Source of the DNA: Verrucomicrobiota bacterium
GTDB lineage: Bacteria > Verrucomicrobiota > Verrucomicrobiia > Limisphaerales > Pedosphaeraceae
Assembly (NCBI GenBank): GCA_021325145.1
Contig: JAJPHR010000097.1
Location: 1-64,000 of the forward strand
DNA: 64,000 nt
Reading direction: 5' to 3'
Notes under the pieces: model-generated
What the model was told of the DNA's origin: nothing
The model's input: only the letters and a program-made list of their open reading frames with translations
Databases searched by the model: none
Shown here: positions 1 through 64,000 of the stretch, one piece after another
How the letters are laid out: every line of letters starts with the position of its first letter
Numbering within the stretch: the stretch's first letter is position 1
Translations under genes and position numbers: made by a program

Positions 1-315
<315 letters not shown>

Positions 316-437
316 AAAAACGTTAGTTGATTCCGTCAGGCTGATTAAGCCTGACTATCTTTAATCTTAAAACTCTCAAAAGACATTCAACTAACTGAAT
401 GCCCTTTAAGGGGCTCTTAACTTATCGCACAATTCAA

Positions 438-450
438 TTTTCAAAGAGCA
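438..450 (-). promoter_or_regulatory. boxA-like antitermination element of the rRNA leader
   Basis: On the minus strand the leader reads TGCTCTTTGAAAA about 125 nt before the 16S gene. This matches the boxA consensus of rRNA leaders (TGCTCTTT-A-A), which recruits NusB/NusE for Rho-resistant transcription. A hairpin-forming CGGGCGAAAGCCCG precedes it. Relevant because the same motif recurs at two non-rRNA loci in this window. Confidence 0.75.
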
Positions 451-555
451 GCGGGCTTTCGCCCGAAAACTTTCCCCATCAGGGGGACAAAAAACCTCAG
501 TGCCGATTCTTTCTGCACCTCGGCATCTGAGATACAAATTTTAAAATGCGCCCCG

Positions 556-583
556 GTTTTACCAGAACTGCACCGACTGTCAA
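556..583 (-). promoter_or_regulatory. Probable rRNA operon promoter
   Basis: The minus strand carries TTGACA (583-578), a 16-bp spacer and TAAAAC (561-556), about 240 nt before the 16S 5' end. An A/T-tract region (roughly 660-690) lies upstream, as in rRNA promoters with UP elements. The remaining 584-824 holds no gene that I can support; the 676-969 plus-strand frame lacks any recognisable feature and overlaps bioD. Confidence 0.6.
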
Positions 584-824
584 CAACTACTTGCTGTCAG
601 TCTCTGAATCCGTGTCCAAAGAACACAACCAAACTACCAAACCCCGGAACTAGTGCAAGGGGTTTTTAACTTTTTTTGCACTTTTTTTCGGGCCCTGATT
701 TTGATCCTTCCAAGGGGACTCCACATCCGGACCAAAGCCCAACCAAATCTAATCGCAAGTTACTCATTTTCAATCACTTGCAAACAACCCAAAATGCCTT
801 TCCGGATTGGTTAATAGTAAACCC

Positions 825-1514
825 TCAAATCGAATTCGCAAGTTTCACCAGGATTTTTTTTACGGCCCGAGCCGTTTTTTTGCTCCTCGGCACAGCAAAC
901 GGGCGACTTCCTAGAAACGGAACACAGAAAATATCGATCACTTTCAGCAACTGCGCGAGGACTTTTTGATTGTTGGCGGCCGCTAGATCCGGCTCTGCCT
1001 GCGCCATGAGCATAATCGCAAGCGGCTTAATATCAATAGCTTGCAAGGCATTCACGGTTAGTAGCGTATGATTGATCGTGCCCAATTGGTTTCGGGCCAC
1101 GATAACGACTTCGGAGTCGATTCGACGGATCAAGTCCGCCACGGTGAATCCCCGGCCGAGGGGAACCAGCAATCCGCCTGAACCTTCGACTAGCAGCGTG
1201 TCGCACCTGGCTTGGACTGCGCGAATGTGGGCCACGACTTCGCTCAAGCGGATTCGTTTTCGGCGCGCCTCGCGCGCGATCAGAGGAGCAACGGGTTCGG
1301 CAAAATAATAGGGATTCATTTCCCGGTCCGACAGCTCGCCCGGTTGCAGCGATTGCAGCAATTTCACATCCTCCAAGCCGCCCGAGCAAAACGGTTTCAT
1401 GGCCAGGGCGCGACGGCCCGATTCGCGCAGGTGCCGCAGCAGCAGTGCGGTAAACAAAGTTTTACCGACGCCGGTATCGGTGCCGGTTACAAATAGAGTT
1501 TTGGCGCGAGGCAT
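825..1514 (-). CDS. bioD: Dethiobiotin synthase
   Basis: 229 aa, the usual length. ATP-dependent carboxylation of 7,8-diaminononanoate to dethiobiotin, the penultimate step of biotin synthesis, in the cytosol. The P-loop GTDTGVGKT is at residues 11-19, followed by the 'MKPFCSG' substrate motif near residue 40 and the family-typical 'VEGSGGLLVPL' segment near residue 109. The start ATG follows the ORF limit closely and gives the canonical N-terminus. No other bio genes are visible nearby; the gene stands alone between the rRNA leader and the secretion operon, so biotin genes are probably scattered in this genome. Confidence 0.93.
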   Translation of the reverse strand: MPRAKTLFVTGTDTGVGKTLFTALLLRHLRESGRRALAMKPFCSGGLEDVKLLQSLQPGELSDREMNPYYFAEPVAPLIAREARRKRIRLSEVVAHIRAVQARCDTLLVEGSGGLLVPLGRGFTVADLIRRIDSEVVIVARNQLGTINHTLLTVNALQAIDIKPLAIMLMAQAEPDLAAANNQKVLAQLLKVIDIFCVPFLGSRPFAVPRSKKTARAVKKILVKLANSI

Positions 1515-1648
1515 TGGTTTAGTCCAAAGTCAGCCACAGTCGATGGGCAGCGGGCTTTATGTCGTCTGGCGGAATCGACCTTCGTTCGCAACTCGCGCAC
1601 CCGTGAGGCCCCATTTTTCCCAGACTTTGGACGACCCCAGCCCGATTC

Positions 1649-2737
1649 CTACTCCCAATAAAAAGTTGAAATCTGAACATCCTTGGGATTATTCCGAATG
1701 AGGATTGCATGGCAAATCCGTTTGGACTGGCCGATTTGCGCGGTCACTTGCACGTCGAACGTCGAACTGCGAAAGGTACAAAGATTCGCCACCCCCTGTG
1801 CCGCCTGGCCCAGCGCGGTTTGAAACAACAAGTCCTGCGGAGCCCGATAAACCAGCACACCCGTTCCCTCGCCCGCACCCTGCTCCCGTGCCTGGATAAT
1901 CTGATCCGCAACCCGTTCATCAACGAGCGGTAGAACTTGCAACTGTTCCCGTGACGCAGTCAGGATGTTGATTCTGCCATTGGAGAAGGGCGTAAACAGG
2001 TCCATCAGGCCGGCGTTGGAAGGCGCCGCCGTGGGCAGGAGACTGGAGCGGGTCATGTCCTTCGCCCGTGCCGGCAACCCGGCGGTGGAGTGTTCCGCAG
2101 CATGCGGCCCCCAGTAAATCTCCGGCGTGATGCCTTTGATGAACAGCAATTCGGATATGTCATCGATGGGTCCGTTCTTCGCCAGATACGGCGGATCCAG
2201 CCCTTTGTAATATTCGCTCTCGGCTCCGTTGATGTGCGTGTCGTCATCGGTGTCGATCCAATCCTGGATTGAGGCAATGATCGTCGGCACATCCGCCGCG
2301 TCCACGCCGATTGACGTGAGAGCTTTCTGCATGATCTGCTCGTTCTGGGGATTGAGCGCGGTGTTGACGTTGAACTTCCTTTCCAAATCCGTGATTTTCA
2401 CCGTGAATTTTCCTTTGCCGAGTTCCACGTCGGTCAATGAATATTCGGACAACGGATCATTCGTATCCCCTTGTCCACCGGCCCAAATCTGATCCAGCGA
2501 ATCATACTGTTGCTTGGAATTCTTCAATTGCTCGGCCAGGAGAAATCGCGCGTATTCCACGCCGGAACGCCCGAGCCATTCCAGGTCGTTGGCGTCGTAG
2601 GAATTCATGGCGAGTTTGGTTTCCACCTTCATGGAATACGCGAAGATGCCGGCCAGCGAGGCCAGCACGAATATCGAGACGAGCACAATAATCAAGGCGA
2701 TGCCACGCCGCCGTTCGCGTCCAGGAACAATTTTCAT
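1649..2737 (-). CDS. gspK: Type II secretion minor pseudopilin GspK
   Basis: 362 aa. A short basic N-terminus is followed by a prepilin-like hydrophobic helix (RRGIALIIVLVSIFVLASL) with the processing site after RRG, then a long periplasmic domain with the SAM-like/helix-hairpin-helix segment 'INILTASREQLQVLP' near residue 255, characteristic of GspK. GspK caps the pseudopilus tip together with GspI and GspJ. Its ATG overlaps the stop of gspJ (ATGA), so the two are translationally coupled, and it is the last gene of the operon. As usual for GspK, position +5 of the mature protein is not the Glu found in the other pseudopilins. Confidence 0.88.
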   Translation of the reverse strand: MKIVPGRERRRGIALIIVLVSIFVLASLAGIFAYSMKVETKLAMNSYDANDLEWLGRSGVEYARFLLAEQLKNSKQQYDSLDQIWAGGQGDTNDPLSEYSLTDVELGKGKFTVKITDLERKFNVNTALNPQNEQIMQKALTSIGVDAADVPTIIASIQDWIDTDDDTHINGAESEYYKGLDPPYLAKNGPIDDISELLFIKGITPEIYWGPHAAEHSTAGLPARAKDMTRSSLLPTAAPSNAGLMDLFTPFSNGRINILTASREQLQVLPLVDERVADQIIQAREQGAGEGTGVLVYRAPQDLLFQTALGQAAQGVANLCTFRSSTFDVQVTAQIGQSKRICHAILIRNNPKDVQISTFYWE

Positions 2738-3648
2738 TGGGCACCCCCTCGCGGCAACGGAATTTGCTTGTTTCCTCCGTTAAGCGGCGGTTGTTGACCA
2801 CCGATACCCCCGACACCACCTGGACCGCCAATGGGCGGGCCGCCAGGGCCACCTATCGCCCCATTCCCCATGCCAATCGCCGGCAAGGCCACCACGCCAA
2901 ACATCAACTCCTGCGGCTGGCTGGAATATTGATCCAGCCGACCCAACCCGAGGGTGATGCGCACCATCTGTGGAAGCCGATTGGTGGTGGACCATTCGGT
3001 CGCCCAATCGCCGCTCTTTTGGTCCCAAAATTCCAGGATGAATTTGCTCACGTCCCTGGCCAGAATCAGCGGGTGTTCCTCTTCCACATGGTCGGGTTCC
3101 AACAGCAGCAACGGGTATTGGCGCAACACCAGGCAGTTCTTGGATTCACCCACGCTCTCCACCGTGAAGTTGAGACGCCGGACGTCCACACCGTCAAACC
3201 GGCCGGCCCTGGGAAATGTGCTGGGCAGCCGCGCCACGAAACTGAGCGAGGCGAATTCACCCTCCGTGTCCGCGACGAACCCGTAATACTTCCCATTCTG
3301 GGCGAACATGCACGTCGAAAGCAGCGCATCCTGCAATGTCCGCATGCTGATCCGGGAGCGTTGACTGGCTGCCGCCGCGTCCAGCCCCACCCGCGAGCCT
3401 TTCACAATCGCGTTCCAACCTGAGTAAATCGCCATCACTACCACGCTCAACAATGCGAGCGCCACCATGATTTCAAGCAAAGTGAAGGCGGAAGCACGGA
3501 GTCCCGGCTTTAACCGATAGAAGGCGCGTAAACGCGATCGACTGGAGAACCTTTCTGAGTGCCCGACACAACGAACGCCTGGCCGCCTGAAGGCGGGACT
3601 CCCTACCTCGGCGACGGCCGTACTTCTTTGGTTGTCGTTAAGCTTCAT
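2734..3648 (-). CDS. gspJ: Type II secretion minor pseudopilin GspJ with abnormally long leader
   Basis: 304 aa from the ATG at 3648, which overlaps the gspI stop as ATGA; the open frame continues further upstream but that part lies inside gspI. The prepilin motif A^FTLLEIMVAL begins at about residue 55, whereas leaders are normally 6-20 residues. No in-frame ATG, GTG or TTG exists between 3648 and the motif, so the long leader is forced unless CTG or another rare codon is used. The leader is encoded mostly by a dispersed palindromic repeat (3498-3607). The C-terminus is a Gly/Pro-rich tail (about 30 residues with repeated GGPGG/GGIGG). The remaining body matches PulJ-type proteins. Minor pseudopilin of the tip complex. 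Confidence 0.85.
   Translation of the reverse strand: MKLNDNQRSTAVAEVGSPAFRRPGVRCVGHSERFSSRSRLRAFYRLKPGLRASAFTLLEIMVALALLSVVVMAIYSGWNAIVKGSRVGLDAAAASQRSRISMRTLQDALLSTCMFAQNGKYYGFVADTEGEFASLSFVARLPSTFPRAGRFDGVDVRRLNFTVESVGESKNCLVLRQYPLLLLEPDHVEEEHPLILARDVSKFILEFWDQKSGDWATEWSTTNRLPQMVRITLGLGRLDQYSSQPQELMFGVVALPAIGMGNGAIGGPGGPPIGGPGGVGGIGGQQPPLNGGNKQIPLPRGGAQ
3498..3607. repeat. Palindromic repeat family A, copy inside gspJ leader
   Basis: The segment starts with GGAGTCCCGGCTTTAACCG and ends with CCGCCTGAAGGCGGGACTCC, i.e. two inverted GGAGTCCCG-containing hairpin arms about 110 bp apart. The same two arms occur at 27405-27512, with partial or rearranged copies at 9015-9080, 48137-48210 and 59361-59470. 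Here the whole unit is in frame with gspJ. Confidence 0.8.
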
Positions 3649-4070
3649 CGCGGCAGTCCTGGAGTCAGGCTGGTTGGTGAATTGGGCCGCCACAACAGCA
3701 CGGTCATGTGGCTCTGCACCGGCTCGGAGCCCGGAATGGTTGGCCCGGTGACGAGGTATTCGACCTGGAACAATCCATTCGTGCGCTCCGTTATTTCCGA
3801 GGTCCATCGGTAGCCCGGATATAGCTCGCCGAAATCCCCGGAATCCGAGCCTTCTGCCAATTGGTTCGTCAGGGATAATTGGGAAATCAGCATGCTCGCG
3901 TCCACCCGCTGCTGCTGCAACAGTCGCGCATTCCGCAAGGTGTTGGACATCAGGCCGAGAATCGCGAACATCGCCATGAAGAATATGCCAATGGCGACCA
4001 TCACCTCAATCAAGGTGAAGGCTGCGCGGGAACGGCGCGTACAGGTTTTGGGGTTATCGCCGGTTCTCAT
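3645..4070 (-). CDS. gspI: Type II secretion minor pseudopilin GspI
   Basis: 141 aa. Basic leader of 17 residues ending RRSRAA, then the prepilin motif FTLIEVMVAIGIF with Glu at +5 of the mature form. The methylated Phe and Glu5 are the usual determinants of processing and assembly. Length and the downstream beta domain fit GspI. It overlaps the end of gspH by 17 bp and its stop overlaps the gspJ start. Alanine rather than glycine at -1 is shared with GspJ here and may be a preference of the local prepilin peptidase, which is not in the window. Confidence 0.85.
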   Translation of the reverse strand: MRTGDNPKTCTRRSRAAFTLIEVMVAIGIFFMAMFAILGLMSNTLRNARLLQQQRVDASMLISQLSLTNQLAEGSDSGDFGELYPGYRWTSEITERTNGLFQVEYLVTGPTIPGSEPVQSHMTVLLWRPNSPTSLTPGLPR

Positions 4071-4680
4071 AACTGAGCGTGTCCACCTGGGCCAACCCGG
4101 TCACCACTTCCAGTGTAATTTTGCGTTCCTCTCCCCGGTCGCTCTGCAGCACAATGGTCAACTCATCGCTGGTGCCGTCCTGATAAAATTTCACCACGGC
4201 GTCATCCGCGTCGGTGAAGTCCTGGAAGTTCACCCCCAGAAGTTCGACGCGAATCCGGTCGGAAAACTGGGCGGAAGTCTGCGTGAACGAACCTTCCGCC
4301 CCACCCGCCAACCCGCCGCCAGTGAGACTGAGACGCCCATCCCGCATGTTAATATGCAGTTCCACCGTGGTTTCCTTGAATACCGCGCGCGCGCGCGCAT
4401 TGCGGCACAGGTCCGTCACATCCCTTACCGCCGCGATCATGGCCTCCTTGTTCATCATGTGGTAGATGGAAGGAATGCCCATCGCCAGGACGATTCCGAG
4501 GATGGCCACAACGAGCATGATCTCGATCAGGGTGAACCCGCGGTTCGAGCGGGAACAGCGCGCTGCTCCCGGAACGCGGAGCTCCGGCTCTGCGCGAACC
4601 TGAAAGCCATCAACACGCAGAGCAGGAGCTCTGCGCTCCGACCGAGCGGCAGTCCACCCTCCTGAACGATCCAAGTTCAT
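4054..4680 (-). CDS. gspH: Type II secretion pseudopilin GspH with repeat-derived leader
   Basis: 208 aa from ATG 4680, which overlaps the gspF TGA by one base (TGATG); a GTG at 4683 is possible too. Prepilin cleavage site RG^FTLIEIMLVVAILG lies after about 48 residues, far beyond the common leader length. The leader has no internal ATG/GTG/TTG start and is largely encoded by a hairpin-forming repeat at 4571-4640. After the N-terminal helix come the helix-rich 'RDVTDLCRNARARAVF' region and a beta domain typical of GspH/FimT. Minor pseudopilin linking the tip complex to the major pseudopilin. Confidence 0.85.
   Translation of the reverse strand: MNLDRSGGWTAARSERRAPALRVDGFQVRAEPELRVPGAARCSRSNRGFTLIEIMLVVAILGIVLAMGIPSIYHMMNKEAMIAAVRDVTDLCRNARARAVFKETTVELHINMRDGRLSLTGGGLAGGAEGSFTQTSAQFSDRIRVELLGVNFQDFTDADDAVVKFYQDGTSDELTIVLQSDRGEERKITLEVVTGLAQVDTLSYENRR
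4571..4640. repeat. Hairpin repeat family G, inside gspH leader
   Basis: Two arms, CGGAGCTCCGGCTCTGCG (4577-4594) and a complementary GC-rich arm containing CGCAGAGCAGGAGC (4616-4629), can pair. The 16-mer CACGCAGAGCAGGAGC recurs exactly at 34905-34920, followed in both places by a similar short segment, showing that this is a dispersed element rather than native gspH sequence. Confidence 0.65.
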
Positions 4681-5960
4681 CACCGGGCAATGTTCGAGGT
4701 CATCGCGAACATGGCGGAAAGAACACTCACCAGCAGGAACGCGACGCCCATGGCCATGACCACGATCATCACGGGCTCGATCATGTTGGTCATCACTTTG
4801 AGAGCGATGGTTAACTCGTTTTCGTAGGTATCGGCGATATTGCGCAAGGCGCTGGGAACGTTGCCGGTTTCCTCGCCGATTTTCAGCAAATCAACCATGA
4901 GTTGCGGAAAGATTTTGCTGCGAGCCAGTGGTTGGGCGATGGTTTTACCGTCCGTCACCTCTTCGCGCGTCTTCGCGATGGCCGCTTTGATGATGCGGTT
5001 GGGCACGATTTGTTCGGTGATTTGCAGGGCGGTCAGAACGGGCACGCCATTTTCCAACAGCGTGGCCAGGGTGCGGGCAAACTGGCCGAACAAGTTCAAC
5101 CGCACCGCCTTGCCAAAGACCGGCGCGTTCATCTTCCAATGGTCGATCTTGAGCTTGCCTTCTTCCCGGGAGCGAAACCACTGAAAGATACCGAGAATCG
5201 CCACCACAACCAGAATCATCAACCACCAATAACCGCTGAAGACATGGCTGATGGTGATGAGAATGCGTGTCGCGAGCGGCAACTCGATGTTCATGCCTTC
5301 GAAAATCTGCATGAACGTCGGCAGCATCTTCGTCATGAACAAAAACATGATGATGCCTCCCACCGTGATCACAAACGCCGGATAAATCAGGGCGGAAGTG
5401 AACTTCGATTGGACTTGGGAAAACCGTTCATAATGGTCCGCCAGACGCCGAAGGACGTCCACCAGCGCGCCGCTCTGCTCGCCGGCGCGCACCATGTTGA
5501 TGTAAAGGTCCGAGAAGATAACTCGCTGCTTGGACATTGCGTCCGAGAGGCTACGGCCTTCCATGACTTCCTGCTTGAGCTGCTTGCTGATGTCGGCTGG
5601 TATCCCCTTGGATTCCAGGTGTGTCATGCTGTTGAGCGCGACAGTCAGCGGCATGCCGGATTGGAGCAGGTTGGCCAATTGCTGGGTAAAGGTTGCCAGT
5701 TCCTGGAGTTTGGGCTTGCGCGGGCGAAAGATGAACTCGCGCACCGAAGGGGGAAGATAGGAGGCCCAGGCTGCCTTGTCGCCCTTTGGTTTCTCAGCTT
5801 CCGCGGCCGCGGCAACGCTGCCTTTGGAGCCATCCACCATGATGGGAAAGAGCCCCAGACGTTCGATCTGGACGAGCGCCGCCGAGCGGTCCGGTACATC
5901 CACCACGCCCTGGACAGTTTCCCCGGTCCGGCGTCGGGCTTTATATGCAAATTGTGGCAT
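4680..5960 (-). CDS. gspF: Type II secretion inner-membrane platform protein GspF
   Basis: 426 aa. N-terminal MPQFAYKARRRTGETVQG is the hallmark of the GspF/PilC family. Two T2SSF cytoplasmic domains (about 75-195 and 280-400) alternate with three membrane segments, near residues 200-225, 245-265 and 390-420. GspF is the platform that couples the secretion ATPase to pseudopilus assembly. It is the first gene of the coupled gspFHIJK set; gspC, D, E, G, L and M are not next to it, so the remainder of the machine must be elsewhere, or the proteins could serve a related type IV pilus-like system. About 125 bp separate it from larE upstream. Confidence 0.93.
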   Translation of the reverse strand: MPQFAYKARRRTGETVQGVVDVPDRSAALVQIERLGLFPIMVDGSKGSVAAAAEAEKPKGDKAAWASYLPPSVREFIFRPRKPKLQELATFTQQLANLLQSGMPLTVALNSMTHLESKGIPADISKQLKQEVMEGRSLSDAMSKQRVIFSDLYINMVRAGEQSGALVDVLRRLADHYERFSQVQSKFTSALIYPAFVITVGGIIMFLFMTKMLPTFMQIFEGMNIELPLATRILITISHVFSGYWWLMILVVVAILGIFQWFRSREEGKLKIDHWKMNAPVFGKAVRLNLFGQFARTLATLLENGVPVLTALQITEQIVPNRIIKAAIAKTREEVTDGKTIAQPLARSKIFPQLMVDLLKIGEETGNVPSALRNIADTYENELTIALKVMTNMIEPVMIVVMAMGVAFLLVSVLSAMFAMTSNIAR

Positions 5961-6087
5961 AGCCTTAACTTTTGCTTCTATTAACTAACCGATTTTGACG
6001 GAAAGTTGCGCGTCAGAGAAGTTCGGCAGCCCCTCACCCCGACCCGCTTCCTAAGAGAGAGGGCATCGCTCCAATGTTTTCCGGGTT

Positions 6088-6927
6088 TCATGTTTTCGCC
6101 TCAACGGCTTTGGCAGCCATGGCCTCATTCACACTGCCGCGCCGATAACCCTGCAAGTCCAGGGTGACATGAAGATATCCGATCTCCTTCAACGCCGCTG
6201 CGACCCGGCTGGTTGCATCGGGCTGCAGCAACCGCGGCAACTCCCCCACCCCCACTTCAATGCGCGCCATTTGCCCCTGCTTCAACTCGTGATGCCGCAC
6301 CCGAACATCGTGAAAACCAAGATCGCGCAAAACATATTCCGCCTGTTCGATCATCCGCAACTTCTCCGGCGATACCGCCTCGCCGTACGGGATGCGCGAG
6401 CTGAGGCAGGCCATTTGCGGCTTATCAGCCGTGGGCAAACCCAGTTGCGCCGACAACTCGCGGATCTCGGCCTTCGTCAGTCCGGCTTCCTTCAACGGCG
6501 CGCGCACCTGGAACTCGGTTGCCGCCTTTGCGCCTGGCCGATGGTCCCCGACATCGCTCGCATTCTCTCCGTAGGCAATCACTGCAAAACCTTCCTGCCG
6601 TGCCAGCGGCTCCAACTCCGTGAACAGCTCGTGTTTGCAGAAATAACAGCGGTTGTTTGGGTTCGCCAGATACTCAGGATTGTTAAACTCCTGCGTCCGA
6701 ATGACCCGCACGGGAATCTCAAACTGTCCTGCAATCGCGAGGGCTTCGTCCAATTCCCGGCGTGGCAAACTGGGCGAATCCGCAATGACTGCGAGTGATT
6801 TCGCACCCAAAACGTCGCGAGCCACGCGCGCCAGCAACACCGAATCCACCCCGCCCGAATAGGCCACGAGGCATGATCCATACGAGCGCAGCAGCTCGCG
6901 CAACTGATTGAGTTTTTCTGAAAGCAC
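6088..6927 (-). CDS. larE: LarE-type sulfur insertion enzyme (PP-loop)
   Basis: 279 aa. The PP-loop ATP pyrophosphatase motif SGGVDS is at residues 24-29; RCYFCKHELF near residue 93 and MACLSSRIPYG near residue 173 hold the three cysteines seen in a subset of LarE proteins. LarE adenylates the nicotinic acid dinucleotide-derived precursor and inserts sulfur when the nickel-pincer cofactor of lactate racemase-type enzymes is made. In the Lactobacillus enzyme sulfur comes from its own cysteine; members with three cysteines have been reported to use an Fe-S cluster, which this pattern suggests. LarA, LarB and LarC are not in the window. Confidence 0.85.
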   Translation of the reverse strand: MLSEKLNQLRELLRSYGSCLVAYSGGVDSVLLARVARDVLGAKSLAVIADSPSLPRRELDEALAIAGQFEIPVRVIRTQEFNNPEYLANPNNRCYFCKHELFTELEPLARQEGFAVIAYGENASDVGDHRPGAKAATEFQVRAPLKEAGLTKAEIRELSAQLGLPTADKPQMACLSSRIPYGEAVSPEKLRMIEQAEYVLRDLGFHDVRVRHHELKQGQMARIEVGVGELPRLLQPDATSRVAAALKEIGYLHVTLDLQGYRRGSVNEAMAAKAVEAKT

Positions 6928-7022
6928 GATTCAAAAGTGCCACGGTCAACCCACCTTGTCGAGCAGGAGTCATGCCCAAATCCAAATGCCTCTAAGCTTT
7001 AAGCAAGCTACGGCTATGTTTC

Positions 7023-7829
7023 TCAACCCGCTTGCGATTCCAATTTCGCATGTTCGCTCGCACCTGTGGGATCCGGACGGATGCCTTTCAGTTGGCACAC
7101 TTCAGCATGCAATTCACGGGCCATTTCTTTGCGATCCAAGCCGGCTTTTAACGGCTCGCCGAAGCGGACAAAGGCTTCGATGCGCTTTTTGGAAAGCAGG
7201 TTGAGAAAATGCGTGGCGAACGTCATGTCCCGCCAGTAACAGACTTCATCGGCGACGGAACCACCTTTCAACGCGTATTGAATGCACGCGGGCGTGACGG
7301 GCCAGTGGTGGGTTTCAGCCGGGGCCAACAAAGGGGAACGAAACGGGAGCACGGTCGAACCGTCGCTGCTGGTGCCTTCGAGGAAGAGTGTGACGACGAT
7401 TCCGGCGTTGACCACCTTCACCATCTCCTCGCCGAGACGAACGACGTCGGCTTTGTGCTGGCGGACGATGTACAAGGTGCCGGCGCATTGGGTGAGACGG
7501 CCTACGACGGGCCAGGAGGCGACTTCGCTCTTGGAAACGAACACCAGCGGGTGAAGTGACCCCAGGACCAGGATGTCCAGGTAGCTTAGGTGATTGCTGG
7601 CGAGGATTCCTTTGGCCGGCGGCCGGCCTTCGGAGCGGACTTCCACACGGAGAATTTGCAGGAGTTGGCCGGACCAAAATTTCAGCCACTGGGCACGCGC
7701 TGGAATGGAGCGAGCCTGGCCGCGCAACCAGAGCCGGAAGATGAAGTCGAGCGCCGCCGACAAAAAAAGCGTGAGGGAGCAACAAAGACGGTAAGCAGCG
7801 CGCAGCAATCTAGCTGGCATAGTTAGCAC
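7023..7829 (-). CDS. PlsC-family O-acyltransferase, probable OlsA-like
   Basis: 268 aa. An N-terminal hydrophobic stretch is followed by the acyltransferase block I NHLSYLD (H-x4-D, near residue 79) and the block III-like EGTSSDG near residue 150, where the usual Pro-Glu-Gly-Thr is altered to Leu-Glu-Gly-Thr. The family transfers acyl groups to lysophosphatidate or, in OlsA, to lyso-ornithine lipid. The gene lies 113 bp downstream of an OlsB-like gene on the same strand, which favours the ornithine-lipid role, though a general 1-acylglycerol-3-phosphate acyltransferase remains possible. Inner-membrane associated. Confidence 0.8.
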   Translation of the reverse strand: MLTMPARLLRAAYRLCCSLTLFLSAALDFIFRLWLRGQARSIPARAQWLKFWSGQLLQILRVEVRSEGRPPAKGILASNHLSYLDILVLGSLHPLVFVSKSEVASWPVVGRLTQCAGTLYIVRQHKADVVRLGEEMVKVVNAGIVVTLFLEGTSSDGSTVLPFRSPLLAPAETHHWPVTPACIQYALKGGSVADEVCYWRDMTFATHFLNLLSKKRIEAFVRFGEPLKAGLDRKEMARELHAEVCQLKGIRPDPTGASEHAKLESQAG

Positions 7830-7942
7830 AGTGACGAGAACCCTGGCACAGTCTGGATTTCAATTTGGCCTCCTCTCCCGGAGAATGAAGGGCTTCAATT
7901 TGCATTGGACTATCCGACTGATCGAAAAGCGCGGTATGTGGC

Positions 7943-8752
7943 TCAGCTCATGAACCGGGCCATGACCCGCGCGGGCATCGAATGCAAGTCCTGGAACGTG
8001 AGGAAATCGATGGTCTTGAATTCGGAATCGAGCGCGGGCGGCCCGCAGATTTTTGCGCCCATGGTCAGATACGCGGCGAGCAGCTTCGGCAGCTTGGGCG
8101 CTTCCACGGGCGGTTCCGCCGACTCGCACTTATACTTGGGCAACGGCTTGGTCCGCAAATCCTCACGAACCAGGTGAGGCTCCATCGCCCGATATGCGGC
8201 AAGGCCGACCGCCGGATCCTGCGAGGTGATTGAACTGCAGCCGATCAGGTAACGGCAGCCGTTGCTATTGGCGTAATTGGTGATGCCTTTCCACAGCAGA
8301 CTCAATACGAGCATGGTGCGATGGCTGCTATGCACACAGGCACGACCAAGTTCGAGCAACTCGCCGCGCAAAGGTTCGTACGGCGAGAAATCGAATTCCT
8401 GGGCGCTGTAGTAACCCAGATTTGCCGCCGCGCTCCGCCCCGTCTGAAGGCGGTAGGTGCCAACAACCTCGTTGGTCCGCACGTCTTCGACCAGCAGGTG
8501 ATGGCAAACATCGTCGAAAGCGTCCGCATCAAGGCAGGTGGAGTACGATTGCTCGAGCCCTTCCTGAAGTTCGAGATTGAAGACGACGAAGCGCAGCAAT
8601 TGAGCGGCGCGCATGTCGGCAACGGTTTCGGCGAGCCGCAAGCGATAATTCGCGCGGCAGATCGCTTCGACTTTCTGAGTGGGAGGCGACGCTTCCCGGT
8701 GAGTGTGCGGGGTGCGATTGCCTCCGCCTTGATGGTCAGTCACGGCGTTCAT
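7943..8752 (-). CDS. olsB: OlsB-like N-acyltransferase (lyso-ornithine lipid synthesis)
   Basis: 269 aa GNAT-fold protein of the acetyltransferase-5/hemolysin-like group: 'YRLRLAETVADMRAAQLLRFVVF' type N-terminal region (residues 36-58), 'VGTYRLQTG' near residue 98, 'ELGRACVHSSHR' near residue 133, then 'YLIGCSSITSQDP'. These are the landmarks of OlsB, which joins a 3-hydroxyacyl-ACP to ornithine as the first step of phosphorus-free ornithine lipids. The following gene is a PlsC-type enzyme that could add the second acyl chain. A well-formed promoter lies just upstream (8770-8799). Confidence 0.8.
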   Translation of the reverse strand: MNAVTDHQGGGNRTPHTHREASPPTQKVEAICRANYRLRLAETVADMRAAQLLRFVVFNLELQEGLEQSYSTCLDADAFDDVCHHLLVEDVRTNEVVGTYRLQTGRSAAANLGYYSAQEFDFSPYEPLRGELLELGRACVHSSHRTMLVLSLLWKGITNYANSNGCRYLIGCSSITSQDPAVGLAAYRAMEPHLVREDLRTKPLPKYKCESAEPPVEAPKLPKLLAAYLTMGAKICGPPALDSEFKTIDFLTFQDLHSMPARVMARFMS

Positions 8753-8769
8753 ATTAGGTCCTAGGGATG

Positions 8770-8799
8770 ATATTAGGCTGCGTTCGGTTTGGTTGTAAA
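8770..8799 (-). promoter_or_regulatory. Sigma70-type promoter of the olsB-like gene
   Basis: On the minus strand TTTACA (8799-8794), an 18-bp spacer and TAATAT (8775-8770) lie about 20 bp before the start codon at 8752, leaving a very short 5' untranslated region. Further upstream, 8800-9014 is AT-richer and holds no gene that I recognise. Confidence 0.6.
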
Positions 8800-9014
8800 G
8801 CTTCTTAACTTGTTAATTTGCAAATGGTTAAAATATGCGCTTTCACTGGCTGCAACTTTTCTTCCGACACGCGGCCACGTGCTTTTATTTTTCGTCGGGT
8901 ATTGTACGGAACAATAGTAACGATCTCGTGGCGCCCAAGTGAATTCGAGGCAACGAAATCATGAAACTCGTTGTCTTGTGTTTGTGCCGAAGGAGCGGTT
9001 CGCAGGCGTTCCGA

Positions 9015-9080
9015 GGTATGAAGTACCGGCTTTAGCCGGTGGGGCTGGCGCACTGTCGCCTAAAAGCGGGACTCCATACC
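9015..9080. repeat. Palindromic repeat family A, short copy
   Basis: GGTATGAAGTACCGGC at the left, ACCGGCTTTAGCCGGT as a hairpin, and CGCCTAAAAGCGGGACTCC followed by ATACC at the right. The ends are inverted (GGTAT...ATACC). It sits directly downstream of the M1 aminopeptidase gene. The right arm matches the arms at 3498-3607, 27405-27512 and 59361-59470. Confidence 0.75.
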
Positions 9081-9094
9081 AGGCGTCCGTCGCT

Positions 9095-11761
9095 TCAACT
9101 CTTCCCGGCGACCCAGCGGTCGATAGCCGGCAACTCGCGCTGCTTTAACGCGGCTTTGAGGCGGATTTGTTCGGCGGTTTCCCTGGCTTTTGTCAATGCG
9201 TTCTCGGAAATGTTCGCCTTCACATAGGCCTCCAATTCATCCGCGCGGGCGGCATCGTTAAAGGCGCCGAGAATCGAAGGAATATAGGCGTTGCGACGAA
9301 AGGCTTCGAGCCGGCTGAGCAGGTCCTTAACGTGCTCCTTCGCAAAAGTCCAGGCCAACTCTTTCTGTTCACCCGCTTGAGCGACCTCGACCACGAATTG
9401 AGTGGTTTCCTGTGGGACGGTTTCGTCGGTGAGAGAAAGCGCGAGCGTGCTTTTGGCAAGTTCCGGATCGAGAGCGCCCGCCATGGCGAAATAATAAAGC
9501 CGCCGCTCCTCGGTGCCTTTGGCTCTCCGCGCGAGTTCGTGGAGTTGGTCGTAGGTGGTGCGGTCGGCGTAGCGGCCGGCGATCCGCAACACCGGCATGC
9601 GCAACTCAGCCGGCAGGGAATCGGGCACCGCCAGGAATTTGGCAAAACGCGCGCGGGCTTCGGCAACCACGGATTCGTCGTCGAAAAGCCCGAGGCGAAG
9701 AATGACGCTGGTGCGAAGCAAGGCATCCTGGCTCGATTCACCCGCCCGAGGCTCCCAGCCGAGGCGCTGCAGTTGCGGACGCAACAGGGCCGTCGCGTAA
9801 AGTCGAAAGGCGGCGCGGCCCGGTTGGTCCGCTTCCAGCGCATCGATGCGGTCGAGGCCCGCAAGGATTTGGCCCCAGACGGCATAGGCTTTTTCCTTGC
9901 GCAATAATTCCACAAAATCCAAATAATCCGTTACGGAAGCGCGATTGGCTTCCACCATGGCCCAGGTGTCATTCAAAAGATTCAAACGATCAGGGATCGA
10001 CAGGGAAGTGTCCTGTCGCAGCTTCGCCAGCAGCGTGGGCTCATAGGCAACCCGGTAAAAACCGGTGTTGCCGGCATTCGCTTTAAAGGTGGTGGAACAG
10101 TTGTCCAGCGTGATTGACGCGGACTTTCCTTCGAGGAGGGTTTGATGCACGGCGCTTTTGCCACCCAGTTCTGTCCAGGCCACGGGAATCTTCCATTCTA
10201 ACGGCCTGGCGTTCGGGTCCTGCACCGTAAAACGTTCCTGTTTCAGCGTGACCACCTGATGGCCGTTGAGGCAGTCCGCTTTGACATTCACGACCGGCAG
10301 GCCGGGTTGTTCGGTCCAACCGGCCGCGATGGCTCTCACCGGTTTGCTCGAAGCGTGTTCGAGGGCAGCCCACAAGTCCGCGGTGGTCGAGTTCGAGTAA
10401 CGATGGTCAGATAAATACTCATGCAGGCCCTTGCGGAACGGTTCTTCACCAAGATAGTTTTCGAGCATGCGGAGAAAGGCTTGTCCTTTGCGGTAGGTGA
10501 TCTGGTCGAACGCGTCGTTCGCCTGGCTTTCGTTCTCCACCCGTTGCTGGATGGGGTGCGTGGTCTTGCGCGCGTCCTCGCTCATGACGTTCGAGCGGTC
10601 GGCGTCAGCCATTAACCAGACTTCCCATTCAGGGTTGAAATGGTCGGTGGCCTTGGTGCCCATCCAGGAGGCGAAGCCTTCGTTGAGCCAGAGGTTGTCC
10701 CACCAGGCCATCGTCACCAGATCGCCGAACCATTGGTGGGCCATTTCGTGGGCGATGACAGCAAAGACACCGCGCCGGGTTTCCTGGGAGCTGGTTTTGG
10801 GATCGAACAACAGCCGACGCTCGTTGTAGGTGATGCCGCCCCAGTTCTCCATTGCGCCGGTAAAGCCGCCGGGAATCGCGATTTGGTCGAGCTTGGGCAA
10901 CGGAAACTTGATGCCAAAATAACTATCGTAGTAAGCGAGGATTTTTTCAGTCGCTTCGAGGGCATATTTGGCCTGGGCGCGCTTGCCCTCGGTGGTGATG
11001 ACGCGAATTTTTACGCCATCCGCTTCGCCTTCGAGTGCTTCAAGCTCACCGGAAACAAGCACGACGAGATAACTGGCCATCGGCGGAGTGCGCATGAATT
11101 TGACTTCCTTCAAACCGTTCGCATTGGGCAAGGGTCGTTCGCGCTCGATCGGCGTGTTGGAAATGGCGAGGTGTTTGGCAGGCACGACCACCGTCAGCTC
11201 ATAGGTCGCGCGAAATACCGGCTCATCCCAGCAAGGGAACATGCGCCGCGCGTCGGTCGGCTCCATCTGGGTGCCCAGCATGACTTTTCGTCCGGCAGGC
11301 GTGGCATATTTCACGTAGTACAATCCTTGAGCGCGATCGGTGATCAGGCCGTTGAACTCGATGGCCAGCCGGTATTTCCCCGGCGCGATTTCCCCCGCTG
11401 CATCCGGCGAGGAGAGAGTTAATGTTTGTTGCGCCGGGTCGAGCTTGGGCTGCCAGGGCGTTCCCTCCTTGCGTTCGCCCGCGGGGCTCAAAGTCGCTTT
11501 GGTCACTTCCAAGTCCAGCGCATTCAAAACAATTTCCCGCACGGGCTTCTTCACCTCGATGTCGATCTCCACGTTTCCGCGGGTGGTAAACTTATCCAGG
11601 TTCGGTTCGAGATGGAGCGCGTAGTGGCGCGGGATCACGGCCTTGGGAAGTTTGCCGGGCGTGGACTCGAAGGAAAACCGGCCTTCCGCCGCCACGGCAA
11701 GGCAGCTTGCGGCGAGAAATGGAAGGAGGATGAAACCAAGAGTGATGGATGACACACGCAT
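9095..11761 (-). CDS. M1-family zinc aminopeptidase, exported
   Basis: 888 aa from ATG 11761; the frame is open further upstream but this ATG gives a classical signal peptide (MRVSSITLGFILLPFLAASC...AVAAEG), whose Cys could also be a lipobox-like residue. The exopeptidase motif GAMENWGG (about residue 305) and the zinc site HEMAHQWFGDL...NEGFASW (HExxH plus a Glu 19 residues on) are intact. The C-terminal half is an ERAP1_C-like helical domain. Expected to remove N-terminal residues from peptides in the periplasm, feeding peptide uptake. Upstream lies an inverted-repeat element (11813-11996) separating it from the M23 gene, which points the same way. Confidence 0.92.
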   Translation of the reverse strand: MRVSSITLGFILLPFLAASCLAVAAEGRFSFESTPGKLPKAVIPRHYALHLEPNLDKFTTRGNVEIDIEVKKPVREIVLNALDLEVTKATLSPAGERKEGTPWQPKLDPAQQTLTLSSPDAAGEIAPGKYRLAIEFNGLITDRAQGLYYVKYATPAGRKVMLGTQMEPTDARRMFPCWDEPVFRATYELTVVVPAKHLAISNTPIERERPLPNANGLKEVKFMRTPPMASYLVVLVSGELEALEGEADGVKIRVITTEGKRAQAKYALEATEKILAYYDSYFGIKFPLPKLDQIAIPGGFTGAMENWGGITYNERRLLFDPKTSSQETRRGVFAVIAHEMAHQWFGDLVTMAWWDNLWLNEGFASWMGTKATDHFNPEWEVWLMADADRSNVMSEDARKTTHPIQQRVENESQANDAFDQITYRKGQAFLRMLENYLGEEPFRKGLHEYLSDHRYSNSTTADLWAALEHASSKPVRAIAAGWTEQPGLPVVNVKADCLNGHQVVTLKQERFTVQDPNARPLEWKIPVAWTELGGKSAVHQTLLEGKSASITLDNCSTTFKANAGNTGFYRVAYEPTLLAKLRQDTSLSIPDRLNLLNDTWAMVEANRASVTDYLDFVELLRKEKAYAVWGQILAGLDRIDALEADQPGRAAFRLYATALLRPQLQRLGWEPRAGESSQDALLRTSVILRLGLFDDESVVAEARARFAKFLAVPDSLPAELRMPVLRIAGRYADRTTYDQLHELARRAKGTEERRLYYFAMAGALDPELAKSTLALSLTDETVPQETTQFVVEVAQAGEQKELAWTFAKEHVKDLLSRLEAFRRNAYIPSILGAFNDAARADELEAYVKANISENALTKARETAEQIRLKAALKQRELPAIDRWVAGKS

Positions 11762-11812
11762 GTTGAAAGAGTGTTTCAAACACCGATGGGCGTCAACAGG
11801 AAGGGTTGGGTT

Positions 11813-11996
11813 GGGACGGCGCGCTGCGCCGTCCGCGCCACCGAGCGAAGCGTCAGGTGGCGCAACCGAATGTGCAAAGCGGGCACGCTTGTTCAATCGC
11901 CCCACCCCCTGGCCGAAGCCGTGCGATCCGGATCATTCGTTCCGTCGCCTGACGCTGCGCTCGGCGACGAGGACATCGCAGCGCGATGTCCCTACC
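11813..11996. repeat. Paired inverted repeat element, family H
   Basis: The left arm (11813-11872) and the right arm (11934-11996) are homologous in opposite orientation. Each arm has a hairpin around TGACGCTKCGCTCGG and a second hairpin (GGACATCGCAGCGCGATGTCC type on the right, a diverged counterpart on the left). The arm start CATTCGTTCCGTCGCCTGA (11934-11952) recurs at 14627-14645. It fills the whole gap between the aminopeptidase and the M23 peptidase genes. Confidence 0.7.
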
Positions 11997-11999
11997 TTC

Positions 12000-13124
12000 T
12001 CAATTCCCCGAAGGCAAGCCGCCGGCGGAACCGGTGTTCTGGCTGGGTTGTTCGGGCTTGGGCTGTTCGGCGGCATCCTGCTTGTGCTTCCCATTCGAGA
12101 CCGAGCCGGCAAGCGATGGGTTCTTCCCGGCTTGTTGCACTTCAATGCTGCCGGCGCGATAGCTTTCGCCGCTCGCGATGGTCAGGGACGGGCTGTCGGC
12201 AGTCCTGAATTTAACCGGCAGGCTGACGCGCTCGCGGCCGCTGGCGGTTTTGAAAACGGAGAAGTGCAAATGCGGGCCGCTGGTAAACCCGGTGTTGCCG
12301 GACAAGCCAATGAAATCGCCTGCGTTGACTTTGTCGCCCACTTTCACTCGATTGCCGCCAGCTTTGAGGTGGGCGTAAATGCCAATGGTTCCGTCGTCGT
12401 GCTGGATGAGGATGCAGTTGGCGCAGCTTTCATATTTGCGGTCGGGACCGCCGATGTCCGAGTCATCCTTGGATTTCACGACCAGGCCGCCGCGCGCGGC
12501 ATGCACGGGAGTGCCAACCGGCATCTTCCAGTCGATGGCGAATTCGTCCGGTCCCGTGTGGCTGAAGCTGCCGTGATAGCCCTGGGTGACGCGGAACGTT
12601 TTCCCGGGCGCATAGGGCAGCAGATAAGCATACGAATCATCGTGAACGGCGGTCAAACTGCCGATGGTGAACGTGTCGGTATAGCTGTAGTTCCACGGAA
12701 GTTTTGGATCGATGGGGGTAAAGGTGAAAGCTTCGACGGTCTGGTTCCCGGCGAAAGTAGCGGTGTAAGGGAAATTGGTGCTGCCTTTCAGATTGGACAA
12801 CTGGATGCTGAACGTGGCCGTCACGTCCGCCGCTTCCAGATTATGGACGAAAACATGCGTGATGCCGTCCTCTTCCCGCGTGGTGACTTTGAGCATCTTT
12901 CCCGTATTGCCATGGCCTGGATGCGCGAGTGGCGAAGTGATTGAGCCGGTGGGGATGCGTCCGCCGAGGGCGGAGAAGAAGATGGGGGACAGGCACCAAA
13001 AACCAAACACCAAACACCAGAAAAGCACGAAGCTCCCAATCCTAAAAAGGAGTCGGCTGGCACGATTTATTGAATTAGTCCGGACTTGCTGGTCTGTATC
13101 TGGCGTCAGGTTCGTTTTAATCAT
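12000..13124 (-). CDS. M23-family metallopeptidase with repeat-derived signal sequence
   Basis: 374 aa from ATG 13124 (start uncertain; the frame stays open to 13226). The LytM/M23 zinc site is visible: 'SHTGPDEFAIDW' near residue 180 supplies His and Asp and 'PHLHFSVF' near residue 288 supplies the H-x-H ligand. Such enzymes cut peptidoglycan cross-links or act as inactive activators; with the site intact, cleavage is likely. The only hydrophobic segment that can serve as signal sequence is a Phe/Trp/Cys/Leu/Val-rich stretch (near residues 32-50) translated from a heptamer array (12991-13020). The C-terminal 40 residues are Gln/Lys/Ser-rich and disordered. Confidence 0.85.
   Translation of the reverse strand: MIKTNLTPDTDQQVRTNSINRASRLLFRIGSFVLFWCLVFGFWCLSPIFFSALGGRIPTGSITSPLAHPGHGNTGKMLKVTTREEDGITHVFVHNLEAADVTATFSIQLSNLKGSTNFPYTATFAGNQTVEAFTFTPIDPKLPWNYSYTDTFTIGSLTAVHDDSYAYLLPYAPGKTFRVTQGYHGSFSHTGPDEFAIDWKMPVGTPVHAARGGLVVKSKDDSDIGGPDRKYESCANCILIQHDDGTIGIYAHLKAGGNRVKVGDKVNAGDFIGLSGNTGFTSGPHLHFSVFKTASGRERVSLPVKFRTADSPSLTIASGESYRAGSIEVQQAGKNPSLAGSVSNGKHKQDAAEQPKPEQPSQNTGSAGGLPSGN
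12991..13020 (+). repeat. Heptamer array a, inside the M23 gene
   Basis: Four units of the 7-bp motif AARYNCC (e.g. AAACACC) in tandem. Read on the minus strand it codes for the FWCLVFGFWCL core of the M23 signal sequence. The same motif builds the arrays at 13187-13314, 31050-31075, 33870-34117 and 45233-45294. Confidence 0.8.
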
Positions 13125-13186
13125 CAATTTTTGGGGTGGGAGATTGTCAGTTAGATATGCGGCTGGCAAGGCCGCAACGGAAGAAA

Positions 13187-13314
13187 AACACCAAATTCCA
13201 AGCACCAAGCACCGGAAAAGCTCCAAACAGCAAACACCAATGGGCGACTTAGGCGCTTTGGAGCTTGTAACTTGGTGTTTTTCTGAAGTTTGGTGCTTGA
13301 AATTTGGTGTTTCC
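13187..13314. repeat. Heptamer arrays b, head-to-head inverted pair
   Basis: About eight AARYNCC heptamers on the plus strand (13187-13240) face a complementary array (13258-13314) across an 18-bp centre, so either strand can fold into a long imperfect hairpin. It lies between the M23 gene and the GH43-like gene, both transcribed leftward, and could act as a transcript end of the GH43 gene. Gene-like frames across it are translations of the repeat and are not supported. Confidence 0.8.
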
Positions 13315-13334
13315 AGAAGGTCATGATTTTGCAG

Positions 13335-14255
13335 TTAAGCGGCGACAGGAACTAAAGATTCGGAAACGCCAATAACGGGTTCGGCGGCCGGCTGGACATC
13401 CGAGAGGCGGGGCGGGGGTGAGCCGAAATCGGGCAGGCCTTCCGCAGTCCACGTAAACCGCTTGGCATGAACGTCCCGGTCCTTCCAGCCGTGGGCCTTG
13501 AGGGACTTGGCGTGATAGATGATCCAATCCTCCGTGCCGCACAGGGATTTCACGAAAGAGCAATGGCCGACGCCCCAAACGTGCTCGGTTTTCCGGAAAA
13601 CCGGCCCGCGTTTTTGCCAGGCGGCCGGGTTGAGGATATCGCCGGTGCGGTTATGGAGCAGGCCCAGGCAGTAATCCGGCGTCCAACTGCCGCTGGCGGA
13701 ATAGACGATGAAAATGTCGCCGTTGCGCTTGAGGATTTGGGGGCCTTCGCATATCGGCATGGCGACGCGTTCCCAGCGCTGATCCGGCGAGCAGAGTCGA
13801 ACTCGCGGTCCGGCCAGGGTCACGGGATCGCGCATGGCAACGGCGTAAAGGTCCTGCCGCCCGTTGCGCGGGCCCGGCCAGCCCGACCAGATGAAGAACA
13901 TCCGGCCGTTGTCGAGGGTCAGCACGGTGCCGTCGATGGCCCAACCGCCGGTCTGAAGCTGGCCGCGGCAATGGTACTTGCCGCGCGGGTCGTTCCCTTC
14001 GCTTTCGAGGACCCACATGCGATGGTTGTGATTGTCGCCGTCATCGGCGGCGTAATAGATAAACCAGCGATTGCCGATGCGATGCAGTTCAGGCGCCCAG
14101 AGGTGGTCGCAGTTCCGACCCGTGGCGGGCGCGTTCCAGACACAAACGCCGGCGTCCTGGCCAATGCCGGCAATGGTCCGCGAACGACGGACGACGATGC
14201 TGCGTTGGTGGTGCCTGCTCTCGCAGTAATAGTAAAAGCCCTCGTGGTGAATCAT
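13335..14255 (-). CDS. GH43-family glycoside hydrolase, start or integrity uncertain
   Basis: 306 aa from the only ATG. Five-bladed propeller features of GH43 (arabinanase/xylosidase group): 'GWAIDGTVL' carries the probable pKa-modulating Asp near residue 103 and 'ICEGPQILK' the general-acid Glu near residue 169. The general-base Asp is expected in an 'ADPWM' motif: this motif is encoded, in frame, immediately upstream of the ATG (14256-14270), preceded by 'NPILP', another family feature. The frame then meets TGA at 14313-14315 with no ATG, GTG or TTG in between. So the gene uses a rare start, or is frameshifted near 14300, or the ATG form is inactive. No signal peptide is seen. Confidence 0.75.
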   Translation of the reverse strand: MIHHEGFYYYCESRHHQRSIVVRRSRTIAGIGQDAGVCVWNAPATGRNCDHLWAPELHRIGNRWFIYYAADDGDNHNHRMWVLESEGNDPRGKYHCRGQLQTGGWAIDGTVLTLDNGRMFFIWSGWPGPRNGRQDLYAVAMRDPVTLAGPRVRLCSPDQRWERVAMPICEGPQILKRNGDIFIVYSASGSWTPDYCLGLLHNRTGDILNPAAWQKRGPVFRKTEHVWGVGHCSFVKSLCGTEDWIIYHAKSLKAHGWKDRDVHAKRFTWTAEGLPDFGSPPPRLSDVQPAAEPVIGVSESLVPVAA

Positions 14256-14496
14256 CCAGGGGTCCGCGGCATGGGATGGGAGTATCGGGTTTATACTTCG
14301 GCCTTTCGCGCTTCAGAGTTATCGAACACGGACTTGGACCGTTCCCGTGCTCCACCGCCCGGAGAACCAGTCCTGTCCCCAGGCTTTGCCGGGGACGCGC
14401 GCAAGTTAGAATTTTTCAGCAGGGCGAGTCTGTAGGCGGGAGATTAAAGTTTTGTAGGTGTTTGTCTGACTTACCAATCGTGCCATGCTCATGTTC

Positions 14497-14577
14497 GCGC
14501 TCGTGCTCGTCGTCGTCCTCGATCACTTTCCCAGTGCGAAACCAAACCGAGCACGAGGACGACGACGAGGACGAGTA
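14497..14577. repeat. Low-complexity GCTCGT/ACGAGG hairpin
   Basis: A run rich in CTCGTGCTCGTCGTCGTCCT (arm 14497-14521) is followed after about 27 bp by its complement (14549-14577), giving a strong stem. The family H 19-mer at 14627-14645 follows closely. The stretch 14316-14718 contains no gene that I can support; frames across it translate to Leu/Val- or Arg-rich low complexity. Confidence 0.6.
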
Positions 14578-14718
14578 CGATTGGGATGGTGGATGCGGCT
14601 ACCCGAGGAAGCACCATACGGGGGGCCATTCGTTCCGTCGCCTGACCAGAAACAGGGTGACAGCGGCGGGATTGGCGCCCACAGACCACAATACTCACAA
14701 GAAATGTGAATAAAACTG

Positions 14719-15040
14719 TTAACAAGCCGGAGCAGTTGGATCAAAATGAGCGGAGTCGCCGCACAGGCGAACTGGGTTTCGCGGCGCTTTGCGCGCGCGG
14801 AGATGATGCCACCGCAATGCGGGGTTTTGATGGATTTTGCCCCGGTCTGATTGAGTTCGGGGCGGTTCTTTGACAATCGAAAACAAGTCCAGGGTTCAAA
14901 GTCGAGCAGAGGGGTTTTCCAACGTTCCTTACACTTCCACGGTCTGTCGATTTGGAAATTGGCAATACAAGCAGGTTTGGAAACCTGCGCTACGGGGCAA
15001 ATTAAGGTAAATTAAAGTAAATTAAACCTATTTTATTTTT
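14719..15040 (+). promoter_or_regulatory. rRNA-like promoter and leader with boxA-like motif, copy 1
   Basis: TTAACA (14719-14724), 17-bp spacer, CAAAAT (14742-14747), then about 120 nt later GTTCTTTGACAA (14865-14876), a boxA-like element, and a 10-bp tandem AAATTAA repeat at 14998-15027 before a T-rich run. The same order occurs at 34973-35190, and the rRNA leader at the left edge has the same plan. The leader is followed by a GIY-YIG gene whose likely start is at 15164. Function is inferred only from this similarity. Confidence 0.5.
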
Positions 15041-15163
15041 TCCTTGTGGCACCAATGACTGAACACCAATCGGTTGTGGTCCGTCGACCGGAACAGACGG
15101 GTTGCCTTGCTACCCAGAGGCTGGGCATTGCCCGGAAGGCCGATTCGGGCTTTAATAGGGGTA

Positions 15164-16051
15164 GTGTCAGAGCAACAGTTGCATTTGTTCGAGCCGGCGC
15201 GGCCATTGTTGGAACGGTTCGGCGCGGCTTTCTTCAAGGCGGTGCCGCCAAGACCGGGGGTGTATATCATGAGTGGCGAGGCGGAGCGGGTATTGTACAT
15301 CGGGCAGTCGGGCAATTTGCGGCAGCGGCTGGGTTCGTACAAGAATGCGCGACCGGACCGGGCGCCGCGAAAGGTCATCCGCTTGATCCACTCGGTCCGC
15401 AGCCTGGTTTGGGAGGAATGCGAAAGCATCGCGGCCGCCCGTTTGAAGGAGGCGCAGTTGCTCCGCGTGCACCGGCCCAGGTTCAACGTCCAAAACACTT
15501 ATCCCCGCGCCTATCGCTTCATCTCCGTGACAGCGGCGGCGGAAGAGCTGGCACTAAGCCTGGCAACGGAGCCGCGCGCGGAAGGCAAATCTTTTGGCGC
15601 ATTCAAAGCCGGTTCAACGGGCGCCTTTGGAGCGCTGCTGCGGCTGCTCTGGGCGGCAGTGCATCAGCCACACGAGCCTTATGATTTCCCGAGCCCGCTG
15701 TTGCAATCCCGTCCGCCGCGCGATTTCACGGTGCGAGTACCTTCGCCTTGTTCCCGCAATCCCGCCCTGACCGGCCTGATGGCATCGTTGGAAGCGCTGC
15801 TGGGCGGCGAGTCCGCGGAACTGATCAGCCTTCTGGCCGAGGCGATGCCGAGCGGCCCCGATGTGCCGCTCTTCCAGCGCAATCTGTTCGCCGCCGACCT
15901 GGAAACACTGGCCGGGTTCTACGAGTTCAGCGCGAAACGAAACCGCGAACTGCGCCACCGCCACGGGATTCGCGGCACGATCATACCGCAGGAGACGCTG
16001 GATGACTTTCTGGCGGTGAATTTGAGAGGGGCAAGCGCGGACAGCGAATAG
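15164..16051 (+). CDS. GIY-YIG endonuclease-domain protein (UvrC N-terminal-like)
   Basis: 295 aa if translation starts at the GTG 15164, which is preceded by AATAGGGGTA and opens directly with the family-typical 'SEQQLHLFEP'; an ATG at 15074 in the same frame would add 30 unlikely residues. The GIY-YIG domain spans about residues 22-110: 'PGVYIMSG', 'VLYIGQSGNLRQRLGSY', and the 'EAQLLRVHRPRFN' end with the catalytic Glu. The rest (to 295) is helical and unrecognised. UvrC's second nuclease and helix-hairpin-helix domains are absent, so it is a Cho-like or stand-alone nuclease with an unknown, possibly repair-related, role. Confidence 0.82.
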   Translation: MSEQQLHLFEPARPLLERFGAAFFKAVPPRPGVYIMSGEAERVLYIGQSGNLRQRLGSYKNARPDRAPRKVIRLIHSVRSLVWEECESIAAARLKEAQLLRVHRPRFNVQNTYPRAYRFISVTAAAEELALSLATEPRAEGKSFGAFKAGSTGAFGALLRLLWAAVHQPHEPYDFPSPLLQSRPPRDFTVRVPSPCSRNPALTGLMASLEALLGGESAELISLLAEAMPSGPDVPLFQRNLFAADLETLAGFYEFSAKRNRELRHRHGIRGTIIPQETLDDFLAVNLRGASADSE

Positions 16052-16136
16052 CCATTTGCCGGGCGGCTGGGCCACGATTTGGCCCAGCAGTCTGCCGCGG
16101 CGACATTTACGTTTTGAATAATTCTTTAACAAACTG

Positions 16137-16401
16137 TTGACAAGTCCGGAGCGGGTATGTAAGATTCCCCGAGTTTGCTTTAAGGCGAACTGGATTTGCG
16201 GCGTTTGAGCTTAAAATTCCGGAATTACCCGGAAGAATTTTTGTGACCGGGCTGGAGACATGCGGTCATGGTTAAATCCTGCCTTGCCAGTTTACAATCC
16301 TGATGGTAAATAAATCCCACTAGCCACCTGACTGGACCTGAAGGCAAGTCCTAAAGCCGGGGTGTCTGTTTGAGCCCTGTTTTTGACGGTCCGGAATAAT
16401 C
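16137..16401 (+). promoter_or_regulatory. Promoter and long 5' leader of the exported YQGRL protein
   Basis: TTGACA (16137-16142), 17 bp, TAAGAT (16160-16165): the best sigma70-type match in the window. The early transcript (16165-16200) contains AGGCGAACTGGATTTGCGG, nearly identical to a stretch at 14772-14793 in the first rRNA-like leader. The leader is about 230 nt, with complementary segments (CTTGCC / GGCAAG), so a structured RNA is possible, but I could not fit it to a known riboswitch. Confidence 0.55.
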
Positions 16402-17415
16402 ATGAAGTCACCGATTCAACTCGTGGCAGTCCTTGCGCTTTGCAACCTGCTTGCATTTCCCAACCCAGCCTGCGCCCAAAGCACGGCCTTTGTCTATCAA
16501 GGCCGCCTGTCTGACGGCGGAAGTGCCGCCAATGGCACGTACGACCTGTCCTTCGCGTTGTTCAACAGCGCCAGTGGCGCCAGCCAACTCGGCAGCACGG
16601 TCACTCAGACCGTTTTCGTCAGCAACGGCACGTTCACCGCAACGCTGGATTACGGCGCCAATTTTCCCGGCGCCGACCGCTGGTTGGAGATCGGCGTGCG
16701 GACAAACAGCGGTCCCTACGTAACCTTGAGTCCGCGACAAAAACTCACGGCCGCGCCGTATGCCATTACCGCGGGCGGTTTGGCGACCGGCACTTACGGG
16801 AATGCGGTGACGTTCAACAACGGCGCGGACAATTTCAACGGCACGTTTATCGGTCAATTTCTTGGCTATAGTTTCATCGGCGGCGGCTTCACCGGCAGCT
16901 TTGTCGGCAACGGCAGCGGATTGATCGGCCTCAACGCCAGCGCGCTTTCCTCCGGGGTGGTGCCGCCCGCCCAGGAGGGCGCGCTCACAAACCATCTGGA
17001 CGTTGCCGTCCTCGGTCTGGTTCCCGGACAGGTGCTGGTTTATAACGGGACCAGTTGGGTCAACGCCCCCCTGCCCAGCGGAGGCCAGGGACAAGGAACC
17101 AGCGTGCCGGTTTCGCTCACTTACTCGGGAACGAACGTGCCCGTGAACGCGGCGGTCGGCACGCATTTCCGATTAACCGCCACGAACAACTTTCTGCTCC
17201 AAAATCCCACGGGCGCCGCGGATGGCCAGCGAATGGTGTTTGAAATCATCCAGGATCCCACGGGTGGCCGGACGATGACTTTCGGCAACGCGTTCAAGTT
17301 CAGCACTGATTTGCCGGTGGCCAACCTGAGCACGAATGCCGGGTTGCGGGACTTCATTACGTGCATTTGTTCCGGCACCAATTTCTACGTCGTGGGTTTC
17401 ATCAAGGGATTCTGA
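16402..17415 (+). CDS. Exported protein with N-terminal YQGRL domain
   Basis: 337 aa. Signal peptide with cleavage likely after 'NPACAQ'. Residues 27-125 form the 'FVYQGRLSDGG...LSPRQKLTAAPYAI' domain, common in exported proteins of this phylum and neighbours, of unknown function. It is followed by a short Gly/Asn-rich beta segment (FNNGADNFNGTF...SFIGGGF, about 135-170). The first 180 residues parallel those of the 1060-aa protein at 38924-42106. The stop overlaps the start of the SGNH hydrolase gene (TGATG), so the two are co-translated, suggesting that the pair acts together on the surface or in the periplasm. No enzymatic motif is visible. Confidence 0.8.
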   Translation: MKSPIQLVAVLALCNLLAFPNPACAQSTAFVYQGRLSDGGSAANGTYDLSFALFNSASGASQLGSTVTQTVFVSNGTFTATLDYGANFPGADRWLEIGVRTNSGPYVTLSPRQKLTAAPYAITAGGLATGTYGNAVTFNNGADNFNGTFIGQFLGYSFIGGGFTGSFVGNGSGLIGLNASALSSGVVPPAQEGALTNHLDVAVLGLVPGQVLVYNGTSWVNAPLPSGGQGQGTSVPVSLTYSGTNVPVNAAVGTHFRLTATNNFLLQNPTGAADGQRMVFEIIQDPTGGRTMTFGNAFKFSTDLPVANLSTNAGLRDFITCICSGTNFYVVGFIKGF

Positions 17416-18770
17416 TGAAACGGATGTTGATCATCGCCTCGCTGCTGGGGGGGTTCGAAGCCTCCGCCGTCATCAGCAGCAACCTCGTGGCTGACTGGCA
17501 GGCCGGTGTCGGCATCGTCGCGTCCGGCGGGCGAATCTTCCAATGGAATGACCAACATCAAACGTTGAACAACGACGGCCTCGGACCACACAACCTCACG
17601 CAAACAAACGCCCCTGCCCAGCCTTACGATACGACCGACGCCCGCGGCAATCGCGGCGTCCTGTTTCCGTGGAGCTTTTTTGCGCCGCAACCGAACACCG
17701 GTTTGAACATCCCCAATTCCCTCGGCGGCCTGGACACCGACAACACGACTATCTACGTCGTCGCGACCGGGCCGATGGTCCCGACCAACCAGACCTTGAT
17801 TTGGCCCGCGGGGCTGGCTTCCGGGTGGATCCGTTTTTCGCAGCCCAGCAACTTCCCCGCCAGCTTGCAGGTTGGCTCGAGTGGTTCCACAATTTATCCG
17901 CCGCTAAACCTGGCGGTCTTTGTCGGCGCAAGCGACACCAATGCCACCACACTCCGGTGGAACAATCTCAGCCGAACCAATGCGGCCCAACCGCGAGTCA
18001 CCACGGGCAATGGCGGAACAATCGGTTCGATTAACGGCTCGGAATTTTACTACGGCATCATCTATCGCATGCTCGTGTACAAAGCCGCGCATACCGCCGC
18101 GCAAATGGACGCGCAGGTCGCGGAACTGGCCGGGCTTTACGGCGTCCGCACCCATTACACCAAGCAAGCGGTTTGCCGCGGGGCTTCCACCTCCGAAGGC
18201 GTGGGCTCCACGATGCTGCAAAGCTACGAGTTCCAATTAGCGCAGCGTTATCCGGAGATCGCCTGGCACGACCAGGGCCTGTACGGGACCTATCTCGGGA
18301 CCAACGGCTTGACCGGCTCCATGTACGACATCGACGGCAATTACGTGGACACGCTTTTCGACAGCGGGCTGCAACGAAATTGGCTGTTCATGCTGGCCGG
18401 GTTGAACGACGTTTATACCGGCGGCCAAACCGGTTTCTCCACCTGGCAGAGACTGACCAACTACGTCGCCGCCCGCAAAGCCGTTCATCCCTGGACTGTC
18501 GTCGTCTCCACGTTGCAAGCCGACATCGTGGCCCCCGCCGGCAACGCCGATTACAACGCCTGCATCCGGACCAACGGCGGTCCCTGGGACGCACTCGTCG
18601 ATCCCGGCGTCAATTCACCCATCGAAACCCGCCTGAGCAACCCCAACAACACGACCTATTTCTATTCCGACGGAGTTCACCTGAGCAACCTGGGCTACGG
18701 CGTGCTCGCCGATCATTTCGGCCAAATCGTCAACGTGCCCCATCGTACCACCGGCTTTTTCGGACCGTGA
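17415..18770 (+). CDS. Exported SGNH/GDSL-type hydrolase with N-terminal LamG-like region
   Basis: 451 aa from ATG 17415, which overlaps the upstream stop by one base. A short signal peptide (to about residue 18, 'FEASA'), then a concanavalin-like beta region (about 20-245) and a C-terminal SGNH domain. Its motifs are 'CRGASTSEG' with the Ser nucleophile (block I), 'LAGLNDV' with Gly and Asn (block III), and 'DGVHLSNLGY' with the Asp-x-x-His pair (block V). Such enzymes deacylate esters, often acetylated polysaccharides. The preceding YQGRL gene is coupled to it. The substrate cannot be read from sequence. Confidence 0.82.
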   Translation: MKRMLIIASLLGGFEASAVISSNLVADWQAGVGIVASGGRIFQWNDQHQTLNNDGLGPHNLTQTNAPAQPYDTTDARGNRGVLFPWSFFAPQPNTGLNIPNSLGGLDTDNTTIYVVATGPMVPTNQTLIWPAGLASGWIRFSQPSNFPASLQVGSSGSTIYPPLNLAVFVGASDTNATTLRWNNLSRTNAAQPRVTTGNGGTIGSINGSEFYYGIIYRMLVYKAAHTAAQMDAQVAELAGLYGVRTHYTKQAVCRGASTSEGVGSTMLQSYEFQLAQRYPEIAWHDQGLYGTYLGTNGLTGSMYDIDGNYVDTLFDSGLQRNWLFMLAGLNDVYTGGQTGFSTWQRLTNYVAARKAVHPWTVVVSTLQADIVAPAGNADYNACIRTNGGPWDALVDPGVNSPIETRLSNPNNTTYFYSDGVHLSNLGYGVLADHFGQIVNVPHRTTGFFGP

Positions 18771-19019
18771 GCCAAGGGGACGCGCCGAAACACCCCCCCC
18801 AGAATAACCCAGCTTAACCTCGCGGCCAGCGCCGCGACACTCCAACGCGTCCCGTCCAAACTAACTTTAGAATTTAAGAAATATTAAATTATATTCATAA
18901 TTCATGGAATACAGGTCCGCGCTTTTTTCGAACTTGCAATCCTGCCTGCCCTTGCCCGGGTGAACCGTAAAGGCGTTGAGCACTCGTCGTAAAAATTCTG
19001 GCGGGAGGGTTACTACGTA

Positions 19020-19048
19020 TTGACGCAACCAGCGGTGCAGACCAGATT
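19020..19048 (+). promoter_or_regulatory. Possible promoter of the response regulator gene
   Basis: TTGACG (19020-19025), 17-bp spacer, CAGATT (19043-19048), 39 bp before the ATG at 19087. The -10 match is modest. The rest of the 316-bp gap 18771-19086 is partly AT-rich (18865-18905) and contains no gene that I can support. Confidence 0.35.
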
Positions 19049-19086
19049 CGCTGTGGAGACGGAATGCAAACTTAAACGCTAATTTT

Positions 19087-19539
19087 ATGGCCAGACCCTT
19101 GGGAACCATCCTTTTGGCTGAAGATGACGCGAATGACGTTCAGTTGACCCGGCGCATGTTCGCCCGCTGCCGCATCTTGAATCCCTTGCACGTCGTGGAC
19201 GATGGTGATGAGGCCATCCAGTATCTGCAAGGGGAAGGCCCCTACGCCGACCACCTCCGCTGTCCCAGCCCGATTTTCTTCCTGCTGGACCTGCGCCTGC
19301 CGCGGGTGGGCGGGTTGGAGGTGCTGCACTGGATGAAGACGCACCAGGAATGTGCGGTCACCACCTTCGTGCTGACGGCGTTCCAGGATTTGAACCTGAT
19401 GAATGAGGTGTACCAACTTGGCGCCAAATCCTTTCTGACCAAGCCGCTGCATGAACGCGATGTTACCTCCCTGCTTTGCACTCAAAACGGCGTCAGCGTC
19501 GCCCAAAACATCCGCGGCATGTCACTCAAGTGCCCGTAA
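19087..19539 (+). CDS. Single-domain response regulator (Rcp1-like receiver)
   Basis: 150 aa. Receiver fold with the acidic pair 'AEDDANDVQLTRR' near residue 12, phospho-acceptor Asp in 'FFLLDLRLPRVGG' near residue 68, the Thr in 'FVLTAFQD' and Lys in 'SFLTKPLHE'. The long insertion before the phospho-Asp ('YLQGEGPYADHLRCPSP') is typical of the phytochrome-linked Rcp1 group. No output domain: it would signal through protein contacts. Immediately downstream, on the other strand, lies a remnant of a histidine kinase that may once have been its partner. Confidence 0.88.
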   Translation: MARPLGTILLAEDDANDVQLTRRMFARCRILNPLHVVDDGDEAIQYLQGEGPYADHLRCPSPIFFLLDLRLPRVGGLEVLHWMKTHQECAVTTFVLTAFQDLNLMNEVYQLGAKSFLTKPLHERDVTSLLCTQNGVSVAQNIRGMSLKCP

Positions 19540-19577
19540 ACGTTGGTTTCACCGCGCCTGGAAAGCAGCGAAGTTTT

Positions 19578-21199
<1,622 letters not shown>

Positions 21200-21220
21200 G
21201 TAGATCGGCAAAAAGTTTTG

Positions 21221-21411
21221 TTAAATCGTCCCTAACCGATTGTCCTTTGAGCGCAAGCCGCCTTTGTTGAGGGCCTGACGGTTGCTCAAACTCTTCATCC
21301 ACCACAACGGGTAGTCCACCGCCCACCCGATGGGTTCGAACTGGTGGTTGGGCAGATTTTCTTTTTGAGTTCCTTCCACAGGTGATCCATCGCATTGAGC
21401 CGTACCGACCC
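21221..21411 (-). pseudogene. Remnant of an IS630-like transposase C-terminus
   Basis: One frame reads 'LNAMDHLWKELKKKIC', the analogue of the 'NPxE-LW-LK' block that carries the catalytic Glu in IS630/Tc1-type DDE transposases (here Asp at that place). After a frameshift near 21360 another frame reads 'PNHQFEPIGWAVDYPLWW' then 'SLSNRQALNKGGL' to a TAA at 21221, matching the usual tail of such enzymes. The rest of the element is gone and no terminal repeats are evident. Confidence 0.55.
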
Positions 21412-21455
21412 TTTTCTGGTATTGAGCATACTATTCGCCGGACTATAATCTTTAA

Positions 21456-22316
21456 ATGAACCGCATTCGCTCCATCCGTTTTCTTTGTCTCCTCGTCTTC
21501 TGCGAATTCGTGTTGCTATTTGTGACCGGATGCGGCGACTCACCTTCTTCCAGCGGCATGCAAAACGCCCAAGCCACCCAGGCAACCACTTCAGTTGCCA
21601 CAGCCGGAACGAATAGCATGATGCAGACATTATTCGACGATTTTGAGAGCAGTTCGATCGCTTCATTTTGGCTTCCGGGCGACTATGGAAGCGGCCTTTA
21701 TGTGTCCGGCGCAATTAAGGTGTCCACGAATTACGCGCGCACCGGCTCTAATTCGGTCCAAATCACGATTCACCAAGGCGATATTGAAAGGCCCGGCGAC
21801 GCCGGCACTCGCGTCGAACGTGACGAGTTGGATTCCGGGCATTTTCCATTGCGCGGACGGGAGGCATGGTACGGCTTTTCGTTCCTGATACCGGAGAATT
21901 TTCCGATCCTGGACAACCGCCTCGTCATCAGTTCCTGCAAACAATCCGACGTTAGCCGCCCGCTTACAGCGCAACGCTTTCGCAATGGAAAGCACACGCT
22001 CACTGTGGAATCACAGGGGCTAAAAAAGGAGTACCGCCTTCCTCCCCTCCCACTCGGCAAATGGGTGGACATGATTTATCACGCCCGCTATTCGGCGGAA
22101 CAGGACGGTATTTTCCAAGTCTGGATGAACGGCAAACAGGTTGTTTCCTATTCCGGCCCTTTGGCTGACCGTGATGCGAAAAACGCGTTCTACCACAAAA
22201 TCGGCCTTTACCGCGATTGTATCCCCGAACCTATGACCATTTATTTCGATAATTACACCATGGGCGAAACATTCCAGTCGGTGGATCCCGCACGCTTTGA
22301 CAAATCCGGCCACTAA
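21456..22316 (+). CDS. Lipoprotein with polysaccharide-lyase-like domain
   Basis: 286 aa. Signal peptide with lipobox LLFVTGC, Cys at about residue 27, then a Ser/Thr/Gln-rich linker and a beta-jelly-roll domain (about 55-280). The landmarks of the polysaccharide lyase/heparin-lyase-like fold (Pfam Polysacc_lyase type) are present: 'RVERDELDSG' near residue 120, 'WYGFSFLIPENFP' near 139, 'KWVDMIYHARYS', 'GIFQVWMNGKQVVSYSG' and 'IYFDNYTMG'. Members act on glucuronan, alginate or heparin-like chains by beta-elimination. Outer-membrane anchoring points to extracellular polysaccharide use. The substrate is unknown. Confidence 0.78.
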   Translation: MNRIRSIRFLCLLVFCEFVLLFVTGCGDSPSSSGMQNAQATQATTSVATAGTNSMMQTLFDDFESSSIASFWLPGDYGSGLYVSGAIKVSTNYARTGSNSVQITIHQGDIERPGDAGTRVERDELDSGHFPLRGREAWYGFSFLIPENFPILDNRLVISSCKQSDVSRPLTAQRFRNGKHTLTVESQGLKKEYRLPPLPLGKWVDMIYHARYSAEQDGIFQVWMNGKQVVSYSGPLADRDAKNAFYHKIGLYRDCIPEPMTIYFDNYTMGETFQSVDPARFDKSGH

Positions 22317-22497
22317 AAGGGCCGGTTTCGGAACCGACCGCTTCCAGGACCACCAGGGGCGGTTGCTCGGGCTTGGTGCGAGAAGCCAGAAGTCGCCGGC
22401 AACTGTGGATTTAAAAGGGAGTTCCAATTTCAACTATCGCACTGCTGTGTTGCAATAACGAGCAGGCCGGTGTATTTACATAAGTCGCCCAGAGCAC

Positions 22498-22716
22498 ATG
22501 AAAAGGTATATACGGAATTGTTTGGCTCTGGTAACGGGGTTGATTTTATGCACCGGTTGTTCAACCTTGAAACCAAGCGAGGAACGTCGGGCTGCCGTGG
22601 AGGTTACGCCTTGGAACGGAGCGCCACTGGCGACGGCGGCATCTGCGGCTTCAGAGTCCCAATCTCCATATGTGGCGGCATTTTTAGATTTTTTATATCT
22701 GTTGGCCCATCTTTAA
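22498..22716 (+). CDS. Small lipoprotein, unknown function
   Basis: 72 aa. Clear lipoprotein signal: basic MKRYIRN, hydrophobic core, lipobox ILCTGC with Cys at 21. The mature peptide is about 50 residues, Ala/Ser-rich, ending in a hydrophobic 'FLDFLYLLAHL'. No known domain. Another frame (22470-22895) overlaps it but lacks any such feature. It lies between the lyase-like gene and the 3' end of the large CsgG-like/propeller gene. The 180 bp before it contain nothing that I recognise. Confidence 0.55.
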   Translation: MKRYIRNCLALVTGLILCTGCSTLKPSEERRAAVEVTPWNGAPLATAASAASESQSPYVAAFLDFLYLLAHL

Positions 22717-22800
22717 TGCCCGGGCCAACCGCTATTGGCACGGTCAGTTCTAAAAGGGGTCGAAGCGGGTTCAGACAATGGGCGGCCCTTTTCGGCGGGC

Positions 22801-25800
22801 TTACGGCGTCAAAGCCGCCCTGTACAGATGCCAATCAAACTGCGCCCAGACATAGCCACCACGTATCTGTATCTTATCTATTGTCCAGCCTTTGACGTAG
22901 GCATATTTCAGCACCTTGTTTCGGGCGGGATCAAGGAGCGCAACATAGCCCATGCCGCCCACCCAAACTTCCTGGCCTTGTATCGATACCGTCGATACCC
23001 CCAGCGGCAATCCTGCAACCTCTGGAAAACTGTGCCATTTCCCTTCCTTGAGGTTCAGGGTATGCACACCAAATTCCTTATCGACTTTAGCTGCGCCTGA
23101 CTTATAGACGGTCGTAATGGGCGCAATGAATCCCCCGGCACAAATCATGTCCATGTCGGCAGCGATAGTCGTGGTGTGTTCCTGGCCGGAAATCAGGCCC
23201 CACTTGTCCTCGCGAGCACTGTAGTTGCGCAACCCGCGTTGCGGGACAAACCAGACCATACCGTCGGGACCCGCGGCCAGCGCTGTGATTGGCTGGCGCG
23301 GAGGTTGCCCATGCGTAACGGCGTTTGTGGACAGGGAGGGTCCGAAAGCAATCAAGTGGCGCGTGGGCAAATCGAGCTTTCCCAACCCTCCGTCGGTGGC
23401 CTCGCCATAGCCAATCCAAAGCACGTCGTCTGCGAGTTGCAGTGATGAGATGAAGTTCATCAATAGACCATCTTTGTCGGTCCATTGGCGGCACTGCCGA
23501 CTGGCCTTGTCGAATTCGATCAATCCCGCCCCGCCCGTGCCGATCCAAATACTGGAAGGCCCGACGCATACAGCTGTAATCAATATGGAAGGGGCAAGCG
23601 GAAGATCTATCAGCAGGTTGGTTTTCAGTTCAAAGTTCAGATGCGTCAATTTGCCCTGCAAGGCGACCCAGAGGCCGTCAGCATCCGTGGCGAACGTGCC
23701 ATATTCTGTGACGCGGACGCGATACATGCCGATATGACCCGATGGCGTGTCGCAAAAACACAGGCCCGTGTTCTCCAGGTCAAATTCGCGAGGATCGTGC
23801 TGTTCCTGAATCCCAAGGTTTCTGCGGCAGAAATTGGCCAATTTACTCGTGCGCACCACGGTGTCAGCCTTTCCCCATGGGCCACTGTTTCCCAGATGGA
23901 CCGGGTAATTCGACCAGCCTTCCGCAACTTTTAACTCATCCCTCCATCGCTCCGCCGCTTGGTAAGCATAAACGAGTGCCATTTTGTCCTCGTCCGTAAC
24001 TTGGACGGTCGGATCCACGGTTGCGGCCTGCAACTCAGCTTCCACGATCCTGGCGCTAAGTGCCCAGTCTTTATGCGACATCGCCCAATCATAAGCTGTA
24101 TAGCGAAGATGGCTCCAAAGCGATGCGCCTTTCCTCGTCAATTCCTTGGGATGCTCGGCATACCATTCCAAAGTTTTTTCAAATTCTCCGACTACGGGTG
24201 AGTTAGTGTCATTCTGGAAGGTTACGAGAGTGGCCAGCAAAAAGAGAATCGAGTTCGAGGCCACAGCCTTCATTCTGGGCAGCAACTCATTCAATCGCTG
24301 GGCGGCAGCTTCTCGGTTCGTGCCGTAACTCTCGGCAAAATCATCCATGCCCAGTGACCTTTCATAGGATCCCGCTTCGAATTTCTGTAGGTAGTCAAAC
24401 AGACGCGCTTCAGCCAGCTCGTGAACCTTCGAACCTTCGCCGCGCCGGATGGCAGCGTCCCTTTCCGCGCTTTCGGCTTCCTGCTGGAAAAACTCCGCGG
24501 CGGAATGGTTGTTGCTCCGCCGCGCTGCCGAGCCAAACCACCGCGCCCGCGCTTCTGGATCGTCATAATAAAGACCCCAGCGGAGGGCTGTTTTGGCGGT
24601 CATCGACCAGCCATCCGCCACTGGTTCGTCAATCACCTGACGATAATACTCCCGGCCCTCATCCACACGGTCGGCCGAATCGCTTATCAGGCATCCGGCC
24701 AGACGCATTTTTGCCTGGCGATTCGTCGGGTCCAACAATAGCGCGGTCTCGAAGGCTCGAATGGCTTCCTGCAAATTGCGTTGCCGCCGAGCGGTTGCTT
24801 GCGCATCCGGCAGCGCACTGAATGCGAAAGGCCTGCCCCCCGGGTCAAAGGAACCACTCAATTCTTCGCCCACGCTCATTTGGAACCGGAACTCGCTGGC
24901 TTTCGTCGGAACTAAAATGCCCGTGTCGCCGCTCATCACCCCATCGATCTCGCTCTTCGCCTTCTGAAATAGAGGTTCGTCCACCGCCCCCCGCAGGACG
25001 TCCAGAACCGGCCTGCGGCCAAATATTCTCTGCACCCTGAGTTTCAGCTCGACTTCATCGCGTGGATTTCCATAAGACTGATAATGCCCGTCCACCAGCC
25101 AGAACGCTGACTGCATGCGGGGTGGTGGATTTGTGTCACTCCCATCGGTAAGGCTGGCCAGGTCGAGGTGCACTTGCTGCAGCAAAGCCGTTACATATTC
25201 CCGCTCCAAAAGTGTCGTGCCCGAGCCGCTGTAAGCCGCCGTTAAATGGGCTCGCAACTGCCTTGGTAAATCAGGTTGACGGCTGTCGGTGCCCACGTCC
25301 TCGAATGTGCCAATTGCCAGATACACTCGTGTCCCTGCATTCGAAGCCTCGCCGCGACATCGCCGCACGAAGGCGGCCACGTTCTCCGCAAGATCGATCC
25401 CTGCTTCTTTGAACGGAATCACGCCGACGTCGCGCATGATGCCCGTCCGGGCATCCACAATGCGGACCACCACAGCGTTGCTGTTCCCGGCCGAGGCGAC
25501 GCTGCCCAGCAGAAACCAATCAGCCCGCAACAGTTTGCCAACTCGAACCGCGTCACGCGCTCGAACCAGTCCGGATAGGTTCAGTTCCAGTTCGCGCAGC
25601 ACGGCATTGAGGGACTGCCGTTCCACCAATTGCAAGCCCTTGGCCGAACTCAGGCCAACTGTGATTAAATCCCCGAGTTTCCGGTTCTGCGCGTCGTCCG
25701 GAAGACCGAGGCTGCCGATTGCCAGCCGAACCTGTTGTGAGGGCTTAAGCGGGACGGGAGAGTCCACCGGCGGCAGGGGCACATTTTTTCCTGACCCGGA

Positions 25801-25920
25801 ACTTAACGACGGACGCAAAACAACCGGAGCATTCGCAAACCAGTTGGCCAGCCAGTAAATGCACAATCCGCCAAACACCAGAACGCTGATGATTATCAGG
25901 AAGCGACGATTCATGATCAT
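22801..25920 (-). CDS. Large membrane-anchored CsgG-like / TPR / beta-propeller protein
   Basis: 1039 aa from ATG 25920 (the frame extends 20 codons upstream; 25914 is also possible). One N-terminal membrane segment (RRFLIIISVLVFGGLCIYWL). Two consecutive CsgG-like segments follow: about 60-190 ('LAIGSLGLPD...VGLSSAKGLQLVERQSL...LLRADWFLLGSV') and about 195-320 ('YLAIGTFEDVG...LLEREYVTALLQQ'). A TPR-like helical region starts near 375 ('AIRAFETALLLDPTNRQAKMRLAGCL') and runs to about 640. The last 350 residues are a two-component-regulator-type propeller ('IWIGTGGAGLIEFDK', 'WFVPQRGLRNYS', 'EVWVGGMGYVALLD'). No enzyme site is seen. Probably a periplasmic scaffold or sensor. Confidence 0.75.
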   Translation of the reverse strand: MIMNRRFLIIISVLVFGGLCIYWLANWFANAPVVLRPSLSSGSGKNVPLPPVDSPVPLKPSQQVRLAIGSLGLPDDAQNRKLGDLITVGLSSAKGLQLVERQSLNAVLRELELNLSGLVRARDAVRVGKLLRADWFLLGSVASAGNSNAVVVRIVDARTGIMRDVGVIPFKEAGIDLAENVAAFVRRCRGEASNAGTRVYLAIGTFEDVGTDSRQPDLPRQLRAHLTAAYSGSGTTLLEREYVTALLQQVHLDLASLTDGSDTNPPPRMQSAFWLVDGHYQSYGNPRDEVELKLRVQRIFGRRPVLDVLRGAVDEPLFQKAKSEIDGVMSGDTGILVPTKASEFRFQMSVGEELSGSFDPGGRPFAFSALPDAQATARRQRNLQEAIRAFETALLLDPTNRQAKMRLAGCLISDSADRVDEGREYYRQVIDEPVADGWSMTAKTALRWGLYYDDPEARARWFGSAARRSNNHSAAEFFQQEAESAERDAAIRRGEGSKVHELAEARLFDYLQKFEAGSYERSLGMDDFAESYGTNREAAAQRLNELLPRMKAVASNSILFLLATLVTFQNDTNSPVVGEFEKTLEWYAEHPKELTRKGASLWSHLRYTAYDWAMSHKDWALSARIVEAELQAATVDPTVQVTDEDKMALVYAYQAAERWRDELKVAEGWSNYPVHLGNSGPWGKADTVVRTSKLANFCRRNLGIQEQHDPREFDLENTGLCFCDTPSGHIGMYRVRVTEYGTFATDADGLWVALQGKLTHLNFELKTNLLIDLPLAPSILITAVCVGPSSIWIGTGGAGLIEFDKASRQCRQWTDKDGLLMNFISSLQLADDVLWIGYGEATDGGLGKLDLPTRHLIAFGPSLSTNAVTHGQPPRQPITALAAGPDGMVWFVPQRGLRNYSAREDKWGLISGQEHTTTIAADMDMICAGGFIAPITTVYKSGAAKVDKEFGVHTLNLKEGKWHSFPEVAGLPLGVSTVSIQGQEVWVGGMGYVALLDPARNKVLKYAYVKGWTIDKIQIRGGYVWAQFDWHLYRAALTP

Positions 25921-26218
25921 GCTCGCCGTTTCATCACCACAATTGCAGGGAATGGTTTCCGCAATTTTGGCGGACCTCAACGAATGAATCAGTCGAATTC
26001 ATAGTTCCTCGCGGCCATTCACAACTTTAAACCTTTAGACCATTGCGAGAAACAAATCCTTTGAAAAACCTTCATTGCAGCTTTCCGACCTTTACGCACG
26101 TCGGAAATGGTCTTTTTCCAGCGCAAATGGCTGAGCGCCCAGAAATCAAGCAATTTGGTAGCCGAACCTGCCCTTGATACGCAAGAGGCAGAATCTTTCT
26201 CCCAACCGGCAAATGGAT

Positions 26219-27307
26219 TTAGCCCAAAATTCTCCGGCCTTCGTCGAGGAAGATGCCTTTGAAGTTCATTTCCAGCGCCTGGGCGTTGGTGGCTTTGGCG
26301 AGGGCTTCCTTCTCGGAGACCTTGCCTTCCTTGACGAGCTGGAACAGCGCCTGGTTGAAATTCTGCATGCCGTCATCGACGCCGGTTTCGATGGCGGCGG
26401 GCAGCTTGTCGAGCCGGTTTTCCTCGAGCAGTTTCTTGACGGTGCCGGTGTTGATGAGAATTTCGACGGCGGGCGTCAGGCTGCCGGCGAGGGTGGGAAC
26501 CATGCGCTGGCAAATGACGGCTTGCAACGTGCCCGCCAATTGACGGCGGATTTGCTCACGCTCGTCGGCGCGGAAGAAGTCAAGGATGCGGCCAACGGAT
26601 TGCGAGGCGTTGGTGGTGTGGAGCGTGGATAGGACCAGGTGGCCGGTGTCCGCCGCGCTCATGGCGGCGGTGAAGCTGGTGGAGTCGCGCATTTCGCCGA
26701 TCATGATGATGTCCGGGTCCTGGCGCAGCACGTTGCGCAGGGCGTGCTCGAAGGACAGGGTGTCCAACCCGACTTCGCGCTGTTCGATGACGCACTGGTT
26801 GTCCTCGAACACATACTCGATGGGATCTTCCATCGTGATCATGTGTTTTTTGCTGTTCGCGTTGATGTGTTCGATCATCGCCGCGAGGGTGGTGGACTTG
26901 CCGCAACCCGTGGAACCGGCGATCAGCACGATGCCGCGCTGTGATTCCGCGATGCGCTTGATGGTGTCGGGCAGGCCGAGTTCCTGAAAGCTCGGCACGT
27001 TGGTCTTGACGAAGCGCATGGCGAGGCAGAACTGGCCGCGCTGCTGAAAAAGGTTCGTGCGAAATCTTCCCGTGCCCGGCTCGAGATAGGAAAAGTCAAC
27101 TTCTCGTTCTTCATCCAGCCGCTTTTGCAGGTGGTGCGGCGTGATGTTCTTGACGACGAGGTTCAGCCATTCTTCGGTGGGAATCGGACACTCGATGGCA
27201 ATCAACTGGCGGTTGATGCGGAAGACCACGGGCGTGCCGACTTTGATGTGCACATCCGAAGCGCCCCCGTCAACGGCCAGCTTCAGGATGCGGTGAAACA
27301 GTTCCAT
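26219..27307 (-). CDS. pilT: Type IV pilus retraction ATPase PilT
   Basis: 362 aa. N-terminal PAS-like domain ('GASDVHIKVG'), Walker A GSTGCGKST near residue 131, Asp box 'ITMEDPIEYVF', Walker B 'DIIMIGEMRD' near residue 200, and His box 'GHLVLSTLHT'. The C-terminal 'ALFQLVKEGKVS' stands where PilT has its retraction-specific AIRNLIRE motif, partly diverged. A cytosolic hexamer depolymerises pilin for twitching motility. It is a single gene here, 20 kb from the gsp genes, whose own ATPase GspE is not in the window. The 298-bp gap upstream of its neighbour (25921-26218) holds no evident gene. Confidence 0.9.
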   Translation of the reverse strand: MELFHRILKLAVDGGASDVHIKVGTPVVFRINRQLIAIECPIPTEEWLNLVVKNITPHHLQKRLDEEREVDFSYLEPGTGRFRTNLFQQRGQFCLAMRFVKTNVPSFQELGLPDTIKRIAESQRGIVLIAGSTGCGKSTTLAAMIEHINANSKKHMITMEDPIEYVFEDNQCVIEQREVGLDTLSFEHALRNVLRQDPDIIMIGEMRDSTSFTAAMSAADTGHLVLSTLHTTNASQSVGRILDFFRADEREQIRRQLAGTLQAVICQRMVPTLAGSLTPAVEILINTGTVKKLLEENRLDKLPAAIETGVDDGMQNFNQALFQLVKEGKVSEKEALAKATNAQALEMNFKGIFLDEGRRILG

Positions 27308-27404
27308 GCGCGTGTTTTAGCAGATCAAAGAGAGTGAGGCCAACTTGAAATTTGGAGAACCCAAGGCGTCAACTTCCGCGGGACGCAAAGAGCCTCAGCG
27401 GTTC

Positions 27405-27512
27405 GGAGTCCCGGCTTCAGCCGGTGGGGCCATCGCATTGGGAAGCAGGTTGAAAGTTCTCGAAGTTATCGTGTCTGAGTATGTCCCGCCGCCTAAAGGC
27501 GGGACTCCATGC
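27405..27512. repeat. Palindromic repeat family A, full intergenic copy
   Basis: Begins GGAGTCCCGGCTTCAGCCGG and ends CCGCCTAAAGGCGGGACTCC, with 68 bp between. This shows the intact arrangement of two inverted arms in non-coding DNA, between pilT and the small PilZ-like gene, and is the reference for the in-frame copies in gspJ and the U32 gene. Confidence 0.8.
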
Positions 27513-27544
27513 GACCCGAGAAGAGCGCTCGGGCGCTGACGCGA

Positions 27545-27862
27545 TCAGGAATACGCGAGCAGGTTTAGTCGCGCCTGTGACTGCTTGGAAAGACTGGTGA
27601 AGACCATGGAGACGGTGTAACCCGTGTGGCGATTGCCATTGCAGGCGACCACGACGCCCGTGCAATGAACCCGGCCGGAATCGCGGGTCGATTGCAAAGT
27701 CACTGTCATTTCCGTCCAGGCGGCAATTGGGGAAGCTGAACGAAATTCCACTCCGTTTTTACGGACGCGCACCTCGTTGGGTGCCAGGGACAAGCGGGTC
27801 TCGCGTGCTTCTACGGTTAACTGTTGAAACTCAGCCGACCCATCAACTTTTCTCGCGCTCAT
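27545..27862 (-). CDS. Small PilZ-like protein, tentative
   Basis: 105 aa from ATG 27862; a TTG at 27922 would add a hydrophobic 20-residue extension. The pattern 'EVRVRKNGVEFRSASPIAAWTEMTVTLQ' followed by 'RVHCTGVVVACNG' and 'GYTVSMVFTSLS' resembles the beta-barrel of PilZ proteins, but the c-di-GMP contacts (RxxxR and [D/N]xSxxG) are not evident, so it would be a non-binding member. Its position next to pilT would suit a PilZ-like role in pilus control. Low certainty. Confidence 0.5.
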   Translation of the reverse strand: MSARKVDGSAEFQQLTVEARETRLSLAPNEVRVRKNGVEFRSASPIAAWTEMTVTLQSTRDSGRVHCTGVVVACNGNRHTGYTVSMVFTSLSKQSQARLNLLAYS

Positions 27863-28002
27863 AGTAGTAATTAACCCTACCACGATTCCCGCCGACGTCA
27901 ACAAGGAGATTTTGGAAATCAACGAATGTTTTGGCCCCCTCCTGGCTGGGAATCTGCCTGTCTTTAGGCTGCTCCCGTCTTAAAATCCAGGAAGCCAGGA
28001 GC

Positions 28003-29316
28003 TTACTTGCCTTCGGATGCCGCTGCCTCGATTCGGTAAAGGTGGGTTCGGGTTCTGAGAAAGAGTGCCTTGCCCGAAACCGCCGGGGAAGCCATGAAGC
28101 CGCCAGCCAAGGTGTTCGTGGCCAGCACGTTGTAAGTGCGGCCGGGTTGGATAATGGTCGTCGTCCCCTGTTGATTGAAAAAATACAAATGGCCATCCGC
28201 ATAGATGGGAGACGAAGCACACTTGCCGCCGATCCGGTCCGTCCAAACGACCTTGCCGGTTGCCGCTTCGAGACACGTGAGAAAGCTTTCGTCTGATGCC
28301 GTGTAAATCAAGCCGTCCACGAGGATGGGCGAGGCGTATTTGCCTACATGTGTCTGGAGCTTCCAAGCCAGGTGCGTGTCCGTGACGTCGCCTTGTCCGC
28401 CAACCTTAACGGCCCAGAGTTCGGTCTTCATCAGGCCGGTGACAAAGAAGGCCAGGCCCTGATCGTAAAGCGGGCGGGGAGCCACGGACCAATCGTTGTA
28501 ATGAACCTTCCAGAGTTCGTGCCCGGTTTGCGGATCGTAGCCGTAGGCCGCCTTCGCACCCGCACTAAGCAGCAACGGCTGGCCGTTGGCGGTTACGACC
28601 AATGGAGTGCTGTGCGCCTTCCGCAAATCTCCGTCTTTCGCCATTTGCCCCGGCACATCCGCATCGTTCCACGCGACCGAGCGGTCGGTTTTCCAGACGG
28701 TCTGGCCGGTCTGTTTGTCGAGCGCGACATGATATTGCAGGTCCGCTCCGTCCATCGTCAGGATCACGAGGTTCTTGAACGACACCAGGGACGAGGACGG
28801 CCCGCGATAATGCCGGCAAGGCAAATCGTCGCGTTTCCAAAGCGTCTTGCGCGTGCTGGTGTCCAGGCAAGCCGTTCCAAAACTGCCGAAGTGAACGTAC
28901 ACCCGGCCCGGCTCGATGACCGGCGAAGGCGTGGCGTAACAGTTCATCGACGCGCCATTGCCCAACGACTCCGGGTTGTCGGCGTGAAACACCTTCTCAT
29001 TGAAAAGGATTTTCCCGCTCTCGGCATCGACACAAACGGCGAAGAAATCATGCCCGTCCACCGTGGCGGTGGTGAGCCAGACCTGGCCGTCCATCACCAC
29101 GGGCGTGGACCAGCCTCGATACGGAATTTCCGTTTTCCATTTGACGTTGTTGGTTTCGCTCCAGTGCAACGGCAGGCCGGCCACGCCGGCATCCGCATGC
29201 CCGTCACCCGTGGGACCGCGGAATTCCGGCCAATCACCCAGCGCAGCACCGGCAGCGAGCATGAGTATCAAGATCAATCCGGAACGCAGGATGCGCCGAG
29301 GGGAAAACGGATGCAT
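28003..29316 (-). CDS. Exported PQQ-type beta-propeller protein
   Basis: 437 aa from ATG 29316, giving the signal peptide 'MHPFSPRRILRSGLILILML...GAALGDW'. 'DWPEFRGPTGDGHAD' is the classical start of these BamB-like propellers, followed by about seven blades with Trp-docking repeats ('NVKWKTEIPYRGWSTPVV', 'GKILFNEKVFHAD', 'TGQTVWKTDRS', 'TGHELWKVHYND', 'TGKVVWTDRIGG'). No quinoprotein catalytic residues or heme site are visible. In these bacteria such proteins are numerous and their role is unknown; periplasmic binding or redox-related functions have been proposed. Transcribed divergently from the Gfo/Idh/MocA gene. Confidence 0.85.
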   Translation of the reverse strand: MHPFSPRRILRSGLILILMLAAGAALGDWPEFRGPTGDGHADAGVAGLPLHWSETNNVKWKTEIPYRGWSTPVVMDGQVWLTTATVDGHDFFAVCVDAESGKILFNEKVFHADNPESLGNGASMNCYATPSPVIEPGRVYVHFGSFGTACLDTSTRKTLWKRDDLPCRHYRGPSSSLVSFKNLVILTMDGADLQYHVALDKQTGQTVWKTDRSVAWNDADVPGQMAKDGDLRKAHSTPLVVTANGQPLLLSAGAKAAYGYDPQTGHELWKVHYNDWSVAPRPLYDQGLAFFVTGLMKTELWAVKVGGQGDVTDTHLAWKLQTHVGKYASPILVDGLIYTASDESFLTCLEAATGKVVWTDRIGGKCASSPIYADGHLYFFNQQGTTTIIQPGRTYNVLATNTLAGGFMASPAVSGKALFLRTRTHLYRIEAAASEGK

Positions 29317-29385
29317 GCCGAAAGGTGGCAGGACTGCCAACCCAAGTCAATCAGTGATCCAAAAGCAAGCTCTGCGGGGCACATC

Positions 29386-29500
29386 GTGAAACAACCACCT
29401 TGTCGAAGCAGGTCGGGGCGGGGACGGCTCGTCCCCCGCACACTTCCGAGCCTGAAATGAAACGGGGACGAGCCGTCCCCGCTCCGGTAGTGGTTGTTCC
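29386..29500. repeat. Long imperfect palindrome, family C
   Basis: The outer arms AACAACCACC (29390-29399) and GGTAGTGGTTGTT (29486-29498) and inner arms GGGGACGGCTCGTCCCC (29418-29434) and GGGGACGAGCCGTCCCC (29464-29480) are each inverted with respect to one another. The inner arms are themselves near-palindromes. It occupies the divergent intergenic region 29317-29648, which carries no other gene. Confidence 0.65.
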
Positions 29501-29648
29501 GGGGTGCGCCCACTCCGCGGTGGAAGAAGAAGTGGGGACGAGGATGTCTCGCCCGATCAGCGACCGGCGAGCCATAGCCGCATTTTGGCTTCCAAGCTCA
29601 AGGAAAAAAACTCTTGTATCGTGGAGGCCAAAGGGGTAGGAAAAAGCC

Positions 29649-31046
29649 ATGTCAAAATCCAACTCTCGCCAGACTTTTGGCTCCCTAAATCGTCGTCAGT
29701 TCATTTATTATTCAGCGTTGGCCGCCAGCAGTGTGGCCCTTACCGGCTACGCCAAGCCCAAAATCAAATCGCCCAACGAAAAACTGGATGTCGGCATCAT
29801 CGGCTGCCGCGGCAAAGGCGAAGTCGATTCGGCCGGCCTCTCCAGCGAAAACATTGTCGCCCTGTGCGATGTCGATGCCGAAAGCCTCGCGGCGGCGGCG
29901 AAAAAGTGGCCGAACGCCAAGCAGTACCGCGACTATCGGGAAATGATCGAGAAGGAAAAGGGCATCGATGCTGTGACGGTGAGCATTCCGGACCATCAAC
30001 ACGCCCCGGCCGCCATGCTGGCCATTCACGCGGGCAAACACGTTTATTGCCAGAAGCCGCTGACGCACACGATCAGCGAAGCCCGGGCGCTCACCCTCGC
30101 GGCCCGGAAGTACAAGGTGATGACCCAGATGGGAAATCAGGGCCATTCCGGCGACGGCATCCGCAAGGCTTGTGAAATGATTTGGTCGGGAGCAATTGGC
30201 CCCGTCCGCGAAGCGCATTGCTGGACGAACCGCCCGATTTGGCCGCAAGGGCGGACGCGCCCGTCGGGGTCTGATCCCGTGCCGGAGAATCTGGATTGGA
30301 ATTTGTGGCTTGGCCCCGCGCCTGAACGTCCCTTTGTCCAGGACTGGCCCGAAGACCGCGAGAAGGCCGGGGGCAATCAGCGCCGCCGGCGCAACGGCGT
30401 TTATCACCCGTTCAACTGGCGCGGTTGGTGGGATTTCGGCTGCGGCGCCTTGGGTGACATGGGCTGCCACGTCATGGACGGAGCGAATTGGGCGCTGAAA
30501 CTCGGCGCGCCTAACAAGGTGGAACTGGTTGACTCCTCGCCTTTGAATGACGACATGGCGCCTTCCTGGTCGATTATCCGCTCGAGCTTCCCGGCGCGGG
30601 GCGACATGTTCCCGGCCTGCACGCTGACTTGGTATGACGGCGGCAAGTTGCCGGAACGGCCCAAGGAAATGGAGCGGGAAAAATTCGAACAGAGCGGCAC
30701 GATTTTCATCGGCGACAAAGGCAAGATGATGATCAGCGAGTACAGCGACCACCCGCGTTTGCTGCCGGAATCGAGCATGGCAGACTACAAATGGCCCGAT
30801 CAGACCATTCCACGCGTCCCGGACAACGATCCCTACAAGGACTTCATTCGCGCCTGCAAAGGCGGCCCCGCCCCGTGCTCGAACTTTGACGTCGCCGGGC
30901 CATTTACGGAAATGGTGCTGCTGGGCAACCTGGTGCTCCGGCTGCGCAAAAATATTGAATGGGATTCGGAGAAAATGCGCGTGACGAACTGCCCGGAAGC
31001 GGAGCAATTGGTTCACGGCAAATATCGCAAGGGTTGGAAGGTTTAG
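29649..31046 (+). CDS. Gfo/Idh/MocA-family oxidoreductase with Tat-type signal
   Basis: 465 aa. N-terminal 'SLNRRQFIYYSALAASSVAL' looks like a twin-arginine signal (RRQF plus hydrophobic stretch), so it is probably exported folded with its cofactor. The Rossmann motif is 'DVGIIGCRGKGEVDS' (residues 47-61), unusual in keeping GxxGxGx; 'CQKPLTHTISEA' near residue 136 carries the EKP-type Lys as QKP. The C-terminal domain contains 'WWDFGCGALGDMGCHVMDG'. These enzymes oxidise or epimerise sugars or act as NAD-dependent glycosidases. Ends just before a heptamer array and a hairpin that may terminate it. Confidence 0.88.
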   Translation: MSKSNSRQTFGSLNRRQFIYYSALAASSVALTGYAKPKIKSPNEKLDVGIIGCRGKGEVDSAGLSSENIVALCDVDAESLAAAAKKWPNAKQYRDYREMIEKEKGIDAVTVSIPDHQHAPAAMLAIHAGKHVYCQKPLTHTISEARALTLAARKYKVMTQMGNQGHSGDGIRKACEMIWSGAIGPVREAHCWTNRPIWPQGRTRPSGSDPVPENLDWNLWLGPAPERPFVQDWPEDREKAGGNQRRRRNGVYHPFNWRGWWDFGCGALGDMGCHVMDGANWALKLGAPNKVELVDSSPLNDDMAPSWSIIRSSFPARGDMFPACTLTWYDGGKLPERPKEMEREKFEQSGTIFIGDKGKMMISEYSDHPRLLPESSMADYKWPDQTIPRVPDNDPYKDFIRACKGGPAPCSNFDVAGPFTEMVLLGNLVLRLRKNIEWDSEKMRVTNCPEAEQLVHGKYRKGWKV

Positions 31047-31049
31047 GAA

Positions 31050-31075
31050 AACACCAAATACCAAGCGCCAAGGCT
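31050..31075 (+). repeat. Heptamer array c
   Basis: Three to four AARYNCC units (AAACACC, AAATACC, AAGCGCC) start four bases after the stop codon of the Gfo/Idh/MocA gene, the same placement as at the end of the cytochrome b-c gene. A short array of the dispersed family. Confidence 0.7.
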
Positions 31076-31104
31076 CAAACGGAAAGTGGCTTGGTCGTTG
31101 TAGG

Positions 31105-31142
31105 AGGAGCGCGGTACAGCTACCGCGCTCCTTCGCATTTTT
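31105..31142 (+). terminator. Strong hairpin, probable terminator or REP unit
   Basis: The 12-bp arms AGGAGCGCGGTA and TACCGCGCTCCT (31105-31132) are separated by the four-base loop CAGC and followed by TCGCATTTTT. This could terminate the Gfo/Idh/MocA transcript. The same hairpin shape is typical of REP elements, so it could be both. Confidence 0.55.
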
Positions 31143-31299
31143 GGCGGGCAATGCTGCTTCTGTTTGTGTGCGGTTGAGGTTGTCGTCTTCGTCCCGGTCC
31201 TGATCAGCCTAAAAAGGACGCGGCCTGTGGGAATAGAAGCTTGATACAAGTGTCTTATAGGCGGAACGCGCGCATCTGGACATTGCCCGCATGGAACGC

Positions 31300-31340
31300 G
31301 GCGCGCACGGAGTGACGCGCCCTACCGAGGCAGGCGCTTA
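31300..31340. repeat. Truncated family B element
   Basis: GCGCGCACGGAGTGACGCGC followed by CCTACCGAGGCAGGCGCTTA: the right half of the family B element whose full copies lie at 33933-34007, 37964-38043 and 38687-38774. The left half is missing. The rest of the interval 31143-31520 before the Rieske gene has no gene that I can support. Confidence 0.65.
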
Positions 31341-31520
31341 CTTAGGGTGCGGGCAGGGTCAAGCGTGCGCCCCAGTGAATTCCGCGATTCGCTGCGGGGT
31401 TGTCTTTCGCGGGGGTTTGGTTGATTATTGCGGAGGGTTCGCCGGCGGTTTCGTCCGGCGTTTCGCAGCGGCGGCACTGCCGCAACAGCCGCTTTGCCCA
31501 ACACGTATGTTGTCGTAATC

Positions 31521-32069
31521 ATGGAAACAAAAGAATTGAACGGTCCCGTGTCAGATCGCCGTAGCTTTTTCAAGAAGGCGGCGGCCGTGGTGATCGGCGG
31601 CATCGCCGGGCTCGTGCCTGCACTGGCCGGGTTGATGGTGTGGCTCGACCCGCTGCGCCACAAAGCCGCAGCCGGCAGCGCGGTAAAGGTCACGACGCTC
31701 GATGCGCTGCCTGCGGATGGAATCCCGCGCAAGTTTCCCGTGCTGGCGGACCGCACGGATGCCTGGAACAAATATCTCCATGTGCCGGTGGGCGCGGTCT
31801 ATTTGCGCCGCACGACTGGTGACAAGGTTGAGGCATTGAACGTGGTTTGCCCGCATGCGGGATGTTTCGTCGATTTCCGCGGTGACAGCGGGCAGTTTCA
31901 TTGTCCGTGCCACAACAGCACGTTCGCGCTGGACGGGGGGATCGCCAACCCGTCGAGTCCCGCGCCGCGCGGGTTGGACAGCCTGCAGGCGGAAGTGCGG
32001 AACGGCGAGGTTTGGGTGGCGTTCCAGAATTTCAAGGCCGGCCAAAAAGAAAAGGTGCCGACGGCATGA
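31521..32069 (+). CDS. Rieske iron-sulfur protein
   Basis: 182 aa from ATG 31521. Tat-like 'DRRSFFKKAAAVVIGG' followed by the single transmembrane anchor (about 20-40), then the Rieske fold: CPHAGC near residue 111 and CPCHNSTFALDG near residue 131 supply the Cys/His ligands of the 2Fe-2S cluster; the disulphide Cys residues are part of these motifs. It overlaps the cytochrome b gene by the ATGA motif and is the electron acceptor from quinol in a bc1/b6f-like complex. Confidence 0.93.
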   Translation: METKELNGPVSDRRSFFKKAAAVVIGGIAGLVPALAGLMVWLDPLRHKAAAGSAVKVTTLDALPADGIPRKFPVLADRTDAWNKYLHVPVGAVYLRRTTGDKVEALNVVCPHAGCFVDFRGDSGQFHCPCHNSTFALDGGIANPSSPAPRGLDSLQAEVRNGEVWVAFQNFKAGQKEKVPTA

Positions 32070-33904
32070 AGGGCGTGTTTGATTGGCTCGACAATCGCGC
32101 CGGGGTGCGGAAGCTGGCCAAAGAGGCGCTCTACGAAAATGTGCCGGGCGGCGCGCGCTGGCGTTACGTGTGGGGCAGCACGCTGACGTTTGCCATCGGC
32201 GTGCAGTTCATCACCGGGATTTTCCTTTGGATGGGTTACAGCCCCAGCGCGCAGACGGCCTGGGAAAGCGTGAACTACATTCAGAGCGAAATGTCCGGCG
32301 GCTGGCTGCTGCGGGGCATTCATCATTACACGGCGCAGGTCATGACCGTGCTGCTGGTGCTGCACTTGATGCAGGTGGTGATTGACGGCGCGTACAAAGC
32401 GCCGCGCGAGGTCAACTTTTGGTTTGGCCTGCTCCTGTTGCAACTGGTGCTGGCGCTTTCGCTCACCGGGTACCTGCTGCCGTGGGACCAGAAGGGATTT
32501 TGGGCCACGAAAGTCGCCACCAACATCATGGCCATTGCGCCGGTGGCCGGACCAGCTTTGCAAAGGATTGTCATCGGCGGAAGCGATTACGGACATCACA
32601 CGCTGACGCGGTTTTTTGCGCTGCACGCCGGTGTTCTGCCCGGGGCGTTGATCGCCTTGATCGTTGGGCATGTCTATCTGTTCCGTTTGCACGGGTTGAA
32701 GGCCAGGGAGCCGAAACGCAAGCCGGATGCCACGTTTTGGCCCGACCAGGTGTTGATGGATGCCGTGGCGTGCCTGGCGGTGATGGCCGCGGTGTTGTTT
32801 CTCATCGTGCGGCATCGGATTTTTTCCCCCACCGGGCAGCTTGGGGCCGAGTTGGGCGCGCCGGCTGATCCTTCCGAACCGTATTCCGCCGCCCGCCCGG
32901 ACTGGTATTTTCTTTTCCTGTTTCAATTCCTGAAATATTTCCCGGGCCATACCGAAATCTGGGGGGCGATTTTTATTCCGTCGCTTTTGCTGGCCGTGGT
33001 GTTTCTCATGCCGATCCTGGGCCGATGGAAACTGGGACATCGTTTTAACCTGGGGTTGCTGGGCGCAGTGCTGGCGGGCGCCGGGTTGCTGACGTTTCTC
33101 GCGCTGGCGGAGGACCGGCACAATTCCGATTACCAGTTTGCGGCAAAGAACGCGGAGCGCGAAGCCGAACGCGCCAAGGCGCTGGCGAATTCGCCCGCGG
33201 GCGTTCCGGCGGGCGGCGCGGTGGCCTTGCTGCGCGCGGACCCGTTCACACAGGGTCCAAAACTCTTTGCGGAACACTGCGCCAGTTGCCATCGTTTCGA
33301 CGGGCATGATGGAACCGGGAGGCCCGTCAAGGACCCACCAGTGGCTTCGGATTTGAAGGGATTTGGTTCCCGCGCCTGGCTGACCGGATTGCTGGATCCG
33401 GAACGAATCAGCACCACCAATTATTTTGGCGGCACAAAATTCAAGGACAGCAAGATGTCCAAGTTCGTGAAAAAAGACGTGGCGGGGTACACGCCGGAGC
33501 AGAAGGAGCAGTTGAAAAAGGTGATCGCGGCGGTTTCAGGCGAGGCGAAGCTGAAGGCGCAACAAGCGGACGATTTGCGCGACCAACCGCTCATCACCGA
33601 AGGCTGCGATCTGCTCAAGAACGCGATGAAATGCACGGATTGCCATCAGTTCCATGCCAGGGATGAGGAAGCAACCGCGCCGGACTTGACCGGCTGGGGT
33701 TCGCGCGACTGGCTCGTGAAGTTTCTCAATAATCCGGCCCACCCGGACTTTTACGGCGCGCGGAACGACCGCATGCCGGCGTTCGGTGAGAAGCAGATTT
33801 TGGATGCGATGCAAATCGGCTTGCTGGCGGATTGGCTGCGGGGCGATTGGTACGAAGCGGAGGAGGCCGCAAACACCAAAAGCCAAACACCAAGCCCCAG
33901 ATAA
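32066..33904 (+). CDS. Cytochrome b fused to a C-terminal diheme cytochrome c
   Basis: 612 aa from ATG 32066. Residues 1-210 are the cytochrome b N-terminal domain (His ligand segments 'GIHHYTAQVMTVLLVLHLMQ' and 'GHHTLTRFFALHAGVLPG', PEWY replaced by PDWYFL near residue 275). Residues 230-370 are the subunit IV-like part. After a Glu/Ala-rich linker come two c-type hemes: CASCHRFDGHDG near 411 and CTDCHQFHARD near 524, with 'MPAFGEKQ' a likely Met ligand. Together with Rieske it makes a compact quinol-cytochrome c oxidoreductase of two genes. The last 12 residues (about ANTKSQTPSPR) and the stop are encoded by a heptamer array. Confidence 0.92.
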   Translation: MKGVFDWLDNRAGVRKLAKEALYENVPGGARWRYVWGSTLTFAIGVQFITGIFLWMGYSPSAQTAWESVNYIQSEMSGGWLLRGIHHYTAQVMTVLLVLHLMQVVIDGAYKAPREVNFWFGLLLLQLVLALSLTGYLLPWDQKGFWATKVATNIMAIAPVAGPALQRIVIGGSDYGHHTLTRFFALHAGVLPGALIALIVGHVYLFRLHGLKAREPKRKPDATFWPDQVLMDAVACLAVMAAVLFLIVRHRIFSPTGQLGAELGAPADPSEPYSAARPDWYFLFLFQFLKYFPGHTEIWGAIFIPSLLLAVVFLMPILGRWKLGHRFNLGLLGAVLAGAGLLTFLALAEDRHNSDYQFAAKNAEREAERAKALANSPAGVPAGGAVALLRADPFTQGPKLFAEHCASCHRFDGHDGTGRPVKDPPVASDLKGFGSRAWLTGLLDPERISTTNYFGGTKFKDSKMSKFVKKDVAGYTPEQKEQLKKVIAAVSGEAKLKAQQADDLRDQPLITEGCDLLKNAMKCTDCHQFHARDEEATAPDLTGWGSRDWLVKFLNNPAHPDFYGARNDRMPAFGEKQILDAMQIGLLADWLRGDWYEAEEAANTKSQTPSPR

Positions 33905-34117
33905 ACACCAAGCACCAAGCTCCAGATGAGAGTCTATCTCGGTAGGGCGCGTCACTCCGTGCGCGCCGACGACGGGCAGAGGACTGCCCGCCCTACCGAG
34001 ATAGGTTCTAAGCGCCAACATCCAAACACCAGGAATGCGGATGTTGTCTTGGAGCTTGGTGTTTGATGCTTATCTGGAGCTTGGTGCTTGGTGTTTATCT
34101 GGTGCTTGGTGTTTGCG
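33870..34117. repeat. Composite: heptamer arrays d flanking a family B element
   Basis: Forward AARYNCC array (33870-33927), then family B (33933-34007), then further heptamers (34010-34040) and a reverse array (34045-34117). Bases 33903-33927 and 34072-34096 form a perfect 25-bp inverted repeat, so the whole block can fold as a large stem with the family B hairpin at its tip. The left end reaches into the cytochrome b-c gene. Confidence 0.85.
33933..34007 (-). repeat. Family B inverted-repeat element, copy 1 (reverse orientation)
   Basis: Ends TATCTCGGTAGGGCG... and ...CGCCCTACCGAGATA are terminal inverted repeats of about 15 bp enclosing internal palindromes (GGGCAGAGGACTGCCC; GCGCGTCACTCCGTGCGCGC). 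About 75 bp, non-coding. Opposite orientation to copies 2 and 3. Confidence 0.85.
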
Positions 34118-34167
34118 GCCTTAGCCACTTCGCTTGCTAGCACAGCGGTTTTGCTCCAAATTGTTCC

Positions 34168-34818
34168 ATGCTTGAAACACAGTTCATTCCGGCGAGCGAG
34201 AAAAAATCCCGGCGTTTGATGGTGGTGCTGCACGGACTGGGCGACAGCGCGGCGGGTTATCAATGGATGCCGCCGTCGCTGAATCTTCCGTGGATGAATT
34301 ATTTGCTGGTGAATGCGCCCGATTCCTATTACGGCGGATATTCGTGGTATGATTTCGCCGGTGACATGGGGCCCGGCATCCGCCGCAGCCGCAACCTGCT
34401 GTTCGATCTGCTCGATGAGCAGCGCAAACAGGGCTTCCCTACGCAACAGACGGTGGTGTTCGGATTCTCGCAAGGGTGTTTGATGACCCTCGAGGTGGGT
34501 TGTCGCTATCCCCATTTATTCGCGGGGCTGGTGGGCGTCAGCGGGTATGTGCACGAGCCGGATTTGTTGATGACCGGGCTTTCGCCCCTCGCCCGGCAGC
34601 AACGTTTTCTGGTAACGCACGGTTATCAGGATCCGATCGTTCCGTTTGCGGTAACGCGCGAGCAGATCAACCTGCTCAAAGCCGCGGGCCTGAACATTTC
34701 CTGGCACGAGTTTGTCAAGGCCCACACCATCGCCGGCGAGCCCGAGTTGGATCTCATCCGCGATTTTATCACGGCGGGGTATGCCCGGGAAGGCGCGGGC
34801 GGGCGGGCAAACAAGTAA
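34168..34818 (+). CDS. Carboxylesterase/phospholipase-type alpha/beta hydrolase
   Basis: 216 aa, the length of the small YpfH/Pf-esterase group. 'VVLHGLGDSAAGY' near residue 20 (oxyanion region), nucleophile GFSQGC with Ser at about 99, Asp in 'THGYQDPIVPF' near 152 and His in 'KAHTIAGEPELD' near 188 form the triad. Cytosolic; acts on short acyl esters or lysophospholipids; the true substrate cannot be read. Stands alone downstream of a composite repeat. Confidence 0.88.
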   Translation: MLETQFIPASEKKSRRLMVVLHGLGDSAAGYQWMPPSLNLPWMNYLLVNAPDSYYGGYSWYDFAGDMGPGIRRSRNLLFDLLDEQRKQGFPTQQTVVFGFSQGCLMTLEVGCRYPHLFAGLVGVSGYVHEPDLLMTGLSPLARQQRFLVTHGYQDPIVPFAVTREQINLLKAAGLNISWHEFVKAHTIAGEPELDLIRDFITAGYAREGAGGRANK

Positions 34819-34904
34819 GCACGGAAGGCGGACATTCCCGCAGGGACGCCGCTGGGCTTCGGTGGGGCACGCAACTCCTTCTCCTCCGACACGAGGCGCA
34901 TCGT

Positions 34905-34920
34905 CACGCAGAGCAGGAGC
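34905..34920. repeat. Family G hairpin repeat, partial copy
   Basis: The 16-mer CACGCAGAGCAGGAGC is identical to bases 4614-4629 inside the gspH leader, in a similar context (both followed closely by a GC-rich segment and a TGATGGCT/AGCCATCA-type stretch). It lies in the 640-bp gene-free interval 34819-35460. Confidence 0.5.
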
Positions 34921-34972
34921 CCGGCGTTCCCTTTTTGATGGCTGGGCGTTGCGGTTAATGTGGATACTTCTG

Positions 34973-35190
34973 TTGACAAGCTTACAATTCTGTGAGAGGT
35001 TGCGGTCAGAGTCGCTGATGAGCGCCCGGATGATTGTATTGCATCGCGGGCTCTGACGAATTTTGCCCGCGCTCCACGGGGAGCGGGGCGGTTCTTTGAC
35101 AATCAAAGAGTCTGGATGAAGGGTGGAAATTAAGCCTGAAGGCCAGGGAAACAAGGTAAATTAAACCAAATTAAAGTAAATTAAACCTCT
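34973..35190 (+). promoter_or_regulatory. rRNA-like promoter and leader with boxA-like motif, copy 2
   Basis: TTGACA at 34973-34978 within CTGTTGACAAG (as at 16134-16144), no good -10 at the expected place, then GTTCTTTGACAA at 35091-35102 in the same GGGGCGGTTCTTTGACAATC context as copy 1, and a tandem AAATTAA repeat at 35156-35184. Downstream, 35191-35460 holds no supported gene until the exported protein at 35461. Confidence 0.5.
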
Positions 35191-35460
35191 TTTTAAACCG
35201 GACCGAATCCAGGACCGGCCCCCAAAGAGCGGAAGTCCGCCGCCTTAAGTTCAAAGTTGAAGGCTCCGGTCACGGCCCAGTGTGAAAAGTTGGCCCCCCT
35301 GCCCTTGCCACGCCAGCAGGGCGAGAAGCCTGAAACAGCCCCGAACATGAAGCAGGACGAAGGCGTCCCCGCGCCTGTGTTGGCGGGACCGGCTGCGCCC
35401 GGAACCGGGTTTGGGTGCGTTCCTGGTTTCCTTTTTTGCAGCCAAGTGTATAAAAGGCGC

Positions 35461-36288
35461 ATGAAATACCCGTTCACTCCAGCCCGATGCCTCCTGACCA
35501 GTGCTGTTCTCATGGCCTTGTTCGCTTCCGGGGTGCTGGCTGCCGATTCCGCATCGCCGAAGAAGCCGGTTTTGCTTTACAGCCGTTACTTCAATGCGCC
35601 GGGTGAAATGCGGTACCTGCCGGACGGCACTTACAAGGACATACTGACGCGCCTGCGTTCGGAGTTCGAAGTGCGCGTTCATCGGGAACCGCTGAACGAT
35701 CGGACGCTGGCTGGCGTGAACGTCGTGCTCATCGCCAATCCGAGCGACAAACCCGTGGGCACAAACCCGCCGCCGTCGCACGTGTCGCCGACGGACATCG
35801 AGGTTCTTACGCGGTTCGTCCAGAATGGCGGCGGGTTGATCGTCATGGGCAACCAGGAGAATCATAATTTGGAAATCGAAGACATGAACCGGCTCCTGCT
35901 GCGTTTTGGCCTGCAGTTCACGAATCTGTACACGGACGTGAAGAAACTGACGCTGCCGGCGGAGACGCCAATCATCGGTGGATTGCGATGGGGTTATTAC
36001 ACGGGTAATCTTGTGCTCATCACATCCGGCCATTCCGCGCATCCCCGGCCACTGGTGGTGAACGATCTCGCCCAGAAGCCCCTCAACGGAACCCGCGACA
36101 CGCCCGGAGCGCTGCTGGCCATCGCCGAGCCGGGAGGCGGGCACGTGGCCGTGGTCACGGACGCCGGCTGGATCAGCAACGACGCGTTGAGCGAGAAAGG
36201 CATTGGCGGCGTGGCGGTGAAGGGCCAGGACAACTGGGAGATCTTCCGCCGGCTGGCGCATTGGACGGCACAGGGCAGCCGACCATGA
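35461..36288 (+). CDS. Exported protein, glutamine-amidotransferase-like fold, unknown function
   Basis: 275 aa from ATG 35461, with signal peptide 'MKYPFTPARCLLTSAVLMAL...GVLA'. The body reads like a Rossmann-type flavodoxin/GATase-like domain: 'KPVLLYSRYFNAPGEM', 'VNVVLIANPSDKP', 'EVLTRFVQNGGGLIVMGNQENHN', 'GGGHVAVVTDAGWIS'. The pattern of a disc edge 'NGGGLIVMG' is shared with DUF4350/IFT52-like and ThuA-like proteins, but no catalytic Cys is present. The stop is 15 bp from the 3' end of pqiB on the other strand, so the two transcripts converge. Confidence 0.7.
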   Translation: MKYPFTPARCLLTSAVLMALFASGVLAADSASPKKPVLLYSRYFNAPGEMRYLPDGTYKDILTRLRSEFEVRVHREPLNDRTLAGVNVVLIANPSDKPVGTNPPPSHVSPTDIEVLTRFVQNGGGLIVMGNQENHNLEIEDMNRLLLRFGLQFTNLYTDVKKLTLPAETPIIGGLRWGYYTGNLVLITSGHSAHPRPLVVNDLAQKPLNGTRDTPGALLAIAEPGGGHVAVVTDAGWISNDALSEKGIGGVAVKGQDNWEIFRRLAHWTAQGSRP

Positions 36289-36303
36289 AGGAACGGAGCA
36301 AGG

Positions 36304-37266
36304 TCACTTCGTCAATTGCCTCATGCCACCGGTAACACCTTCGCCATTTGAAGACGAGGGGTTCTCGGCAGTATTGGCCCCTTGCATTCCTGGGATGCGC
36401 GGAGCCCATTTGAGCCACTTTTCATCCGGCTTGTCGTAAAGTATGAACGCGTTGCCGGGCGCAGCCCGCGGCCCCGGAGGGTCGGGCGTGGCGAAGGCAA
36501 TGCCGCCAACCAGGAGGGATTTCGCGGACTCAGCGCTGAGGTTGATGCTGAACAGTTTCAAGCTCACGTTGATGCCGCCGGCATTCCAAAATCTGGTGTC
36601 CGTCCGAACGAGCGGAGCGAAACGGTTCTCGATCAGGACGTGGACATTTATCGCCGTGGCATCCTCGTTCAACTCGATGTATCGCACCTTGCCAACTTCC
36701 ATCCCGCGATAGTAGACGGGTGAGCCCTGGTTTAATGACTGTTTGTCCGACGTGATCACGACCAGTTCAAGGCTTCCTTCTTCAGATTTGAGAATGGGCG
36801 CGCGCTCGGCGCCGACGAAACGAGCCTGTTCCCTGCCCTGGCCCGGTTCAACCTGGATGTACGATCCGGAGATGATGGTATCGAGCCCGGCAATTCCCGC
36901 TGCGCCGACTTGCGGACGCACCACCCAGAAGATGGAGCCTTCGCGCGCGAGCGTTTTCGCCGAGCGGTCGAGTCGCGCCTTGACCTCGACTTGGCGCGCA
37001 TCCGAAGTCAGTTGCACCTCCTTGACCCCGCCCACGCGAACCCCGCGATACCTGAGCGCGGTCTGGCCAGCCTGGACGCCGTCGCCACTGGGGAAAAGAA
37101 TGGTAATCAGCGGACCGGCGCGCCGAACACGATCAAACACGAGCCAGCCGGCGACTATCGCCGCCGCCACGGGCACAACCCAAACCAGGGAGAACCAGTG
37201 GCGTTTTTCAATCCGCGCTCTCGCCAAATCCGGCGGGACGGGAGCGTCCTTCCCTTCCTGGGTCAT
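36304..37266 (-). CDS. pqiB: PqiB-like MCE-domain lipid transport protein
   Basis: 320 aa. Cytoplasmic N-terminus, one membrane segment (FSLVWVVPVAAAIVAGWLVF), then two MCE domains, about 50-150 ('GVQAGQTALRYRGVRVGGVKEVQL') and about 165-275 ('NQGSPVYYRGMEVGKVRYIEL'). E. coli PqiB has three such domains and 546 residues, so this is a short version. MCE rings form tunnels for lipids between the inner and outer membrane. It overlaps pqiA by ATGA. C-terminal 40 residues are Pro/Gly/Asn-rich. Confidence 0.87.
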   Translation of the reverse strand: MTQEGKDAPVPPDLARARIEKRHWFSLVWVVPVAAAIVAGWLVFDRVRRAGPLITILFPSGDGVQAGQTALRYRGVRVGGVKEVQLTSDARQVEVKARLDRSAKTLAREGSIFWVVRPQVGAAGIAGLDTIISGSYIQVEPGQGREQARFVGAERAPILKSEEGSLELVVITSDKQSLNQGSPVYYRGMEVGKVRYIELNEDATAINVHVLIENRFAPLVRTDTRFWNAGGINVSLKLFSINLSAESAKSLLVGGIAFATPDPPGPRAAPGNAFILYDKPDEKWLKWAPRIPGMQGANTAENPSSSNGEGVTGGMRQLTK

Positions 37267-37865
37267 GGGTCCTCCTCATTCCAGATCTGTTGCGGATCAA
37301 AACTCGAGGAGGCCATGATGGTCAGCACCACCACACCTGTAAACGCAACAATTCCCGGTCCGGGCAGCACCGTGGCAAATCTCCCGAAGCGGACCAGCGC
37401 CACCGAGATGGCCAGGAGGAATACGTCGAGCATCGCCCATGGACCCAGCACGGAAATGGTCTTGAAAACCCAAGTACGCTCCTTTTGCCGCCGGTTCCCG
37501 CTCCCAACCACCAGCCAGAACAATCCCAATAATTTCAGAAACGGCACCAGGATGCTGGCCATAAAAACGATCGCGGCGACGAACCATGAGCCATCCTGGT
37601 ATAACCGCACGACTCCCTGCCAAACAGTGTTTTCGGAATGCCGCCCCATGTAGTCCATGATCATTACCGGATAGAGATTAGCTGGAAGATAGAGAAACAA
37701 CGCCGCGAGCGAGAACGCCGCAGTGCGCCTGCGGCTGTTTGGGTCGCCGCACAGCAACACGCTTCCGCACCGGGCGCACCGGGCCAGCTGCCCGGACGGC
37801 ACGTCCCCTATTTGCTGCACCAAACCGCAAGTGGGGCAGCCGATCAGTCCGCGAATGACGCCCAT
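37263..37865 (-). CDS. pqiA: PqiA-like inner-membrane protein
   Basis: 200 aa: half the length of E. coli PqiA, i.e. one PqiA unit instead of two. Zinc-ribbon 'CPTCG' (10-14) and 'CARCG' (31-35), then four membrane helices with 'YLPANLYPVMIMDYMG' and 'GPWAMLDVFLLAISVALVRFG', the family's signature. Partner of PqiB in inter-membrane lipid transport; paraquat-inducible in E. coli. Upstream lies a family B repeat. Confidence 0.87.
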   Translation of the reverse strand: MGVIRGLIGCPTCGLVQQIGDVPSGQLARCARCGSVLLCGDPNSRRRTAAFSLAALFLYLPANLYPVMIMDYMGRHSENTVWQGVVRLYQDGSWFVAAIVFMASILVPFLKLLGLFWLVVGSGNRRQKERTWVFKTISVLGPWAMLDVFLLAISVALVRFGRFATVLPGPGIVAFTGVVVLTIMASSSFDPQQIWNEEDP

Positions 37866-37963
37866 AGACCCGTGACTGGCGTAGAATACACCAAATGAAT
37901 CTTCTTCAGGCCGGCTCGCGTGCCAAGGGGGTGAGTACCGTAAGCTTTGCGGAAGTGAGGCTT

Positions 37964-38043
37964 GGAACCTATCCCGGTAGGGCGGGCAGTCCTCTGCCCG
38001 TCGGCGCGCACAGAGTGACGCGCCCTACCGAGATAGGCTCTTA
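37964..38043 (+). repeat. Family B inverted-repeat element, copy 2
   Basis: Begins GGAACCTATCCCGGTAGGGC and ends CCCTACCGAGATAGGCTCTT. Identical core to copy 3 (GGGCGGGCAGTCCTCTGCCC; GTGACGCGCC), including the flanking CTTGGAACCTATC. Located in the 278-bp interval between pqiA and the small response regulator; nothing else is seen there. Confidence 0.88.
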
Positions 38044-38143
38044 TCAATTAAGCCGGACTGAAGCGACTGAACTAAAGAGACATTTGCGGCGGGGACGGGC
38101 AGGCTGCGCCGGTTGTTGCGTCAACTTCGGCTTCGCGGGCCGA

Positions 38144-38509
38144 TTATCGGTTAAGCGCGGTTTGCACCGCTGTAATCAATTCGTCCAGCGGAGCACCCTT
38201 GCGGAGGTATTGATGCGCCCCGAGCGCGAGCACTTTCTTGATGTCGGCGTCGTCATGCGGCGTGCCGGTGTACACAATGATTGGGGTGTCAGGATTGTTT
38301 TGCTTGAGAAAGGTCATGAGTTTGAAGCCATCCTCGCCCCCAAGATTCGCGTCGAGAATGATGAGGCTCAGCGGGTACGTGTCGGCCGCATGCAGGGCCA
38401 CGTCCACGTTCTCCGCGGTAACGACATCGTATCCGTGGTGCCGCAAAAGGTTCGACACCATGAAACACATCTCCAGTTCGTCATCCACGAACAATATTTT
38501 TCCGTCCAT
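38144..38509 (-). CDS. Single-domain response regulator
   Basis: 121 aa from ATG 38509 (an ATG at 38530 in frame would add seven residues). Receiver: 'ILFVDDELEM' acidic pair near residue 8, phospho-Asp in 'SLIILDANLGGEDGFKL' near residue 51, 'IIVYTGTPHDD' with Thr, 'HQYLRKGAPLDEL' with the conserved Lys. No output domain. Flanked on both sides by family B repeats, with no kinase gene nearby. Confidence 0.88.
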   Translation of the reverse strand: MDGKILFVDDELEMCFMVSNLLRHHGYDVVTAENVDVALHAADTYPLSLIILDANLGGEDGFKLMTFLKQNNPDTPIIVYTGTPHDDADIKKVLALGAHQYLRKGAPLDELITAVQTALNR

Positions 38510-38686
38510 CGACCACAAGTAGAGACCCAATTCGGGAAAAAAGGCAAGCTCTTAAGCCGCCTCGCCAACGCGTTGCGCGCAATACGCCCTTGGGCGTAAA
38601 GGCGGGAAAACGAATGCGGTCGCGCGCATTCCGACTTGTTATTCGGATAAATTTGCCTCTGTGGGCGAGCTTGGGACATGGTTTCG

Positions 38687-38774
38687 CTTGGAACCTATCC
38701 CGGTTAGGGCGGGCAGTCCTCTGCCCGTCGTCGGCGCGCACGGAGTGACGCGCCTTACCGAGATAGGCTCTTAA
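38687..38774 (+). repeat. Family B inverted-repeat element, copy 3
   Basis: GCTTGGAACCTATCCCGGTT at the left, CGAGATAGGCTCTTAAGC at the right, so the extreme ends are also inverted (GCTT...AAGC). Differs from copy 2 by an extra T, an extra CGT and one substitution. Lies in the 414-bp interval before the giant surface protein gene, which otherwise shows no feature. Confidence 0.88.
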
Positions 38775-38923
38775 GCAAGGAGTCCCGACCTGACGTTTGC
38801 CCATTCTGGTTGAACGGCTTGCGCGGAAAATGAGGTGGTCCCATGTGATTTTTAGAAGGCGCAGGCCACGGCACCAATTCTGCTCACTTTTTCGCCACGG
38901 TTTTGAATCATTCGCTGACCATC

Positions 38924-41900
38924 ATGAAAAAAATATTGCCGATTTTTAATGGAGTGCTCTTGCTTGGCTTGTTCGCCGGGGCTGATTCTGCGTTCGCTCA
39001 AGGCACCCAATTCACGTATCAAGGCCGCCTGAATAATAATGGCAGCCCGGCCAACGGCAGTTATGACCTGGTCTTTGGGGTCTTTGGCTCGAGCAATGGC
39101 GTTGGACAGGTCGGCAACACGGTCACGAACTTGAACACGGGCGTGAGCAACGGATTGTTCACCGTGACGCTCGATTTCGGTCCCGGCATTTTCACCGGGG
39201 CCAACCTCTGGCTGGGCATTGGCGTGCGCACGAACGGGGGCGCTAACTATGCGGCGCTCAGCCCGTTGCAGGCGCTTACGCCGACGCCGTATGCGATCTT
39301 CGCGGGAGCGGCGAGCAACCTGGTGGGCACGGTTTCCGCCGCGCAAGTGAGCGGGCCTTTGCCCGCCGCGCAGTTGACCGGCACCGACAGCAATCCGGTC
39401 ACGTTCAATAACGGCGGCAACACTTTTGACGGCACGTTCTACGGCAACTTTTTTGGCGCCAGCTTCATCGGAGGCAATTTTACGGGCGCATTCATCGGCA
39501 ACGGCAGCGGTTTGGCCGGCGTCAACGCGGCCAATTCGGCGACGTTGAATGGATTGTCTTCGTCCAACTTCTGGCAGACCACCGGCAACAGCAATACGGC
39601 TCCGGGTGTCAATTTTCTAGGCACGACGGACACCAGTGCGCTGGAATTGCGCGTCGGCGCCCGTCGCGCGTTGAGAATAGAGCCCGATCCGGCCGGGATT
39701 GCCGCGCCTAATTTAATCGGCGGCTATCCCAGCAACGCCGTGGTCCAGCCCAACTCTGCCGGCGATACTATAGCCGGGGGCGGTTATAGCGGTGGTTACA
39801 ACATGGTGCTTTCCAATACGAGCGGCGCATTCATCGGCGGTGGTTCCGGCAATTGGGTGGGGCCCAGCGTGTTCGATTCGGTGATTGCCGCCGGCAAGTA
39901 CAATTCGGTGCAATCTTCCGAAGCAGGCATTAGCAGCGGTTACGGGAACTGGATCCAAGCCAACTCCGACAACTCAGTCATCGGCGGGGGTGATTATAAC
40001 ACGATTGAGAACGGGGCCTACGGCTCCGTCATTGGCGGCGGATATAACAACCTCATTCACACCAATGCTGACCATGGCACCATTGCGGGGGGTTGGCAGA
40101 ATGTGATCCAACCTTACGCCTGGGAATCGGCCATTAGCGGTGGCGAGCTGAACGTCATCGGAACGAATGCCCAATGGTCCGACATCGGCGGAGGTGAATA
40201 CAATAACATCGCCAGCACCATGTCCGTTATCGGAGGTGGTTATGGCAACTCGATCACCAACAGTTACTCCGTCATCGTGGGCGGCATCGGCAACGTCGCC
40301 GGCGGTTTCCTGTCCACGGTGGGCGGTGGACAGGGGAACACGGCCAGTGCCAACAACAGCACCACCCTCGGCGGTTTATTTAATACGAACACTGGTGTTC
40401 TGGCATTCCTGGGCGCGGGCGCGGGCAACACGATCCAGCCGGGCAGCTATGGGGCGTTCCTGGGCGGCGGACAGAACAACACCAATGGTTCCGTCCTGGC
40501 GTTCCTGGGCGGCGGCAACAATAACTCCATTCAAGCTTTCGCCGGGCAGTCCTTCATTGGCGGCGGTTCCCAGAACCTGATCCAAACCAATGCCTCGTCC
40601 ACCTTCATTGGCGGCGGCGGAAACAACACGGTGCAGAGTAATGCCTACAATTCGGCCATCGGTGGCGGTTCGGTGAATACGATTATGACCAATGCTCCCT
40701 ATAGCGCCATTGGCGGCGGATACGGCAACTCCATTTTCCCGAATGCCGCGGCCGGGACGATCGCCGGGGGTTTTGAAAATGTCGTAGCGGGTGCGGGCGC
40801 GTTCATCGGAGGTGGCGGCGTTATGGCGGCCTCAAACGGCATAGTCACCTCGTACTACGGCAACTATGCCCCCGGCCTTAGTTCCGTGGTGCCCGGCGGG
40901 GCTGGCAACGCTGCGTTTGGAGCCTACAGCTTCGCGGCTGGACACCTTGCCAACGCCTTTTACGACGGCTCATTTGTCTGGGCCGACCTGCAAACCAACA
41001 GTTTTTTTTGCACCGGCAGCAATCAATTTGCCGTGCGTGCCTCGGGCGGCGTCATTTTGGCGACGTCGGGTGCGGGACTGACCGTGGATGGGCAGACGGT
41101 CCTGGCCGGCAGCATCGTGGGCGGACAATATAACTTCCCGAACACGGTCAACTTTACCAGCGCCGGAAACACCTTCGATGGCAACGGCAGCGGCTTGGTA
41201 AATGTCAACGCAGCCAAATTGAATGGCTTGTCGGCGGGAAATTTCTGGCAGACCGGCGGCAACACCGGCACCACGGCGGGAGTCAATTTTCTCGGCACGA
41301 CGGACGATCAGCCTTTGGAATTGCGGGTCAATGCGGGCCGGGCCTTGCGTTTGGAGCCGAACCTCAGTGGCGCGCCCAATGTGATCGGGGGAGCGGGCGT
41401 CAATTTTGTGGCGCCGGGAACAGTTGGCGCAACCATTGCCGGCGGCGGCGCACTCAACTACTCCGGTTTCAGTTATACGAACAGCGCGGCGGGAAATTTC
41501 GGTTTCATTGGCGGCGGCTTGCAGAATACCGTGCTGGCTGGCTCAACCGGCGGGGTAATCGGCGGCGGTCAACTCAATACAAGTGGCGGGCAATTTTCGA
41601 CCGTGCCCGGCGGCAACGCCAACGCAGCGCTGGGAAATGACAGTTTTGCCGCCGGCAACCGGGCGAAGGCCAATCACACTGGCGCATTCGTCTGGGCGGA
41701 TTCGCAGAACGCGGACTTTGCATCCACGACCAACGACCAGTTCAGCGTGCGCGCCCAGGGTGGCGTGCGGTTGAATCCCGGGACGAATAACATCGAGATC
41801 GCCAGTGGCGGCATCAAGGTGACCGGCGCGGGCATCGGCACGAGCACGACCGCCTTCATCCAAACGACGACAGTCGCGAATCTCTCGGGTGATTTGACCT

Positions 41901-42106
41901 ACATCAACAATTCCCTCTGCAACGGCGATCCCAACGCCATGTTGATCGTCACCCATTGTTTCAACCCGGGCGGCAGCGGGATCGCGAGCTTCAACAACCA
42001 CCCGATCGGGGTTTATTACAATGGCTCACAATGGGGCATTTATAACGATGATGGCGCCATTATGGCCACAAACGTCGCCTTCAATGTTCTGGTAATCAAA
42101 CGCTAA
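38924..42106 (+). CDS. Giant exported protein with GGG-repeat beta-roll (YadA-head-like)
   Basis: 1060 aa from ATG 38924; signal peptide 'MKKILPIFNGVLLLGLF...SAFAQ'. Residues 20-190 are the YQGRL domain and Gly/Asn-rich segment shared with the 16402-17415 protein. From about 250 to 670 come some 20 irregular units centred on IGGG-Y/x-N ('SVIGGGYNNLIHT', 'STVGGGQGNTASAN', 'SFIGGGSQNLIQT'), a pattern like the left-handed beta-roll of trimeric autotransporter heads. It is followed by 'SFAAGHLANAFYDGSFVWAD' and 'NQFAVRASGGV', then a second set ending in 'FAAGNRAKANHTGAFVWADS'. No membrane anchor of YadA type at the C-terminus. Likely surface fibre or matrix protein. Confidence 0.8.
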   Translation: MKKILPIFNGVLLLGLFAGADSAFAQGTQFTYQGRLNNNGSPANGSYDLVFGVFGSSNGVGQVGNTVTNLNTGVSNGLFTVTLDFGPGIFTGANLWLGIGVRTNGGANYAALSPLQALTPTPYAIFAGAASNLVGTVSAAQVSGPLPAAQLTGTDSNPVTFNNGGNTFDGTFYGNFFGASFIGGNFTGAFIGNGSGLAGVNAANSATLNGLSSSNFWQTTGNSNTAPGVNFLGTTDTSALELRVGARRALRIEPDPAGIAAPNLIGGYPSNAVVQPNSAGDTIAGGGYSGGYNMVLSNTSGAFIGGGSGNWVGPSVFDSVIAAGKYNSVQSSEAGISSGYGNWIQANSDNSVIGGGDYNTIENGAYGSVIGGGYNNLIHTNADHGTIAGGWQNVIQPYAWESAISGGELNVIGTNAQWSDIGGGEYNNIASTMSVIGGGYGNSITNSYSVIVGGIGNVAGGFLSTVGGGQGNTASANNSTTLGGLFNTNTGVLAFLGAGAGNTIQPGSYGAFLGGGQNNTNGSVLAFLGGGNNNSIQAFAGQSFIGGGSQNLIQTNASSTFIGGGGNNTVQSNAYNSAIGGGSVNTIMTNAPYSAIGGGYGNSIFPNAAAGTIAGGFENVVAGAGAFIGGGGVMAASNGIVTSYYGNYAPGLSSVVPGGAGNAAFGAYSFAAGHLANAFYDGSFVWADLQTNSFFCTGSNQFAVRASGGVILATSGAGLTVDGQTVLAGSIVGGQYNFPNTVNFTSAGNTFDGNGSGLVNVNAAKLNGLSAGNFWQTGGNTGTTAGVNFLGTTDDQPLELRVNAGRALRLEPNLSGAPNVIGGAGVNFVAPGTVGATIAGGGALNYSGFSYTNSAAGNFGFIGGGLQNTVLAGSTGGVIGGGQLNTSGGQFSTVPGGNANAALGNDSFAAGNRAKANHTGAFVWADSQNADFASTTNDQFSVRAQGGVRLNPGTNNIEIASGGIKVTGAGIGTSTTAFIQTTTVANLSGDLTYINNSLCNGDPNAMLIVTHCFNPGGSGIASFNNHPIGVYYNGSQWGIYNDDGAIMATNVAFNVLVIKR

Positions 42107-42192
42107 TTTCGAAACCTATGGATTCTCAAACATTGGATGCCGATCTTGAGCGAGTGGATTGGCGATTGCCATTCCGCTCGGGATTGTGGTGC

Positions 42193-42639
42193 ATGAGAAC
42201 CCTCGTTGTGATTCTTGCGCTCGCGCTGCTGACTGCGAGGCTCGAGGCACAGAATTATTCAATCGATTGGTTCAAAGTCGCGGGAGGCGGCGGCGCAAGC
42301 ACCAACGGACAATATTCGATCAACGGCTCCATCAGCCAGCACGACGCCGGCGGTCCAATGACAGGTGGAACGTACTCGATCACCGGCGGGTTCTGGAGTC
42401 TGCTTGCCGCAGTCCAGACACCCGGCGCGCCGTTGCTGAGCATTCGCCTCACGGGCACAAACACAGCCATCATCTCCTGGCCGGCCTCTTCGACCACGTT
42501 TACTCTCCAGCAGAACAGCAACGCGGGTGTGCCCAACTGGGGATCGGTTACCAACGCGGTCAATGTGGTCGGCGGACAGCGCCAAGTGATCGTTTCTCCC
42601 CCGGTTGGAAATCAGTTTTATCGGCTGAAGTATCCCTGA
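42193..42639 (+). CDS. Exported protein, unknown function
   Basis: 148 aa from ATG 42193; an in-frame ATG at 42118 would precede it with 25 non-signal-like residues. Signal peptide 'MRTLVVILALALLTARLEAQ'. Mature protein begins 'NYSIDWFKVAGGGGASTNGQYS' and contains 'SITGGFWSLLAAVQTPGAP', a recurring ending/link in exported proteins of this phylum, then 'FTLQQNSNAGVPNWGSVTNAV', a beta-type segment also common there. It starts 87 bp after the GGG-repeat gene on the same strand and is probably co-transcribed with it. Confidence 0.72.
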   Translation: MRTLVVILALALLTARLEAQNYSIDWFKVAGGGGASTNGQYSINGSISQHDAGGPMTGGTYSITGGFWSLLAAVQTPGAPLLSIRLTGTNTAIISWPASSTTFTLQQNSNAGVPNWGSVTNAVNVVGGQRQVIVSPPVGNQFYRLKYP

Positions 42640-42649
42640 TCTTTTCTCG

Positions 42650-43471
42650 CTAGGGATGCGAGGCCAGGTTTTGCCTGAGACTTTGGTTGTCGGGAAACAA
42701 CACCGCGCCCCGCTGCCAGACTTGTTTCGCGTCATCGAGAGAGCCGGCTTTTTTGTACTGCTCGCCCAGGCGGACATAGCTGTCGGCAAATTCCGGGCGC
42801 GGCGGCATCGTTTCCTGCTGCTGGATCAAATCCGTGAACCGCTGGATGACTTCGCTACTCTTGCCCAGGGCCTCGGGCCAGTAGGACATCGAGGTGGCTT
42901 TGAAAAAACCAGCTTCCCAATTCGAGGGATCTATTTTCAACGCCGCATCGAAACTCTGGTCGGCCTTCAACCCCAGAATGGCCGGATCACGAGAATCCTG
43001 GCTGATCGGGATTTTGTAGATATACGCCTCGCCCAGGGTGGTCTGACACTCGGGTGATGTGGGATTGCTGGCGGCACGCTGTTCCAGCTCCGCAATCGCC
43101 TGGTCCAGCTTGCCCTGGGTGCGCCACAACGCCCACAGCGCTTGCTTTTGCTGGAAGCCAGCCTGCGGCGAAAGCAGCCAGTCGATTGTTTGTTTGAAAA
43201 CTTCGGCCTCGTCCGGCTTCGCTTCGGTGGCCGATGGAGCGGGCTTCAGTGTTTCCGCAGTTGTCGATCGATTCCCGGCTGCGGTGGACGGGCGGGGCGC
43301 CGGGGGTTCGGGCGGCGTGGAAATAACGGTGTCCGCTAAAGGACTTTGGTCATTCGGGTTCGCAGCCGTTTGCACCGCGACGGGCACCGGCTGAGCCGTG
43401 CGCTCGCGCACCCACAATGCAATACCAACCACCAAAGCTGCGCCAACGAAGACAAGAACCAGTCGTTTCAT
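42650..43471 (-). CDS. Membrane-anchored TPR-like protein
   Basis: 273 aa from ATG 43471 (an ATG at 43498 is also possible). N-terminal signal anchor 'MKRLVLVFVGAALVVGIALWV', Pro/Thr-rich linker (about 30-85), then TPR-type helices: 'KQALWALWRTQGKLDQAIAELEQRAASNP' region near 110-140, 'DQSFDAALKIDPSNWEAGFFKAT' near 180, 'RLGEQYKKAGSLDDAKQVWQRGAVLFPDN' near 240. Scaffold in the periplasm. It is read in the same direction as, and 77 bp downstream of, the ECF sigma-fusion gene and could be its partner, though this is inference. Confidence 0.75.
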   Translation of the reverse strand: MKRLVLVFVGAALVVGIALWVRERTAQPVPVAVQTAANPNDQSPLADTVISTPPEPPAPRPSTAAGNRSTTAETLKPAPSATEAKPDEAEVFKQTIDWLLSPQAGFQQKQALWALWRTQGKLDQAIAELEQRAASNPTSPECQTTLGEAYIYKIPISQDSRDPAILGLKADQSFDAALKIDPSNWEAGFFKATSMSYWPEALGKSSEVIQRFTDLIQQQETMPPRPEFADSYVRLGEQYKKAGSLDDAKQVWQRGAVLFPDNQSLRQNLASHP

Positions 43472-43548
43472 AGATTTTGGTTTTGATTTGAAAAACACAT
43501 CCTTACATGGATGACCCGCGTGACACTTGCATCGGGACGAGATTCACT

Positions 43549-45189
43549 TCAAGCAGCGCTTGAACCGGATTGAGCACGGCGGCCTCGTCGCGCCGCAATC
43601 CACCACATTAAAATCATCGGGCCCACCCAAAGCAGGTTGAGCCAGTACGAAAAGGGCGAGCGAGCGATGGCCACTGAAGTGTCGAGAAATGAATTCGACC
43701 GCACGAAGGCATGCGCGATTTCATTGTTAGCTTGAGCGGCCACGGCGATGCCGCCCGCCGCGAAACCATGCGCCACTGCCGCCCCGCCCGCAGCCGCATT
43801 CCAGGCAATGGCGCAACCTCCAAATGCCTCCCAGCCCAGCGCCAAACCACCCCAGGACCAAACGCCAAGACTGAACCCGCCCACCGCCAAAAGACCCACC
43901 CCACATCCTCCCCAGGACAGCAAGCCAACGGCAAAACCACCAACGCTTATCGGCGCAATTGCCGTCCCGCCAAAGGCAAACAACAAACCTACCGCGCATG
44001 GACCACCAATCGCGATCCATGCCTTGACCGGTTTTTGGCCCATGAACCCGCCACCAAGGCGAATGTGAATCAACGGCCATCCCAGCAGATTGAATTTGCT
44101 GCGATACTCCCAAGCCGGCGCACCCTGGGCCATCTTTTCCCCATCCGTTCTAAGCACGAGCAGTTTGCGACGAGCACGAACAGACCACACCGAGAGGGCG
44201 ATCACCGACAGCATGTAAGCTAACGCGAGGCCGATGAGCGAACCGGCGAACAACGCCGGACGAGTTTCGGCCAGCGGTCCCACGCAGACCATGAGCAAAA
44301 TGAATACGACAAAAAAACCCAGGATGCAGGCAGTCAGCCGGCGATAAAAGCCTTTGACAAACCCCCGCTGGCCGGGCGTTTGCGCGGCATCAAGCCCGAG
44401 CCGATAGCCGAAGTAATTGCCCAGAACGATCAGCAACGGTCCGAAAATCGCGCCGGCCAGTCCGGTGGCAGCAGCCACTTTGGCAGCTGAACTGCCCTTG
44501 GCTGCGGTCGCGCCGAGCGTGGCTGCATGCCCCGAAAGTGTGAGTGCCGGCAAAGCAGCAACGACGCCCAGCGTAAACGCCTTGCCAGGATTGGTCCGCT
44601 CCAGCGCGCCTTCGACGAAGGCCAGGACCTGTTCGTGCAGCAACTTGCGCCCACGCGAAAGCCTTTGTTTGACGGCGTCTTCGCTCAAGTCCAGCGCCGC
44701 AGCCACACGTTCGATGGATTGATGCTCACGATAAAAAAGGACCAGTGGTTCGCGATAAACTTCCGGGACGCGCTCGACTGAGCGCCAGAGCACCGCTTCT
44801 TCCTCGCGGCTGATCGCGCACTCGTGCGGCAGTGGCTCGCTGGCGGGAGTTTCTGCAATGAGTTCGATGGATTCGGCGGCATGGGCCGGTTCACGGCCCT
44901 GCGAACGGAGCGCGTCGCAAATCCGATGGCGGGCAATCCCGCACAACCACGAGCGAAGTTTGGCCGGCTCGCGCAGGTTGTTGAGTTGCTTCCAGGCGGT
45001 CACAAAAGTTTCCTGCGCCAGATCTTCGCTTTGGCTCAAGCTCCCAGTCGCGCTGTACGCCAGCGAACAGATCAACGATTGATAACGCGCAACGATTTCG
45101 CCGAAGGCTTCGCGGCTGCCCGAAAAGCTGTCGGCCACCAAATCGGCATCGCTTCTATCGGCACTGGTCATTGCAGTTTCGTTCATCAT
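43549..45189 (-). CDS. ECF sigma factor fused to a polytopic membrane domain
   Basis: 546 aa from the first of two adjacent ATGs; the open frame extends upstream only through a heptamer array. Residues 1-175 are an ECF sigma factor: region 2 'AFGEIVARYQSLICSLAYSATGSLSQSEDLAQETFVTAWKQ' region and region 4 'LSEDAVKQRLSRGRKLLHEQ' (helix-turn-helix). Residues 200-350 hold about five hydrophobic helices. Residues 350-520 are Gly/Ala/Trp-rich with repeated 'GG-A-GL' and 'GLLSWGGCGVGLLAVGGFSLGVWSWGGLALG'. The C-terminus adds one more helix. A transcription factor tied to the membrane could be released or regulated by the membrane part in place of an anti-sigma factor. Confidence 0.82.
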   Translation of the reverse strand: MMNETAMTSADRSDADLVADSFSGSREAFGEIVARYQSLICSLAYSATGSLSQSEDLAQETFVTAWKQLNNLREPAKLRSWLCGIARHRICDALRSQGREPAHAAESIELIAETPASEPLPHECAISREEEAVLWRSVERVPEVYREPLVLFYREHQSIERVAAALDLSEDAVKQRLSRGRKLLHEQVLAFVEGALERTNPGKAFTLGVVAALPALTLSGHAATLGATAAKGSSAAKVAAATGLAGAIFGPLLIVLGNYFGYRLGLDAAQTPGQRGFVKGFYRRLTACILGFFVVFILLMVCVGPLAETRPALFAGSLIGLALAYMLSVIALSVWSVRARRKLLVLRTDGEKMAQGAPAWEYRSKFNLLGWPLIHIRLGGGFMGQKPVKAWIAIGGPCAVGLLFAFGGTAIAPISVGGFAVGLLSWGGCGVGLLAVGGFSLGVWSWGGLALGWEAFGGCAIAWNAAAGGAAVAHGFAAGGIAVAAQANNEIAHAFVRSNSFLDTSVAIARSPFSYWLNLLWVGPMILMWWIAARRGRRAQSGSSAA

Positions 45190-45232
45190 GTTATCATATA
45201 GGTCGTAAAAACAGCGGAAAGGTGACAGGAAA

Positions 45233-45294
45233 TAAACACCAAATTCCAAGCGCCAAACTCCAGAGAAATTCCCAGTTCCAAATACCAAAAGCAC
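45233..45294 (+). repeat. Heptamer array e
   Basis: About eight AARYNCC units (AAACACC, AAATTCC, AAGCGCC, AAACTCC, ...AAATACC) directly upstream of the sigma-fusion gene and antisense to it, in the 336-bp divergent interval 45190-45525. The interval holds no other gene; the ORF continuing upstream of the sigma factor start is a translation of this array. Confidence 0.78.
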
Positions 45295-45525
45295 CCACTC
45301 AGGCACAATCTCGACCTTTCTCTTGTGCGCAATGCGCGCACATGCTTCGCCGAATGTTACAAAACCTGTCTCCCTTTGTAGGGGAAATATGAGAAATACT
45401 CCTGTTAAAATTAGGCCATGGGCAAACTTGCCGATACAGACACATCCGCACCAAGCAATGATGAATCGCAGCTTCAACAAACTGCTCGCCCTTTTCGTCG
45501 CCAACCAGTATCGTCTGATGTTGCC

Positions 45526-46287
45526 ATGACTTTGGCTATTGAAACTGGGGGTTTAACACGGCGTTTTGGACAGGTTTGCGCTGTCGATGGTTTGGACCTG
45601 CAAGTGGAGCGGGGGCGCTTCTACGGTTTTCTGGGTCCCAACGGCGCGGGCAAGTCCACCACGATCAAAATGCTCACCGGCCTGCTTGCGCCCACCAGCG
45701 GGTCGATGAACATCCTGGGCGAGGACGTCCGGAACCGCGACAAAGCGCGGGAAGTCAAGCGCCGCATCGGGGTCGTGCCCGAAAATCTGGCTTTGTTCGA
45801 CAACCTGACGGCGCGCGAATATCTTACCTTCGTAGGACGCATGTATCTGTTGCCGTTGCCCACGGTGCGCGAGCGCTGCCAGGAACTGCTGTCCATGATG
45901 AGCCTGGAAAACGAGGAGAAGAAACTCACGCTGGAGTTCTCGCATGGCATGAAAAAGAAACTCGCGCTGGCTGCCGCGCTGATCCCGAACCCCGACCTCC
46001 TGTTCCTCGATGAACCGTTTGAAGGCGTGGATGCGGTCGCCTCGCGCGTGCTGCGGGACATTCTCAAACGCTGCGTGGAACGCGGGGCGACGGTCTTTCT
46101 CACGTCGCATGTGCTCGAAATCGTCGAGAAGCTCTGCACGGACGTGGGCGTGATCGCCAAGGGGAAGCTCGTTTATCAGGGGTCGATGCAGCAAGTGCGT
46201 GAGAGCGGAACGTTGGAAGAAATGTTCATCAAAGCCGTCGGCGGCGATCAGCACGAAAGCCAGAAACTAAGCTGGCTGGAGGGTTGA
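45526..46287 (+). CDS. ABC exporter ATP-binding subunit
   Basis: 253 aa from ATG 45526; an ATG 108 bp upstream in the same frame is less likely because the family starts at 'LAIETGGLTRRFG'. Walker A GPNGAGKST near residue 38, Q-loop 'VVPENLALFDN', signature 'EFSHGMKKKLALAAAL' (the LSGGQ variant common in ABC-2 exporters), Walker B 'DLLFLDEPFEGVD' and switch 'LTSHVLE'. Energises the permease encoded 76 bp downstream. Substrate unknown. Confidence 0.9.
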   Translation: MTLAIETGGLTRRFGQVCAVDGLDLQVERGRFYGFLGPNGAGKSTTIKMLTGLLAPTSGSMNILGEDVRNRDKAREVKRRIGVVPENLALFDNLTAREYLTFVGRMYLLPLPTVRERCQELLSMMSLENEEKKLTLEFSHGMKKKLALAAALIPNPDLLFLDEPFEGVDAVASRVLRDILKRCVERGATVFLTSHVLEIVEKLCTDVGVIAKGKLVYQGSMQQVRESGTLEEMFIKAVGGDQHESQKLSWLEG

Positions 46288-46363
46288 GAATGAAGCGAAT
46301 GCTCCCCTCCCCTTCGTGCTCGTTCTCGATGGTTGCAGAGCCGCGAGCGCTTCGCCAAGGTTT

Positions 46364-48106
46364 ATGAATTGGAGCCAACTTGCCACGGTTATCTGGCTTC
46401 GCTGGCGGTTGACCCGCAATCAGTGGTCCAAGAACCGCAGCGGCCGGGTTGCCGCGATACTCTCAATTATCGCCGTGGTGGCTGGATTGTGCATTGCGGC
46501 CGCCGTGGGAGCGGGCGGCGTGGTGGGAGGCGCGTTGGCACTTGCGGGTGCGTCGCCGCGATTGGTGTTGGTGGTGTGGGATGCGGTGGTGGTGGGATTC
46601 CTTTTCATCTGGCTGCTGGGCGTGCTGACGGAAATCCAGCGTTCGGAAAGCATCGATCTTGCCCGTCTCCTGCATCTGCCCGTGTCGCTCAAAGGGGTTT
46701 TTGCGGTGAACTATCTCGCCTCCCACCTCGCGTTCAGCCTGATCGTCTTCCTGCCCGGAATGCTCGGGCTTTGTCTCGGGTTGCTCTGGAGCAAGGGTTG
46801 GACGATGATTCTGCTCATTCCACTGGTCTTAACTTTCATCTTTATGGTGACGGCATGGACCTATTGTGTGCGCGGGTGGCTGGTATCACTCATGGTGAAC
46901 CCGCGCCGCCGCCGGAACGTCATGGTAGGAATCGCCATGGCAGCGGTTCTCCTGGGGCAACTTCCCAATCTTTACTTCAATGTTTTCGCCCGACGTTCGT
47001 TCCACCCGCCACATCGCGCCGGAAGCCCGCCCGAACCGTTTACCCCGCGGCGCACCGGACTCGATGCGCTTCCACCCAGCTATTTGTCCGCTCATGGGTA
47101 TGTTCCTTTCTTATGGCTGCCGAACGGCGCGATGGCCTTGCAAACTGGGAATGCGTGGCCAGCCGTCTGGGGATCGCTCGGAGCATTTCTGTTGGGCGCA
47201 GCCGGGCTGGCGCGCGCCTACCGGTCCACCATCCGTTTTTATCAGGGCCAGGAAAAGGCGGTGGCGGCAAAGCCCTCCAAGTCAACTAATCCGTCGCCCG
47301 CCCGCGGCAAAAGTCTGCTCGAACGGACCGTGCCGCTGGTGTCCGAAGAAACCGGCGCTCTGGCGCTCGCCTTCTTTCGCTCCCTGAGCCGCGCTCCCGA
47401 GATCAAGATGGCGATGGTTTCCAATGTAGTCGTTCTGGTGGCTGTGGCAGTGGGCGTCTTTTCGCATGTCACCGCCGCGTCGGGCAAAGTGGCCCAACTG
47501 TTCATTGTTCCCGGGGCTGTAGCCGTCACTTTTTTTGGGCTGCTTCAGATCATATTCAATCAATTCGGATTCGAACGGGATGGTTTTCGCGCCCTCGTGT
47601 TGCTGCCGGCGAGCCGGCGTCACGTGCTGCTCGCCAAGAATCTTTCGCTCGCGCCGGTCGTCTGCTTTCTTGGATTGGCCCTGCTGGCGGGCCTTGAATT
47701 CATCGCGCGTCTGCCGCTGGTGACCATGTTGACCGGTTGCTTGCAGCTTGCCGCCATGTTCCTGGTGTTGAATATGGCGGGAAATTTCTGCTCCGTGATG
47801 GTTCCCTACCGCGTCGCCGCCGGATCAATGAAGCCTACCAAAACGTCGGCGATGACCGTACTGATGATTTTTCTCACCCACCTGCTGTTTCCGCTGCTGA
47901 TGATCCCTTTTTTCCTCACACCCGCACTGGCGCTGGTCGCGGAGAATTGGATGGGCTGGTCCGCGGAACTCGTGAATGCCCTGCTCTCTTTGCTCCTGCT
48001 GACGGCGGCATTCTTCACCTACCGATGGAGTCTGGTGCAGCTGGGCAATCTGTTGGAAGATCGCGAGAAGAAGATCCTGCTGGTCGTTTCCCAGGAGGTG
48101 GAGTGA
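46364..48106 (+). CDS. ABC exporter permease subunit (ABC-2 type)
   Basis: 580 aa from ATG 46364. About eleven to twelve hydrophobic helices: a first group at about 28-210 ('RVAAILSIIAVVAGLCIAAAVGAG', 'LAFSLIVFLPGMLGLCLGLLW') and a second from about 345 to 555, with a cytoplasmic/Pro-rich loop between ('PSPARGKSLLERTVPLVSEE'). Works with the preceding ATPase as an exporter of unknown cargo. A family A-like repeat and the methyltransferase gene of the opposite strand follow. Confidence 0.85.
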   Translation: MNWSQLATVIWLRWRLTRNQWSKNRSGRVAAILSIIAVVAGLCIAAAVGAGGVVGGALALAGASPRLVLVVWDAVVVGFLFIWLLGVLTEIQRSESIDLARLLHLPVSLKGVFAVNYLASHLAFSLIVFLPGMLGLCLGLLWSKGWTMILLIPLVLTFIFMVTAWTYCVRGWLVSLMVNPRRRRNVMVGIAMAAVLLGQLPNLYFNVFARRSFHPPHRAGSPPEPFTPRRTGLDALPPSYLSAHGYVPFLWLPNGAMALQTGNAWPAVWGSLGAFLLGAAGLARAYRSTIRFYQGQEKAVAAKPSKSTNPSPARGKSLLERTVPLVSEETGALALAFFRSLSRAPEIKMAMVSNVVVLVAVAVGVFSHVTAASGKVAQLFIVPGAVAVTFFGLLQIIFNQFGFERDGFRALVLLPASRRHVLLAKNLSLAPVVCFLGLALLAGLEFIARLPLVTMLTGCLQLAAMFLVLNMAGNFCSVMVPYRVAAGSMKPTKTSAMTVLMIFLTHLLFPLLMIPFFLTPALALVAENWMGWSAELVNALLSLLLLTAAFFTYRWSLVQLGNLLEDREKKILLVVSQEVE

Positions 48107-48136
48107 GACAAATTTCCGCGCCGCAATTTTGTAAGC

Positions 48137-48210
48137 ACCAAAGGCGCGACTCCATACCAGCCTGGGGCAACGCCTCAGGAATTCGCCTGGTATGAGCTGG
48201 GCCTTTGGCC
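48137..48210. repeat. Palindromic repeat related to family A
   Basis: ACCAAAGGCGCGACTCCATA at the left and TGGTATGAGCTGGGCCTTTG at the right, with inverted ATACCAG/CTGGTAT and CCAAAGGC/GCCTTTGG arms. It lies between the converging ABC permease and methyltransferase genes, and could serve as a bidirectional stop. Confidence 0.65.
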
Positions 48211-48221
48211 CGAGATACTCG

Positions 48222-49487
48222 CTACGCCGTTGCAATGCGCGGTTCGGGCAGCGGGATGATGAACTTGCCCTTGTAGCCGCGTCCCGCCAACTTGGGCATC
48301 AACTCATCCGCGATGTGCCATGAAAGCAGCATTGCGTATTCCGGTTGATCTTCGAACAAACGCGCTTCGTCGAGCACCGGGATGGTCGTGCCGGGAATGT
48401 ATTTGCCGATCTTGTAGGAGCCTTTGATTTCCAGCACGCAATCCAGAATGCCGTCGTCCAGGCCGACGTAATTGATCAAGGTGCTGGCTCGCGAGGGCGC
48501 GCCCAGGCCGTAGATGCGCTGGCCCCTGGCCTTGATGTCCTTGAGGAGCGCGTAAAGGTTGAGCTTGCTCTGCACCACGTTTTTTCGGAACGCCTTGAGC
48601 TTCGCGTCGCTTAGCTCCCGGGCTTCCTCGGCGAGCGTGGCGGCCACGGAATCGCGCACGGGATACTTACCCTTGCGCGCGGAATAAACGCGAATGGAGC
48701 CGCCGTGCGTGGGGATGCGCTTGGTGTGGATAATTTCCAGCCCGTGCATTTCCAGCAGATACTTGAGCGCGGTCACCGAGTAGTAGCGCAGATGCTCGTG
48801 ATAAATGGTATCGTATTGCAGCGTCTCCACCAGGGGCAGGAGGTAATGCGACTCCGAAATGAAGATGCCGTCCTCGGCCAGCAGTTCGCCGATGCAATCC
48901 ACGATTTCGTGGATGTCCTCGATGTGGGCGAAGACATTCGTGGCGGTCACAATTTTAGCGCGCCCATGTTCGGCAACCGCCTTTTTCCCCGCGGCGCGAT
49001 TGAAAAACGAAATGAGCGTGGCAATGCCGCGTTCCTGCGCGAGCTTGCCGGCGTTGGTGGGTTCGATGCCGAAGACGCGCGCGTGGGCGGTGAAATTGCT
49101 CAAAAGCGTGCCGTCGTTGGAACCAATGTCCACAACCAACTCACTCGATTTGAGCGGGTAAAGCGCGGCCACTTCGCGGGAAAGTTCGGCGAAGTTGTCG
49201 CGGAGAATTTTGGTCGTGCCGCTGGTGTAGGGATAAGTCGGCGGGAAGAGGATCGCCGGATCAACCACCAGGCCAAGCTGCACCAACTGGCAGCGGCGGC
49301 ACCGCAGCACCTGGGCGGGGTAGGCAGGCTGCTCCGCTGGACGCGAGCCGATAGCCGGCATCGTGTTCACCGGCGGCAGATAGCCGATAAAAATGATGTC
49401 CTCCAGGTCGGTTGAATCACACACCTGGCATCGTTCCACAACGACGCTGCCGTTGGTTCCTGCCGCAAGTTTCTTTTGATTTTGCAT
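48222..49487 (-). CDS. C-methyltransferase of the sugar type (zinc-binding, class I)
   Basis: 421 aa. The N-terminal zinc site 'CQVCDSTDLEDI...VLRCRRCQLVQLG' (Cys pairs near residues 20 and 62), the SAM motif 'LVVDIGSNDGTLLSNF' near residue 115, and a C-terminal Rossmann-like domain with 'RIYGLGAPSRASTLINYVGL' near residue 325. This three-domain architecture is that of NDP-hexose C-methyltransferases (TylC3/NovU type), which need the histidine-rich 'HEHLRYYSV' segment seen here near residue 230. Last gene of the operon that starts at 53556 or before; 12 bp after the epimerase. Confidence 0.83.
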   Translation of the reverse strand: MQNQKKLAAGTNGSVVVERCQVCDSTDLEDIIFIGYLPPVNTMPAIGSRPAEQPAYPAQVLRCRRCQLVQLGLVVDPAILFPPTYPYTSGTTKILRDNFAELSREVAALYPLKSSELVVDIGSNDGTLLSNFTAHARVFGIEPTNAGKLAQERGIATLISFFNRAAGKKAVAEHGRAKIVTATNVFAHIEDIHEIVDCIGELLAEDGIFISESHYLLPLVETLQYDTIYHEHLRYYSVTALKYLLEMHGLEIIHTKRIPTHGGSIRVYSARKGKYPVRDSVAATLAEEARELSDAKLKAFRKNVVQSKLNLYALLKDIKARGQRIYGLGAPSRASTLINYVGLDDGILDCVLEIKGSYKIGKYIPGTTIPVLDEARLFEDQPEYAMLLSWHIADELMPKLAGRGYKGKFIIPLPEPRIATA

Positions 49488-49499
49488 GTTAAATTCGAT

Positions 49500-50492
49500 T
49501 TATTGCTTTGACGGTTTCAAATGAAGGTTTTGGTCATACCACGGCATCGTGGCCGCGAGACCGTCCGCGAGCGAAACGCGCGGCGCAAAGCCGAGCGCGC
49601 GCAGCTTGTTGATGTTGGGACAGCGCCGCAACGTTCCACCGGCGCGCAACTCACCCGGCACCAGCGCGATTTCGCGATGGTAAAACCTCGCCACCGCCCT
49701 GGCAAGCGTCTCGATGGTGATCTCCTCGTCGTTGCCAATATGATAAATGCCCAGCGGCTCGCCTTTGCCAAGCACGCACATAACGCCATCGATCATGTCG
49801 TCAATGTAGATAAAGGCGCGCGTTTCCTTGCCGGTCCCCTGGATCGGAAACGAAAGCACACCGGACGGCTGTTTGCGGTTCAACTCGGCCAGTCGCGCGG
49901 CGAATTGCGGCACCACGTGTTCCCAACCCATGTTCGGCCCATAAACATTGTGCGGGCGAAAGATGAGCACGCGCGGAATGCGATGGCGGCCGTAATTCAC
50001 CGCGAGCAATTCCGAAATGATTTTTCCGCCGCCGTAGGAATAGCGCGGATTCAACACGTCAGGCACACAGAGTGGCGCGCTTTCATCCGTGGGCACCATG
50101 GGCGGCGTTTGATAAACTTCCGAACTGGAGGCCAGGACCAATTCGGGAATCCCGTGCTCAAGACACGCATCCAGCACGTTGATCATGCCCTTGACGGCCA
50201 CTTCCAGAACCAGGTCGGGCTTGGTGTAGAAAAACTCCGTGCCGTTGACGTAAGCGAGGTGGCAGATGGAGTCCATGCCCTTGGCCGCCGCCGCCACTGC
50301 CGACGGGTTGCGAATGTCCCCGCACGTTATCTCGACATCATTGGCGCATTCGCCGAGCCGGCTGTTCGAGCCGCGCGAATTATCGTCCAGGAGACGGACG
50401 CGCGCGCCCGACTTGACCAGACGCTTGACCAAGGCAGAGCCGATGAAGCCCGTGCCGCCGGTGACCAGATAGGATTTGCCTTTGAAATTCAT
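49500..50492 (-). CDS. NAD-dependent sugar epimerase/dehydratase (extended SDR)
   Basis: 330 aa from ATG 50492. Rossmann 'VTGGTGFIGSALV' (10-22), 'HLAYVNGTEFFY', catalytic Ser in 'LASSSEVYQ' and Tyr-x3-Lys in 'RYSYGGGKIISE' near residue 145, 'RPHNVYGPNMG' typical of UDP-sugar epimerases. Acts on a nucleotide sugar in the cytosol. Its start overlaps the stop of the GT2 gene (ATGA), so they are coupled. Confidence 0.88.
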   Translation of the reverse strand: MNFKGKSYLVTGGTGFIGSALVKRLVKSGARVRLLDDNSRGSNSRLGECANDVEITCGDIRNPSAVAAAAKGMDSICHLAYVNGTEFFYTKPDLVLEVAVKGMINVLDACLEHGIPELVLASSSEVYQTPPMVPTDESAPLCVPDVLNPRYSYGGGKIISELLAVNYGRHRIPRVLIFRPHNVYGPNMGWEHVVPQFAARLAELNRKQPSGVLSFPIQGTGKETRAFIYIDDMIDGVMCVLGKGEPLGIYHIGNDEEITIETLARAVARFYHREIALVPGELRAGGTLRRCPNINKLRALGFAPRVSLADGLAATMPWYDQNLHLKPSKQ

Positions 50493-51271
50493 TTTGCGTG
50501 GATTGTCGCGCCAGCGGCCGCTGGTTTCAATTTCACCGACGCGGGGCCGCGAAAGAGATAGGTGGTCGCGAAGGCGTAACGAAACCACTTGAGGTACTGC
50601 GGCACCCATTTCAGTACCTGGAAGCGGCTTTTGCCCGCCCGCCGCTCGAACCATCCAGCGGGAACCTCACCGATGCGCCAGCCCAACCGATGGCACTTCA
50701 CGAGCAGTTCGATGCTGTAGGCGAAGCCAACAGTCGATTCAATCGGAATGGTGTCGAGCACGCGGCGCGAAAAAATTCTCAACCCGTTGCTGGGATCGCG
50801 CGTCGGAACCCGCGCCAGATAGTGCAGCACGAAAGCCGAACACCGCACCAGCGTGGCCTTCACCCAGGGACAGCCTTTCATGCAGCCGCCGGGGATGAAG
50901 CGGCTGGCGGCGACGATTTCACAACCGTTGCGAAATTTTTCCATCATGGCATCGATCTGCTGCGCATTGTAGTCGTCGTCCGCCGGATACATCAAGACCG
51001 CCGGCGCGGTGCTGTCCTCGAACCCGGTCAGCACAGCGCCCAGTGCGCCTCTGCCCCGGTTCTTTACGAATTGAATCGTAAAACCTTCGGTCGCATAACC
51101 ACGCACCACCGGCAGCGTGTTGTCTTCTTCGCGATCATAGCAGATCAGCACCCGGAACTGGGTTTTTGCGTGCCGTTTGAACGAATCCAGCACCGGAACA
51201 ATGTTCTGCCCCTCGTTGTAAACCGGGATCACAATGTCGAGTTCGGGGGCCATGGACGCAGGAGCAGTCAT
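50489..51271 (-). CDS. Family 2 glycosyltransferase (DPM1-like)
   Basis: 260 aa. GT-A fold: 'LDIVIPVYNEGQNIVPVLDSF' (9-29), 'MYPADDDYNAQQID' with the DxD-like acidic group near residue 96, 'RVPTRDPSNGLRIFSRR' near residue 155 and 'IGEVPAGWFERRAGKSRFQVLKW' near the end. Transfers a sugar from a nucleotide donor to a lipid or glycan acceptor at the inner membrane. Starts on the ATGA overlap with the oxidoreductase stop; central gene of the sugar operon. Confidence 0.88.
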   Translation of the reverse strand: MTAPASMAPELDIVIPVYNEGQNIVPVLDSFKRHAKTQFRVLICYDREEDNTLPVVRGYATEGFTIQFVKNRGRGALGAVLTGFEDSTAPAVLMYPADDDYNAQQIDAMMEKFRNGCEIVAASRFIPGGCMKGCPWVKATLVRCSAFVLHYLARVPTRDPSNGLRIFSRRVLDTIPIESTVGFAYSIELLVKCHRLGWRIGEVPAGWFERRAGKSRFQVLKWVPQYLKWFRYAFATTYLFRGPASVKLKPAAAGATIHAK

Positions 51272-52320
51272 GATTGATCCACGCCTCCCGCAACGGTTTG
51301 CCAGCCGCCCGTCCGGTCCCCGGCGCGTGCGGCGTCGATCAGAATTTGAACCCGCAATCCGTCGCGAAGATTGGGCGAAACTTCACCGCCGGATTCCACC
51401 GCATCCAGAAACCGGCTGACAATTCGGCTTACGGGCGATATACGACCGTCCTGACCACCCGCGTCCTGCATGACTGGAATTTCGTCGAACCGCCCGCTTT
51501 TGCGCGTGGCGACACGCAGTGTGAATCCGCGCATATAATCGGAGGTCGGATTTTCCAGCACGAGGCTCCCGGCGTCGCCATAGACTTCCAGGCGATGGCC
51601 GGGGCCAAGGAAAGCGTCCGCCGCTATCGAAGCGCTGCCTGGAAACCCGGCTTCGAATTCCAGCCACAGGTCAGCCCGCGCCTCCGCTCCGCCACTCTCG
51701 CGCGGTGTCAAACGGGCTGAAAGCCGCGCAATCGGTCCGAACAACCACTCCAGGTAATAGAAGGTGTGTGAAGCGAAGTTATTGAGCGTTCCACCGCCGT
51801 TTTCCAGTTGAGTCTTCCATGAGTGAGTTTGTGCGCGGTAACTGTAGGTTTCCACACGCCAACTCAACACCACCTGCCGGATTTCACCGAGTGAACCCTC
51901 CTGCAGAATCCTTCTGGTCTGCTGCCAGGCATCCATTTCAGCAAACTCGAAATCGATCGCGTGCGCGGCCTTGCTGGCGCGTACTGCGGCCAGCAACTCG
52001 CGCGCCTGGCTGGCATCAAGCGCAAGCGGCTTTTCACAAAAGACATGCTTGCCCGCACGCGCCGCCGCCAGAGCCACCGTCGCCTGGATTCCCGGCGGCG
52101 TGGCGATGGCAACTGCGGAAATGTCCGGGGCGGCGGCCAGTTCATTCCCGTCGCGATACGCGCGTGGGATGTTCAACGCCTGCGCGACCTGTTGAGCACG
52201 GTCGAACCGGCTCGCGCAGATGCCGGCGATCATGCACCGCGCATCGGACCGAAACGCCGGCACCAGCACTTGCTGGCCGAATCCGATGCCGACAACACCG
52301 ATGGAGATGGGTTTGCGCAT
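51268..52320 (-). CDS. Gfo/Idh/MocA-family oxidoreductase
   Basis: 350 aa, no export signal. Rossmann 'GVVGIGFGQQVLVPAF' (8-23), catalytic-Lys motif 'FCEKPLALDASQA' near residue 95, and C-terminal domain with 'LENGGGTLNNFASHTFYYLEW' near residue 170. In polysaccharide operons such proteins (WlbA/KijD10-like) oxidise the C3 or C4 hydroxyl of a nucleotide sugar, which would fit the neighbouring UDP-sugar dehydrogenase. Coupled to the GT2 gene downstream. Confidence 0.88.
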   Translation of the reverse strand: MRKPISIGVVGIGFGQQVLVPAFRSDARCMIAGICASRFDRAQQVAQALNIPRAYRDGNELAAAPDISAVAIATPPGIQATVALAAARAGKHVFCEKPLALDASQARELLAAVRASKAAHAIDFEFAEMDAWQQTRRILQEGSLGEIRQVVLSWRVETYSYRAQTHSWKTQLENGGGTLNNFASHTFYYLEWLFGPIARLSARLTPRESGGAEARADLWLEFEAGFPGSASIAADAFLGPGHRLEVYGDAGSLVLENPTSDYMRGFTLRVATRKSGRFDEIPVMQDAGGQDGRISPVSRIVSRFLDAVESGGEVSPNLRDGLRVQILIDAARAGDRTGGWQTVAGGVDQS

Positions 52321-52347
52321 GAAGCTGAAGATCGCAAGCGTGCCGGC

Positions 52348-53556
52348 TTATTTCCGATAAAAATTCCAGATGTCGTAAACCGGTTTGCCCTTCAAATCCG
52401 CGCCCGCATAAGCCGAGTGCGGTGTGCACAGCACCAGGAGATCGCTGCGTTCAACCACCTGGCTGAATGGCAACAAGTCTTCGTCGTCGTTCACCAAGGG
52501 GTCCGTGGTGAGCACTTGCCGCGCATGCACCGTGAGCAACCGCTTGAGCTTGTAGCTGAGAGAAGCCCGGGCATCGTCGCTGTTCGGCTTGAAGGCCATG
52601 CCAAGCAGGCCGACCGTCATTTCTTGCAACGGATATTTCGCGCGCAACTGCGAAATGATAAAAGCCGGCATGCCTTCGTTGACTTGCACTGCGGAGACCG
52701 CCAGATCGAACTGGTTATTGCAGTGGGCAACCAGTTGCAGCGTGTCTTTGTACAAACACGGCCCCGCGGCGAAGCCCGCGCCCGGCAGATCGCGCATGCG
52801 CGGATAATCCTGCATCAGGCCCTCGCGAATGCGCGCGTAACTCAACCCGGCGGCGGTGGACATCATGTAAAACTGGTTGGCCACGGCGAACTGGAAGTAG
52901 CGGTAGGCATTGCAAAACAGCTTGGCGAACTCCGCCTCCATCGGCTTCATGCGCACGATTTTGGTGGCCACCTTCGAGAAAAATTTCGCCGCAGATTCTT
53001 CCGCTTCCGGAGTCGTGCCGCTGATCATCTGGACGAGCGATTGGATCTCCTTGATGGCCTGCCCTTGCACGACCCGTTCGGGGCAAAACGCAACCAGGGT
53101 TTTCCGGCCGCGGTTGCGCAGATACTGGTGCAGGAAATCCGTTGCGCCCGGAAATACCGTCGAACGCAGTATAAGGGTCTGGTCGTCCGACAAGTGCGGC
53201 AGCAAGGCGTCCATGCAGTCTGTCAGCGCCCGCACGACGGGATTCTGAAACTCATCGAGCGGCGTGCCGATGGTGATGACGATGTAGGACACGCCGCGGA
53301 TATGGGAAACGTCATCGGTGAACCCGAGCATGTCCTCGGCCAGCGCTTCTTTCAACAGCGGTTCGCCGCCTTCCTCGATGAACGGCATGTGGCCCTTCGC
53401 CAGCGTCTCCATCGCGCCTTTGTTGAGGTCATAAATGAGCGTGCGATAGCCCCGCTTGGCGAGCACGACGGCCAGTGGCGTGCCGATATGGCCCGCTCCA
53501 CCGACCACGCAAGCGTCGAACTTCTTTCCAGTATGAGGAGTCATGGTTTTCTGCAT
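52348..53556 (-). CDS. UDP-sugar 6-dehydrogenase (WecC/Ugd type)
   Basis: 402 aa. Rossmann 'CVVGGAGHIGTPLAVVLAKRG' region (15-35), 'RSTVFPGATDFL' and 'CPERVVQGQAIKE' near residues 130-165, catalytic Cys in 'GAGFAAGPCLYKDT' near residue 260, and C-terminal UDP-binding 'LGMAFKPNSDDARAS' near residue 330. Oxidises the C6 alcohol of a UDP-hexose or UDP-N-acetylhexosamine to a uronic acid; 'AEFAKLFCNAYRYFQFA' resembles the N-acetylmannosamine branch. First committed enzyme in the operon. Confidence 0.88.
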   Translation of the reverse strand: MQKTMTPHTGKKFDACVVGGAGHIGTPLAVVLAKRGYRTLIYDLNKGAMETLAKGHMPFIEEGGEPLLKEALAEDMLGFTDDVSHIRGVSYIVITIGTPLDEFQNPVVRALTDCMDALLPHLSDDQTLILRSTVFPGATDFLHQYLRNRGRKTLVAFCPERVVQGQAIKEIQSLVQMISGTTPEAEESAAKFFSKVATKIVRMKPMEAEFAKLFCNAYRYFQFAVANQFYMMSTAAGLSYARIREGLMQDYPRMRDLPGAGFAAGPCLYKDTLQLVAHCNNQFDLAVSAVQVNEGMPAFIISQLRAKYPLQEMTVGLLGMAFKPNSDDARASLSYKLKRLLTVHARQVLTTDPLVNDDEDLLPFSQVVERSDLLVLCTPHSAYAGADLKGKPVYDIWNFYRK

Positions 53557-53585
53557 ATTGCAAATAGAACGGAGGCGTTCCGGAG

Positions 53586-54113
53586 TTATAAGACGAGCCG
53601 CCCCTGAAGCACAGCGGCAAACAATGCCGCGTGGTTGAGTGCGCTGTCAAAATCCTTTTCGGCGACGAGTTTGCGCACGGTGCCCGGATAAAGCACAAAA
53701 TCGATTCCCGCTTCCACCCGGTGCTCCGGTTGGGACGATGGGCGGGCGTTGCCGGCGAAAAACACCCACATCCGGTTGCTGAATCGCCCGGTGTCCGGCG
53801 AAAGATGCGTCAGGAACTCGATCTTGTCGGCCACATAGCCGGTTTCTTCGAGCAGTTCCTTCCGCGCCGATTCCTCGGGCGTTTCGCCCGGATCGACATG
53901 CCCACTGGGAATTTCCAGCGTGATCCCATCCACCGCCGGCCGCAACTGCCGCACCAGCAGGAAGTTTCCTTTGGCATCCACAGCCACGACGGCCACATAG
54001 TCGTGGGCCCGGATGGAGTAATGCGGTTCGGCAAAGGACGGCGGACGCTTGGCCACGAGTTCAAACCACTTCGTGGACAAGACGACTTCCTCTGCGGCAA
54101 TGTCTTGAGCCAT
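53586..54113 (-). CDS. Nudix hydrolase, ADP-ribose pyrophosphatase type
   Basis: 175 aa. Nudix box 'GHVDPGETPEESARKELLEETGY' region (near residues 70-92) follows GX5EX7REUXEEXGU with Lys in place of the first Arg; 'RQLRPAVDGITLEIPSG' before it is typical of ADP-sugar pyrophosphatases. Thirty bp upstream of the UDP-sugar dehydrogenase on the same strand. Housekeeping of ADP-ribose or control of nucleotide-sugar pools is possible. Confidence 0.88.
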   Translation of the reverse strand: MAQDIAAEEVVLSTKWFELVAKRPPSFAEPHYSIRAHDYVAVVAVDAKGNFLLVRQLRPAVDGITLEIPSGHVDPGETPEESARKELLEETGYVADKIEFLTHLSPDTGRFSNRMWVFFAGNARPSSQPEHRVEAGIDFVLYPGTVRKLVAEKDFDSALNHAALFAAVLQGRLVL

Positions 54114-54277
54114 AGGTTGTGCGCCGGCACTTCAGAGGGCACGGTGCATCCTGCAAACTTATGTCGGCTCGCGCGCGAGTGTAAAGGGCAAAAGCCCGAA
54201 AACAGGGTGCAAAGCCGGGCAGATATGAGGAAAAGAATGGGACGATTTGGACCCGCACTGAACTCGCAGCGGATTCA

Positions 54278-56212
54278 CTAGTCGGGAGGAATTACTCCCG
54301 TGCCAAGGCCTGACTTTTCTCGATGCAGAGCCAAGCTCAGGCACAGACAGGCAATGCCGACGATCACAAAGTATTTCCAAGCGGCGACCATGCGCACGGT
54401 CCAGACGGAAAGCCGCCCGAGTTCGCGTGGTTCTTTGAAAGCAAGCCATTTGGCTTCGCTTTCAGCCCGTGCCGTGATCTTGAATTCACCAGCTGGGGCG
54501 GGGACGATTGCGTCCACCCAGCGATTTTCCGCAAGCCGGGACGGCCGGACGGCCTCTGCTTTGCCGGAAGGAGAATTGGTGATTGACATGGACACTCCAG
54601 GCTCGCCGAGGTAACCGGCGACTGGAAATTGCAGAAATGGGAAGGAACTCTTTTGCACCGGCTTGCTCTCAAATACGCTGGGTGCCTGAGAGCCGGTCCC
54701 GGCGCACGATCCCCACCAAGGTTCAACCGGCTGGTTCCTCGCGGGCGGCATGCAACCGTGCAAGGTGAAACCATGGGTAGCCGCTTCATCCGGGATGACG
54801 TTCAATGGCTTGCGGACGCAAGCCGGGAGAATTTGAAGAATGATGGGATTGCGGAGCAACTCCGCTTCGATTTGCGCGCTGTCTGGCCGCAGCCGGTAAT
54901 TGCGCGGCTTGTGCAGGATCACATTGACATCGTCAGTGGCCAAGAATTCGCGGGTGGTTTTAAGCTGCATCCGCTGGAAGAATTCCCGCTCCGGAATATC
55001 GAGCCGCAAGGCGCGGTCGCAAAGCAGCCACAAACCCGCCACACAGACCAGCGCCCAACCCGCCGCCCCAACCCGCCAGAGCCACAAGCGCCCGGTTCCA
55101 AACCACAGCCGCTGGCGATACCGGGTCAGCAACAGAACCAGGCTGAAACAGCCGGTGATCATGATGAAACTCGACGTATCCATGTACCGCCAAAAAGGAA
55201 GTCCGCCGCCGGCGCCGCGCGCGTAAGCGGCAGCCATGGACTGCAACAGCACCCAGGCGCCGATTCCTAAAGTCACCTTCTCAGCGTTCAATTGCTCCTC
55301 TTTGGAGGTGAGATAAATCCACCCGAGCAACGCCAGCGGGAATAAATTAACCGCGGCATAAGGCGGCACCACAATCCACGGCCAGGCGAGATTGTTGCCC
55401 AGTGCAATCAGGAATTCCGCGGGCGAATGCGCTTGCAAGGCTTTGTGATGCGGAACGTCGGCCTTCAACAACAGCCCGGCGATTCCAATCAACCCGCAAA
55501 CGGCGAACGTCGGGAGATGCTTCCGCCAGGTCCGTGGCCGTTTTAACAATTCAAGCGCCGTCAGGCCGCCAACCGCGCCGCCAGCCAAAAATCCGGAAGC
55601 TGCGGTAAACAAAACCGACACGCCCGCCAATACCCCCACCCACCATCCGACCGACCATGGCGGGTACAGGAGCATGAACCAAATCATTAGCAGGGAAAAC
55701 ACCAGCAGAAAATAAAACTGAGTGTACAACCCACCGCCCAGGGTGTTTTCCCAGGCGAACGGAAGCGCCAGCGCCAGCGCCAGCGGCGGCCAGATGAACG
55801 GCCAAACCTTCCGTCCCATCAACCGCGCCATGGACCAGCCCAACCCAGCCACCGTTCCGGAGTGGATGATCGCGTTGGCCGCCATTTGGAGTTGGTTGTC
55901 CCACTGTCCATTGAGCAATAACAGCGCAAGGCAATAAAGGTGGGTGAAGAAAAGCCGATGCTCATTAAGAGGATGGAACAGATCCGGCAGCGATAGATGG
56001 CCCTCGAACCAGGGAATATATGTCCAAACTGCTTCCGCGTCCCAAGCGTCCCAGAAGGGCAACGTCGTTCCCGAGCGGCCAATCAGCCAAAGTTTCGCCC
56101 CCAAACCAACCAGGAAAAGGGAGAGCACCCATCCCAAATGCTCGCGCAAGCCGCGCCAGCGGGATGGCTTTGGTTCCGTTTTTAGATCGGCGGGAGTTAT
56201 GGCCGCGTTCAT
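54278..56212 (-). CDS. Polytopic membrane protein, possible glycosyltransferase of the GT-C kind
   Basis: 644 aa from ATG 56212. About ten membrane helices to residue 430, starting 'LGWVLSLFLVGLGAKLWLIG'. The first periplasmic loop has 'LPFWDAWDAEAVWTYIP' with acidic residues, as in GT-C enzymes, and 'FHPLNEHRLFFTHL'. A long C-terminal hydrophilic/beta region (about 430-620) ends in one more helix 'KYFVIVGIACLCLSLAL'. The position 165 bp upstream of the sugar-operon genes suits a role in glycan assembly, but no family is certain. Confidence 0.65.
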   Translation of the reverse strand: MNAAITPADLKTEPKPSRWRGLREHLGWVLSLFLVGLGAKLWLIGRSGTTLPFWDAWDAEAVWTYIPWFEGHLSLPDLFHPLNEHRLFFTHLYCLALLLLNGQWDNQLQMAANAIIHSGTVAGLGWSMARLMGRKVWPFIWPPLALALALPFAWENTLGGGLYTQFYFLLVFSLLMIWFMLLYPPWSVGWWVGVLAGVSVLFTAASGFLAGGAVGGLTALELLKRPRTWRKHLPTFAVCGLIGIAGLLLKADVPHHKALQAHSPAEFLIALGNNLAWPWIVVPPYAAVNLFPLALLGWIYLTSKEEQLNAEKVTLGIGAWVLLQSMAAAYARGAGGGLPFWRYMDTSSFIMITGCFSLVLLLTRYRQRLWFGTGRLWLWRVGAAGWALVCVAGLWLLCDRALRLDIPEREFFQRMQLKTTREFLATDDVNVILHKPRNYRLRPDSAQIEAELLRNPIILQILPACVRKPLNVIPDEAATHGFTLHGCMPPARNQPVEPWWGSCAGTGSQAPSVFESKPVQKSSFPFLQFPVAGYLGEPGVSMSITNSPSGKAEAVRPSRLAENRWVDAIVPAPAGEFKITARAESEAKWLAFKEPRELGRLSVWTVRMVAAWKYFVIVGIACLCLSLALHREKSGLGTGVIPPD

Positions 56213-56354
56213 GCCAAGGCTCACGCGGAGGTCCCAGGGAGACACTCCACCGGCTGGCTCCGCAGCAAAGCTATGCTGGATTTACGGTATGGAGGACGGC
56301 TCAGCGAGTAAAGTGAATTTGCCAATGAATCAGACTCTGCTTCCTGTTTTGGTG

Positions 56355-57428
56355 CTATTGGTTTTCGACCTGCGCGTGTTCACCCGCGGAGGCATGGTAA
56401 TGGGCGCTGATGATCCGCAGGCTCAGGTAGGTTTCTTTATCCTCGGGTCTTTCCGCAACCAGGCCGACAATTCCGCCACACGAGAGCATCGGCGGGCGCG
56501 GAGGGGCCACCACGAAGGTCACGAGCAGCGCCGGTTGGTCATTAACCCAAAATCCCAGCGGAAGATCGTAGCATGGCGTGCCCGGTGGCAGATTCCACGC
56601 TGGGGCTTCCGCTGGCGCAACCTCTTTTCTCAGGAGGTCAAGATTCACTTTCACGCCGAAATGCCGCACGATTGACCAAACTGAGGGTGGGTTCACGATT
56701 TTAAGAAAGACATCATCGAGGCCGGGCGTTTGCTGAACCAGTTCAAAGTAGGACTCCAGAGCCATTGACGAACCCACCAATGCGCGTTGTTCCTTTGGGC
56801 TCAATTGCAAAGCCGTTATTCCCTTCCGCCCTTCTGCAATGTCGGCTTCGGTAAACGGCGTCCCGCGGACCCGCAATTGCCCGTGCAAGTGGTTCTGCAT
56901 TATTCGGTAAATCACCGCCGCCGCTTCGTCGTGGCCGATGCCAAGGAAACCCTTATCCAGAATGACGCGCTCGCTCTTATCTTCAACCCTGGCGGATTTC
57001 GTTTCGCCGCGTGATTCCACAAAGGGGCCGACCAGCCGCAGGGTCGCCGGCGCCATCCGATGCGCAAACTCCAATTTATCCCCGGCGCCGACGTACAAAA
57101 TAGCCGGTGCGCGGGGAGGACGCGCCTTCTCTTCTGCCGTGGGCACGACGGCCTCGATGAGCAGGAGCCATTGTGTTTTCCGTCCGCCCTTTTCGAACAA
57201 AGTGAACAGCGCGGTGGCGGAGTCGCCAGGGTTCAGAGTGCCGGCCTCGCCAGGTGAGTCGATCCCTTCGATTGGAATTTTGCGCGTTCCTGCTTCCTTC
57301 ACCAAAGCCGGGCACGGTGCAACCGGGGCCAGCTTGTTAAAATCCGGTTTCAACTCCGCGCCCGCGAGACAAAAGCTCATCGAAGCGATGCACAAAGCCA
57401 GGACTGGGATATTACGCGAACGGAACAT
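56355..57428 (-). CDS. Exported protein, unknown function
   Basis: 357 aa from ATG 57428; the frame opens at 57458. Signal peptide 'MFRSRNIPVLALCIASMSFCLAGAE'. Body with mixed alpha/beta content, no known motif; segments 'AILYVGAGDKLEFAHRMAPATLRLVGPF' region near 130 and 'PPSVWSIVRHFGVKVNLDL' near 240. Precedes the membrane protein gene by 142 bp, same strand. The interval 57429-57681 on its other side has no gene that I can support. Confidence 0.68.
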   Translation of the reverse strand: MFRSRNIPVLALCIASMSFCLAGAELKPDFNKLAPVAPCPALVKEAGTRKIPIEGIDSPGEAGTLNPGDSATALFTLFEKGGRKTQWLLLIEAVVPTAEEKARPPRAPAILYVGAGDKLEFAHRMAPATLRLVGPFVESRGETKSARVEDKSERVILDKGFLGIGHDEAAAVIYRIMQNHLHGQLRVRGTPFTEADIAEGRKGITALQLSPKEQRALVGSSMALESYFELVQQTPGLDDVFLKIVNPPSVWSIVRHFGVKVNLDLLRKEVAPAEAPAWNLPPGTPCYDLPLGFWVNDQPALLVTFVVAPPRPPMLSCGGIVGLVAERPEDKETYLSLRIISAHYHASAGEHAQVENQ

Positions 57429-57681
57429 CATAAACATTCTTGGACGCAAGCGTGGCATGAGCCTTCAACCCGCCATGGCATCGAGCGGCTCATCGGATTC
57501 TTTCTAAGACACACGCGCTCCCCTGCTGTTCAAACAAACAGAATGGCTGTAAGAGTGGTTCGCGAGCCCGTTCGGGATACTCGCTTAGTTCCTCCGCTTC
57601 GCCCAGGCTTAACCGGGCCACGCGTCACCTCAATTAACCTTTGTTTCGCGCCGTTTTCTCAGTTATTTTAAGGAATTGCAA

Positions 57682-60330
57682 ATGGTCGGCATTGAAACCA
57701 TCTCAGTCACCGAAAACGGGAATCGCGAATCACCTTCGCGAGCTGCCGCCGTCATGCCTGAGTTGCTCGCGCCGGCGGGCGATTGGGAATGCGCCCGCGC
57801 CGCTGTGGAAAATGGCGCGGATGCGATCTACTTCGGTCTCGAACGATTCAATGCCCGGATGCGCGCCCACAATTTCACCGAGGCCGATTTGCCGAAACTG
57901 ATGGAGTTCCTGCATCGCCGCGGGGTCAAAGGTTACGTCACCTTCAATACGCTGGTGTTTGCCAACGAAATGGCGGAGGCGGAGCAGTACTTGCGCGCCA
58001 TCATCGCCGCCGGGGTGGATGCCGCCATCGTGCAGGACATCGGCATCTGCCGGCTCATCCGTCAACTCTCGCCCGATTTCCCCATCCACGCCTCGACTCA
58101 AATGACGGTCACCAGCGCCGGTGGAGTCGCCTTTGCGCGTGAACTGGGTTGCAACCTCGTCGTTCTCGCCCGTGAATGTTCATTGAAGGAAATCGAAAAA
58201 ATTCAATCGGTTCAGTTCGGCTCCGCGCTCCAAACCTCGCACTCCGCACTTCCCCTGGAGGTTTTTGTTCATGGCGCGTTGTGCGTAGCCTACTCCGGCC
58301 AATGCCTGACCAGCGAGGCGCTTGGCGGACGTTCGGCCAATCGCGGAGAGTGCGCCCAGGCTTGTCGCATGCCCTATGAACTGATCTCTGACGACAAACC
58401 GGTTCCGCTCGGAGACAAGCGTTACCTGCTCAGTCCACAGGACCTGGCGGGATTGGAAATGTTGCCCGAATTGATCCGCCTCGACCTGGCTTCGCTCAAA
58501 ATCGAAGGCCGCCTTAAAACTCCGGAATATGTGGCGAACATCACCCGCATCTACCGCCAGGCGCTCGACGCGGCAACTCATCAATCTCGTAGCAGCCGAC
58601 GTGAGGGGGCTCCAGCTTCTCCCCAAACGGGCGAAACCCGCTACGACCTGGAGATGGCCTTCTCGCGCGGTCTTTATACCGGCTGGTTCGGCGGCAACAA
58701 CAACCAGAAACTCGTCCACGCCCGGTTCGGCAAGAAGCGTGGCGTCTATCTCGGTGAAATCCTTCGCCTCCAAGGCGAACGCATTGTCCTGAAGCTCGAG
58801 TCCCCGCTCAAGCCTGGCGACGGCATTGTTTTTGATGCCGGCCATCCGGATGAAAAAGAGGAAGGCGGCCGCGTCTATACTCTGGAAACATGCGGCAAGG
58901 AAACTTTCGTTGGGTTCGGTCGTGGCGATTTGGATTTCACTCGCATTCATGCTGGGGATCGTTTGTGGAAAACCAGCGACCCGGAACTTGACCGCCGCAT
59001 CCGCCAAACTTTCGAGGGCGATCAACCACGGTTTCGACGTCCGATTTCGATCGAAGTTCACGGCCACGCCGGAACGCCGATGACCCTGATCGCTCGCGAC
59101 GAATCAGGCCACGTCACCCAAGTGAATTCCGCCATGCCGCTGGTCGTCGCGGAAAAGCAGCCGTTGAGCACGGAAAAATTGCGCGAACAATTGGGCCGCC
59201 TCGGCGGCACGCCGTTCGAACTGGGTGAATTGAAAAACCAACTCACCGGGCCCGTCATGTTGCCCGTTAGTGAGTTGAACCGCCTGCGTCGCGAAACCGT
59301 GAGCGCACTGGAAACGTTGCGCGCGCAACCCAGACGCTGGACGCTGAACCCCGCGAATCATGAAGCCCCGCCTGCAGGCGGCACAACGCTCGCAAATACG
59401 ACGACCGGGAGCGTAGCCAATGTGTCCGGCTTGGCGCACGCCACACCGCCTGAGAGCGGGACTCCCTACTTTCCGAGAGCAGCCGAATTGATCGTCCTCG
59501 TCCGCAACCTTCCCCAACTCGAAGCCGCCCTGAATTGCGGCGTGCAGACGCTCTACTGCGAATTTGAGGACCCGAAGAAATACCGCGAAGCCGTGTCCAT
59601 GGTGCGTTGCGTAGGCGATTGCACCACGCCCAACCGCACCATCTGGGTCGCGCCGCCGCGCATTTTCAAAATGGGCGAGGAATGGATTCTAAAACAAGTG
59701 CGTTCATGCGACGCGGACGGTTACCTCGTTCGGAACTACGATCATTTCGAGTTCTTTGCCGGCTGTCGGCGCGTGGGCGATTTCTCGTTGAATGTCGCCA
59801 ATCGTCTCGCCGCGGATTATTTCAAGAACCGTTTCGGCCTGGAACGAGTCACGGCATCATACGATCTGAACTTCACCCAATTGGAAGCCCTGCTTCAATC
59901 CGCGCCGCCGGAATGGTTCGAGATCACGATCCACCAACACATGCCCATGTTTCACATGGAGCATTGCGTGTTTTGCGCATTTCTTTCGAGCGGCACGGAT
60001 TACACGAACTGCGGACGACCTTGCGACAAACATTCGGTGAGACTCCGCGACCGCGTCGGCGCCGAGCACCCGCTCAAGGCCGACCTCGGTTGCCGAAACA
60101 CCGTCTTCAACGCGCTCGCCCAGACCGGCGCGGAATACGTGGCGCGAATGATCGCCCTCGGCGCGCGGCATTTCCGCATTGAGTTTCTCACTGAGACACC
60201 GGACCAGGTTTCCCGCACGATCGCCAAGTACCGCCAGTTGCTTCGCGGCGAAATCGACGGCGCGCAACTATGGAGAGAATTGAAACTCCTCAACCAACTT
60301 GGCGTCACGCGGGGCCAGATCGCGCATTGA
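57682..60330 (+). CDS. U32 peptidase-family protein (RlhA/YegQ type) with two repeat insertions
   Basis: 882 aa from ATG 57682, which has AAGGAA 6 bp upstream; the family core begins at 'MPELLAPAGDWECARAAVE' (residue 25). The 4Fe-4S cysteines are in order C-x6-C-x15-C-x3-C ('CVAYSGQC', 'RGECAQAC') near residues 200-225. The C-terminal domain (about 600-880) has further Cys, 'HMEHCVFCAFLSSG' and 'TNCGRPCDKH', as in long U32 members. Related enzymes hydroxylate tRNA, rRNA or ubiquinone precursors. Two linkers, near residues 300-318 and 560-597, are encoded by dispersed repeats (58578-58632; 59361-59470). Confidence 0.85.
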   Translation: MVGIETISVTENGNRESPSRAAAVMPELLAPAGDWECARAAVENGADAIYFGLERFNARMRAHNFTEADLPKLMEFLHRRGVKGYVTFNTLVFANEMAEAEQYLRAIIAAGVDAAIVQDIGICRLIRQLSPDFPIHASTQMTVTSAGGVAFARELGCNLVVLARECSLKEIEKIQSVQFGSALQTSHSALPLEVFVHGALCVAYSGQCLTSEALGGRSANRGECAQACRMPYELISDDKPVPLGDKRYLLSPQDLAGLEMLPELIRLDLASLKIEGRLKTPEYVANITRIYRQALDAATHQSRSSRREGAPASPQTGETRYDLEMAFSRGLYTGWFGGNNNQKLVHARFGKKRGVYLGEILRLQGERIVLKLESPLKPGDGIVFDAGHPDEKEEGGRVYTLETCGKETFVGFGRGDLDFTRIHAGDRLWKTSDPELDRRIRQTFEGDQPRFRRPISIEVHGHAGTPMTLIARDESGHVTQVNSAMPLVVAEKQPLSTEKLREQLGRLGGTPFELGELKNQLTGPVMLPVSELNRLRRETVSALETLRAQPRRWTLNPANHEAPPAGGTTLANTTTGSVANVSGLAHATPPESGTPYFPRAAELIVLVRNLPQLEAALNCGVQTLYCEFEDPKKYREAVSMVRCVGDCTTPNRTIWVAPPRIFKMGEEWILKQVRSCDADGYLVRNYDHFEFFAGCRRVGDFSLNVANRLAADYFKNRFGLERVTASYDLNFTQLEALLQSAPPEWFEITIHQHMPMFHMEHCVFCAFLSSGTDYTNCGRPCDKHSVRLRDRVGAEHPLKADLGCRNTVFNALAQTGAEYVARMIALGARHFRIEFLTETPDQVSRTIAKYRQLLRGEIDGAQLWRELKLLNQLGVTRGQIAH
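58578..58632 (+). repeat. Family F half-repeat inside the U32 gene
   Basis: TCGTAGCAGCCGACGTGAGG plus GGGCTC corresponds, with four differences, to the left arm of the complete element at 60355-60430. It is in frame and codes for an Arg/Ser-rich linker. Confidence 0.65.
59361..59470 (+). repeat. Family A repeat inside the U32 gene
   Basis: Left arm GAAGCCCCGCCTGCAGGCGG, right arm CCGCCTGAGAGCGGGACTCC, about 110 bp overall: the same spacing as in gspJ and the intergenic copy at 27405-27512, in frame with the U32 gene. Confidence 0.7.
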
Positions 60331-60354
60331 CGCTGATGACTTTTAGAAACTCAA

Positions 60355-60430
60355 ATCGTAGCAGCCTACGTAAGGAGGCTCTGATTTCTCCTGCGAAAAG
60401 ACTGGAGCCTCCTTATGCCGGTTGTTACGA
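60355..60430 (+). repeat. Family F inverted repeat, complete copy
   Basis: TCGTAGCAGCCTACGTAAGG at the left and CCTCCTTATGCCGGTTGTTA plus CGA at the right are inverted; GAGGCTC/GAGCCTC extend the stem. It sits between the U32 gene and the histidine kinase gene, 40 bp before the latter. Confidence 0.75.
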
Positions 60431-60469
60431 TTTGTTGAATCCGCCCAGGCACGATAATGTCACTGTGAA

Positions 60470-62986
60470 ATGAACAGCTCGTTCCGCTTTCTCCGTTTCG
60501 CGTTGTTCTGCTGCTTGTTTCTGCCGGCAGTTCCGGCCCTCCTTCCCGCTGCCGAGATGCCTTTTGAGGAACTGCGTTCGGCGGAACAAGTTCGCCGCCT
60601 CACTGCCGAGCAAGCCGCGCGACATTACCCGGTGCGACTCCGGGGCGTGTTGACTTTCTTCGATGACAGCCAGTTTTACCGCTTTATTCAGGATGACACC
60701 GCCGGCATCTATTTCTATATGGGCGAGGGCATCAACAATCCCGGCCTCGCGGCGGGTCAGTTGGTGGAAATTGAAGGCGAAACCAACCCGGGCGAATACG
60801 CGCCCATCATCATGCCGCACCAAATTCGCATCCTGGCCCCGGGCGAATTTCCCACCGCCAAACCGGTGCCGTTCGAACAAATGGCCAGCGGGCAGGAAGA
60901 CAGCCAGTTCATCGAGATTCACGGCACCGTTCGTTCGGTCCGGTTTGACGAACCCACCAAGTATTATTTGATCGATATCGCCACCGGCGGCGGGCGGCTT
61001 ACCGCACTCGCCACGCAAGTGCCCGTCACTCTCAGCGACGACCTTGTGGATAGCGTCATTCGCGCTCGCGGCGTGTGCGTCACGCGCTTTAATAAACAAA
61101 GACAGTTGTTTGACCTCCGGCTCCTGGTGCCACGTCCCACGGACCTGGTGATCGAAACGCCCGCTCCAGCCGATCCTTTCGCGGTGGCCGCCGCGCCGAT
61201 TGGCAGTCTCCTGCGTTTCACGCCCGAAGGCGCCTACGGACATCGCGTTAAAGTCCAGGGCACCGTGGTTTATCATCGGACTAATGAAAACACCCTCTAC
61301 ATTCAAGATGGGACGGAAGGGCTGCACGTCGAAACCAGGCTGCCCCGCCAATTGCTCCCGGGCGAAACCGTCGAGGTGCTCGGTTTTCCAGCGCGGGGAG
61401 AATACACGCCCATGATGCAGGATGCCGTGTTCCGAAAAATCGCGTCCGAACCGCCGCCCACCCCGGACGAAGTCACCGCTGACGAGGCGCTGAAAGGAAC
61501 TCACGATGGACGCCTCGTGCGCATCCAGGCCACGGTGCTGGATCGGGCGCGGCACAGCCAGGAACAGTTTCTGGTCCTCGAAGCCGGCGGCTTCATCTTC
61601 CATGCCTACCTCGCCAGGAAGGGCCGAGGCGTTGACTTCGCATACCTGGAAAACGGGAGCAAAATCGCCGCCACCGGTGTTTGCGTGGTCGAGCCGGGCC
61701 CCGAATGGCATCCGGGCGCGGATTGGCGGGCCAAGTCCTTTCGTCTTCTGCTCCGCTCGGCGGGGGACATCGAAGTTCTCCAACGCCCGCCCTGGTGGAC
61801 CCTGCAAAAAATGCTCTGGGCGGTTGGCCTGCTTGCGCTGGTGATGTTGACGGCGTTTGCGTGGGTAGCCGTTCTGCGCCGGCGCGTCCACGAACAAACC
61901 GGCATCATCCGCCAAAAACTCGCCGCCGAAGCCGCCTTGAAGGAACGCTATGAAGACCTCGTCGAAAACGCCAACGATATCGTCTTCACCCACGATCTCG
62001 ATGGCCGCGTTACTTCCATCAATCGAGCTGGCGAGAAACTCCTCCAGCGCCGACGCGAGGACATCGTTTCCAAAAACCTCGTGGAACTCGTCGCGGAGGA
62101 GCAGCGCGCCGCCGCCGAACAGTGGCTTGCCCAGGTCGTCAAAGGCACCGAACCGCCCACCGCTGAATGGGACTTCCTGAATGCCGCCGGTCAGCGCATC
62201 CGGCTCGATATGAACAGCCGCGTCGTCGAATCCGGCGGCAAGCGCGTCGAAGTCGAGAGCATCGCGCGCGACGTCACCGAACGCAAACGCCTGGAACGCG
62301 AAATCCTCGAAATCAGCACCCGCGAACAGCGGCGCATCGGGCACGATCTCCACGATGGCGTCTGCCAGCATCTCGCGGGCATCGCCTATCGCACGGACAT
62401 CCTCGCCGACCAACTCCAGGAAAAGGGCGTGGTCGAGTCCAGCGAAGTGGAACGGATCAGCCGCTTCCTCAATGAAGTCATCACGCAAACACGCGGCGTG
62501 GCCCGTGGTCTGTCCCCGGCGCGCCTGGCCGAAGATGGCCTCGAAGCCGCGCTGGAGGAACTCGCCGCCAATACCAGCCGCCTGTTCAACATCAAATGTC
62601 GCTTCGCCTGCGAAGAACCACTTCCTCCCATCGACGCCGGCGTCCTGCTGCACCTGTTTTACATCGCCCAGGAAGCCGTCTCCAACGCCGCCAAGCATGG
62701 CAACCCTTCGAACATCGCCATCTCCCTCGCGCGCGCCGGCGACCGCTTCGCCCTCACCGTTCAGGATGATGGCATCGGGTTCCAATTACCCGCGACGGGT
62801 TCCGCCGGCATGGGCATCCGCATCATGCGCTATCGCGCGCGCTTTATCGGGGCGAGTTTGGACTTGAAAAACCAGCCGGGCCATGGCACCCAAGTCACAT
62901 GCGTGTTTTATTCCGCCTCGCGCGCTTCCGAGGAAGGGCTCGCCGATGAGCGAGGAAGCCGCCAGCCAGCCCCCGTCGCCAAATAA
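60470..62986 (+). CDS. NarL-type sensor histidine kinase with periplasmic beta-domain sensor
   Basis: 838 aa. Signal peptide (to about 28), a long extracytoplasmic region (30-440) of three OB-like/beta segments ('RLRGVLTFFDDSQFYRFIQDD', 'VKVQGTVVYHRTNENTLYIQDG' and a third near 345), one membrane helix (about 447-470), a PAS domain ('YEDLVENANDIVFTHDLDGRV', 490-600), and a HisKA_3 motif 'EQRRIGHDLHDGVCQHLAG' with the phospho-His at about 625. The HATPase follows with N box 'EAVSNAAKHG', G1 'DDGIGF' and G2 'GMGIRIM'. Overlaps the response regulator gene by 41 bp. Confidence 0.9.
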   Translation: MNSSFRFLRFALFCCLFLPAVPALLPAAEMPFEELRSAEQVRRLTAEQAARHYPVRLRGVLTFFDDSQFYRFIQDDTAGIYFYMGEGINNPGLAAGQLVEIEGETNPGEYAPIIMPHQIRILAPGEFPTAKPVPFEQMASGQEDSQFIEIHGTVRSVRFDEPTKYYLIDIATGGGRLTALATQVPVTLSDDLVDSVIRARGVCVTRFNKQRQLFDLRLLVPRPTDLVIETPAPADPFAVAAAPIGSLLRFTPEGAYGHRVKVQGTVVYHRTNENTLYIQDGTEGLHVETRLPRQLLPGETVEVLGFPARGEYTPMMQDAVFRKIASEPPPTPDEVTADEALKGTHDGRLVRIQATVLDRARHSQEQFLVLEAGGFIFHAYLARKGRGVDFAYLENGSKIAATGVCVVEPGPEWHPGADWRAKSFRLLLRSAGDIEVLQRPPWWTLQKMLWAVGLLALVMLTAFAWVAVLRRRVHEQTGIIRQKLAAEAALKERYEDLVENANDIVFTHDLDGRVTSINRAGEKLLQRRREDIVSKNLVELVAEEQRAAAEQWLAQVVKGTEPPTAEWDFLNAAGQRIRLDMNSRVVESGGKRVEVESIARDVTERKRLEREILEISTREQRRIGHDLHDGVCQHLAGIAYRTDILADQLQEKGVVESSEVERISRFLNEVITQTRGVARGLSPARLAEDGLEAALEELAANTSRLFNIKCRFACEEPLPPIDAGVLLHLFYIAQEAVSNAAKHGNPSNIAISLARAGDRFALTVQDDGIGFQLPATGSAGMGIRIMRYRARFIGASLDLKNQPGHGTQVTCVFYSASRASEEGLADERGSRQPAPVAK

Positions 62987-63674
62987 GCCCGCCCCTCCGC
63001 CGGCCAACTCCCCAGCGCCCGCCAAAAATCACATCTTCATCGTGGACGATCACGCGATGTTCCGCGAGGGCATGCGCCAGCTCATTGATCGCGAGCCCGA
63101 CTTGACCGTGTGCGGCGACGCCGCGAACGCCACCGAAGCCCTGCAAGGCATCGCCGACACCCATCCCGACCTCGTCATCGTCGATATTTCCCTGGGCGGC
63201 GGCAGCGGCATCGATCTCATCAAAGCCATCAAGAGCCAATACGAAGACCTCCCCGTTCTCGTCGTTTCCATGCACGACGAAGCGCTCTATGCCGAACGCG
63301 CGTTGCGCGCCGGGGCCGCCGGTTACGTCATGAAACAGGAACCCTCCCGCACCGTGAAGACCGCCATTCGCAAAGTCTTTGAAGGTGGCATTCACCTCAG
63401 CGAAAAAATGACCGGCTCCGTCGTGGCCAAATTCGTACGCGGCCCCGTCAACGAACCCGGCTCGCTCCTGCAAACCCTGAGCGACCGCGAACTCGAAGTC
63501 TTCCAGCTTCTCGGCCAGGGCAAAGGCATCCGCCAAATCGCCGCCGAGATGAACCTCTCCATCCCCACCATCAACACCTTCCGCAACCGCATCCGCGAAA
63601 AGCTGCACCTCAAAACCTCCACCGAAGTCATGCTCCACGCCATCCAATGGGTCCGCGAAGAAGCCTCGCGGTAA
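62946..63674 (+). CDS. LuxR/NarL-type response regulator
   Basis: 242 aa from ATG 62946, inside the end of the kinase gene. N-terminal Pro-rich tail of 25 residues, receiver with 'IFIVDDHAMFREG', phospho-Asp in 'LVIVDISLGGGSGIDL' near residue 80 and 'VMKQEPSRT'. The C-terminal LuxR helix-turn-helix is 'LSDRELEVFQLLGQGKGIRQIAAEMNLS' region to 'LHLKTSTEVMLHAIQWV'. Cognate partner of the preceding HisKA_3 kinase; the targets are unknown. Confidence 0.92.
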   Translation: MSEEAASQPPSPNKPAPPPANSPAPAKNHIFIVDDHAMFREGMRQLIDREPDLTVCGDAANATEALQGIADTHPDLVIVDISLGGGSGIDLIKAIKSQYEDLPVLVVSMHDEALYAERALRAGAAGYVMKQEPSRTVKTAIRKVFEGGIHLSEKMTGSVVAKFVRGPVNEPGSLLQTLSDRELEVFQLLGQGKGIRQIAAEMNLSIPTINTFRNRIREKLHLKTSTEVMLHAIQWVREEASR

Positions 63675-63716
63675 CCCCTCAGCATTTCACAACTTTGTCC
63701 AACACGTTGTCGCCCG

Positions 63717-63770
63717 ATTGAGCCTTGGAGCTTGGGTATTTCTTGGTCACTTGGCATTGCCATCGGTCAT
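63717..63770 (-). repeat. Degenerate heptamer-like array
   Basis: GAGCCTTGGAGCTTGGGTAT followed by TTCTTGGTCACTTGGCATTG-type units at about 7-bp spacing, resembling the reverse arms of the heptamer arrays at 13258-13314 and 34045-34117 but decayed. It follows the response regulator gene by 45 bp. Confidence 0.4.
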
Positions 63771-63842
63771 TCCCTGCGCTCAGGTTTGTTTGCCTTGTCC
63801 ACCCCGGTAGAGCGCGTCAATCCGCGCACGTCAATCTCTCAC

Positions 63843-64000
63843 TCACTTCGGCCGCTGGAAAAAATCGGCGGGTGCAGGCTGCCCGGCCGGCACCAGGCGA
63901 ATTTCGCGCAGGTCGAGCAGTGCGCCTTTCATCGGGGGTTCGGCGCGCAGTTCCACGGTTTGGCGTCCGGCTTGCAACCGAATGGCCCCGAGCTTCGCCT
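63843..64000 (-). CDS. C-terminal end of a protein with carbohydrate-binding-like domain (partial)
   Basis: Reading leftward from the edge, an open frame of about 52 codons ends with TGA at 63845-63843 after 'PADFFQRPK'. It includes 'AIRLQAGRQTVELRAEPPMK' then 'ALLDLREIRLVPAG', the typical last strands of exported beta-sandwich (CBM-like) domains in sulfatases or glycosidases of this phylum. The rest lies to the right of the window. Confidence 0.55.
   Translation of the reverse strand, partial: AKLGAIRLQAGRQTVELRAEPPMKGALLDLREIRLVPAGQPAPADFFQRPK

Follow-up and report, generated by a model that had tools for sequence, protein, structure and literature searches.

The window, that is, the whole stretch of 64,000 nucleotides that was analysed, belongs to a genome of 6.78 Mb in 112 contigs, with Pedosphaera/Limisphaerales MAGs as its nearest named relatives, and it carries on its minus strand a type II secretion pseudopilin cluster made up of gspF, gspH, gspI, gspJ and gspK (Pfam T2SSF, T2SSJ, T2SSK, N_methyl; Table 1). 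Each of gspH, gspI and gspJ begins right at the preceding gene's stop codon or overlaps it, and the genome also encodes a prepilin peptidase domain (PF01478). At the beginning of the window, positions 1–315 apparently hold part of a minus-strand 16S rRNA gene, the 5′ end of which, AGAGTTTGATTCTGGCTCAG, was placed by eye near 290–310, and a bioD-like gene at 825–1514 adjoins it, also by eye.

Table 1. Genes, leaders, repeat copies and in-frame captures; positions are those of the window, and captures outside the leaders are given by locus.
Feature	Position or locus	Strand	Basis or remark
gspF, upstream gene; stop codon overlaps gspH start	4680–5960	−	Pfam T2SSF 1.7e-57
gspH-like pseudopilin gene	4054–4680	−	N_methyl 1.5e-8; matches in 58/58 genomes searched
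gspH leader, 48 codons, from coupled ATG (4680) to cleavage site RG↓FTLIE	4537–4680	−	ATG directly on gspF stop (TGATGAACTTG)
Family G inverted doublet (REPIN-like), 69 bp = 23 codons, in gspH leader; arms 4571–4594 and 4616–4639 perfect	4571–4639	−	arm matches
gspI-like pseudopilin gene, ordinary 17-aa leader (internal control)	3645–4070	−	N_methyl 2.3e-5
gspJ pseudopilin gene	2734–3648	−	Pfam T2SSJ 4.2e-6, N_methyl 7.3e-6
gspJ leader, 54 codons, from coupled ATG (3648) to cleavage site SA↓FTLLE	3487–3648	−	ATGA overlap with gspI stop
Family A inverted doublet (REPIN-like) in gspJ leader; arms 3583–3602 (perfect) and 3497–3516 (2 mismatches)	3497–3602	−	arm matches
gspK-like gene, downstream end of pseudopilin cluster	1649–2737	−	Pfam T2SSK_1st 1.7e-21
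Family A copy, both arms perfect	27405–27508		arm matches
Family G single arm, 2 mismatches	34907–34930	−	arm matches
Family A degenerate copy	59361–59470		sequence comparison
A/G capture, HrpB-like helicase, between DEAD and Helicase_C	L041		read-through frame; insert at gap/between matched segments vs solved homologue
A/G capture, MidA-like methyltransferase	L042		read-through frame; insert at gap/between matched segments vs solved homologue
G capture, GlnE	L063		read-through frame; insert at gap/between matched segments vs solved homologue
A/G capture, sensor kinase	L057		read-through frame
A/G capture, PMT-family membrane protein	L058		read-through frame
G capture, FlhF-like SRP54-type GTPase	L081		read-through frame
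A/G capture, glycosyltransferase	L033		read-through frame

Class III (prepilin) leaders are hydrophilic and cytoplasmic, precede a G/A↓FTLxE motif, are cut by prepilin peptidase and have a described range of 6–26 residues (PMC4471445). The leaders of gspH and gspJ lie outside this range, as do those of up to 95 residues in relatives, and they are built from repeats. Their lengths, and the intact cleavage motifs behind them, had been pointed out in an earlier sequence-only reading and are confirmed here, PF07963 (N_methyl) matching above its cut-off in both GspH and GspJ as a hydrophobic helix with Glu5 after G/A↓F. The residue that precedes the cleavage in gspJ (window position 3487) is Ala and not Gly, as is frequent among orthologues in the order, in contrast to the “invariable” Gly of the described bacterial pilins (PMC4471445). 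Both captured leaders are net positive (+5 and +9), which fits the positive-inside rule.

The same reading had stated that no in-frame ATG, GTG or TTG lies between the coupled starts and the cleavage sites, and this holds throughout for gspJ, and for gspH with the exception of a TTG at codon 3, before the repeat. A non-ATG start beside the cleavage motif was also looked for and none is available: neither the gspJ leader after its start nor the final 27 leader codons of gspH contain ATG, GTG, TTG, CTG, ATT, ATC or ATA, and the sole other near-cognate codon in the gspH leader is a CTG 28 codons upstream of the cleavage, within the first arm of the repeat. Since no other start codon is available, the repeats of gspH and gspJ would be translated, unless initiation is highly unusual. 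For several REPs at the N-termini of ORFs in other species, Di Nocera et al. argued that the repeat is untranslated (PMC3733652), and it could be supposed here as well that initiation takes place at an unconventional codon beside the cleavage site, the repeat being a 5′ untranslated or inter-gene insert. However, besides this scarcity of codons, both inserts are open in the frame of the coupled ATG, several of the other frames having stops, and such an origin of the long leaders is very improbable.

In the same-family relative G003, the gspH leader is MNLRHSQPRG, 10 aa as opposed to 48 here, and the gspJ leader is MKFARHKSITA, 11 aa as opposed to 54; the gspF/gspH junction reads GCCCGGTGATGAACTTG here and GCCCGCTGATGAACTTG in G003, with the start junction TGATGAACTTG identical in the two. 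As G003 combines the same gspF-stop/gspH-start junction with a leader of 10 aa, the insertion lies inside the coding leader, and from the match at the junction together with the short leaders of G003 it follows that the ancestral start has been kept and that about 38 (gspH) and 43 (gspJ) codons have been added behind it.

Most of each leader is made up by the repeat, of family A in gspJ and of family G in gspH. Genome-wide, the A arm, GGAGTCCCGSCTTNAGSCGG, has 136 matches (≤2 mismatches) and none for the reversed control pattern, and the G arm, GGARCGCRGAGCTCCNGCTCTGCG, has 125 (≤3 mismatches), again with none for the control; the arms often form inverted pairs, 84 bp apart from start to start in A and 45 bp in G. 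These counts bear out the dispersal that had been claimed for the repeats, and the other copies quoted for them do exist (a clean A pair, a degenerate A copy and a single G arm; Table 1). Among the 83 readable prepilin genes of the genome (84 N_methyl matches), it is only in the leaders of gspH and gspJ that A or G arms are found. The G element measures exactly 23 codons and most of its copies have several stop-free frames, so that an open insertion in frame would be easy. In a comparison with the GTAG/CGTC tag, the A copy of gspJ reads GTAGGGAGTCCC, and most A copies have GTAT or GCAT before GGAGTCC.

As short palindromic units, dispersed, arranged in inverted doublets at fixed spacing and with more than 100 copies per genome, families A and G resemble the REPINs (PMC3116915), which in P. 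fluorescens SBW25 lie almost wholly outside genes (Bertels and Rainey, 2011). They differ from them in that none of the nine Y1_Tnp matches in the genome is a RAYT-type gene flanked within 1.5 kb by convincing arms of A or G; a link to RAYTs was therefore rejected and the families are termed REPIN-like.

The starts of 242 gspH, gspI and gspJ leaders were surveyed in 83 genomes of the order Limisphaerales, and the long leaders proved not to be common to the orthologues: the medians are 19, 18 and 14 residues, respectively, the gspH leader is of 10–11 aa in five genomes of the same family, and 23 of the 242 leaders have at least 40 residues. Repeat-bearing leaders with further copies in their own genome number 14 of the 242, a lower bound in that the DNA search of leaders against the genome of origin covered only the long ones; as G010 and L208 are closely related (97% identity in mature GspJ) and the gspJ event is common to both, these 14 are reduced to some 13 independent events. 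The median of the captured leaders is 56 aa, compared with 17 for the others.

The repeats of the gspI leaders of G002 and G025 each have about 37 copies in their own genome among the matches listed, and that of the gspI leader of G009 a dozen or more; those of gspH in G024 and of gspJ in G010 have several further copies each, and that of gspJ in L204, from a named MAG, which spans residues 8–44 of a 45-residue leader, about 25 copies at 83–92%, all among the matches listed. Leader repeats with further own-genome copies are also present elsewhere in named MAGs (L193 gspJ, L208 gspH and gspJ, L213 gspH and gspJ, L237 gspI). The captured repeats belong to many unrelated families, including REPIN-like doublets and arrays of ~10-bp units, and possible internal starts lie within the captured leaders of G009, G025 and G024. 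Between G010 (L103) and L208, the DNA of the mature genes is 90–91% identical and that of the gspH and gspJ leaders only 61–65%, a gap which indicates that the leaders turn over much faster.

It is not the case that every long leader contains repeats, and this idea was rejected: no clear further copies appear among the matches listed for the long leaders of gspI in G003, G007, L195, L200 and L225, of gspH in G009 and G010, and of gspJ in L205, nor for those of gspJ in G032 and G041, of gspH in G036 and L198, and of both gspH and gspI in G046, these last six being equally long without dispersed copies among the matches listed. Thus, length alone does not make a leader a recognisable repeat. In L242, the gspH and gspJ leaders look REPIN-like by eye, with no further copies among the matches listed. 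Apparent gene fusions within this operon were also observed, of gspJ with gspK in G022 (L140), where 639 residues follow the cleavage site, and of gspI with gspJ in L196.

The mature parts of the same proteins served as a control, and an alignment scan of their 44,330 residues found no repeat-like insertion; the insertions remaining there are a loop common to G001 and G005, C-terminal tails rich in Gly or Asn, and two cases of fused genes. Some 13 events in 4,703 leader residues (inserts excluded) against none in the mature residues correspond to a conditional binomial p of ~6e-14, to be read in the knowledge that the two counts were obtained differently, that of the leaders by own-genome repeat search of the long ones and that of the mature parts by the alignment scan, and that kinship was only crudely removed. 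If the four loop or tail insertions left unexplained are set against the leader count (13 vs 4), p is ~1e-10, and if the two prompting cases, gspH and gspJ, are left out (11 vs 0), the conclusion is the same. The expectation that long leaders would be found where the repeats are is therefore upheld, and over a wider range than had been foreseen; as far as it can be read from sequence, support also extends to a broader form of the earlier proposal, in which the prepilin leaders of Limisphaerales would time and again give shelter to dispersed repeats that are translated.

Families A and G are not restricted to leaders. Sixty A/G loci, about 55 distinct elements, were examined with their context by means of read-through frames and Pfam; a simple codon-usage score separated coding from non-coding flanks too poorly to provide a genome-wide intragenic fraction. 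At least seven other genes of the same genome have A or G captured in frame (Table 1), and in GspH, GlnE and the FlhF-like protein the G capture is in the same frame (ERRAPA..). Capture specific to leaders was accordingly rejected, and the leader would be one permissive site among others; in other words, the permissive landing site suggested by the sequence-only reading gains support beyond its two original cases but is not exclusive. Repeats predicted to be translated are a general feature here, and what is distinctive is their density in the prepilin leaders.

This density could be thought to reflect a tendency of repeats to gather at gene junctions generally, the leaders having been struck by reason of their junction position and not of their removal, given that REPs have been described chiefly from intergenic DNA and are in excess at the N-termini of annotated ORFs (PMC3733652), and that nearly all the captured leaders begin at a gene overlap. 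However, the repeats come after the overlapping start codon, which is conserved, and lie in coding sequence, and the captures in the interior of the HrpB-, MidA- and GlnE-like proteins indicate that a junction is not required, which makes an effect of the gene boundary unlikely.

A role at the level of RNA should also be considered, in which a hairpin just inside the coding region would tune the translation or the mRNA stability of the minor pseudopilins, leader length being a by-product. The gspH leader has an exceptional hairpin (−76.6 kcal/mol, z −4.88 vs shuffles), and REP hairpins have been proposed to act on mRNA (PMC3733652); but the fold of the gspJ leader is unremarkable (z +0.36), so that the hairpin attributed to both leaders was rejected and stands for gspH only. 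Furthermore, the elements in relatives are unrelated, with ~10-bp-unit arrays among them, and diverge quickly between close genomes, and gspI of the same operon has no repeat. We regard an RNA role as quite unlikely to explain the leaders, although an RNA effect may add to the situation in gspH, not in gspJ. As insertions of 38–43 residues are drastic, it might finally be imagined that gspH and gspJ were inactivated, or that the operon is decaying, and that the repeats are neutral debris; against this, the mature parts of GspH and GspJ keep their full length and reading frame and share up to ~50% identity with orthologues from the whole order, and the neighbouring gspF, gspI and gspK are intact, all of which renders decay extremely improbable.

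The explanation that we favor, and with good confidence, is that REPIN-like insertions in the coding leaders, behind the ancestral start, have been tolerated because the leader is cut off, and that insertions in the mature protein have been purged. Families A and G would be small mobile palindromes of REPIN-like type, inserted in frame and without stops downstream of the ancestral coupled start. All that would be asked of a prepilin leader is a hydrophilic cytoplasmic tail of positive charge, which prepilin peptidase then removes; the 38–43 added residues would never reach the pseudopilus, and the repeats would persist because the leader is disposable. The same tolerance would have led to the gathering of many unrelated repeats in the gspH, gspI and gspJ leaders across Limisphaerales, in such a way that insertions in the folded mature pseudopilin would be lost and those in the leader would stay. 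Translation through the repeat and cleavage by the peptidase are predicted from the sequences, and we infer that the mature insertions were lost by selection rather than by site choice; the density in leaders is compatible with tolerance after random insertion or with targeted insertion. In its widest form, to which we would give about an even chance, the removable prepilin leaders would be an order-wide safe harbour for mobile palindromic DNA, where insertions are taken in, translated, clipped off and replaced time and again, with a leader turnover much above that of the proteins behind them and, occasionally, new coding sequence or domains.

Palindromic repeats in frame are already known. 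The Rickettsia palindromic elements (RPEs), as related in PMC10969869, are mobile palindromes of ~100–150 bp that sit in frame within genes unrelated to one another and otherwise normal (Ogata et al., 2000, 2002). In the same manner, and here at the level of sequence, A and G are inserted in frame in conserved genes whose orthologues lack the insert, as seen for gspH and gspJ in comparison with G003 and for the HrpB-, MidA- and GlnE-like genes in comparison with solved homologues; they differ from RPEs in sequence and in phylum, and the RPEs are described from genes of metabolism, among others, while that review's account of them does not connect them with removable leaders. Closer at hand, intragenic GTAG/CGTC REP dimers encode 20–30 residues in frame, including cases in Opitutus terrae (Verrucomicrobiota) and in RNA helicases, with an N-terminal excess (Di Nocera et al., 2013, PMC3733652). 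These REPs share with A and G the insertion in frame and the presence in RNA helicases, and those of Opitutus the phylum as well, but the N-terminal cases of GTAG/CGTC REPs were mostly judged non-coding, and pilins are absent from the main text of that work. A literature search on palindromic repeats in Pedosphaera returned nothing relevant. It is the recurrent use of a disposable leader that appears to be new.

Such leaders constitute a countable natural experiment on the survival of translated selfish DNA, in that the stretch is obligatorily coding and its sequence is discarded. They would delimit the tolerance of prepilin peptidase and of membrane targeting, they may be a trial ground for new coding sequence, and they advise caution against the trimming of such leaders to a “normal” length by gene callers.

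Other prepilins of the genome also have long candidate leaders. Two adjoining ones (G000:C95:10669–10890 and 11551–11786; L142) have candidate leaders of 74 and 78 residues with internal GTG/TTG starts present, and in the second (C95:11781) the candidate leader contains a third dispersed family of ~10-bp units, in ~20 copies. In the window, dispersed inverted arrays of CACCAAGCACCAAG-type units at 13186–13312, 33884–34115 and 45230–45289 apparently belong, by eye, to the family of this C95 prepilin leader. In a further prepilin (G000:C84:42530–42700, minus strand; L150), the 57-residue leader is a DUF1289 domain (PF06945, E 7e-12) followed directly by the N_methyl motif, which may be either a real fusion or an effect of assembly or frame.
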